DNA from: Nitrosopumilaceae archaeon
GTDB taxonomy: Archaea; Thermoproteota; Nitrososphaeria; Nitrososphaerales; Nitrosopumilaceae
Length of the DNA stretch: 41,379 bases
NCBI GenBank assembly: GCA_030038445.1
Contig: JASHOW010000106.1
Span: 1-41,379 of the forward strand
Direction of reading: 5' to 3'
Positions within the stretch are counted from its first letter, which is position 1; each line of letters opens with the position of its first letter. The notes beneath the pieces are model-generated. The model was not told where the DNA came from, did no database searches, and saw nothing but the letters and a program-made list of their open reading frames with translations. The position numbers and the translations under genes were made by a program. Shown here piece after piece: positions 1 through 41,379 of the stretch.

Positions 1-702
1 ATCCTATTTGCAATACCAGTTGGGTTTTTGCTAGGATTTCAAATTCTTCCTGCAGGATTGTTAAGTGGTGCAATATGGACTGCTGGTAACATACTTGCCC
101 TTTATTCTATCAGGTTGATAGGACTTTCCAGAACATCTCCGTTCCTTGCTGGTTTTAGCATACTAGTATCATTTTTGTGGGGAGTTTTGTATTTCAACGA
201 GAAATTCAATGACATGGCTCTTGCCGTCATAGCAATAGGATTGTTGCTTGGTGGGCTGGTTTTTATCTCAAATACATCAAAGAACCTGCCCATACGAAAG
301 AGGGGATACATTATTGCTACTGCATCAGGGCTAGTTGGAGGCTCCTACGTGATTCCCCTTCAGGCTACACATGCACTTCAGACAGGATTTTTTTCCTCCA
401 GCCTTTCTATTTTTGCAATTGGAATACCTCTGTTACTGTTGTCAAGAAAGTTTGCAAAAAAAGAAATGTTAGCAGGAGCCCTTTCTGGAGGCCTGTTCAA
501 CATAGGAAGTCTAGCCATCCTGATGGCTGTCGGATTGATTGGGATCACTGTTGCCTATCCCATATCACAAACAGCAACGCTATTTGCCATCTCATGGGGG
601 ATTTTGTATTTCAAGGAAATTGTTCATAGACAAGGCATATTCAGAGTCATAACTGGCGCCGGCTTGATCTTGTGCGGCGCTGCACTTGTCACAATAGCCT
701 AG
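1..702 (+). CDS. DMT-superfamily / GRP-type sugar-like transporter, 5' truncated by window edge
   Basis: Frame is open from base 1 (ILFAIPVGFLLGFQILPAG...), multiple TM segments with the two-half EamA/RhaT-like pattern; the TTG at 28 is probably internal. Confidence 0.7.
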   Translation: MLFAIPVGFLLGFQILPAGLLSGAIWTAGNILALYSIRLIGLSRTSPFLAGFSILVSFLWGVLYFNEKFNDMALAVIAIGLLLGGLVFISNTSKNLPIRKRGYIIATASGLVGGSYVIPLQATHALQTGFFSSSLSIFAIGIPLLLLSRKFAKKEMLAGALSGGLFNIGSLAILMAVGLIGITVAYPISQTATLFAISWGILYFKEIVHRQGIFRVITGAGLILCGAALVTIA

Positions 703-725
703 TCAAGCATTTTATTTGGTTAAAA

Positions 726-1415
726 ATGACTGCCAACAAATTGAAAGCTATCATAGTGTTTAGCGGAGGAATGGATTCAGTATGTACTGCAGCCTATTTG
801 CAGAAGCGTTATGACATTTATGGAATTACTTTTTTGTATGGTCAAAAGGCAGATCAAGAACTAAATGTGGCGCGATATTTTTCTAAAATTCTAAGATTTC
901 GTGAACACAAGGTAGTTGATATAGGATTTATGAAAACATTGTATGAAAAGACAAATGCTTTGACATACTCAAAAATGAACATACCGTCCAAGTTTGATTA
1001 TTCCATAGTAGTCCCAATACGAAATGCCGTTTTTCTTTCTATAGCTTCTGCATGGGCATTTTCAAAAAGTGCCCAACTCGTAGCATACGGAGCTCACAGA
1101 GATGATCAACTATACCCAGATTGCAGACCTAAATTTTCAAAACTATTAACAAATGCTCTTAACGAAGGAGAGGCAGATGGCATAAGAAAAGGTTTGAGAA
1201 AGAGGATTAAGATATGGAGTCCATTTATCGGAAATCTTTCTAAAAGCAGTCTTCTTAAGATTGGTTATGATTTGCTTGGAGATGAGATATTCAAAACTTG
1301 GAGTTGCTATTCTCAATCAAAAATACATTGTGGTAAATGTGAATCTTGCAATAACAGAAAGATGGCCTTTGATCAAGCTGGCATGACAGATAAGACCAGA
1401 TACAAATTTAGCTAG
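726..1415 (+). CDS. queC: 7-cyano-7-deazaguanine synthase (QueC)
   Basis: MTANKLKAIIVFSGGMDSVCTAAYL (PP-loop SGGxDS) and C-terminal CGKCESCNNRK zinc site; ATG at 726 preferred over the ORF-track start at 672. Confidence 0.88.
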   Translation: MTANKLKAIIVFSGGMDSVCTAAYLQKRYDIYGITFLYGQKADQELNVARYFSKILRFREHKVVDIGFMKTLYEKTNALTYSKMNIPSKFDYSIVVPIRNAVFLSIASAWAFSKSAQLVAYGAHRDDQLYPDCRPKFSKLLTNALNEGEADGIRKGLRKRIKIWSPFIGNLSKSSLLKIGYDLLGDEIFKTWSCYSQSKIHCGKCESCNNRKMAFDQAGMTDKTRYKFS

Positions 1416-1416
1416 T

Positions 1417-1674
1417 CTAGATTTTTAATGCTGGTTTTTTCAAGATAAGCGGTCTTATGATAATATAGTATACAAGATATGGTACGCCAACAATTCCCCA
1501 GAAGATCCAATCAGTCATGGATTGATCAAATCCTAGTTTTTTAAAGTAATCCATCGAGTTTGCTGCAATTAGCATGCCTACTCCCATTACAATAAAGAAC
1601 TCGATCGCATACCATGCAAAAGCTGGCCATGAATCCTTTGGAACATGGACATTGTTATGTACACCCACAATCAT
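1417..1674 (-). CDS. small membrane protein, unknown function
   Basis: 85 aa with two predicted TM helices; tightly packed convergent to queC. Confidence 0.6.
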   Translation of the reverse strand: MIVGVHNNVHVPKDSWPAFAWYAIEFFIVMGVGMLIAANSMDYFKKLGFDQSMTDWIFWGIVGVPYLVYYIIIRPLILKKPALKI

Positions 1675-1707
1675 TCTGAATCAGGTGTTATTATTTAATT
1701 TTTCAGA

Positions 1708-2271
1708 TCAGACAATATTTGGCTGAGATCTACCGCTATAGATCAAGCTTAGAACATCAGTTCTAGCTTCCTTTTTATCATAAATCCCTCTTGAAGCAAT
1801 AGTTGATACCAACGCATCGTTTCTTACGCCACGCATCTTCATGCAAAGATGTTCTCCTTCTGCTATGACCAAGACTCCCTTTACTCCTTCAGAATGTAAC
1901 TCATCTGCAATATTTTTCGTAATCCTCTCCTGAATTTGCAGCCTGGCTGAATATTTTTCTACAAGACGAACTAGTTTTGATATTCCAAATACCTTACCGT
2001 CTGGAGCATATGCTATTGTAATTTTTCCAAAGAATGGCAGCATATGATGCTCGCACATGGAATAAAACTGAATATCTTTTGCTATAACTACATCAGAGTC
2101 CTCAGAGAATTTTACTGAAAGTTCAGATTCTGCATCATAACCCTTGAAGATCTCTTCGTACATATCTGCAATTCTGCTTGGCGTGTCCATCAGACCCTCT
2201 CTTGTTGGGTCCTCGCCTATCTCAGCAATTAATTCACGAATTAGTTTTTTTACTCTCTCTTTATTCATCAT
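1708..2271 (-). CDS. folE: GTP cyclohydrolase I (FolE type)
   Basis: FYSMCEHHMLPFFGKITIAYAP, and C-terminal GEHLCMKMRGVR ... TIASRGIY family motifs. Confidence 0.92.
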   Translation of the reverse strand: MMNKERVKKLIRELIAEIGEDPTREGLMDTPSRIADMYEEIFKGYDAESELSVKFSEDSDVVIAKDIQFYSMCEHHMLPFFGKITIAYAPDGKVFGISKLVRLVEKYSARLQIQERITKNIADELHSEGVKGVLVIAEGEHLCMKMRGVRNDALVSTIASRGIYDKKEARTDVLSLIYSGRSQPNIV

Positions 2272-2978
2272 GGTGCTCCAATGAATTTATGTAACTGAGG
2301 TATAATGCGTACTCCTTCATAATAAGTATAAACCGCATCATAAAAAGCAAGAAGTTGTTTCAAATCGGGTTCTTCTATACCATATGTTGGCTGTATTATA
2401 AATCCTGCAACCTTGTATCTTGCCATATCGAAAATACTTGTAAGAATCTGTTTGAATTGCTCTAGTGTAGTTCTAGAGCTCACAACTATTTTGATGTAAG
2501 TAGTTTTACCAGAATTTGCGGCAAGTTTTAAACACTGTAATTCATTTTCCAAAAGTGTAGAATAGTGTTTTTTGTTAACAAATTCAGAATCAAGAGTTTT
2601 GAATTCAATTTTGATATAATCAAAATATGGCAAAACTTGTTCAAATTTTACAGAATCAAAACAAGATGATTCCAGATAAGTTGGGATTTTCTTTTGTTGG
2701 ACAAATTTTGCCAATTCAGATACAGCTTCAGATTGCACAAGTGGATCTCCTCCAGTAAAATTTACTTTATAGGTATTTTTTACTAAATTATTTTCAATTA
2801 GCTTCTTTGCCTCTTCTATTGTATATTCTCTACCAGATGTCATGGACAGCGCTTCTTTTGTATCGCAATAGAAACATTTGAAGGGACATCCTGCTAGCCT
2901 AACAAAGAGTGTTTTAGTACCGTAAAGAATTCCTTCTCCTTCTATTGATGTAAATATTTCATATAATCGTACTTTCAA
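2268..2978 (-). CDS. queE: 7-carboxy-7-deazaguanine synthase (QueE), radical SAM
   Basis: FTSIEGEGILYGTKTLFVRLAGCPFKCFYCDT (CxxxCxxC) and NFTGGDPL; overlaps folE by 4 nt. Confidence 0.9.
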   Translation of the reverse strand: MKVRLYEIFTSIEGEGILYGTKTLFVRLAGCPFKCFYCDTKEALSMTSGREYTIEEAKKLIENNLVKNTYKVNFTGGDPLVQSEAVSELAKFVQQKKIPTYLESSCFDSVKFEQVLPYFDYIKIEFKTLDSEFVNKKHYSTLLENELQCLKLAANSGKTTYIKIVVSSRTTLEQFKQILTSIFDMARYKVAGFIIQPTYGIEEPDLKQLLAFYDAVYTYYEGVRIIPQLHKFIGAP

Positions 2979-3043
2979 ACATTTACTCTCTGTTAACTCA
3001 ATATTTATTTAATTGGATTTTCTGATGAACAATTTTAACTAAA

Positions 3044-5398
3044 ATGATTTATCTTGTTAGAGAGAAGAACCACATGATGAAAAAAATAATTTTTCTGTTT
3101 ATCTTTGCAGTTTCAATAATTTTTATCAGTCATCAGCAAGCATATGCCGTAACTATTACAGCTACCCCACAGTCTCCCGTCTTTGGACCAAATGATTGGA
3201 TAGTTGTAAATCTCAAAATTCAGGGATATAATGGAGGGCCTGTCTTTTGGGTAGCCCACAGGCCTGACAATTCTACAATATCAGGCAACCTTACTCAGGT
3301 AAAAGCAACCGGAATTATTACACATCAGATAGTAAGAAATGCATTTGACAATTATTTTGGTAATTGGTCAATTAATTACGTATATGACGGTGTAAATCAA
3401 ACAGTTAATTTCAAAGTAAATTCACTTGGGTTGACTGTTCTTACCGACAAAGATCTCTATTATGAGCCAGACATGATGCAGATTAACATTACCACGGCAT
3501 ATTACATACCTGTTGCAAATCAGGCAGAGTTTTTTTATCTGACTTTTTATGATCAAAATGGAAATGTCGTAAAAGACATACCAGAGATTGATATAAGGGC
3601 GTCCCAGCGTAGCACAGTCTACAATTTCCATATGACAGGGCTTGCAGACTATGATCCACCTGGGCTATACAAACTAAGAATTCAATATTATAATACGGTA
3701 ATCGAGGTACCATTTCTTCTAGGAAAATATGGTAATCTTATGCAGGTGTCTGCCCACACGGACAAGGGTGCTTATCAAGTGGGAGAGGCGGTAAACATGG
3801 AGTTGTTGTTCACAAGAGTAACACACTCAACGGGTACACTGAAGATAACAGAGCCTTCTGGGAACATCACTGTTCATAAATTTCAAGTATATTCTGTGCA
3901 CACTTTTCTAGTTTTAGATAATGTAACTACAAATGTTGGAACATACAATTATGTGATTCAATATGGAGGGGTAAGTCAGTCAGGTTCATTTAGTGTTGTT
4001 GCAGATAAGACAGCGCTACCAAACATAGAAGTTGGTATATTTCTTGACAGATTAAACTACCGACCGGGAGATGTTATTTACATAAAGATTCAGACATCTC
4101 AAGTAATAACAGACTCAACAAGTATCTGGGTGGTTGATCCAAATTCTGTAGAATATCCAAGATTGTCTTTGCCAATTAGTGGAGTTGATACAATATTGAC
4201 ACACAAGATAAGTAAGAATGCCATTTCAGGTCAGTGGAAACTTTACATTGATTATGATGGAATAGTCAGAAATGTTCCTTATTTTGTTACTGGGCCTCCG
4301 GTGAATAACACAGAAACGTTCAATACAAATCAGCTTAGTGAGCCCCTTTTTGTATCTGACTTTGGAGCAAACTTTATCGCTCCATCTGGGATAGCTATTG
4401 ATTCTAGCGATGACATTTATGTTGTAGATTCTGGAAGCTCTCAAATAAGAAAGTATGATTCCACTGGAAAATTGCTGTTATCATGGGGAAATCTAGGATC
4501 AGGGAATGGTCAGCTACTACATCCTAGTGGAATCTTTGTTGGAGAAAAATATGTCTTTGTTACAGATACAGGAAATGCAAGAATAGACGTATTTAACAAA
4601 GATAATGGCACTTTCATTTATTCGTGGGGCAGCTATGGAGATGGCAGAGGAATGTTTAACACCCCAGTTGGAATTGATGCAGATGATCAGGGAAATCTTC
4701 TCGTTTCAGATTCTGGCAGAAACACGATTCAAGAATTTAATACAAATTTTACTTTCATGGATGAATTCAAGTCTTTAGCTACAAACTATGGTAACTTTAC
4801 AGCAACTAATGGAATAGCGCTTGATTCCAAAGATAATATCTATGTATCTACTCCAGAAGATAGGATTCTAGAGTTCTCAGGTATTGGTAATTTTGTGAAC
4901 TTTTTTGGCTCTCAAGGTGCAGAAGAAGGGAGATTCAATAATCCGACGGCAATAGCAATAGATTCAGATGATAATGTTTACATTGCAGACACTGGAAATA
5001 ATCGCATTCAAAAATTTGATCCCTATGGAAATTTTGTTTTGAGTTGGGGATCTACAGGAACCTCACATGGTCAATTCGAGGATCCTGTTGGTCTTGCAAT
5101 AGACAAATCAAATAATATCTATGTGGTAGACAAAAAAAATGGTAACATTCAGAAATTTGCATTACGTGGAATGGTTTTTCAGACTACGCCAACTCCTCCA
5201 TCTCAGCCTGTAAATGCTACATCTACGCCAACTCCTCCATCTCAGCCTGTAAATGCTACATCTGCATTTACGCTACAATCAATCCCTCAGACATCAACAA
5301 AAACCAAGGGTTCAAACGAGTATGTTGATCCACAAGAAATGAGTTTGGTGCTCAGCATGATCAATCAGTGGGAGAAGAGCAATCCACACGAAAAGTAA
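3044..5398 (+). CDS. secreted NHL-repeat beta-propeller protein with N-terminal beta-sandwich domains
   Basis: Signal peptide after MMKKIIFLFIFAVSIIFI; repeated GIAIDSxDNIYVxDxGNxRIQKFDxxG NHL units; likely start is the ATG near 3074. Confidence 0.8.
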   Translation: MIYLVREKNHMMKKIIFLFIFAVSIIFISHQQAYAVTITATPQSPVFGPNDWIVVNLKIQGYNGGPVFWVAHRPDNSTISGNLTQVKATGIITHQIVRNAFDNYFGNWSINYVYDGVNQTVNFKVNSLGLTVLTDKDLYYEPDMMQINITTAYYIPVANQAEFFYLTFYDQNGNVVKDIPEIDIRASQRSTVYNFHMTGLADYDPPGLYKLRIQYYNTVIEVPFLLGKYGNLMQVSAHTDKGAYQVGEAVNMELLFTRVTHSTGTLKITEPSGNITVHKFQVYSVHTFLVLDNVTTNVGTYNYVIQYGGVSQSGSFSVVADKTALPNIEVGIFLDRLNYRPGDVIYIKIQTSQVITDSTSIWVVDPNSVEYPRLSLPISGVDTILTHKISKNAISGQWKLYIDYDGIVRNVPYFVTGPPVNNTETFNTNQLSEPLFVSDFGANFIAPSGIAIDSSDDIYVVDSGSSQIRKYDSTGKLLLSWGNLGSGNGQLLHPSGIFVGEKYVFVTDTGNARIDVFNKDNGTFIYSWGSYGDGRGMFNTPVGIDADDQGNLLVSDSGRNTIQEFNTNFTFMDEFKSLATNYGNFTATNGIALDSKDNIYVSTPEDRILEFSGIGNFVNFFGSQGAEEGRFNNPTAIAIDSDDNVYIADTGNNRIQKFDPYGNFVLSWGSTGTSHGQFEDPVGLAIDKSNNIYVVDKKNGNIQKFALRGMVFQTTPTPPSQPVNATSTPTPPSQPVNATSAFTLQSIPQTSTKTKGSNEYVDPQEMSLVLSMINQWEKSNPHEK
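5184..5261 (+). repeat. perfect 2 x 39-bp tandem duplication inside the NHL-repeat gene
   Basis: ctacgccaactcctccatctcagcctgtaaatgctacat occurs twice head-to-tail, encoding TPTPPSQPVNATS x2. Confidence 0.95.
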
Positions 5399-5488
5399 AA
5401 TTTGATGGTCAGTATTAATTATAGGTTAATTTCCTGAATTGCAGCCCGGAATCTTATTAAATATCATCTTTATACGATTGTGTAGGTA

Positions 5489-6229
5489 ATGAGTAGCTCA
5501 AATTTTGAGGAGACCGAAAGTGGATTATTATCGTCAAAAGAACTTAGAAAAATTTCAGATGATATGAAAAACGAACTGGAAGTTATAATCAAATCCATGG
5601 GAGATGCAATAAAATACTCGATGGAAGAAAAAACAAAGGCAGCTGCACTCAGATCCATGGTAATTGAAAAGGAAGAAGAAGTAAGAAACACATCAGAAGA
5701 AATTACTTCTGGGGAAAAGAGAATAACCAATAATGAAAATACCATTTCCATGCTTGAAAAAGAATTGAATAACCTAAAAACGGCCATAGAAGGAATAAAA
5801 GACATAACATCAGAACTTGATCCGCTAGACGCTGAAAAGGCCGTGGGCTCATTGAAGGGGACCCTCATAAAGAAGCAAACAGATCTAGAAAAGGGCAGAG
5901 GTGAGCTTAATTCCTCCAGAAAACTCAAAGAACTTGCAATTAAGAGGCTCGCGGAGGCGGAGATATCACTGCAGGAAATAAAAAAACATTATTCAGAAAA
6001 AATGGCCAGTGCAGATCTGCTTGCAGAAAATATTGAAAAATCTATTTCCCACATAGTACAAGCATATAGCGATGTGATGACTGTAGCAAAGGAGTTATTG
6101 ATGGAAAATTTGGGATCGCGATATTCAAGCCAAACTCCAAATATAAAACAACAAACCGTTAGTGGAACATCAAGTAGCGGATTCCAAACTAAGGACCCTG
6201 GAAAGGACAGAGAACCTTTTGCCATATAA
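5489..6229 (+). CDS. coiled-coil protein, unknown function
   Basis: 246 aa, extended Glu/Lys-rich heptad-like region, low-complexity tail. Confidence 0.7.
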   Translation: MSSSNFEETESGLLSSKELRKISDDMKNELEVIIKSMGDAIKYSMEEKTKAAALRSMVIEKEEEVRNTSEEITSGEKRITNNENTISMLEKELNNLKTAIEGIKDITSELDPLDAEKAVGSLKGTLIKKQTDLEKGRGELNSSRKLKELAIKRLAEAEISLQEIKKHYSEKMASADLLAENIEKSISHIVQAYSDVMTVAKELLMENLGSRYSSQTPNIKQQTVSGTSSSGFQTKDPGKDREPFAI

Positions 6230-6286
6230 AAAGAGTTCAACTTTTGGACATCGACAGAACATGCCGCGTATAAAAGATAAGTAACT

Positions 6287-6850
6287 ATGTCACATGATGA
6301 CGATCCCCATCAGCTGAAAATCAAAAAACTGCAGGAAAGGCTTTCTACCATTTCAAGTGATTTCAGAAAGGGTTCAACAGGTGAATTCAGAAAGGATCTA
6401 GGAAGAGATTTCAGGAAAGACATAACGTCCGAGACCAGAAAGGATTCAACGAATGAGATTCAAGATCAAAAACAGGTTGATGCCAGAAATGTTCATGCTC
6501 CTACTACTGCATCCCCTCCAGTTCAAGTACAACAAAAACAAACTCATGGAAAGACAGAAAAAGAATTATCTGTTGAAGAAATATTACAACAGCTTAAACA
6601 GATAATAGATAACAAACAACCTGAAATAAGAACCATAGAAACTCAACAAAAACAGACAGACTATGAGCAACAACAAGATTTAGGTGTAAAAATTCAAGAT
6701 GCTGGTTTGAAAATAGAGTCGAGTCAATCCCCCCCCAAACAAAAAATTGAACGGGAAGAAAAACAATGGCAACCTTGGAGATTTATCCCGAGAGAAAAAT
6801 TAGGCCATCTCGAGAAAAAAACACTGAACAAATTCTTAAAAAAACAATGA
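6287..6850 (+). CDS. hydrophilic repeat-containing protein, unknown function
   Basis: 187 aa; four 8-aa repeats FRKGSTGE/FRKDLGRD/FRKDITSE/TRKDSTNE followed by a Gln-rich region. Confidence 0.65.
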   Translation: MSHDDDPHQLKIKKLQERLSTISSDFRKGSTGEFRKDLGRDFRKDITSETRKDSTNEIQDQKQVDARNVHAPTTASPPVQVQQKQTHGKTEKELSVEEILQQLKQIIDNKQPEIRTIETQQKQTDYEQQQDLGVKIQDAGLKIESSQSPPKQKIEREEKQWQPWRFIPREKLGHLEKKTLNKFLKKQ

Positions 6851-7013
6851 TAATTTGATTTATTTCAAAATTTGTTGCCACGGTGGGATAATATAAAATT
6901 CTATGCTTGAAATGTAACAATTCAAGATGTTAATCTTCTAAACATATGTTTAACTTGTCTTGAATAGGCCATAAAATTCTTTAAGAGTTAACTTGAGAGA
7001 GGAGGTAAGGAAA

Positions 7014-8000
7014 ATGACGAAGCTATTTTTGATTGTGATTATTGCAGTAATATCGGCAGTTTTCATAGGGTTTCCACATTCCTTTTCTGATTCCTCCCCC
7101 AAAACAACCGTACTAGTTAGAACAGATAAAACATCATACAACATTGGAGATACCGTGTTGATAAGCGGATCTGTGACAAATCCTATATCCGATAAAATAG
7201 TTTTAAAAATGTTTAACAGTAAGGCAGAATTGGTCTGGCTGTTTCAGGTAAATTTAGATACAAACAATACCTTTCAAACTACCTTGCAGCTGTCAGACCC
7301 AACCTGGAACGGGTCAGCGTTTTATGTTTTGACTGCAAAAACAAACGATACAGTAGGTGCAACATCATTTGAAATAAATCAGACTTCCAGTATTCAAAGA
7401 GTGATAACCACAACTACATTAGGTACAGTTGAAGAATTTTTACAAAAGAATTATTCTATTCCAATTGCAGGTATCTTGATAATAGGAGCAGCAATATACC
7501 TTCGTAGTTCAAGAAGCAGAAAAAGTACAACAGGCCAAAAACCTGAGTCCTTGTCATTGATCACACTTGATGCCCCTTCACCTGCTAAAGTGCAACTGAG
7601 CCATGGTAAAACAATGAGTTATGAAGGATGGAAAAGCATTCCTGAAGACCAGAGGCCAGAAATTAATTCTGTTGAGTTCTGGATTGGAATTAAAAATATA
7701 GGAGGAAATGATGCAAAAAATATTGCAGCCTTGTTTCTTCAAAAAGATGAAATTCTTTCAAGGCAAGACATGGAGAAAAATGAGAGTGGACAAGTATCAC
7801 TTCCAGACTTAATTCAAGGTGAATTTTATTACTGGAACTTTGAAATTTCATTGGACAGGTTTGTTAGATTGAACCAGCGTAATCTTTTTGTCGGTTTGTT
7901 AATATCCTATGATAATTACAAGACGAGGGGTCATTCTGGCATGATTTTTGAGATTGGAGATGGCGGTGGTTATATTCTGGATGAATGGTTTGTTCACTAG
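7014..8000 (+). CDS. secreted/membrane-anchored protein with N-terminal Ig-like beta-sandwich, one central TM and a C-terminal domain
   Basis: MTKLFLIVIIAVISAVFIGFPHSFS signal; DKTSYNIGDTVLISGSV motif; TM near IPIAGILIIGAAIYL; ATG at 7014 preceded by gaggaggtaagg. Confidence 0.7.
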   Translation: MTKLFLIVIIAVISAVFIGFPHSFSDSSPKTTVLVRTDKTSYNIGDTVLISGSVTNPISDKIVLKMFNSKAELVWLFQVNLDTNNTFQTTLQLSDPTWNGSAFYVLTAKTNDTVGATSFEINQTSSIQRVITTTTLGTVEEFLQKNYSIPIAGILIIGAAIYLRSSRSRKSTTGQKPESLSLITLDAPSPAKVQLSHGKTMSYEGWKSIPEDQRPEINSVEFWIGIKNIGGNDAKNIAALFLQKDEILSRQDMEKNESGQVSLPDLIQGEFYYWNFEISLDRFVRLNQRNLFVGLLISYDNYKTRGHSGMIFEIGDGGGYILDEWFVH

Positions 8001-8125
8001 TTTTCAAATATACTCCATCATTACCGTATTCTATAGAATTGCATGATGACCCCATTTTTCTGTAGCATTTGGAGAGTTCTTGGCCTTTTACAATTCTCCC
8101 TTGTTGGTACAGAAATATTAAAAAT

Positions 8126-8323
8126 TTAAGGGGTGATTTGTGGCGTCTTCTTGGCAAATAATCCTGCAATGAATATCAAAACACCAAGTATTCCTATGAG
8201 ACTTCCAACAAACTGTATTGTATCGTTTAGATCTTGCTGCGTGGGCGCAAGAAATACGGCAAGTATTGCTCCTATTACAATCATTGGTATACCAATACCT
8301 ATTGAAATTTGCTTTGAGACCAT
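8126..8323 (-). CDS. small two-TM membrane protein
   Basis: 65 aa MVSKQISIGIGIPMIVIGAILAVFLAP...LIGILGVLIFIAGLFAKK; overlapping frames in the track are less protein-like. Confidence 0.55.
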   Translation of the reverse strand: MVSKQISIGIGIPMIVIGAILAVFLAPTQQDLNDTIQFVGSLIGILGVLIFIAGLFAKKTPQITP

Positions 8324-8522
8324 CTGCTAAGCTCTCTTCCCAAAAAAGTATATGAATTTTATTAAAATCCACCAAGATATCAGATCTTTCATCGTATGAC
8401 CGTAAACGTTCATACTTCAGATATGGTCAAAATAAACCTCTAAGAAAGGAGTCTATTGGCGGTCATTTGAACAGATTTTATAGAGGACGTTTATAGGTCT
8501 AGTAACAAAAGGAGGTGTAACG

Positions 8523-8864
8523 GTGAGCTTTAACGACTCTGGTTTTGGTGAAAGTCCAAGACAAGGATACAGCGGAAATAGAGGCTATGGTGGAGGTCGA
8601 AGATTCGGCGGACGACGATTCGGTGGCGGACGACGATTTGATGATGATAGGCCAAAGCCAGTAGAGACTGGTAAGGAGTACGATGTGTCCATAACAGAAA
8701 TCAGTAGAAAGGGAGACGGTATTGCAAGAGTAGAAGGTTTTGTCATATTCGTCAAAGGAGGACAAGTAGGCCAGAACGCAAAAGTAAAGATTACGCAAGT
8801 TGGCGGGCGCTTTGCTACTGCTGATGTAGTAGGCGAAGGAACCCCACAACCAGCAACAGAATAG
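8523..8864 (+). CDS. TRAM-domain protein with N-terminal RGG/RF-rich extension
   Basis: GTG start after aaaggaggtgtaac (strong SD); RGYGGGRRFGGRRFGGGRRFDDD then EYDVSITEISRKGDGIARVEGFVIFVKGGQVGQNAKVKITQV (TRAM). Confidence 0.88.
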   Translation: MSFNDSGFGESPRQGYSGNRGYGGGRRFGGRRFGGGRRFDDDRPKPVETGKEYDVSITEISRKGDGIARVEGFVIFVKGGQVGQNAKVKITQVGGRFATADVVGEGTPQPATE

Positions 8865-8890
8865 TTGCCTCAAAGGCGTTCTCTGATTTC

Positions 8891-9274
8891 TTATAAATCA
8901 CAAGTTTTCTTTTTTATTTTCTCTATAATTTCCAGCTTCCTTGTAATATTCATCTCTGGTTCCATGGTAACATATACAGTCTTGCGTTTTGGATAGATAA
9001 CTATCTGTGTAACCTTTTGGCGTTCTATGTGTACATAATTGACAGGGCCTAGGCTTTTGTCAAATTGTTTTCGGATCTTTCTTCTCATGGCTACCTGTTT
9101 ACAGAAATGTTCTTCCTCTTTTTGTGACTTTAGTGATGTTTTACCTTCTTTCATTATGGCCTCAGATATGTTCCCCTTGAGATCTATAATTGCGGCAAAC
9201 CGCATCATTGGATCTAATTCCAATATATCCTCTACAATGGGGAGAAGACTTGTCTTGTGATTGCTTTTTTCCAA
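8891..9274 (-). CDS. conserved archaeal protein of unknown function (DUF6659-like)
   Basis: 127 aa; ILELDPMMRFAAIIDLKGNISEAIMKEG pattern of small thaumarchaeal proteins. Confidence 0.6.
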   Translation of the reverse strand: MEKSNHKTSLLPIVEDILELDPMMRFAAIIDLKGNISEAIMKEGKTSLKSQKEEEHFCKQVAMRRKIRKQFDKSLGPVNYVHIERQKVTQIVIYPKRKTVYVTMEPEMNITRKLEIIEKIKKKTCDL

Positions 9275-9436
9275 TTAACGAAATGCAATCATTTGATTCT
9301 AAATATATCTTGTTTAAAGCAGCCTGATCGCTAAATCATGCCTAAAAGGGTCTATTTATCTGAAATGACGGCGATTGAATAACGGTTTCATCTATTAACT
9401 TTTTATATATTACACATTACAGTAGTCATAAGCAGT

Positions 9437-10063
9437 ATGTTTGAAAAATTCCGGAAGAAGAAAGACGAGTTTGGGTCAAATTCTACTAAAAAAGAAGAAG
9501 AGGACTCTCCGGCCGAAAATACACAATATCAACCACTAGAAATGGATCTGGAGAAGACCTCATCGGAGGTCATGGAACAGCCTAGGCAGGAACCCCCTAA
9601 AGTGATAGAACAACCTATCCCCAAGCCTCTTGAACAAGTAAAAATACCGGAACCCATGCAGCAAAGAACAATGAGCACATCTGGAGAAGACATTGGAATT
9701 AGAGCCCTTATGGATAAGCGAACAAAGCTAGAAGAGGCAATTGACTATGTGGGCTTGATGATTAAGAATTTAAAAGACAAGAGGACAAATCTGGAAAAAA
9801 GTATAGAGGACGAGTCTGTTGACATTAAGAATCTCAAGGAGAAACTGACTAAGGTTGGTCAATATATCGAAGAAGAAAAACAGGGGATAAGGAATCTACA
9901 GCAAAAAAGAAGCGAGGTAGAAAGGGAGGCTGATGATGTTGCCTCAATTATCAATGCCCTACGTGAAAAGCTATTGAATATAGATAAGGTAATAAATGAA
10001 GAAGGTAGCAGGATAGAGAAATTCAGAGATTCTAGACCTAGATCAGAATCTTCCTTTAGCTAG
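9437..10063 (+). CDS. coiled-coil protein with five tandem 21-residue repeats
   Basis: Residues 94-198 are five back-to-back 21-aa units; Pro-rich linker upstream. Confidence 0.75.
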   Translation: MFEKFRKKKDEFGSNSTKKEEEDSPAENTQYQPLEMDLEKTSSEVMEQPRQEPPKVIEQPIPKPLEQVKIPEPMQQRTMSTSGEDIGIRALMDKRTKLEEAIDYVGLMIKNLKDKRTNLEKSIEDESVDIKNLKEKLTKVGQYIEEEKQGIRNLQQKRSEVEREADDVASIINALREKLLNIDKVINEEGSRIEKFRDSRPRSESSFS

Positions 10064-10440
10064 AAGGTAAAACCCTCTTTTAGAATACTGTTTAGGTTTT
10101 CCTTTATCTCTTCTTCAGATGACAGTGAATTAAGATCTCTGATTAATACCTCTGTTGCAAGACACTGATTCTTTGAGAACTGATAGTAACAATCTAGCTT
10201 TTCCTGGTAGGTTGTTGCGTTATAATAGATAGTCCAAAAGTTTTCTGTTGAATGTTGCGCATAGAGTAAAAATTTTCGAATAGCTATCTCAATTTTGGGT
10301 GATGGATTGTCTCTCATTAATCCAATTAGAATCTGTTCCAGTTTGCTGTCCAGATTAGACTCGTAAATCAGCTGGTAAATGTCTGTGGCTCGTGTCACAG
10401 TTGCTTTATGTGTCTGTATCATAAAAGCTTTCATCAACAA
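10060..10440 (-). CDS. hypothetical protein
   Basis: 126-aa ORF, convergent and 4-nt overlapping with the preceding CDS. Confidence 0.6.
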   Translation of the reverse strand: MLMKAFMIQTHKATVTRATDIYQLIYESNLDSKLEQILIGLMRDNPSPKIEIAIRKFLLYAQHSTENFWTIYYNATTYQEKLDCYYQFSKNQCLATEVLIRDLNSLSSEEEIKENLNSILKEGFTF

Positions 10441-10523
10441 TTTTCAAAAAAATCGCCATTTGTATGTAACAACTTTAGATATCTCGAAAAAACTAAAATT
10501 TCAACTCGGAATTATTCATAATG

Positions 10524-10532
10524 CTTAAATAA
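10524..10532 (+). promoter_or_regulatory. TATA-like element preceding candidate ncRNA A
   Basis: cttaaataa, about 25 nt before the first hairpin of the structured segment. Confidence 0.35.
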
Positions 10533-10550
10533 TTTGCATGTGTATTAATT

Positions 10551-10745
10551 GTCCCTGTTAAAGGAATATCCTCCCAAGACAGGCAATCATGCAGCAAACA
10601 TGTGATACGGAAAAAGGCCAAAAATCCTCCTTTCCGTAAAAGTGCCAACGGAGAAATCCCGAGGAAGTGATGACAAAGGTCGTCATGCCTTTGAATGCTT
10701 GCGCATTCTCACATAGCGTGTGAATCACACACGTCTGCATGATAA
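10551..10745 (+). ncRNA. candidate structured ncRNA A, multi-branched, unassigned family
   Basis: Closing helix ATCATGCAG 10586-10594 / CTGCATGAT 10735-10743 (9 bp) encloses TACGGAAA/TTTCCGTA, ATGAC/GTCAT, GAATGC-ttgc-GCATTC and CGTGTG-aatca-CACACG hairpins; preceded by CCTGT/ACAGG hairpin 10554-10583. Confidence 0.45.
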
Positions 10746-10835
10746 AATTTTTCTCAGTTTCAATAAAGTAGACCAAACCATGTAATTTATTCAAATAGAT
10801 TATACAATAATACGCCTATATGATTGTCTGAAAGA

Positions 10836-12110
10836 ATGCACTCACAACAACCATCAAAGAAATGGATGTGGTACATTCTTCCAGGCCAAGTTACCAACCA
10901 AGGGCTTAGCATTGTAATTCCTTTGTATGTGCTCTTTCTTGGTGGAGGTATAGAAGAAGTTGCAATAATCTCTGCTCTTCAGAATGCCGCAGTTGCTATA
11001 GGTTCCATCTTTTGGGGTAAGATAATTGATAGGTTTCATACCAGACGATTTATACTTCTAGTATCATTTTTTGTTGTTCTTCTCTGTAGCCTTGAGATAT
11101 ATTTTACAACATCGATTAGCGTGCTTTATGGAATTTCACTCATACTCGGATTTTTTATTGTTGGTAGAAATCCTGTAACCCAACTTCTTGTAATGGAATC
11201 AGTACAAAAGAATCTTTGGAGCTGGCTTTTTGCAAGAACATCAGTAATTAGTACTCTTGGAATGTTTATTGCAATGGCCATAGGAGCTGTAGATAGCCTA
11301 TATTTTGATCTAAGGCCTTATTTCTTGATTTGCGCGGCTTCAAGCGGAATAACTATGGTGCTTAGTATGCTGGTTAAAGAAGGAGGATTTCACATAGAAC
11401 GGAGCAGTGTGGCGTATTCTATACATGGTTTACGTTATACAATCAGCCATTATCACTTTGTATTTCCCAAAATTCTTGAGCTTCATGATTTCAAACACAT
11501 AATTACAATATTTAAGGGGAAGATAAGTAACGAGATTGGGATTTTTTCCATTGCAATCTTTTGCTTCAATTTTGGAAGCAACATGTATTCTACAGCTTGG
11601 AGCCCCTTTCTCATAAGTAGGCATTTTTCAAACGCTGGCGTATTCCTAAACTATATGATTCAGATGGCGGCTATGCTGCTTATCTTCTTTTTAGTTCCAA
11701 AAATAATTTCTAGAATAGGAGAAGAGAGATCTACCTTGATAGCGTTTGCGCCCAGAATCTTGGCAGTCATAATTCCTGCAGTTACAGTTTCTATGATGAT
11801 TGGAGGTCTGGGGGCAGTATTGGCAATTATTTCGTCCTGCCTCCTAGTTATTGGGTTTTCTATCTTTAGTACATCAACCTCAGTTATCTTTTTCAAGAGT
11901 ATACCTCAGGGTTTTGAAGGGAAATACCTTGGAGTCAACAGCGCTGTAACTGGATTTGGCGTTTTTGCAGGTTCTCTTGTAACTGGTGAATTTACAAGGC
12001 TATTTGGATACTCTATGTTATTCTTTTGTTCCGTGGTAGTGCTAGCTATTTCCTTGCTTCTATTCAAGGCATACTTTCACTATAGGATATCGAATACCAA
12101 GACGAGCTAA
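10836..12110 (+). CDS. MFS transporter
   Basis: 12-TM-like protein; IIDRFHTRRFILLVSFF loop 2-3 motif; ATG at 10836 likely rather than the TTG at 10824. Confidence 0.75.
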   Translation: MHSQQPSKKWMWYILPGQVTNQGLSIVIPLYVLFLGGGIEEVAIISALQNAAVAIGSIFWGKIIDRFHTRRFILLVSFFVVLLCSLEIYFTTSISVLYGISLILGFFIVGRNPVTQLLVMESVQKNLWSWLFARTSVISTLGMFIAMAIGAVDSLYFDLRPYFLICAASSGITMVLSMLVKEGGFHIERSSVAYSIHGLRYTISHYHFVFPKILELHDFKHIITIFKGKISNEIGIFSIAIFCFNFGSNMYSTAWSPFLISRHFSNAGVFLNYMIQMAAMLLIFFLVPKIISRIGEERSTLIAFAPRILAVIIPAVTVSMMIGGLGAVLAIISSCLLVIGFSIFSTSTSVIFFKSIPQGFEGKYLGVNSAVTGFGVFAGSLVTGEFTRLFGYSMLFFCSVVVLAISLLLFKAYFHYRISNTKTS

Positions 12111-12748
12111 ACATAACGAGCAGGAGATGAGGATTGATCGCCTGCAGGCATTGAGGGCAGTTTGTCGTTGACTGCTGACTCTGCAACTGCCGCAGCCTCC
12201 TGAATGATCTTCTCGGATTCCTCGTCTGCTACTCCGGAATCGACTCCAAATTCGCCGTTGTGGAATGTATCGGTCATTAGTCCGCCAAGTAAATCAGTCA
12301 TTCCAGCTAGCTCGCGATCTGCTTCTGGCATAAACTGTACCATCGAGGATCGTAGGTTTTTCATCAAGCCAATTGTTGGCATGATTGTGACTACTGTATC
12401 GCCTAGATCGCTAAAGGTACTAAGTCTAAGCTCAATTTGTTCAAGTGCGATTCTAGCATTTCCAAGAAGCTTGGTAACTTTTCTGACCTCAGCTAGCTCT
12501 TTTGACAAAACTTTGCTGGCAGTAAGATCATGCTGTTGAGTGGCAACTACAATTCTTTTAAATAATTTTTCGTCTTTTTGCTTTAATTTTGTAATCATTC
12601 CATCAAGTTTTCCAATTTGGACCTGAAGTCTTTTTACTGCTTGTTCCATTCTTGGCTTCAGGGGACCTTTTGGTTTTATTGTATCATTAATTCTTTCACC
12701 AATGCCTGGTGCCTGTGGTCTTTGCCAATTCTTAGCAAATGTTGTCAT
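12107..12748 (-). CDS. cdvB: ESCRT-III / CdvB family cell-division protein
   Basis: 213-aa helical protein; KPRMEQAVKRLQVQIGKLDGMITKLKQKDEKLFKRIV and C-terminal acidic/helical region; lacks an obvious C-terminal winged helix, so may be a CdvB paralog. Confidence 0.82.
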   Translation of the reverse strand: MTTFAKNWQRPQAPGIGERINDTIKPKGPLKPRMEQAVKRLQVQIGKLDGMITKLKQKDEKLFKRIVVATQQHDLTASKVLSKELAEVRKVTKLLGNARIALEQIELRLSTFSDLGDTVVTIMPTIGLMKNLRSSMVQFMPEADRELAGMTDLLGGLMTDTFHNGEFGVDSGVADEESEKIIQEAAAVAESAVNDKLPSMPAGDQSSSPARYV

Positions 12749-12933
12749 GGATACGACTGATAGAATTAATTATTAATATCAGGTGTAAAATGTGGTTCAC
12801 AGCATGTGCTAAATTTAGCTAACAAAACCTTTTGACTAGAGATTGACGCCGCATCTCTTTTGAAGCGAAAAAATCAAAATTTTTTGGATAATCTATTTTG
12901 GATATATCCTCGTTCAAGCCCCGCTGCAGAGAC

Positions 12934-13044
12934 CTATTGCATTACTTGAATTGCAATACTTCTCTGCGGATGGATTTTCTTTATGTGAATTGCCAGTGCA
13001 TTACTTGATGGCTGTAATTCACAGCAAAGTGGACATTTTTCCAT
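12934..13044 (-). CDS. putative C2H2-like zinc-finger microprotein (36 aa), absent from the ORF track
   Basis: MEKCPLCCELQPSSNALAIHIKKIHPQRSIAIQVMQ*, with Cx2C and Hx4H spaced like a classical zinc finger. Confidence 0.5.
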   Translation of the reverse strand: MEKCPLCCELQPSSNALAIHIKKIHPQRSIAIQVMQ

Positions 13045-13431
13045 TTTATTTATTGCCTGTCATCCAGAACTAATGTATTTAAGGTTTTGCTTAGACCTCT
13101 TTGACAACAGAGAATGTCATTTTAGAAAAAACTTGTAGCTAAAAAAATATGCTAAAAAAATTTTGAAAAAAATTCTGCACTTGAGAATAGAAAACTGATC
13201 AAGAAAAAAATTATTTCCCAAAATAATATTACACAAAATTCTAAACATAAATGAAAGTTGAGACAAATTTTACTTTACGATATTAGAAGAGGTTGATCCA
13301 AATTTTTACAACTAATTTAATATAAAAATATAAAATATCTAATTTACAGCAAAAATTCTTTAAATTCTGCTAATTTCACTTATAGTTAAACCTTTTTATT
13401 TATGTGAACCGAAATTCTTATAAGATATAAT

Positions 13432-14346
13432 ATGACACGCGAATCCTTTGGTTCTGGTGGACGTTGTCCTCGTTGTGGAAAAGGTCCAATGGTTACAGAT
13501 AGCACTACAGGCGAGATGTTTTGTGGTGGATGCGGATTTGTTATGACAGAACGTGTCGAGGAATCTGGCCCAGAATGGAGATCATTTTCTAAAGAGGAAC
13601 ACGAGGATCGAAGTAGAACAGGAACTCCCACATCACTTGCAATGCATGATATGGGCCTGGCAACAATAATTGGTCCTGCTGACAAGGATGCTTCAGGAAA
13701 GCCACTTTCTGCTTCAATGAAGAGCACCATTGAACGACTTAGAACTTGGGACAGTAGAAGCCAAGTTCATGAACCAGTAGATAGAAACTTCAGACAAGCT
13801 TTCAGTGAGCTTGATAGATTGAAAGATAAACTTGCATTGTCTGATGCAGTAATAGAAAAAACTGCTTATATCTATAGAAAAGCTCTTGACAAAGGCCTTG
13901 TCAGAGGAAGATCAATTCCTGGACTTGTGGCTGCGGCACTTTATGCAGCATGTAGAGACACGGAGACACCAAGAACTTTAACCGATGTAGCAAGTGGAAT
14001 CAACATTAAAAGAAAAGACGTCGCTAGATGCTACAGACTCTTACTTAGAGAATTGGATCTTAAGATGCCCGTAGTAGATCCAATAAAATGTGTAGCAAGA
14101 ATTGCAAGCAAAGCTGGATTAAGTGAAAAGACAAAACGAAAGGCTCTGCAAATTCTAAAAGATGCAGCAGAGATTGAAATTTCTGCTGGTAAAGATCCAA
14201 TGGGACTTGCAGCTGCGGCATTGTATCTCTCTTGTGTTATGAACGGAGAGAACAAAACCCAGAAAGATGTTGCACAAGCTGCAGGAGTAACTGAAGTAAC
14301 AATTAGAAATAGATACAAGGGATTAAAGGAATCTCTAAAGCTCTAA
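13432..14346 (+). CDS. tfb: transcription initiation factor IIB (TFB)
   Basis: CPRCGKGPMVTDSTTGEMFCGGCGFV zinc ribbon, EWRSFSKEE B-reader region and two cyclin folds. Confidence 0.95.
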   Translation: MTRESFGSGGRCPRCGKGPMVTDSTTGEMFCGGCGFVMTERVEESGPEWRSFSKEEHEDRSRTGTPTSLAMHDMGLATIIGPADKDASGKPLSASMKSTIERLRTWDSRSQVHEPVDRNFRQAFSELDRLKDKLALSDAVIEKTAYIYRKALDKGLVRGRSIPGLVAAALYAACRDTETPRTLTDVASGINIKRKDVARCYRLLLRELDLKMPVVDPIKCVARIASKAGLSEKTKRKALQILKDAAEIEISAGKDPMGLAAAALYLSCVMNGENKTQKDVAQAAGVTEVTIRNRYKGLKESLKL

Positions 14347-14480
14347 TTTTTTTGAAAATAGGTTTTACTGTTTCTCAAGTACGATCTCATCTTGAAAATA
14401 ATTTTGATATATCGTGTGTATACAATAATGTTGAAAATTTTCAAAGAAATAATCACCAGCTTACCTAAAATCGAGATTTG

Positions 14481-14591
14481 CCCGTATTGATGTTAGTAAA
14501 ACAATCGGGCGTGGCCCCGATCGCAGGCATACAGAGATTACCTCTTCAATCCACACAGTGGATTCATTTAACAGCCTGCGAAGCCACGCTC
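14481..14591. ncRNA. candidate structured ncRNA B
   Basis: CCCGtATTG/CAATCGGG; GGGCGTGGC 14507-14515 / GCCACGCTC 14583-14591; CGCAGGC 14522-14528 / GCCTGCG 14574-14580; inner AGAG/CTCT and AATCCAC-aca-GTGGATT. One G.U pair favours +, but a minus-strand TATA and terminator-like hairpin leave strand open. Confidence 0.42.
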
Positions 14592-14735
14592 ATCTGGCAG
14601 TAGATTTTACATCTTTCTGCATCAGTCATAGTAGACATTCAAAGTATTTATAATTTTATATATATTTTATATATCTAAAGCCATTATTATGAAATTCCTA
14701 GAGAAATTGACTCAATTAGATACCCGATATTTACA

Positions 14736-14920
14736 AGATTAATCCCAGATCATCTATTCTTTGAAGATACAAAATAAACAGGCAACTAGTGTATAGCAAT
14801 TCTTGCTGATGAATTTTTTATTGGAATAATCTAAGAATTCAAGGTGATGGATATAGAAGGATGTTATCTATGCTTATAGCAATAACAATTGTGCTGGACA
14901 TGAATCTTAATTCTAAATAG
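14736..14920 (+). pseudogene. possible decayed acetyltransferase-like gene remnant
   Basis: RLIPDHLFFEDTK*TGN*CIAILADEFFIGII* in one frame, then RIQGDGYRRMLSMLIAITIVLDMNLNSK* in another (14834-14920); RxxGxGYRR resembles GNAT motif A. Confidence 0.25.
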
Positions 14921-14952
14921 ATTATAATATTTGTAACAAGATTTCAAAAGAA

Positions 14953-15693
14953 ATGAAACTTGCTGGAAGAGTAGCAATTGTTACTGGTGGTAGTAGGGGA
15001 ATAGGAAAAACTACGGCTTCTATCTTTGCAAAGGAAGGCGCAAATGTTGTGATCACGGCAAAAGACGACGCCAGACTTCAATCAACAGCCAAAGAATTAG
15101 GAGTGGTTGGTTTTGCTGGAGACATAAGAAAAGAGTTGGATGTCAAGATGATTGTAGAAAAAACATTTGAAAAATTCGGTAAAATCGATATACTGGTAAA
15201 TAATGCAGGAATGTTTCCAGAGGTAAGGCCATTGCACGAAACCTCTGAAGAGAAATGGAATGAGGTAATTGACATAAACTTGACAGGACAGTTTCGTTTT
15301 ACAAAGTCAGTTATTCCATACATGATGAAAAGTGGGGGATGTATTGTAAATATTGCATCAAATGCTGGACTTAGGTCATTTGAAAATTTCGAAGCAGATT
15401 CGTATTCAGCCACAAAGGCTGCCCTGATACACCTAACAAAGACATGGGCAGTAGAATATGCAAAGTACAAGATTCGCATAAATTGCGTATGTCCAGGAAT
15501 AGTTAGCACGGACATGACTGAGCCATATCTCAGAACAGATGTTGATAGAGCCATGGCTGTGGCTGAACATCCAATAGGAAGAATTGGCAGTACGGAAGAT
15601 ATCGCAAAAGCCATACTATATTTTGTATCAGACGATTCATCGTGGGTTACAGGTGCGATCTTAGCAATAGATGGCGGAGCGGTAACAAAGTAA
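14953..15693 (+). CDS. short-chain dehydrogenase/reductase
   Basis: VTGGSRGIGKTTA, NNAG, SYSATKAAL and C-terminal AIDGG motifs. Confidence 0.92.
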   Translation: MKLAGRVAIVTGGSRGIGKTTASIFAKEGANVVITAKDDARLQSTAKELGVVGFAGDIRKELDVKMIVEKTFEKFGKIDILVNNAGMFPEVRPLHETSEEKWNEVIDINLTGQFRFTKSVIPYMMKSGGCIVNIASNAGLRSFENFEADSYSATKAALIHLTKTWAVEYAKYKIRINCVCPGIVSTDMTEPYLRTDVDRAMAVAEHPIGRIGSTEDIAKAILYFVSDDSSWVTGAILAIDGGAVTK

Positions 15694-15736
15694 TCAGCCA
15701 TATCAAATTAATAGAACCACCACCCACACCTAAAAC

Positions 15737-15961
15737 ATGGATGCCAAGAAGAAAGGTAAGCTCAAGATAATCATCATGCTATCCATAATTTGGTTTGCAG
15801 CAGCCTTGCCAGTACCATTTCTCTGGTCAAATCCCGATCCTCAACATCCAGATCAGTACAAGGTATACATGGAAATTGCAGGATTAGTTTCTATTCCTTT
15901 CATTGCTATGGGAGTTGTCTGGACCTTAAAGCCAGAACTTGCAACAAGGGGCTCTAGTTAA
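15737..15961 (+). CDS. small two-TM membrane protein
   Basis: 74 aa; IIIMLSIIWFAAALPVPFLW and IAGLVSIPFIAMGVVWTL. Confidence 0.65.
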   Translation: MDAKKKGKLKIIIMLSIIWFAAALPVPFLWSNPDPQHPDQYKVYMEIAGLVSIPFIAMGVVWTLKPELATRGSS

Positions 15962-16694
15962 GAAATTCTACTGCCCCGTTCCCTTCTGGTGTAATCTTAA
16001 TCCAGCGTGTTCTGCCTATTCTTTCGATCTCAACAAACCTCCATTCGTTCAAGAGCGGTTGGATTATATTTTTATCAAGACTTGCAAATCTGGCTTGCTG
16101 AAAATTTTCTTCTTTTGCATTGATCACAATTAGTTTTTTCTCTTCTGCAAGTTTTGCCATTTCTTTTTTTGTTATTTTACCACCATGTTGTTTTATTATT
16201 TTCAGTGCTTGAACCAAGACTGGCTTGGGAGTATGAATTTCATATGCAGGAAGTTTCACTACTGCCCTTAACCCCGAGGAAAGTTGTGCTCCCTTTACAC
16301 TAGCATAGCGTTCTGGCTCTGCATAGTATGGAATAATCTTTGTTTTCCCTTGAAACATCATACAGGCCATCATGCAAGCAATAGCTTGAATTTTTGAGCC
16401 AGAGGAGCAATTTACAAATATATCGTTATCCTCCTCTTTTTCTACAATTTCTCTAACTGATTTTAGTATCTTGAAGAGATCAAATCTGTCAGAGTATATT
16501 ACGTGAACGTCAATCTTTTCTTTTCTTAGTTGTGTCCTAATCTTTTCCATATAGCCTTGTGCCCTATCCTTTGTTGGTTCACCGTGCATCAAAAGCCAGA
16601 CCCTGTCTGCCTTCATCTGTTTTACCGGAATTGCAATTCTGTCAATCTCAAAGCCTACTGGAGCAATATGCACGCGGAGATTTGCAATACTCAT
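15954..16694 (-). CDS. CARF-like / HFX_2341-type (DUF6293-like) protein with C-terminal winged helix
   Basis: N-terminal Rossmann-like VWLLMHG...DIFVNCSSGSKIQAIACMMACMM; C-terminal HTH-like KIIKQHGGKITKKEMAKLAEEK...RWIKITPEG. Confidence 0.65.
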   Translation of the reverse strand: MSIANLRVHIAPVGFEIDRIAIPVKQMKADRVWLLMHGEPTKDRAQGYMEKIRTQLRKEKIDVHVIYSDRFDLFKILKSVREIVEKEEDNDIFVNCSSGSKIQAIACMMACMMFQGKTKIIPYYAEPERYASVKGAQLSSGLRAVVKLPAYEIHTPKPVLVQALKIIKQHGGKITKKEMAKLAEEKKLIVINAKEENFQQARFASLDKNIIQPLLNEWRFVEIERIGRTRWIKITPEGNGAVEFLN

Positions 16695-16833
16695 GATATT
16701 ATGTATAGTTTGGATACTAAAGTGATGATATATAATAATTACGCATTTGTACCTAAACCATGCAACAAAAATACAAGATAGAACAAAACGAGGTATTGTT
16801 TTATCCCAAGGTAAAGTCAGTCTTTGAGGATTA

Positions 16834-17376
16834 CTAGATTTTCATCCAGTCTGTCTGCTCCAGATAATCAATTATCCTGATCATCTCATCAAGCTTTGTT
16901 ACAACGGCATTAACTGCGCGAAATTCTTCATACATCATTTTTTCTTCTTCTGCAGACAAGACTTGTTTTTCTGCAATCTCAAAAAATCTATCTTCTTTTG
17001 TCATATGATCATTTAGATAAACTGCGTAAGCCTTAAGAAATCTTGCAACTGGCTCTCTTTCATCTATTCCTTCTTTCCACTTTTGCAGGTGTTTAGAAAT
17101 ATTGTTTGCTATACGGCGACTGAATTCATGTTCTATCATAAATGCCCTTATCTCTTCTTTTAGAAAACCATAACTTCCAACACAGGCAAAGTATGCATCT
17201 TCTTCTCTTGAATAATGAATCGCATCTAGAAACTCAGACATGATAAGGATCATTTTTTCAAGATCTGAAAATGAAATATCTTGTCCTGAATTAAGTTTTG
17301 TATAACATTGTACAACTATCTTTTCAAAACGGCGCATCTGTTTGTGGTCATTTCGCAGTATTTCTGTGGCACTCAT
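16834..17376 (-). CDS. hemerythrin-domain protein
   Basis: EILRNDHKQMRRFE, FLDAIHYSREEDAYF, HEFSRR and HMTKEDRFFEIAE metal-ligand pattern. Confidence 0.82.
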   Translation of the reverse strand: MSATEILRNDHKQMRRFEKIVVQCYTKLNSGQDISFSDLEKMILIMSEFLDAIHYSREEDAYFACVGSYGFLKEEIRAFMIEHEFSRRIANNISKHLQKWKEGIDEREPVARFLKAYAVYLNDHMTKEDRFFEIAEKQVLSAEEEKMMYEEFRAVNAVVTKLDEMIRIIDYLEQTDWMKI

Positions 17377-17393
17377 GACTTTCTCAACTAATA

Positions 17394-18230
17394 TTAGGTA
17401 TACACGGTAAACAAGATTACCTTTTTTGGGTCATATTGGACAATTGCAAAATGGGGAACTTCGGAATCTTTTACATAGTGACCCTCGGGCCCACCAATGC
17501 CTAATCTAATAAGATAGTTACTGCTAGGATCAATTTCAATTTCCCTGCTCTCAAGAATATATCCCGCAATCTTTTCCTTTGCTGGTTTTAGAGTTGGGTA
17601 GAGCCTGTGAATGTTACCATCCTGTATTATTGCTTCTTCTTGGTGCTGATGACCGCACAAGATTATATGATTACCCATATGTTTTCTGGCTTCATCAAAA
17701 GCAGAAGATGCCTTGTAATGATATCCAGCATAAGTAAAGAACTCAAAGTCCTCCTCTGTTAGTCTTTGCCAACACCTTTTATATAGCCAAGCCTCGTCCC
17801 CAGCAGTTTCTGGTGTTATTTTTTGAGGATCAAGCGGGCCTCCGTGGACGCAAAAAAGGCCATGTTTTTTATCGATGAATTCCTGACTGCCAAAGGTTCC
17901 ATCAGAATTTTCTTTAAAAAATGACATATCCTCTGAATTTAGTTTTGCGTGTGCGTTCATGCTCTCAACCGAGCCCGCACCTATTAGCTTGTTATTTAGA
18001 AATGCTTCGTCGTGGTTTCCCATGACTGAGAAGAGCGAATAGTTCTTTTCAAGCGACTTTAATCTAGAGAGCACCTCTCTTGGATGAGTCCCTCTTTCAA
18101 GAATATCTCCCAGATTTATTATTCTAGATAAGGTGGTATACTTTTTTTTAAATTCAGTACTAGATGTTATACCCAGTATGACATCCAAGGCATTAATGTC
18201 TGCATGTATGTCAGAAAATACCAAGTCCAA
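17394..18230 (-). CDS. metallophosphoesterase (calcineurin-like)
   Basis: FSDIHADINAL, NLGDILERG, VMGNHDEAF and ILCGHQHQEE motifs. Confidence 0.88.
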   Translation of the reverse strand: MDLVFSDIHADINALDVILGITSSTEFKKKYTTLSRIINLGDILERGTHPREVLSRLKSLEKNYSLFSVMGNHDEAFLNNKLIGAGSVESMNAHAKLNSEDMSFFKENSDGTFGSQEFIDKKHGLFCVHGGPLDPQKITPETAGDEAWLYKRCWQRLTEEDFEFFTYAGYHYKASSAFDEARKHMGNHIILCGHQHQEEAIIQDGNIHRLYPTLKPAKEKIAGYILESREIEIDPSSNYLIRLGIGGPEGHYVKDSEVPHFAIVQYDPKKVILFTVYT

Positions 18231-18459
18231 TGATCTGCTAAATGTATAATCCTAATTTGTAATTTCTTATGTCAGTTTTAATACATGCCCATTATGTATA
18301 TCATAAAAAAGCATCAACTAGAATAGATATTCTCAAATCTTAGAATAAGAAGGTAAAAGGTTGGTTCAAGATAAATAAAAGATGCAAGGAGAATACACTA
18401 CCAAGCATTTGGAGTCACTTACATCCTCACATCTACCCATTGAGGATGTTGGGACATTT

Positions 18460-19386
18460 TTATGATTCAAACTCTATTTTCTGGACAGAATTCCTTGGAA
18501 CATGTAAATCTCGAAATGTATCAGGATTGATTATCTTTGCCAAGATCTCAAGTCCTGTGATGGTTCTTGGTCCTGGCTTGCTAAAATACTCATTTGCATT
18601 TACTGCATAAACTTGGCCTTGCTTTACTGCCCTCAATGATCTCCAGTCTTCCTTGTCTATGATTTTTTCATATTCTTGCAGTGTTCGCTTTACATCAAAG
18701 CCGCATGGCATCAGTATGATTATGTCAGGATCAAACTTTGCCACCTCGTCAAGTCCCATTCTTCTGGACTGATCCCTTGTTGCACTTATTCCGTTTATTC
18801 CTCCGGCAAGTTCTACCATTTGAGGAACCCAGTGACCTGCGGTAAACAAAGGATCAAGCCACTCTATGCAAAGAACTTTTGGTCTTGCTCCTTTTGGGAC
18901 ATGCTGAATAGACTTGATTTTAGACCTTAGTTTATGAACAAAGGTTTGTGCCTGACTAGTCTTTCCAACCTTTTTTCCAACCTCGATTACATTATCAAGT
19001 ATGTCATCTAGGTTTCTTGGATCCAAGATTAGAACGTCAGGCTTGCCTCCAAGTATTGTTACTGCCCTATTAATCTCCTTAGTAAAGGGAGAGCAGACCT
19101 CGCATATACCTTGAGCCACTATGAGATTTGGGTTTATGTCTTTGAGCACTTGTTCATCAAGTACATAGATGTCCTTTCCTGATCTCATCAGTTCCACTAC
19201 TTTTCTGTCAATTTCTTGGCTTGTCATTTTTTCAGGATCAAAGACAGAATGGATCACTCGTGGTTTGGTCTTTGCCTCAGATGGATAATTACACTCGTGT
19301 GTTACTGCAAGTACTTGATCTCCCATTCCAAGATCATATAATATCTCAGTAGCACTAGGAAGAAAGGAAACTATGCGATTTTCCAT
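18460..19386 (-). CDS. BtuF-like periplasmic-binding-fold protein (cobalamin/ABC transporter substrate-binding type)
   Basis: RIVSFLPSATEILYDLGMGDQVLAVTHECNYP; PDVLILDP...; no clear signal peptide. Confidence 0.8.
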   Translation of the reverse strand: MENRIVSFLPSATEILYDLGMGDQVLAVTHECNYPSEAKTKPRVIHSVFDPEKMTSQEIDRKVVELMRSGKDIYVLDEQVLKDINPNLIVAQGICEVCSPFTKEINRAVTILGGKPDVLILDPRNLDDILDNVIEVGKKVGKTSQAQTFVHKLRSKIKSIQHVPKGARPKVLCIEWLDPLFTAGHWVPQMVELAGGINGISATRDQSRRMGLDEVAKFDPDIIILMPCGFDVKRTLQEYEKIIDKEDWRSLRAVKQGQVYAVNANEYFSKPGPRTITGLEILAKIINPDTFRDLHVPRNSVQKIEFES

Positions 19387-19471
19387 ACCATATTATTTTG
19401 TAAACGGCTTCTTTAAACATCTTGATTGACCATCCAAAATTCCTCAAAACTTAAGAATAGCCCATGGCTCG

Positions 19472-20356
19472 ATGAGTCTGTTGGCTAGATTTACAGTCAT
19501 TGGTGGATTGTCATCTGAACAGCTAGCAAGAAAGATAGCGACAAGATTAAGATCAAAGTATGTAGGATGTGAGCTAAGAGTTTTTCCAGATGGCGAAAGC
19601 AAGATTACACTCAAGACAAAGCCAACCGGCAAGATAATTGTAGTGCATTCTGTCTATCCCCCTGTAGACTCTAATCTGGTCCGTGCTCTGGCCTTGGTAT
19701 CACAGGCAAGAAAATACTCATCCCAGGTCTATGCAGTAATACCATACATGGGCTATGCAAGGCAAGACAGAGAATTTCTACCAAGAGAAGTTGTAACCAT
19801 GTCTCTTATTGCAAAGATGCTCAAGGCTGTAGGTGCAACAAAGATCATAGTAGTTGACATCCATAGCATGATGGCATTGAAACATTTTCAGATATCAACT
19901 AAAAATGTCAGTGCAATAGAAGAGATTGTAAAATATTTTAAAAAATTGTGTCTTAAGGACCCGCTTGTTGTATCCCCAGATATGGGAGGGGTTGGGAGGG
20001 CACAAAACTTTGCACATTTGATGAAAGTAGAATACATTGCGTTAGAAAAACATAGGGACAGAAAGACTGGAGAAGTTATGATAAAATCAAGTAATCATCA
20101 AAAAGTAAGAAACAGGGACATAATTCTTGTTGACGACATGATAAGCACTGGCGGCAGCATAGTCAAGGCAGCAGAGCATTTGAGAAAGCAAAAGTGTAGG
20201 AGGATATATGCTGCCTGTACTCATGCTCTCCTGATAGGAGATGCAGAAAAAAGGATTAGAAGAGCTGGTGTTGCAAGGATAATCAGCACAAATACAATAC
20301 CTGGCAAGACAAGTATTGTTGATGTTTCCGCCGTAATAGCAAGGGCAATCATCTGA
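19472..20356 (+). CDS. prs: ribose-phosphate pyrophosphokinase
   Basis: VIPYMGYARQDREF, VVDIHS and DIILVDDMISTGGSIVKAAEHL PRPP-binding loop. Confidence 0.93.
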   Translation: MSLLARFTVIGGLSSEQLARKIATRLRSKYVGCELRVFPDGESKITLKTKPTGKIIVVHSVYPPVDSNLVRALALVSQARKYSSQVYAVIPYMGYARQDREFLPREVVTMSLIAKMLKAVGATKIIVVDIHSMMALKHFQISTKNVSAIEEIVKYFKKLCLKDPLVVSPDMGGVGRAQNFAHLMKVEYIALEKHRDRKTGEVMIKSSNHQKVRNRDIILVDDMISTGGSIVKAAEHLRKQKCRRIYAACTHALLIGDAEKRIRRAGVARIISTNTIPGKTSIVDVSAVIARAII

Positions 20357-21289
20357 ATGGTACAAAGTTTTTTTGTCTTATCCGGAGAACATCAACAACT
20401 TGCAAGGGATGAATTGGTCTGCATATCAAAAAGCTATGATGCCAATACTAGACACTTGGTAGAATCAAGGCTTGTAATTATCAAGTCTAAAATTACATGG
20501 AAGAAGATTGCCAAGAGGGCTACATTTGTCAGAGTAGCTGGAAATCTTGTGGGAACCTTTGATGACATTTCAAAGATAGAATTGCCTGTATCAAGGCCTG
20601 ATACTTTTGCCTGCAGGGTAGTAAACCTCTCCTCCAAAAAAATCAATACATCGCTTATGGAAAGAGATGTAGGTGCAATTCTCAAGAAAAGGATAGATTC
20701 TAAGGTATCACTCTCAAATCCTGCACTTACCATTTATCTTGTCATTACTGATAACAATAGATACATAGGTTATGCAGATGCGCTAGAATACCAAAGGCCT
20801 AAAAAGGCAATCAAATATCCAACTGAACTGGACTGGAAACTTGGCAGATGTATGGTAAACCTGTCACAGCTAAAAGAGGGCAAGACCATATGCGACCCAT
20901 TCTGTGGAACCGGCACGATACTGCTTGAGGCCGAATCCATGGGGATACGCTCCATTGGGATTGATTTTGATTCTAAAATGTGTGAGATTACAAGTAAAAA
21001 TCTTGCAGCTAACGGATACAAGTCTAGAGTTGTCAATTCAACATATCACCATATCTTGAAGATTAAGGACAAGACAGACGCAATAGTTACTGATGTTCCG
21101 TATGGTATTGCTTCAAGATCGTCCATGCCACCAAAGAAAATAATCGAGGATCTTCTTTCAGTTGTGCCAAAGAAGATGAGGACAGTACTAGTGTACAAGA
21201 AGGGAATGTATATCAAGGAATTTGACAAGGCAAAGAAATACGAAATCTTTAGGCATAAGAGTCTCACAAGAGTGATTGTTGTAAAATGA
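20357..21289 (+). CDS. THUMP-type tRNA (guanine-10-N2)-methyltransferase
   Basis: CDPFCGTGTILLEAESMG and DAIVTDVPYG catalytic motif; N-terminal THUMP-like region. Confidence 0.83.
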   Translation: MVQSFFVLSGEHQQLARDELVCISKSYDANTRHLVESRLVIIKSKITWKKIAKRATFVRVAGNLVGTFDDISKIELPVSRPDTFACRVVNLSSKKINTSLMERDVGAILKKRIDSKVSLSNPALTIYLVITDNNRYIGYADALEYQRPKKAIKYPTELDWKLGRCMVNLSQLKEGKTICDPFCGTGTILLEAESMGIRSIGIDFDSKMCEITSKNLAANGYKSRVVNSTYHHILKIKDKTDAIVTDVPYGIASRSSMPPKKIIEDLLSVVPKKMRTVLVYKKGMYIKEFDKAKKYEIFRHKSLTRVIVVK

Positions 21290-22185
21290 AGCTAGTATTC
21301 TTGGGAACATCGGCCGCCCAGCCAACGGCAGAACGAGGAATGACATGTATCTGTCTGGTTCTGGACAAGGAGGTATTGATGTTTGACGCAGGTGAGGGTG
21401 CCCAAATTGCATTCCAAAAAGCAAAGATTGGATGGAACAAAAAGATGAAGATCTTTGTTACCCATTTACACGGAGACCATTGCGTGGGAATTCTTGGCTT
21501 GCTACAGACAATGTCGCTTCAAAACAGGACTGAGCCTATCGATATTTTTGGACCGTCTGGAATCGAGGAGTTTCTTGCCAGCAATCTGAAGATATTAAAT
21601 TTTGGGCTTACGTTTCCTGTTAGGATTACGAGAATAAAGGAAGGGTTGATCTTTGACGACCCTCTTTATGCGATTCATGCTTGCAAGGCAGAACACTCTA
21701 TACCGGCATATTCGTACCTCTTTTCTGAAAAGGATAGGCCAGGCAAATTCTATCCCGAGAAGGCAAAGAAATTTGAAATTCCGCAAGGAAAGATGTGGCA
21801 CGAACTTCAGAGTGGAAGTGAGATAAAGATTGGAGACAAGACTGTAAGGCCATCTGACGTGATGGGAGAGAAGAGGAAGGGAAGAAAGATAGGTATTTCA
21901 GGTGACACTAGGCCTACAAAAAACCTTGAAGAATTCTTCAAAGGATGTGATTATATCACTTTTGATTCTACATATTCTGATAAATTGCGCGACAAGGCAA
22001 TAGAAAACTATCATTCTACGGCAAAAGAAGCTGCCGAACTTGCAAAAAAGGCAGGAATAGTAAATCTTATTTTGACGCATTTTTCAGCACGATATGAAAA
22101 TGCAGATGAGCTAATATCAGAGGCAAAAACAGTCCACGATTCTGTGATTGCCGCAAGGGATCTTTTAGAGATAAATGTCAAGTGA
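21286..22185 (+). CDS. rnz: ribonuclease Z
   Basis: MKLVFLGTSAAQPTAERG, THLHGDHCVGILGLL, GDTRPT and LTHFSARY. Confidence 0.93.
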   Translation: MKLVFLGTSAAQPTAERGMTCICLVLDKEVLMFDAGEGAQIAFQKAKIGWNKKMKIFVTHLHGDHCVGILGLLQTMSLQNRTEPIDIFGPSGIEEFLASNLKILNFGLTFPVRITRIKEGLIFDDPLYAIHACKAEHSIPAYSYLFSEKDRPGKFYPEKAKKFEIPQGKMWHELQSGSEIKIGDKTVRPSDVMGEKRKGRKIGISGDTRPTKNLEEFFKGCDYITFDSTYSDKLRDKAIENYHSTAKEAAELAKKAGIVNLILTHFSARYENADELISEAKTVHDSVIAARDLLEINVK

Positions 22186-22906
22186 CATGTTCAAATCAAT
22201 TGTTGATAGGTTGCACCAAGCAGAAAAAATTGTCTTTGTTACTGGAGCCGGAATTTCTCAAGAAAGCGGAATTCCTACCTTTCGAGGAAAAGATGGGTTG
22301 TGGAGAAAATATGATGCAATGAAGCTTGCCACAATAGATGCATTTTATGAAGATCCAAAGCTTGTGTGGGAATGGTATGAGGAAAGAAGAAGAAACGTCT
22401 TGGAAGCAAAACCAAATGCAGGCCATCTTGCAATTGCAGAGCTTGAAAAATTCAAGTCTGTGTATGTATTGACACAAAATGTTGATGGCCTTCACCAGAG
22501 AGCGGGAAGCACAAAGGTCTATGAGCTTCATGGAAGCATCATTACAATCAGGTGTACTAGATGCAATTTCAAAGATAGCATAACATCAAGTTTTTCGCAC
22601 CTTCCACCAGCCTGCAAGTGTGGCAGTATACTAAGGCCTGATGTGGTATGGTTTGGCGAATCTCTTCCACAAGATGTATGGCACACCTCAATGCAGCAAG
22701 CCATCTCTTGTGATGTAATGATAGTGGTTGGTACTTCACTTGCAGTATCCCCTGCAAATCTTTTGCCAGCCTATGCAAAACAAAATGGAGCAATTGTTAT
22801 CGAAATAAATCCAGAAGAGACTTTGACGTCTACAAACATGGACCTCTCAATTCGCTCTTCTGCTGCAAGAGCCATTCCCGAACTTGTAGCGGCATTTCAG
22901 AGATAA
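22175..22906 (+). CDS. NAD-dependent protein deacylase, Sir2 family
   Basis: FVTGAGISQESGIPTFRGKDGLW, TQNVDGLHQRAGS, CxxC...CxC zinc site, VGTSLAVSPA. Confidence 0.95.
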   Translation: MSSDMFKSIVDRLHQAEKIVFVTGAGISQESGIPTFRGKDGLWRKYDAMKLATIDAFYEDPKLVWEWYEERRRNVLEAKPNAGHLAIAELEKFKSVYVLTQNVDGLHQRAGSTKVYELHGSIITIRCTRCNFKDSITSSFSHLPPACKCGSILRPDVVWFGESLPQDVWHTSMQQAISCDVMIVVGTSLAVSPANLLPAYAKQNGAIVIEINPEETLTSTNMDLSIRSSAARAIPELVAAFQR

Positions 22907-23014
22907 GCGCTTAAAATTATTCAAAAAAAGAGATGGTCTTTTTGTTAAATCGCCGTTATAGATCAAAGAATCATTAAAAAAATCTTACTTTATTATGAGA
23001 ATTATGACTAATTG

Positions 23015-23022
23015 TTAAATAT
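23015..23022 (+). promoter_or_regulatory. TATA-like element preceding candidate ncRNA C
   Basis: ttaaatat about 30-40 nt upstream of the first hairpin of ncRNA C. Confidence 0.35.
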
Positions 23023-23053
23023 TATGAAAACGTATAATGATCAATGAGAAAAG

Positions 23054-23164
23054 ACGCAAATTCTGGCGATTGAATTTGCGTGGCTCTGCGAAAAAGAGTA
23101 CATAGTAGAGTGCACAAAGGTGCGCAAGTGGCAAGAGAATGCTTTTGCCTATACAGGGCCACGC
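23054..23164 (+). ncRNA. candidate structured ncRNA C
   Basis: ACGCAAATTC-tggcgatt-GAATTTGCGT perfect 10-bp hairpin; GCGTGGCTCTG 23078-23088 / CAGGGCCACGC 23154-23164 (11 bp, one U.G); inner GTGCAC-aaag-GTGCGC and GGCAAGAG-aatg-CTTTTGCC. Wobbles consistently favour the + strand. Confidence 0.48.
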
Positions 23165-23296
23165 CATTACACATTTTCTAATCTATTATGCGAAAATTTG
23201 GTAATTTTTGAAAGCGCAATTTTTGTAGGTTAATTTGTCCTAATCTATAACAAGTTTGGAAGTGTAGGAGAGTGGTACAGATTTGAAGAAAAATTC

Positions 23297-23698
23297 CTAC
23301 AAATTCTCGGGGGCAAGCCAGTCAGCTATCTTTTCCAAGTTATTTGAGTGTAGGATTACCTTGATTGGCCCCATCGGGGATTCTTCTGCCTCGTCGCATA
23401 CAGCAATTATGTCTACATATGCAGCCTGCTTGTTGAGATAAAACCATGTAGTGTCTCCCTTTGTATTGTATCGCATCTGTCTTCTGTAAACCCTGTTTAC
23501 TTTGCGTTTTCGTATGGTTTCCTGAATCTTTGACAGAGAATGTAGATCCCTTGAGACTGCCTTTATGCTTCCATCACGATATTGGTAATCAGCATTTATG
23601 ATTATATTAGATAAGGCAGTCTTGACCCGTTCTGGATCTTCAGATGGATTTACTGCAGCATATGCTTCTATTTTGCATGAGATACTAGGCATATTCAT
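23297..23698 (-). CDS. UPF0201-like conserved archaeal protein
   Basis: ISCKIEAYAAVNPSEDPERVKTALSNII, small archaeal conserved family pattern; 4-nt overlap with the upstream kinase-like gene. Confidence 0.72.
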   Translation of the reverse strand: MNMPSISCKIEAYAAVNPSEDPERVKTALSNIIINADYQYRDGSIKAVSRDLHSLSKIQETIRKRKVNRVYRRQMRYNTKGDTTWFYLNKQAAYVDIIAVCDEAEESPMGPIKVILHSNNLEKIADWLAPENL

Positions 23699-24249
23699 TT
23701 TATCCAGTTTTTGATAATATGATAGGCCGCATCTACCAACTGTTCTATTGTTAGATTATTGTTGGAGATTGTTTCATCAGCTAGTGCAATTGATTCACTC
23801 ATTCCAACTCCAATTTCCCTCGAGTCCCTTTTTGAAAAATCTTCTCTGTCAGATGGGGCATCAGACCTACCGCGATTGGTTAGAAACTTGAATCTGATAT
23901 CTCCCGATGCGTGAATTGCAAGAACTTTGACCGTGCCAATTTTTTTTAATACATCAATTTCTGCAAGTGATCGTACACCATCTACGAGTATTACGTTGGA
24001 TTTGGAATTTAATATGTCATTTTTGATCAACTCAGCTACTGCACCAGAACCATTCTTTTCTCGAAGCTCAAGCATTAGCTTGCCTAAATTTGTACCAGTA
24101 GGATCTATTTTTCTTCTTGTAGCTTCGGCTCTTACTGCATCACCCATAGTTATCTTGTCAAATCCCTTGGATTTGAGGGCCTCAGCTATTGTAGTCTTGC
24201 CTGCACCCGGCATGCCGGTTAGGCAAACAATAAGCTTTGTCACATTCAC
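23695..24249 (-). CDS. adenylate/dephospho-CoA-kinase-like P-loop protein (UPF0200-like)
   Basis: LIVCLTGMPGAGKTTIAEALKSKGF Walker A; VILVDGVRSLAEIDVLK. Confidence 0.78.
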   Translation of the reverse strand: MNVTKLIVCLTGMPGAGKTTIAEALKSKGFDKITMGDAVRAEATRRKIDPTGTNLGKLMLELREKNGSGAVAELIKNDILNSKSNVILVDGVRSLAEIDVLKKIGTVKVLAIHASGDIRFKFLTNRGRSDAPSDREDFSKRDSREIGVGMSESIALADETISNNNLTIEQLVDAAYHIIKNWIK

Positions 24250-24317
24250 AAACTTGGTCTTCCAGCCTATGAAGCTACCGGAAAATCATTATAGACTATG
24301 GAATCTGAATTCTTCTG

Positions 24318-24857
24318 ATGCGTACATTTGTGGCAGTTGAAGTTTCCAACAAGGATGTACTGGATTCAATAACAAAGCTGCAGTTTGATCTCGGCATAAG
24401 GGCACGTCCAGTGCGTAAGCAAAACATGCATTTTACATTACTCTTTCTGGGAGAGATATCTGAGGATGACGTGGATAACGTAAAAAAATTGCTTTCTAGT
24501 ATTGTCTTCAAACCAATAGACATGGATTTTACCCATCTTGGAGCATTTCCCAATCCCAAGTTTCCACGAGTCATTTGGATAGGTGTTGATGATATCGCAG
24601 CAGCACAGTTAGTAGATCTTGCTGCTCAAGTTGAACAAAGGCTGGCACCATTGGGATTCAAGTCTGACAAGTCGTTCAAGCCTCACCTTACCATATTTAG
24701 AATAAAAAATAAGCAAGATGACGTTTCAGACAAGATAGCAAAATATGGTAAGGTCAGCCTTGGAAAGGACATCATTTCTGAGCTCAAATTCAAGCAAAGC
24801 GTCTTAACTTCAAATGGGCCGATATATTCTGATTTACTGGTGGTAAAGGCGCAATGA
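24318..24857 (+). CDS. thpR: RNA 2',3'-cyclic phosphodiesterase (ThpR/LigT)
   Basis: Two HxT motifs: MHFTLLFLGEI and KPHLTIFRIK. Confidence 0.9.
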   Translation: MRTFVAVEVSNKDVLDSITKLQFDLGIRARPVRKQNMHFTLLFLGEISEDDVDNVKKLLSSIVFKPIDMDFTHLGAFPNPKFPRVIWIGVDDIAAAQLVDLAAQVEQRLAPLGFKSDKSFKPHLTIFRIKNKQDDVSDKIAKYGKVSLGKDIISELKFKQSVLTSNGPIYSDLLVVKAQ

Positions 24858-26188
24858 ACCAAATTTTAGAGCAGGCAAGAAAGATCGCCATTCCCACAAT
24901 ACAGGAAGAAAAAGAGACTAGAGAGCTTGCAGACATGCTGCTCAAGCAGGTAAGAGGCGAGGCTGCCAAGTATGCTCAAGTGGTAACTGTAGAACTTGGT
25001 GGATCTTACGCAAAGGGAACTTGGCTTCGAAAGCAGATGGATTTGGACATATTTGTCAAGATGAAGACAGATACTGACGACAAGACTTTTGAGAAGATAG
25101 GTACGGAGATTGGTCGTAGCTCCTTAAAAAAGTTCAAGCCATATCTTAGATACTCTGAGCATCCGTATGTAGAGGCAAAAGTAAATGAGACTCGCGTAAA
25201 TGTTGTGCCCTGCTATGATGTTACTGCAGGGCAATGGAAGAGTGCAGCCGATAGGTCCTCATTTCATACTAGATTCATCTTAGAAAATATGGATCAGGAC
25301 AAGAAAAATGAAGTAAGACTACTGAAAAAGTTTCTCAAGGGTGTTGGAATCTATGGTGCAGAGATTGCAAGAGAGGGCTTTGGCGGATATGTTGCAGAAG
25401 TATTGGTTTACAATTATGGAAGTTTTATAGGGGTACTTGAGGCTGCATCAAACTTTATGCAAGGACATGTCATAGGAAATCCAGCTAAAAAATTTGAAAC
25501 TTTTCTAGTGTTAATTGATCCAATAGACAACAATAGGAATCTTGGTACTGCCATTTCTGCACAAAATGTTGCACGATTTATTCTTGCCTCAAGAGTGTTT
25601 CTAAAAAAACCGTCAATTGCATTCTTTAATGGCAAAGAAAGATCGCCCAATGCCAAGAATCTCAAAAATACAATAATTGTAAGATTTAGTTACAAGTGGA
25701 GAAGTCCTGACATAATTTGGGGACAGGTAAAGCGCGGCACTACTTCCCTAGCAGGGCAGCTTACACTGGGAGGATTTGAAGTTATACGTAAGACTGCAGT
25801 AACTGACGAAAAATCAGAAGCCGCCATGATCTTCCTTTTGCGTCTGCCAGTAATTGAAAAGTTCCTAGTCAAAAATGGTCCAGACATTTACAGAAAAGCA
25901 GACTCGGAAAACTTTATTTCGAAAAATTCAAAGAACATTATGACATGGGTTGATGAAAACGGTCGCATACTGTCAATGCAGAAAAGAGAGCTTGAAGATG
26001 CCAAAAAGTTCTTGGATCATCTCTTGAAGAAAAACTTGGCAAAATCAGGCGTTCCAGAAGGCATAATTCCAGACATTAGGCGTGGCTTTAGGATACTATA
26101 CGGAAACCAACCAATAAGCAAATCCATTAAAAAGGCACTGGCCGATGTTACCTCTACTGATGGACTTATCTTTGGTACCAACAAGTAG
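24854..26188 (+). CDS. cca: archaeal CCA tRNA nucleotidyltransferase
   Basis: LGGSYAKGTWLRKQMDLDIFVK nucleotidyltransferase motif; archaeal class I layout. Confidence 0.92.
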   Translation: MNQILEQARKIAIPTIQEEKETRELADMLLKQVRGEAAKYAQVVTVELGGSYAKGTWLRKQMDLDIFVKMKTDTDDKTFEKIGTEIGRSSLKKFKPYLRYSEHPYVEAKVNETRVNVVPCYDVTAGQWKSAADRSSFHTRFILENMDQDKKNEVRLLKKFLKGVGIYGAEIAREGFGGYVAEVLVYNYGSFIGVLEAASNFMQGHVIGNPAKKFETFLVLIDPIDNNRNLGTAISAQNVARFILASRVFLKKPSIAFFNGKERSPNAKNLKNTIIVRFSYKWRSPDIIWGQVKRGTTSLAGQLTLGGFEVIRKTAVTDEKSEAAMIFLLRLPVIEKFLVKNGPDIYRKADSENFISKNSKNIMTWVDENGRILSMQKRELEDAKKFLDHLLKKNLAKSGVPEGIIPDIRRGFRILYGNQPISKSIKKALADVTSTDGLIFGTNK

Positions 26189-26927
26189 GTTAGGCCAAGA
26201 ACCATACTCTCATGTCTTGGCATACCCCAAGGCCACAAAAAGAGAGATTACAAAGCGGGTCTTGGAGCTTAAAAAGCTGGGAATCGGGAGTGTTGCATTT
26301 GAGGGCCCTACTGTTCTAAACAATGTTGCTGTTTTGGGCAAGGGCTACGTTGGTGTTGTGGTGCTAGCCAGACAAGGTAAAAGATACGTAGCCTTGAAGA
26401 TACGCAGAATAGATTCAAGCAGAGAGGAGCTGCAAAGCGAAGCAAGACTTCTAAGGCTTGCAAACGAAGTAGATGTTGGTCCAAGAGTAATAGATAGTAG
26501 CAAAAATTTCATGGTAATGGAGTACGTGAAAGGAAAAAAAATAATTGATTGGGTAAGGGAGCTAAATGGCAGAGGGAGTGCTGCAAAGCTCAGATCTACA
26601 ATAAGAAAGGTATTGGAAGATTGCCATAGTTTAGATAAGATTCGTCTTGATCACGGAGAGCTCAGCTACATACACAAGCATATCATTGTGGGAAGATTAC
26701 CTTGCATAATAGATTTTGAAAGCGCGAGTGTAAACAGAAAAACATCTAATGTTACCTCAGCAACACAAGGCATTTTTATTGGATCTGGCCTTTCAAGTGT
26801 TGTTAAAAAGATCATAAAAGTTCCAAGTACAAAACAGATGATCAAGTCTTTGAAAAAATACAAACATGACCAATCGCGTGAAAACTTTGACGAGTTATTG
26901 CAGGTGTTAGGGTTGAATAAGGTTTGA
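26145..26927 (+). CDS. archaeal protein kinase-like protein (COG2112/RIO-like)
   Basis: LGKGYVGVVVLARQGKRYVALKIRR, LDHGELSYIHKHIIV, IIDFESAS (DFE); true start uncertain, may lie inside the end of cca. Confidence 0.78.
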   Translation: MLPLLMDLSLVPTSRLGQEPYSHVLAYPKATKREITKRVLELKKLGIGSVAFEGPTVLNNVAVLGKGYVGVVVLARQGKRYVALKIRRIDSSREELQSEARLLRLANEVDVGPRVIDSSKNFMVMEYVKGKKIIDWVRELNGRGSAAKLRSTIRKVLEDCHSLDKIRLDHGELSYIHKHIIVGRLPCIIDFESASVNRKTSNVTSATQGIFIGSGLSSVVKKIIKVPSTKQMIKSLKKYKHDQSRENFDELLQVLGLNKV

Positions 26928-28282
26928 GCTTGCAAAGCATCAAAACGAATGCACTGAAAATCTCTTTGGGCATAATACTGTCTGCCTTTGTAGTAGAACT
27001 CTTCATTGGACTTTACTCAAATAGTCTTGCATTGATTACCGACAGTGTTCATGCCGTACTTGATTCCGTTGTTACTGCAATATTGCTTGTCACAGCAAGA
27101 TGGGCAGCAAAACCACCCGACAGGGAACACACGTATGGTCATGGCAAGATAGAAACCATGGGTAGTTTTGTTGGAGGCATCATCATACTTATAATAGCCT
27201 GCTTTTTCATCTTCGAATCAATCTCAAGGCTGCAGGAACCGCGTCCTGCCGTTCTCCCAGGCATGATGGCAATAGGTGCTGCAGTCTATACCTTGTGCTC
27301 AGATGTTGCTAGAATTACGATCTTGGGCAAGGCCCTAAAGAAAACAGAAGGCTCTTCGCTGCGAGTTGACTTTTACCATGCCTTTATGGACATGGGCTCC
27401 ACCTCTGTGGCTCTTGTTGGCATAGTACTTGTCATGGTAGGATTTTACCGAGGAGATTTTGTTGCGGCATTGATACTGGGAGCCTTTCTTGCCATACTGA
27501 GCCTGAAACTCATCTACAAAAATGCAATGGAGCTTACAGATGCCGTGCCTGAAAGCATGGTCAAAACAGTACAAGACATTGTCAATAGTACTGAGGGGGT
27601 TATGAAGACAGAATCGGTGCAGATGCGAAGATCTGGAAGCGATATCTTTGCCGAAGTTACAATATCTTTGAAAGGCACGTCAAGTTTTGAGGAGGCACAC
27701 ATGATAAGTGCCAATGTTGAAAAGAATATCAGAAATTCAATATCAAATAGTAAGGTCACAGTACACTTTGAGCCCACTTGGAAAGATGTGCCAGTTGATT
27801 ATATTGTAAATAATGTTGCCTCCACAGTCAAGGGGGTGGCAGGCATTCATAATACAAGCTATTCAACCACAAAGGATGGAATTTTTATCAGCCTACATGT
27901 GATGGTTGACCGAAATATGTCTTTAGATGACGCACATATTGTATCAGATGAGATTGAAGGCCAGATAAGAAAATCGATTGATAACGTAAATCACATTACA
28001 ATCCATCTTGAACCATATCTATCCATTCCAAAAAGCATACCTGTGGAGGATCTAACAATTGAGGAACAGGTAACTAGTATAATCAGAGAATATCCTAGCG
28101 TCAAAAAAATTGGGCGTGTGATTACATTTCAGCTACAGGATGTTTTCAAGGTAGACATTGACTGCTCTTTTGATGGTAAGCTCACAATAGAACAAGTTCA
28201 TGATATTGTATCAGAGATAGAGTCCAAGATAAAAAACCAAATTAAAAATGCCATAGTAACCATACATCCCGAACCAAGATAA
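26924..28282 (+). CDS. cation diffusion facilitator transporter with three tandem C-terminal dimerisation-type domains
   Basis: NSLALITDSVHAVLDSV, HTYGHGKIETMGSF; three ~75-aa repeats each ending in VxxHxEP/TIHxEP; TTG start. Confidence 0.85.
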   Translation: MSLQSIKTNALKISLGIILSAFVVELFIGLYSNSLALITDSVHAVLDSVVTAILLVTARWAAKPPDREHTYGHGKIETMGSFVGGIIILIIACFFIFESISRLQEPRPAVLPGMMAIGAAVYTLCSDVARITILGKALKKTEGSSLRVDFYHAFMDMGSTSVALVGIVLVMVGFYRGDFVAALILGAFLAILSLKLIYKNAMELTDAVPESMVKTVQDIVNSTEGVMKTESVQMRRSGSDIFAEVTISLKGTSSFEEAHMISANVEKNIRNSISNSKVTVHFEPTWKDVPVDYIVNNVASTVKGVAGIHNTSYSTTKDGIFISLHVMVDRNMSLDDAHIVSDEIEGQIRKSIDNVNHITIHLEPYLSIPKSIPVEDLTIEEQVTSIIREYPSVKKIGRVITFQLQDVFKVDIDCSFDGKLTIEQVHDIVSEIESKIKNQIKNAIVTIHPEPR

Positions 28283-28283
28283 T

Positions 28284-28889
28284 ATGACAGTGCACAAAGG
28301 AGTAAGGTTTCTCAAAAGAGATCCAACAATGAAAAAAATAATTGATTCTGTGGGGGAGTACTCATTAAAGAGAAGGAACCATCATTTTGCAGTACTGGTA
28401 GAATCCATAATATCTCAGCAGCTTGCAACAAGTGCTGCCGAGGCAATCTTTCGTAGATTCACAAGCCTTTATCCCAAGTTTCCTACCGCATTAGAGATTC
28501 TTGCTACAAGAAGATCAAAGCTGCGCTCAGTAGGACTTTCAGGCATGAAGATAGAATACCTTAGAGACTTGGCAAGAAAGGTAGAACAAGGTAAGATCAG
28601 GATGAGTACATTGGCAAGGATGAGCGACGAGGAAATAATTGCCCATCTAACGCAGGTAAAAGGCATTGGCAGATGGACTGCCGAGATGTTTCTAATCTTC
28701 TCGCTTGGAAGGCCAGACATTTTACCTGTTCATGACCTCGGGTTACGAAAGGGTGTTCAGATGGCATTCTCGCTACCCGAACTTCCAAAACCAGAAGATG
28801 TAGAAAGACTAGGCAAGAGATGGCGGCCATATAGAAGTATGGCTACTTGGTATCTTTGGAAAAGCCTGCAAAAGTTTGACAAGATATGA
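28284..28889 (+). CDS. DNA-3-methyladenine glycosylase II / HhH-GPD (AlkA-like)
   Basis: SIISQQLATSAAEAIFRRF, LTQVKGIGRWTAEMFLIFSLGRPDILPVHDLGLRKG. Confidence 0.9.
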   Translation: MTVHKGVRFLKRDPTMKKIIDSVGEYSLKRRNHHFAVLVESIISQQLATSAAEAIFRRFTSLYPKFPTALEILATRRSKLRSVGLSGMKIEYLRDLARKVEQGKIRMSTLARMSDEEIIAHLTQVKGIGRWTAEMFLIFSLGRPDILPVHDLGLRKGVQMAFSLPELPKPEDVERLGKRWRPYRSMATWYLWKSLQKFDKI

Positions 28890-28914
28890 TCTTATTAGGA
28901 AGGATGAACAATAG

Positions 28915-29190
28915 TATGCCACGACATCGATCAATCTTGATACGGAGGAAGCCATACAACTCAGAGCCAAGTTCTACACTAGCGACGCTGTAGATAATTT
29001 CATAAAAAAACATGGAGTTCCAAAGACTAGGCTTGTAATGAAAAACTTGGTGGCGTTGACAAGTGGTAAACCTGATGTGGACAATGTAATGGTAGAACTT
29101 ATGAACCATGTCTATTTTCAAGCTCATTCACAACAGGTAAACATAAGAGACAAGGCAAATGGCAAGCTGATTGTATCTATTAGAAAATAA
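28915..29190 (+). pseudogene. conserved-looking ~90-codon reading frame lacking a canonical start (possible single-nt indel near the start)
   Basis: Open frame YATTSINLDTEEAIQLRAKFYTSDAVDNFIKKHGVPKTRLVMKNLVALTSGKPDVDNVMVELMNHVYFQAHSQQVNIRDKANGKLIVSIRK*; only in-frame ATG is at 29038. Confidence 0.35.
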
Positions 29191-29251
29191 CTCAAGACAC
29201 ATACAATGAATTAAGTAACGCCAATTTAGCAAAAATCTCATCTGATAAAAA

Positions 29252-30949
29252 ATGAGTACCATTTTAGAATATTTTCCAGAGGAGTTTGAACCAAGACAGA
29301 TACAGATGGATATATTGCGTGCGGTGGAAGAACAGCTCAAGTCTGGCTATAAGACTATTGTACTTTCTGCACCAACAGGTGTTGGGAAATCCCTTATCGC
29401 TGCAACACTTGCAAGGTATTATAAAAAATCATTTGTAATTACGGCTTCAAAACAACTACAAGACCAGTATTCAAGGGATCTCAAGTTCTTCAATCCTGTA
29501 AAGGGAAAATCCAATTTTGCATGTCTTAAGCTCATGGAACATCAAGGAATACCAAGGATGGAGACCAAAAAGGCCATCCAAAAGGGATTAACATGTGAGA
29601 AGGGTCTATGCGAAGAGACCGTAAAAATCAAGGGAAAGGAGGTCAAGGAGTTTTGCAAGTTCAAGCCAAGAATTGGTGAGCTTGAACCAAATTCGAAAAA
29701 TCCATACTGCTTTTACTATGAGCAAAAGTACAGGGCATTGGTCTCTGACCATTCCATATGGAATTATGCTGCATACTTTCAGCTGATGAGATTTGGCAAA
29801 AAGGCATATGCCGATTACATCAACAAGCCGATTGCAATATTTGATGAGGCGCACAAAATAGAAGATCAGATAATCCAGTTCATAGGCGTAGACATTTACA
29901 ATATACACATCTCGGAATGTAAAGTTGATATCAAGAGTTATTCTCTTGATGATACAAAACTTGTAAGCAGACTAATCGATGATCTTGCAAAATCATATTC
30001 AGGTCAGATCAAGGAATTGCAAGAGAGTAAAAAATTTCAGCAAAATCCAGACTATATGCACCTTGCAAGACTCGAATCGCGATACGAAAAGATGGCAAAC
30101 TCCCATGCCGAGCTGGAAGAAAACAAGGATAATTTTGTTATAAACAAACCCTACTTTGATGAGAAAGGAAACTTTAGATCGCTTTCAATAAAGCCACTTG
30201 ACATCTCAAAATATGTCAAGGCATTCTTTGATATTGATGTCCAAGTCTTCATGTCAGCTACAATAGACAAGGCAAGTTTTTGTGAAAATGCTGGGCTTGA
30301 TCCCTCAAATGTTGCATTTGTAGACACGCCAAAATCGCCATTTTCTCCAGACAGGAGGAGGATTCACTTTCTAAATGTCAGAAAGCTCAGCTATTCATCA
30401 AGTTGGGACGATGAACGTGCGGTGATATCAAAGATAGATGAGATACTTTCTCAGCATGAAAATGAACGAGGCCTCGTGCTTACCTCATCTGAGAAAAGAT
30501 GCGTAGACATACGAAACAATCTCTCAGAGAAGAACAGGAACAGAATTAGAATTTGTCATAGTAGAAATGAGAATGGCATGACCCAAGATGAGATAATTCA
30601 AGAGCATTCAATGGATGAAGATGGAGTGTTGTTGTCATCATCGTTATGGGAAGGTGTTGATTTAAAAGATGACTTGTCCAGATTTCAAATAATTGCAAAA
30701 GCTCCATATCCCAACTTGAGTGAAAAAAGGACAAAGCTCAAGATGCAAAAGTTTCCTTTATGGTATAAATCTCAGACACTTGTAAAACTGTTGCAAGGGT
30801 TTGGCCGGTCGATTAGAAACGAAGATGACTGGGCAGCGACATATGTACTTGATGAAGTTGCAAATGATTTATTGTATCAATGTAAGCCTATGATTCCCAA
30901 GGCATACTATGATGTCTTGGGATTTCCAAGTTATCCACAATCTTCATGA
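29252..30949 (+). CDS. XPD/Rad3/DinG-type superfamily 2 helicase
   Basis: LSAPTGVGKSLIAATLA Walker A, IFDEAHKIEDQ (DEAH), Cys cluster between motifs I and II, LVKLLQGFGRSIRNEDDW motif VI. Confidence 0.88.
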   Translation: MSTILEYFPEEFEPRQIQMDILRAVEEQLKSGYKTIVLSAPTGVGKSLIAATLARYYKKSFVITASKQLQDQYSRDLKFFNPVKGKSNFACLKLMEHQGIPRMETKKAIQKGLTCEKGLCEETVKIKGKEVKEFCKFKPRIGELEPNSKNPYCFYYEQKYRALVSDHSIWNYAAYFQLMRFGKKAYADYINKPIAIFDEAHKIEDQIIQFIGVDIYNIHISECKVDIKSYSLDDTKLVSRLIDDLAKSYSGQIKELQESKKFQQNPDYMHLARLESRYEKMANSHAELEENKDNFVINKPYFDEKGNFRSLSIKPLDISKYVKAFFDIDVQVFMSATIDKASFCENAGLDPSNVAFVDTPKSPFSPDRRRIHFLNVRKLSYSSSWDDERAVISKIDEILSQHENERGLVLTSSEKRCVDIRNNLSEKNRNRIRICHSRNENGMTQDEIIQEHSMDEDGVLLSSSLWEGVDLKDDLSRFQIIAKAPYPNLSEKRTKLKMQKFPLWYKSQTLVKLLQGFGRSIRNEDDWAATYVLDEVANDLLYQCKPMIPKAYYDVLGFPSYPQSS

Positions 30950-31020
30950 TATTAATACATTGAATTGCAACTAATTGCAAAAAACGTGTAGAGATTTAAT
31001 AATAATCAGAACGATTGAAA

Positions 31021-31491
31021 ATGTTGAGTATTCCAACCTCTAGTCATGCTTATGGAATAGGATTGGTTGCGGTAATAATTGGGGCTGCAATAGGAATTGG
31101 TTATTATCAGCTATATTATATTCCTGAATACAACGCAAAACCAATTTTGCCAGATAAGGTGATACATCCTGGACAGACTACACAGATTACAATTATAACA
31201 GGCTCGGTAAACCAAGACCAGCAACAAAACTTTGTTCCAAAAAAACAGGAAGTACAGCTTGGGGTAGATAATTTGGTAGTCTGGACAAACCAAGACACTG
31301 CAGCCCATTATGTAACACCTGACAGTTCATTCAAGGATGCGTATAGTGGAGATTTTGGGTCTGATGCCATAATGCCCGGAAAGACATACACTTTCTTATT
31401 TACACAGGAAACCAAGATTCCATATTACTGCCAAGTTCATCCCTGGATGAAAGGTGAGATAGACATAGTGCCAGGCGCATTGACATCCTAG
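31021..31491 (+). CDS. membrane-anchored cupredoxin (plastocyanin-like)
   Basis: N-terminal TM; LVVWTNQDTAAHYVTP and YYCQVHPWMKGEI type-1 copper motif (CxxHxxM). Confidence 0.9.
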   Translation: MLSIPTSSHAYGIGLVAVIIGAAIGIGYYQLYYIPEYNAKPILPDKVIHPGQTTQITIITGSVNQDQQQNFVPKKQEVQLGVDNLVVWTNQDTAAHYVTPDSSFKDAYSGDFGSDAIMPGKTYTFLFTQETKIPYYCQVHPWMKGEIDIVPGALTS

Positions 31492-31508
31492 GTATAGGTT
31501 GAGAAAAT

Positions 31509-31808
31509 CTAGTGAACTATCTCTATTGGGTTAAGTTCTGCCAGTGTGAATACAAATCTGGACCCTTCAAATTCTGTCGTGCCTTCCCGTTCCCAGTTTA
31601 TCTTGTAGGTCTTTGTTGCATGACCTCCTACTATTGAGATGGTCTTTGGTACTGAAGAATACAGTTTTTCCACCTTGTCTTTGTCTCGTGTCATAAGTAG
31701 AGATCTGCGCCTTTTCATGAGATATTTGATGGCTACATTTTTGTGCTGATGGCCCTCAACTTCGATCTTCTCGTTACCAAGGTCTATGGTGAACTTTCTT
31801 TTTCCCAT
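31509..31808 (-). CDS. small conserved protein, unknown function
   Basis: 99-aa basic ORF MGKRKFTIDLGNEKIEVEGHQHKNVAIKYLMKRRRSLL, gene-like spacing. Confidence 0.6.
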   Translation of the reverse strand: MGKRKFTIDLGNEKIEVEGHQHKNVAIKYLMKRRRSLLMTRDKDKVEKLYSSVPKTISIVGGHATKTYKINWEREGTTEFEGSRFVFTLAELNPIEIVH

Positions 31809-31906
31809 ATCTAACTAAATGAAAATTTTCTACAAAAGATGGATTAGCAAAATGGCGTTAGCTTTTGCATTAAAAATAATGACAAAATGTAATGAGATAA
31901 AATGGT

Positions 31907-31980
31907 GGGACCGGCCGGACTTGAACCGGCGACCTCTAGCACCCCAGGCTAGCATCATGACCAAGCTAGACTACGGTCCC
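31907..31980 (-). tRNA. tRNA-Pro (GGG anticodon)
   Basis: GGGACCG...CGGTCCC acceptor stem; CTAGC-CTGGGGT-GCTAG anticodon arm; GCCGG-TTCAAGT-CCGGC T arm; CCA not encoded. Confidence 0.93.
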
Positions 31981-32048
31981 TTATGTTGCTGGCTATTGTT
32001 GAAATTATTAAATGGTAGGATTAATTTTGAATAAAAAATTTGACTATG

Positions 32049-33191
32049 CTACAACCACTTTTCCAGTCGTTCTTTCTCAAACTTTTCTTTTTCTGAGAAA
32101 TAATCAGGTGAAGGAGATTTTAGTTCAGTTACAGGAGATGGATCTGCATACATGTCTACTCTAATGTATCCAGCAGCCCTCTTTCCAGTTTCTAGATAAC
32201 ATCCGCCTTTTCCATCAAAGGTGGAAGATTCTTGTTCTTTTTTGATCTGTGATGCTATGTTTCTTGCAACTGTTATTCCCTCTCCCTCTGCAAATATTCC
32301 TGCTTTTGGAACTGCCAACTTGTCCGTTACCATTATCTGGTTTACATCTCCTATGGCATAGACGCGGTCATGTTTTGTCTTGCAGCTCCTGTCAACCTCG
32401 ATGAACTTTCCTGGCTGGGCAAGTCCACAATCAACTACAACAAAGGGTGCCTTATGAGGCGGAACTGTGATTAAAACATCAAAATCGGCCTCTCCAGATT
32501 CAAACTTGATCTTGTTTTGCTCCACAGATACGGTTTTGTGATTTCCGTGAAATTCAATGTTCTTTGATTTTAGGATTTGTAGTATGTCTTCGCTTATCTG
32601 AGGTCCTCCAGCAGGAAGTGTGATTGGAGTTGGGCTGTAAAAATCCATTTGAATGGAACTGCTAGTTCCAGCCTCCTCAAGGACTGATCTTATTAGAAGA
32701 GCTGCTTCATATGGCGCTGGAGGACACTTGTAGGGAAGCCCGGTTATGGCCATGGCTATCTTGCCTGACTTCAGTTGTCGTATAGTATCACGTATCTTGG
32801 GTACATCATTGAGGTCATACAGCACAAGGCTGTTTTCTTTTAGGCCCGGAATCTGTTCTGGTGCAAGCTCCACTCCCAGTGCAATTATCAGGTAATCATA
32901 GTGCAGCCTTCGATAGCTTGTTCTGACAATTTTGTTCTGCAGGTCTATCTTGGTTACATTTTCGTTGATAAACTCAATTCCTTTTTTTGTGACATTTTCA
33001 AGCGATCTCTTTGAGGTTTCAAACTCTCTTGAGCCTGTAATTATCCAGAGTTTGACTAGGTCCATCATAAACCAGTCTTTCTTGTCTACAATTGTAATCC
33101 TAGTATCTTGAGTAAGATTCTCTCGTAGTTCATTTGCGGCCGAAAGACCTCCAAATCCTCCACCTAAAATTACGATGTTTGCTGGCCTGAT
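32049..33191 (-). CDS. FAD/NAD(P)-dependent oxidoreductase (SQR/NDH-2-like); start unclear
   Basis: The ORF-track piece starts at 33068, but the frame runs upstream through RPANIVILGGGFGGLSAANELREN...ITIVDKKDWF, the FAD-binding N-terminus; YAIGDVNQI downstream. Confidence 0.8.
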   Translation of the reverse strand: MRPANIVILGGGFGGLSAANELRENLTQDTRITIVDKKDWFMMDLVKLWIITGSREFETSKRSLENVTKKGIEFINENVTKIDLQNKIVRTSYRRLHYDYLIIALGVELAPEQIPGLKENSLVLYDLNDVPKIRDTIRQLKSGKIAMAITGLPYKCPPAPYEAALLIRSVLEEAGTSSSIQMDFYSPTPITLPAGGPQISEDILQILKSKNIEFHGNHKTVSVEQNKIKFESGEADFDVLITVPPHKAPFVVVDCGLAQPGKFIEVDRSCKTKHDRVYAIGDVNQIMVTDKLAVPKAGIFAEGEGITVARNIASQIKKEQESSTFDGKGGCYLETGKRAAGYIRVDMYADPSPVTELKSPSPDYFSEKEKFEKERLEKWL

Positions 33192-33204
33192 ATCAGGACA
33201 CCTA

Positions 33205-33963
33205 CTACCTTTCTTGAGCTGTTGGCCTTATAGTTATCTCATTTACGTTCATGTGAGAGGGCGACTCCAATGCAAATAATATAGAATTTGCAATGTCTTC
33301 TGACTTGAGAGCCTGCATGGTCTTGGCAGATTTTACAAAGGCTTCTAGGGATTTGTCAGTAATTGTATTTGTAAGCTCAGTGTCAACTACACCTGGCTCG
33401 ATTGTTGTGACCCTGATGTTGTTTCTTGTAGAAAGTTCCTGTCTTAGCCCTTCACTAAATGCCCTTACCGCATACTTTGTTGCACAATATACACTTCCTG
33501 CTGGAAAGACCACCCTGCCTGCAATTGATGAGATATTTACTATATGACCAGAATTTTGCTTAAGTAGATGAGGAATTGCGGCAGCTGTGCAGTATAGCAC
33601 GCCCTTTATGTTTACATCGACCATTTGTTCCCATTCACTAATCTTAAGATTTTTCACAAAACTCAACGGCATAAGGCCTGCATTATTAACTAGGATATCA
33701 AGCCTATTCCATTTTTTTATTGCAGCATCAATCAGATCTTCGCAGTCATTTCGCTTTGTTACATCACATGCAACTGTAATACATTCTCCCCCGTTTTTCT
33801 CAATTTCTTTTTGCAGTTGTTCCAATCTGTCTTTTCTTCTAGCACCTGCGACAACCTTAGCACCTGCTTTTGCAATTGATAGAGCCGTGGCATGGCCTAT
33901 TCCACTACTTGCGCCAGTTACTACAGCAACGTGTCCCTTTATCATATTCAAAATCATGTTCAC
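33205..33963 (-). CDS. short-chain dehydrogenase/reductase
   Basis: VAVVTGASSGIGHATALSIAKAGAKVV, NNAG, VYCATKYAVRAFSEGL. Confidence 0.92.
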   Translation of the reverse strand: MNMILNMIKGHVAVVTGASSGIGHATALSIAKAGAKVVAGARRKDRLEQLQKEIEKNGGECITVACDVTKRNDCEDLIDAAIKKWNRLDILVNNAGLMPLSFVKNLKISEWEQMVDVNIKGVLYCTAAAIPHLLKQNSGHIVNISSIAGRVVFPAGSVYCATKYAVRAFSEGLRQELSTRNNIRVTTIEPGVVDTELTNTITDKSLEAFVKSAKTMQALKSEDIANSILFALESPSHMNVNEITIRPTAQER

Positions 33964-34064
33964 CAGCCCTTATTGCGTAATTAAGTCTTGTCAATTAATT
34001 CCGATCATTTTAAAAAGTAACTTTGTTTCTTAACACTAATTTAGGATCAGAGCAGATCAAGAGT

Positions 34065-34292
34065 ATGGAGCAGTTTGACTGTGCATATTGTGGAGAAAAA
34101 CAAAATCTTCCGTTTCAGTGCAATTACTGTAATGACAAGTTTTGTGCAGAACACAGACTGCCAGAGGATCACAGGTGTGTCAAGCTACACCAGATTAGAG
34201 CCAAAAGATTTGGAGAGAATAAAGTTCAGAGAAGAAAGGGTGTTGGAAGACAAGGTTTCATAAAACGAGTCTTTGGTAAGTTCAGTCAATAG
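34065..34292 (+). CDS. AN1-type zinc-finger protein
   Basis: FDCAYCGEKQNLPFQCNYCNDKFCAEHRLPEDHRCVK (AN1 spacing); ATG at 34065. Confidence 0.85.
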   Translation: MEQFDCAYCGEKQNLPFQCNYCNDKFCAEHRLPEDHRCVKLHQIRAKRFGENKVQRRKGVGRQGFIKRVFGKFSQ

Positions 34293-34558
34293 AGTGTTTT
34301 TTGTGGATTAAGTTTTGATACTTTGGCCTGATAAAGCAATGCAATTGCCAATGCCAACAACACAAAAGCAGTTAGCACTTGACCTACATGCATAACAATA
34401 TAGGCTATTCCAAATCCTATGCACGCTATTGCCTGAGTTAAGAGTTTTATCCAGTTTGGTATCTTAGTTGCCCTGCTTATCAATTCTATACTAAAAATGG
34501 CCACAACAGGATAGATTATGATCTCAAAGTAAACTCCAAGATCTACTTCGTTAGGCAT
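34286..34558 (-). CDS. small membrane protein
   Basis: 90 aa with several hydrophobic segments. Confidence 0.55.
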   Translation of the reverse strand: MPNEVDLGVYFEIIIYPVVAIFSIELISRATKIPNWIKLLTQAIACIGFGIAYIVMHVGQVLTAFVLLALAIALLYQAKVSKLNPQKTLY

Positions 34559-34585
34559 GCCATATTACTTCTATTTGCCCAATTT

Positions 34586-35143
34586 TTAGTCTTCCCAGCT
34601 TATCTTTACTGCTACTTTTTTGGTAATCAAGGCACGTGCATTCTCAAATGGTAATGTTGCAACATCTTCTGCCTCAAATGGACCATATGTCTGAAGGTCT
34701 GTTCCTACAATCTGATCTATGGGTTTGAGAAACCTTACAACAATAGCTCTAGACCTGTGATTTTTTGCTACTGTCTCAAGAAGCTTTAGCCTTCCATTTA
34801 GTGTTGCAGAAAGGATGGTTTCTTTTCTCTGTCTTAGCTCGTCTTCAGAATCAAGAATGAATCTTTCTTCATCAAGAAGATTTGAATAGTCAATCTCTTC
34901 TGAACCTACTGCCTTTTCAATTCTGATTTTCAAAAGAAGCGATGTCATATCAGTTATCATTTTTACAAGTGAATCTTTGATCTTTGATTCGACTCCATCA
35001 TAATCCTGATTTTTCAAGTTTCCAAGAAATTCTGCTATGTTGTTATACAGCTTGGAATCTAGCTCCTGTACCGAATCATTTTCTACTTCTCGAAGAAGTA
35101 AAGCATACAATGAATTTGCGTCAATTTTTTTTGTTTCTGACAT
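34586..35143 (-). CDS. DNA replication complex GINS subunit, Gins51-like
   Basis: Helical A-domain-like N-terminus (YALLLREVENDSVQELDSKLYNNIAEFLGNL) and C-terminal RFLKPIDQIVGTDLQTYGPFEAEDVATLPFENARALITKKVAV B domain. Confidence 0.8.
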   Translation of the reverse strand: MSETKKIDANSLYALLLREVENDSVQELDSKLYNNIAEFLGNLKNQDYDGVESKIKDSLVKMITDMTSLLLKIRIEKAVGSEEIDYSNLLDEERFILDSEDELRQRKETILSATLNGRLKLLETVAKNHRSRAIVVRFLKPIDQIVGTDLQTYGPFEAEDVATLPFENARALITKKVAVKISWED

Positions 35144-35178
35144 TTAGACACCCAACAATACTTAAATCATAGACCCCT

Positions 35179-36663
35179 TTGTTTTATGATCAAGGTGCAA
35201 AGTTGCCATATAAAGTGATTGGTGGGGAGCCAGTGCCAACTTCATATTCTGCTGATGAAGTTTTTGCAAAGATAAAACACGACCAGATAAAATTCATTGA
35301 TTTACAGTTTACAGGTCTTAGAGGAAGGTTCCATCATACAACAATTTCAGCTAACCTATTTACTCCACAACAAATGCAAGATGGTCTGCCAAAACTAGAT
35401 GGCTCTTCAATTGTAGGATTTGCATCCATCCAAGATTCTGACATGGTGCTAAAACCAGATCCCAACACATATGCAGTAATACCTTGGATGACAAATTCGA
35501 AAACGGCCAGATTGATATGCGATGTATATTGGGGCTGGGGAAAGGGTAGACTGGAGGCAGATCCAAGAGGTATAACTCAAAAAGCGGAAAAACATCTTAC
35601 CACACAGGGTTTTGATACAAGCTATTGGGGTCCAGAGGTAGAGTTTTTTGTTTTTGACAAGATCCAATGGGATGTACTGACGCCATACAAGGGCCAATCA
35701 TATTCAATCGAATCAAAGGAAGCTCCGTGGAATCAAGAAGGCAAGGGATATCCAATGGCACTGAGGAAGGGGTATTATCCAAGTACTCCCGCTGATACGC
35801 TTACAGAGTACAGAAATGATTGTGTAGAATGTTTAAACGAGTATTTTGGAATTTTGTGTGATAATCATCATCATGAGGTAGCAACTGCAGGACAGTGTGA
35901 GATCGATATCAGATATGACACCATGACTAATGCCGCAGATGGTGCACAGACATACAAGTATGTAGTAAGAAACATTGCAACGAAATATGATAAGGTTGCT
36001 ACAATGATGCCAAAGCCAATTTCTATGGATGCTGGTTCTGGGATGCACACCAATGTTAGCTTATGGAAGGACGGCAAGAACGTGTTCTTTGACAAGGACG
36101 ACAAGGAAGAGATTAGTCAAATTGCGAGATATTACTGCGGAGGAATCATGAATCATGCAAGAGCACTGTCTGCGATTGTTGCACCAACAACAAATTCCTA
36201 TCACAGGCTAGTGCCAGGATATGAAGCTCCTGTGTATATAGCATGGAGTGCAAGCAACAGATCTGCAATAATTAGGATTCCGGCTCATTTTAAAGGCGAA
36301 AAATATTCAAAGATAAAGAGACTAGAGTTTAGAGCTCCTGATCCATCTTCAAATCCATATTTTGTATTTGCCGCCGTTCTTGCTGCAGGGCTAGATGGAA
36401 TCAAAAAGAAGACAGATCCGGGAGATCCAATCAATGAAGACATTTACAAGATGACCAAGGCTCAACGAGACGAAAGGGGAATCAAGGACTTGCCAGCTAC
36501 ACTAGGAGAGGCACTTGATGAGCTTGAAAGTGATAGAAAGTTTCTCAATCCAATATTCTCAAATGATACGATAGACAAGATAATTGAGGTAGAAAGGGCA
36601 GATGATCACGAGATCTCAATAAGACCTCATCCTCATGAATTCTATCTCTATTTTGATATCTAG
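35179..36663 (+). CDS. glnA: glutamine synthetase
   Basis: YWGPEVEFFVFDK, GSGMHTNVSLWKDGKN, RSAIIRIP, LEFRAPDPSSNPYF; start uncertain (TTG 35179, or an in-frame downstream GTG). Confidence 0.95.
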   Translation: MFYDQGAKLPYKVIGGEPVPTSYSADEVFAKIKHDQIKFIDLQFTGLRGRFHHTTISANLFTPQQMQDGLPKLDGSSIVGFASIQDSDMVLKPDPNTYAVIPWMTNSKTARLICDVYWGWGKGRLEADPRGITQKAEKHLTTQGFDTSYWGPEVEFFVFDKIQWDVLTPYKGQSYSIESKEAPWNQEGKGYPMALRKGYYPSTPADTLTEYRNDCVECLNEYFGILCDNHHHEVATAGQCEIDIRYDTMTNAADGAQTYKYVVRNIATKYDKVATMMPKPISMDAGSGMHTNVSLWKDGKNVFFDKDDKEEISQIARYYCGGIMNHARALSAIVAPTTNSYHRLVPGYEAPVYIAWSASNRSAIIRIPAHFKGEKYSKIKRLEFRAPDPSSNPYFVFAAVLAAGLDGIKKKTDPGDPINEDIYKMTKAQRDERGIKDLPATLGEALDELESDRKFLNPIFSNDTIDKIIEVERADDHEISIRPHPHEFYLYFDI

Positions 36664-36962
36664 GCTCTGCCTATTGCAGCATATACCAAGAACAGTGCTG
36701 CTGCCATGATTGCCAAACCAATAATGAGATATGCTCGTCTGTGTTTGTCACCAGTTCCACTTTTGTAAAGAGATACGGCCCCTGCCAAACCTACAAAAAG
36801 AATTAGCGTTCCTATTATGACTGGATCCCAAGGACTATGAGTAATAACAGGATAAAATACTCCAGAGAGAAGAGCAAAGAAGACTACTAGATAGACGTAT
36901 CTTGCGCCTGCTATGATCTTGCTATTACCCAGTTGCATAGGATGCCTATCTGCACTAGTCAA
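36660..36962 (-). CDS. small multi-TM membrane protein
   Basis: 100 aa, three predicted TM segments. Confidence 0.6.
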   Translation of the reverse strand: MTSADRHPMQLGNSKIIAGARYVYLVVFFALLSGVFYPVITHSPWDPVIIGTLILFVGLAGAVSLYKSGTGDKHRRAYLIIGLAIMAAALFLVYAAIGRA

Positions 36963-36991
36963 ATAAACTTTGAGCGTGAGAGGTTATTTCG

Positions 36992-38680
36992 CTATTCCAT
37001 GCCCATAGGTGGCATGCCCATACCACCCATGCCGCCCATTCCTTCCATCCCGCCGCCCACGCCTCCCATGCCAGGTGGGGGTCCGCCTGCGCCTTTGGCC
37101 ACTGCAATTACATCATCAATTCTTAGGATCATCGATGCCGCCTCTGTAGCAGATGAAATTATCTGATTTTTGACAGATAACGGTTCAAAAACATCAGTAG
37201 TATGCATACTAGCTACCTGACCTTTCATAACGTCAATACCAGTCCACTTGTTTCCTTTGAGTTGCTTTGATCGTAATGAAGCCAAGGTATCAATTGGATC
37301 CATTCCAGCATTCTCAGCAAGTGTAATTGGAATTACTTCTAGAGAGTCAGAAAATTTCTCCACCGCTAACTGTTCTCGTCCTTCAAGTGATTTTGCCCAT
37401 TCTCGTAGCTTTGTTGCGGCATAAGTTTCTGGGGCACCGCCACCTGCCACAATCATTGGGTTTTCCATTACGTCTTTGACAACCATTAATGCATCATGAA
37501 CAGATCTATCAACCTCATCAACAACTCTTTGTGAGCCTCCTCTTACAAGAAGAGTTACTGCTTTGGGATGCTTGCATCCTTCCACAAAGACCCATCTGTC
37601 AGTCTCTACCTTTCGTTCTTCAACTATTTCAGCAGCGCCAAGGTCTTTTTCAAACAGATCATCTAGATTCGTAATTATTCTTGCGCCAGTTGCCTTTGCA
37701 AGCTTTGCCATATCGCTTTCTTTTACTCTTCTAACTGTAAGAATTCCTGCTTTTGCAAGATAGTGTTGCGCCATGTCATCGATGCCTTTTTGGCAAAATA
37801 GAACATTAGCACCAGATGCGATTACCTTGTCAACCATGTTTTTGATCATCCTGTTTTCCTCATCAAGAAATGATTTCATTTGTTGTGGGTTCTGAATGTT
37901 TATCTTGGCATCAAACTCTGTTTTGTCAATCTCAAGTGCGGTATTGATTATGGCAATCTTTGCCTTGTCAATCTTCTTTGGCATTCCACTGTGCACCACT
38001 TCCTTGTCAAGTACAATGCCTTTGGTAAAGATAGAGTCCTTAATTGAGCCGCCCGCCTTTTTCTCTACCTTGATATCGTCAATATCTACTTGGTATCCAT
38101 CTTCGGTCTTCTCTGCTACTGCCACTACCGCTTTTACTATCATGTCTGCCAAGTTTGCAGAATCTCTTCTGACAAGCTTTGTCTGCATTGATGTCCTTGC
38201 TATTCTCTCAAGGACTTCCTTGTCGGTTGCAGAAACCTTGTCTGCCATCTTTGCCAAGAGTTCTTTTGTTTTTTGGGCAGCCTTTCTGTAACCGTCAACT
38301 ATTATTGTTGGATGGACATCTTGCAAAATAAGAGACTCGGCGTTTTCCAAGAGCGCACCGGCAAGAATTACGGCAGAAGTTGTGCCGTCCCCTACCTCAT
38401 TGTCTGTTGCCTTGGAGATTTCAACTAGCATCTTTGCCGCAGGATGCTGAACATCAATTTCTTTTAGAATAGTAGCGCCATCATTTGTGATAGTAACGTC
38501 ACCTAAAGAGTCCACCAGCATCTTATCCATTCCACGTGGACCAAGGCTGGTATGAACAATCTCTGAGATCAGCTTTGCTGCAGTGATATTGTTTTTCTGA
38601 GCATCACGACCTTTGGTTTGAGTTGCACCGTCTTTTAGTATAACAACTGGAATTCCTCCCGCTGAGGCTTGAACTGACAT
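36992..38680 (-). CDS. thermosome subunit (group II chaperonin)
   Basis: [56 protein letters not shown]-rich C-terminal tail. Confidence 0.97.
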
Positions 38681-38795
38681 ATTTTAGTTGAGATCGATTT
38701 TCCCTTATTATATCTTATGTAGACCAAAACTAGGAAAATGAATTTTTGATAACATTGAACGATATTTTAAATTAGGAAAACTAGTCGAACAAGGC

Positions 38796-40118
38796 ATGTC
38801 GCGCTCTTCACCACATGTTGCTTACAAGGAAGTACTTTCTATGCTCAAGACACATAACCAATGGTTTGCAGATTCTATCCCGCTAATTGCAAGTGAGAAC
38901 ATTCCAAGCCCGGCAGTTAGAGAGGCAACAATTTCTGACTTTGCAAATAGATATGCAGAGGGCTGGCCTGGCGAGCGTGTCTATGCTGGCTGTATCTACA
39001 TAGACAAGGTAGAGTTCAAGTGCATGGAACTTGCCCAAAAGCTATTCAAGGCAGAATTTGTCGATGTGAGGCCAATTTCTGGTGTAGTCGCTAACTTGGC
39101 AATCTATTCTGCATTTTCAAATCCAGGAGATGTAATGCTTGCGCCATCCATTCCATCAGGTGGACACATCTCGCACGGCAAAAAGGAACATGCTGGAACT
39201 GCAGGACTTGTTCACGGGTTAGATATAGAGTTCTATCCATTTGATGCAGAAGAGATGACAATTGATATAGATAAGACAAAACAAAAGGTGCAGGAACTTG
39301 AAAAGGCAGGCAGGACTCCAAAGATTGCAATGTTTGGCGGCTCGGTCTTTTTGTTTCCCCATCCAGTAAAGGAGCTTGCAGATTTTCTGAAAAGCTACAA
39401 GATGTTCATAAACTATGACGGGGCCCATGTTGCAGGGCTTATTGCTGGAGGCCAGTTCCAAGATCCTCTCAGGGAAGGTGCTGATGCAATGACCATGAGC
39501 ACTCATAAGACTTTGTTTGGTCCTCAGGGAGGAATGATATGTTCATTTAACAAATATGGCGAAGAGATCAAAAAGGCAACCTTTCCAGGCATGACAAGCA
39601 ATCATCACTTGCATCATATGGCAGGAAAGGCAGTTGCATTTGCGGAGATGCTGGAATTTGGCAAAAAGTATGCTGTACAGGTAGTCAAAAATGCAAAGGC
39701 CTTGGCAGAGGCATTAAGCTCAGCAGGTTTTATGGTGCTTGGTGAAAAGCGAGGATTTACAAAATCGCACCAAATTGTGGTAAACGTACTTTCGTTTGGT
39801 GATGGAGGTGCCATTGAGGCAGATCTTGAAAAGGCAAACATCATAGTAAATAGGCAGCTTATTCCAGGAGATATCAAGGCAGGACGTAATTACTTCCATC
39901 CAGGAGGTATGAGGCTTGGGGTTGCCGAGATTACAAGGCTTGGCATGAGGGAATCTGAGATGAGACATGTTGCAGAATTTATCAAAAACGTAGTTGTAGA
40001 TAAAAAAGACAAGAAGAAGGTAGCATTAGAGGTCAAACGATTTAGGAAAAAATTCCAGAAGGTCCATTATTGCTTTGAAAGCAAGATGGGTGGATATGAT
40101 TATGTCAAACTCCGCTAG
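38796..40118 (+). CDS. glyA: serine hydroxymethyltransferase
   Basis: IPLIASENIPSPAVREA, MSTHKTLFGPQGGMI PLP-lysine motif. Confidence 0.95.
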   Translation: MSRSSPHVAYKEVLSMLKTHNQWFADSIPLIASENIPSPAVREATISDFANRYAEGWPGERVYAGCIYIDKVEFKCMELAQKLFKAEFVDVRPISGVVANLAIYSAFSNPGDVMLAPSIPSGGHISHGKKEHAGTAGLVHGLDIEFYPFDAEEMTIDIDKTKQKVQELEKAGRTPKIAMFGGSVFLFPHPVKELADFLKSYKMFINYDGAHVAGLIAGGQFQDPLREGADAMTMSTHKTLFGPQGGMICSFNKYGEEIKKATFPGMTSNHHLHHMAGKAVAFAEMLEFGKKYAVQVVKNAKALAEALSSAGFMVLGEKRGFTKSHQIVVNVLSFGDGGAIEADLEKANIIVNRQLIPGDIKAGRNYFHPGGMRLGVAEITRLGMRESEMRHVAEFIKNVVVDKKDKKKVALEVKRFRKKFQKVHYCFESKMGGYDYVKLR

Positions 40119-41379
40119 GCATAATCCGTAAGCAGTGCCTGATTTCCATCTTCTTTGCCAAATACAAGTTCAAGTTCATCTAGCAGAGAGAGAACTCTTC
40201 CTCTTAGGTATGGTTCAATCCTGTACTTGCCAAGCATTCTTCTTGCAACTTTAAGATATTTTTGGACAGATGGTCTTGTCATTGTTTGAATTAGCTTGTT
40301 ATCACACTCCAAACACTTTCCCGCAAGAGGAATTCTTCTATAGCTTGCACCGCATGACGTACACCTAAATGATTGGCCCGAATACGCTCTGAGGTTTCCC
40401 ATTATGTCAGGCAGAAGGTGTGTTGTCATGACCATAGAAACTACCTCGCTTGGGTCTACTGCGTTGATAATATCGGCAGTCCTAATTTGCATGTCAAGCT
40501 TCTCAAGAACAGACCCTAACGTGGAATATGCACTGCGAGATTTTGACGTAGTAAGGGTGCTGGTGCTGTGTGTGAACCCGTAGCCATAGAATTGTTTTTC
40601 AGTCTCCAGTCTCGATTTTAGAATTTCAACGCCCTTTATCTCACTGGCTTTCTCCTTTTGCAGTGTTGATTCAAAAAATGCCAGAGGATAGTTGGTTACT
40701 ACTTCAAAGTTATGAGCTTGTCTTTGTACTTCTTGTGGTATTACGATTGGTTGTACAAGTAGTGGAGCATCCATTAATCCACCAATCCTGTCAGATAAGA
40801 ACAGTCTTGAAAAATTAAGCAGGCTATCCATCAACAACATGACCGAGTCTGCATCGCCATCAGCATCCCTTCTTTTTGCAGAGTGCCACACCGCAGTACC
40901 AAGACAGACTTGGGTGTTGGTATATCCAATGATTCTCCCTACAATTCCCACAGAGGTGTGTGGTGCAAGGCCGATTATCAAGTGGCCAACTAGGTCATCA
41001 ATATTTTTTACATTGTAATATGGAGGGTGAGCAAATAGTTTTCCTAGCTCTCTGTCCAGATACTGGCAAACCAAAACTAAGTTTTCTCCACATTCTTTTG
41101 GAATTATGACATCCTGTGTTTTTAGCTCAATTATCTGGTCTGGGTTTTCAAGTGGCTTGCCATCAATGTCATGGATATATCCAAGATTCTTTAGCTTCTC
41201 CAGTGTTGTGCCAATCCAAGAGGGCTTGAAATGCGAGATGGGTGCATTTGTTGCGTCAAATCTAATTGTACCATCTTTGAACACATTAAGATTCAGGCTT
41301 TGTCGTATGAGGCCTTTTTCCAGCGGCTCTGGAACCCTATCTTGGTTTATGAGCTCCTTTACTCCCTTGAATGGTTCTT
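40115..41379 (-). CDS. polC: DNA polymerase D large subunit (DP2), C-terminal part, truncated by window end
   Basis: HSAKRRDADGDADSVMLLMDSLLNFSR catalytic motif; C-terminal zinc site CTSCGASYRRIPLAGKCLECDNKL; frame open through 41379. Confidence 0.93.
   Translation of the reverse strand, partial: EPFKGVKELINQDRVPEPLEKGLIRQSLNLNVFKDGTIRFDATNAPISHFKPSWIGTTLEKLKNLGYIHDIDGKPLENPDQIIELKTQDVIIPKECGENLVLVCQYLDRELGKLFAHPPYYNVKNIDDLVGHLIIGLAPHTSVGIVGRIIGYTNTQVCLGTAVWHSAKRRDADGDADSVMLLMDSLLNFSRLFLSDRIGGLMDAPLLVQPIVIPQEVQRQAHNFEVVTNYPLAFFESTLQKEKASEIKGVEILKSRLETEKQFYGYGFTHSTSTLTTSKSRSAYSTLGSVLEKLDMQIRTADIINAVDPSEVVSMVMTTHLLPDIMGNLRAYSGQSFRCTSCGASYRRIPLAGKCLECDNKLIQTMTRPSVQKYLKVARRMLGKYRIEPYLRGRVLSLLDELELVFGKEDGNQALLTDYA

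Follow-up and report, generated by a model that had tools for sequence, protein, structure and literature searches.

Loci B and C of the window, which is the whole 41,379-nucleotide stretch of Nitrosopumilaceae DNA analysed here, are almost certainly members of a single RNA family, and their strands and homology can be assigned with the same near-certainty. The RNA is about 130 nt long and is present in almost every close relative. Nearly all members have a predicted leaderless ORF, usually of nine codons, followed by a covarying three-way junction. Comparative sequence analysis leans towards a standalone dual-function RNA in which translation of the nonapeptide would open, or protect, the structured domain. 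Nitrosopumilaceae include globally important ammonia oxidisers.

Three covariance models were used: R1 was built from B, R2 from C, and R3 from 44 diverse members with no C-type row. The features of the two loci are as follows.

14622 to about 14497, minus strand: RNA B, conserved in relatives, with an R1 match (14497-14622) and a conserved promoter and ORF.
14651-14645, minus strand: TATA box of B (ATAAATA), 22 nt before the ATG and kept in the B alignment.
14590-14622, minus strand: leaderless ORF of B, MQKDVKSTAR* (ATG CAG AAA GAT GTA AAA TCT ACT GCC AGA TGA).
Within the B ORF, minus strand: predicted hairpin GCAG..AGAU-GUAAA-AUCU..CUGC.
14509-14589, minus strand: structured domain of B.
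14589-14581/14517-14509, minus strand: P1 of B.
14580-14574/14528-14522, minus strand: P2 of B.
14564-14558/14554-14548, minus strand: P3 of B.
14545-14533, minus strand: P4 of B, AGAGGUAAUCUCU.
About 14498-14503, minus strand: T-run at the 3' end of RNA B.
23015-23021, plus strand: TATA box of C (TTAAATA), 22 nt before the ATG.
23044-23176, plus strand: RNA C (a C-type member; 3' end about 23176), conserved in relatives and matched by R1, R2 and R3.
23044-23073, plus strand: leaderless ORF of C, MRKDANSGD* (ATG AGA AAA GAC GCA AAT TCT GGC GAT TGA).
23078-23164, plus strand: structured domain of C, in which P1 encloses two covarying hairpins.
23078-23088/23154-23164, plus strand: P1 of C.

Promoter, ORF and sequence conservation around B all lie on the minus strand in a co-oriented alignment of relatives. 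The order on that strand is TATA box, 22 nt, ATGCAGAAAGATGTAAAATCTACTGC, closing helix, two inner hairpins and T-run, with the relatives aligned in the same direction. On the plus strand, C has TTAAATA, 22 nt and ATGAGAAAAGACGCAAATTCT. B and C have 5' motifs that can be aligned with each other (ATGCRGAAAGATGYAAAWTCT), and a genome typically has one exact or near-exact copy of each. The original prediction took B as a plus-strand RNA, a reading that the alignment of relatives contradicts. It had correctly reported the closing helix GCGTGGC/GCCACGC at both loci and the two hairpins enclosed by it, and both loci fold better than dinucleotide shuffles (z of -4.6 and -4.5); this helix is its own reverse complement, which hid the strand of B and misled the first reading. 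The hairpin assigned to the 5' end of B (14481-14510) is in an unconserved region at and beyond the 3' end of the RNA, so neither the common span of 111 nt, which is a coincidence, nor the overlap of a 5' hairpin with the closing helix is a family feature. Read on its proper strand, B has a 5' hairpin that stops 7 nt before P1; the 5' hairpin of C shares just 2-3 nt with its P1, and the predicted MFE fold satisfies both helices almost fully. Nor are there just two copies, as had been proposed. R3 locates one more member in the genome from which the window comes (contig 27, 941-1073, minus strand), with a TATA box and the eight-codon ORF MPCVSADN*, and the RNA is multicopy across the GTDB family.

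In a BLAST search of 60 relatives, B was recovered from 28 further genomes of the window's genus and C from 31, and other families yielded neither. The genus was identified as Nitrosotalea by exact-pattern matches in named genomes, for example Ca. Nitrosotalea devanaterra (LN890280.1); Nitrosotalea belongs to the Nitrosopumilaceae in GTDB. The proposed kinship of B and C was right, on grounds invisible in that first reading. R1 finds C over its full length at window 23044-23176 (E = 5e-4), R2 finds B-type members of relatives (1.4e-4 in one relative), and R3, despite having no C rows, finds C at E = 1.3e-8. Among 250 genomes of the order that passed a completeness filter of 80%, R3 matched 125, in 17 of 59 genera, with one to four copies per matching genome. 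All matches are in the window's own GTDB family and none of the 250 genomes outside it was matched; the genera g25, g30 and g33 of the same family gave no match. The suggestion that the family is undescribed is upheld by this covariance-model search of relatives, which returned homologs with compensatory changes, and by comparison with Rfam 15, in which B and C have no match even at E≤5 and 12 further member loci have none beyond chance. Literature searches found no paper describing the family, which is not proof that none exists.

B orthologs in other genera are flanked by the same genes, an SDR (PF13561, divergent) and a TFB (PF00382, on the convergent side), which indicates that B is an old locus. 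C in the window is flanked by a SIR2 gene and by a PF01877 gene that converges on it. Two minus-strand genes are convergent with C, one for the PF01877 'RNA binding' protein (23297-23698) and one for an adenylate-kinase-like P-loop NTPase (23695-24249), so that a connection of this neighborhood with RNA or the ribosome is possible. Two members in one genome (L414 and L418; G106:C184:10092-10219 and 10401-10527) are in tandem about 180 nt apart and represent a local duplication whose two ORFs differ, MPMIVTPIN* and MPIVPTVD*. Viral carriage was also considered: a loose pattern retrieved 80 viral contigs, and model R3 detected the RNA in none of them.

Judged by archaeal promoters in general, the spacing between TATA box and AUG puts the predicted start of transcription at the AUG. 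In both B and C the TATA box is exactly 22 nt upstream of the ATG, and transcription should therefore start at the ATG. For the 148 members with a recognizable TATA box, the first ATG (else GTG or TTG) 17-30 nt downstream was taken and the stop was ignored. Read in this way, 142 have an ORF of 8-10 codons, 124 have exactly nine codons, and 112 show a gap of exactly 22 nt between TATA box and ATG. Among 103 non-redundant members, for which the start was chosen with the ORF in view, the stop is at +27 in 88%, at +30 in 8% and at +24 in 3%; it is in frame 0 throughout, and the out-of-frame positions directly flanking it have almost no stops. The ATG-starting members of the non-redundant set fall within the 8-10 codon range in 96 of 97 cases, compared with 11 expected by shuffling. 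Between syntenic B orthologs, synonymous changes make up 47% of the codon differences in frame 0, as opposed to 11% and 18% when the two other frames are read; these pairwise counts are not phylogenetically independent, and the hairpin within the ORF is a further constraint on them.

The ORF rule holds in 26 of 27 members fetched afterwards, which include five previously unused genera (g22, g27, g29, g35 and g36). D, a third Nitrosotalea member, is often cut short at its 5' end by the model, and its ORF (ATG or GTG, nine codons, such as MFVKPQKMA*) begins upstream of the reported match; the ORF is therefore not a product of the model. Matches without an ORF could be under-sampled because the models include ORF columns. 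A weak C-like match (L425, G186:C1:696135-696265) has a TATA box and a four-codon ORF, MLKI*, alone, and is probably a decaying copy. The start-to-stop ORF is thus conserved in a small standalone RNA, as in dual-function sRNAs. From these regularities it is very probable that the in-frame ORF is under selection, and likely, if a little less so, that it is translated in the cell. The designation 'noncoding' in the original prediction, in which the conserved leaderless ORF was missed, is therefore probably wrong.

The domain downstream of the ORF is a three-way junction in which P1, P2 and P4 covary strongly. Standard pairs occupy 94.4% of the P1/P2/P4 cells in the broad alignment, and 15 of 21 pairs have double changes, compared with 7.0 after shuffling; none of 500 shuffles reaches 15, and slid registers give 2-8 pairs with double changes. 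Within Nitrosotalea, double-change cells number 57 in C (19.8 shuffled) and 20 in B (5.4 shuffled). Outside the C type, P4 is a nearly invariant hairpin, GAGG-N-R-A/U-UCUC. The structure is conserved independently of coding, which is the second feature of a dual-function sRNA.

In the predicted pairing, the A and U of the AUG are free, a hairpin forms within codons 2-9, and P1 begins 3-4 nt past the stop, a spacing found in 82 of 100 members. Uniform covariation of the ORF hairpin was rejected, as it is merely modest and the register differs among paralogs. Accessibility of the AUG is no better than in shuffled RNAs (0.75 and 0.76, respectively). P4 was considered as a mimic of the Shine-Dalgarno sequence; the value of -10.7 kcal/mol is weakly better than that of shuffled RNAs (-9.3 kcal/mol), for which reason no such role is claimed, and the best site is in P4 in 55 of 100. 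Nitrosotalea D members such as L097 and L100 have a P4 hairpin that carries GGAGGUGAUC, resembling a full Shine-Dalgarno sequence; across the family as a whole this reading is without support. The 16S 3' end of the window genome was not found in its assembly.

These features suggest a mechanism. Each RNA would be transcribed from its own TATA promoter with its first base at the AUG. A ribosome would load on the leaderless 5' end, read the nine codons and melt the hairpin within the ORF. Ribosome footprint sizes are the basis for expecting it to contact or enter P1. A ribosome at the stop would have melted the ORF hairpin, and, since termination would occur 3-4 nt ahead of P1, its front edge would be expected to press into P1 and so open or guard the three-way-junction domain. 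When no ribosome is present, the 5' hairpin and P1-P4 would fold. The act of translating the nonapeptide would in this way determine how stable or how active the structured domain is, which is proposed to act in trans, and the peptide itself may contribute as well in the case of the B locus. Comparative sequence supports the family, the strand, the promoter geometry, the ORF length and frame, the covariation of P1, P2 and P4, and the lack of a consistent downstream gene; from these we infer transcription, the exact start site, translation, its coupling to folding and action in trans. The coupling mechanism as a whole we favor slightly over its being wrong.

The strongest alternative, though an unlikely one, is that the RNA is the mRNA of a functional nonapeptide (a signal, a regulator or a toxin-like peptide) and that the structure is a stabilizing or processing 3' UTR. 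ORF length and frame are conserved, as such an mRNA would require, and B-locus peptides keep the core M-x-K-D-[IVA]-x-[PS] with synonymous changes. However, the frame comparison shows no amino-acid-level selection and no synonymous excess in C and D, and the peptides of paralogs are unrelated (MFVKPQKMA, MSLVTKSNE and MPCVSADN). The structured part, moreover, covaries, is as conserved as the ORF and is much the longer, at about 100 nt to 30 nt of coding sequence.

Less probable still is a pure noncoding structured RNA in which the ATG and the stop are parts of an RNA motif and are never translated. The variable peptides and the predicted hairpin formed by the ORF are compatible with it. The signals at either end of the ORF behave otherwise: starts alternate among ATG, GTG and TTG, and stops among TAA (56), TGA (35) and TAG (12) in the non-redundant set, always in frame with the 5' ATG. 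Furthermore, the ORF varies by whole codons (24, 27 or 30 nt from start to stop) and the spacing from stop to P1 by single nucleotides, neither of which is predicted by a structural motif.

That the RNA acts in cis, as a leader-peptide attenuator or as a riboswitch for a gene downstream, is very improbable. A short leaderless ORF followed by structure does resemble leader peptides, and leaderless short ORFs act as leaders in mycobacteria (PMC4633059), where, as proposed here, the state of translation could set the folding of the RNA that follows. The present family differs in that it has no consistent co-directional downstream gene. The next gene is on the same strand in 16 of 103 members, at scattered distances of 24-1081 nt, but 86 of the 103 have a convergent neighbor, often within 10 nt of where the RNA ends, which makes cis control unlikely. 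The two-copy plus-strand switch of the original prediction, with alternative pairing of the 5' hairpin and P1, hardly survives: its helices exist in the window sequence and those of C overlap by 2-3 nt, but for B it depends on the wrong strand and an unconserved hairpin, the overlap is not conserved in the family, and many genomes have more than two copies.

The family has its nearest parallels in the dual-function sRNAs SgrS/SgrT, Spot 42 and AzuCR of bacteria and those proposed in Haloferax and Methanosarcina (PMC12482152, PMC11456600), which are likewise small standalone transcripts with a small ORF. In those the ORFs are longer, single, and leadered or variably placed, whereas in the present family the ORF is predicted to be leaderless, has a nearly fixed length of nine codons and abuts a covarying three-way junction, and the RNA occurs in most genomes of a family with several paralogs. 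The ribosome-associated sRNAs of Haloferax volcanii are also archaeal and have ribosome occupancy, but were found experimentally and mostly lack coding potential (PMC12482152), while what defines the present family is the conservation of its ORF and of its fold. Neither the dual-function sRNAs nor the mycobacterial leaders include an RNA that is free-standing, occurs family-wide and carries a leaderless ORF of almost constant nine-codon length. It is conceivable, though we hold it with less than even confidence, that this is a new class of free-standing archaeal RNA, occurring family-wide, in which an obligatory leaderless ORF for a nonapeptide is translated and this translation, largely whatever the peptide, serves as the signal to open or protect the conserved structured domain. 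Such an RNA would in effect be a soluble sensor of translation or of ribosome state. It is in any case unusual, since its almost invariable features include a start codon placed on the predicted first base, a length of nine codons and a stop codon adjacent to a covarying helix, and it makes testable the question of what benefit lies in translating nine codons whose amino acids are often not conserved.

Other RNA classes were rejected. A tmRNA likewise combines RNA structure with a coding stretch of roughly ten codons; unlike it, the present RNA starts at its own AUG, has no tRNA-like acceptor/T-arm domain by ARAGORN and has no Rfam match. ARAGORN found no tmRNA in the window and tRNA-Pro alone. 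An archaeal H/ACA guide RNA was rejected because there is no conserved ANA/ACA box, the nucleotides after P1 varying both in B and among C-type members from other genera; a C/D RNA reading is without support, and no Rfam model for SRP RNA or RNase P RNA matches.

Two further features of the window were noted. A sub-threshold Rfam match to HPnc0260 (31816-31941, plus strand; 56 bits, cut-off 59) overlaps tRNA-Pro(GGG) in antisense and is probably due to chance. A Snf7-like (ESCRT-III/CdvB-type) protein, under the Pfam cut-off, is encoded at 12107-12748 on the minus strand.
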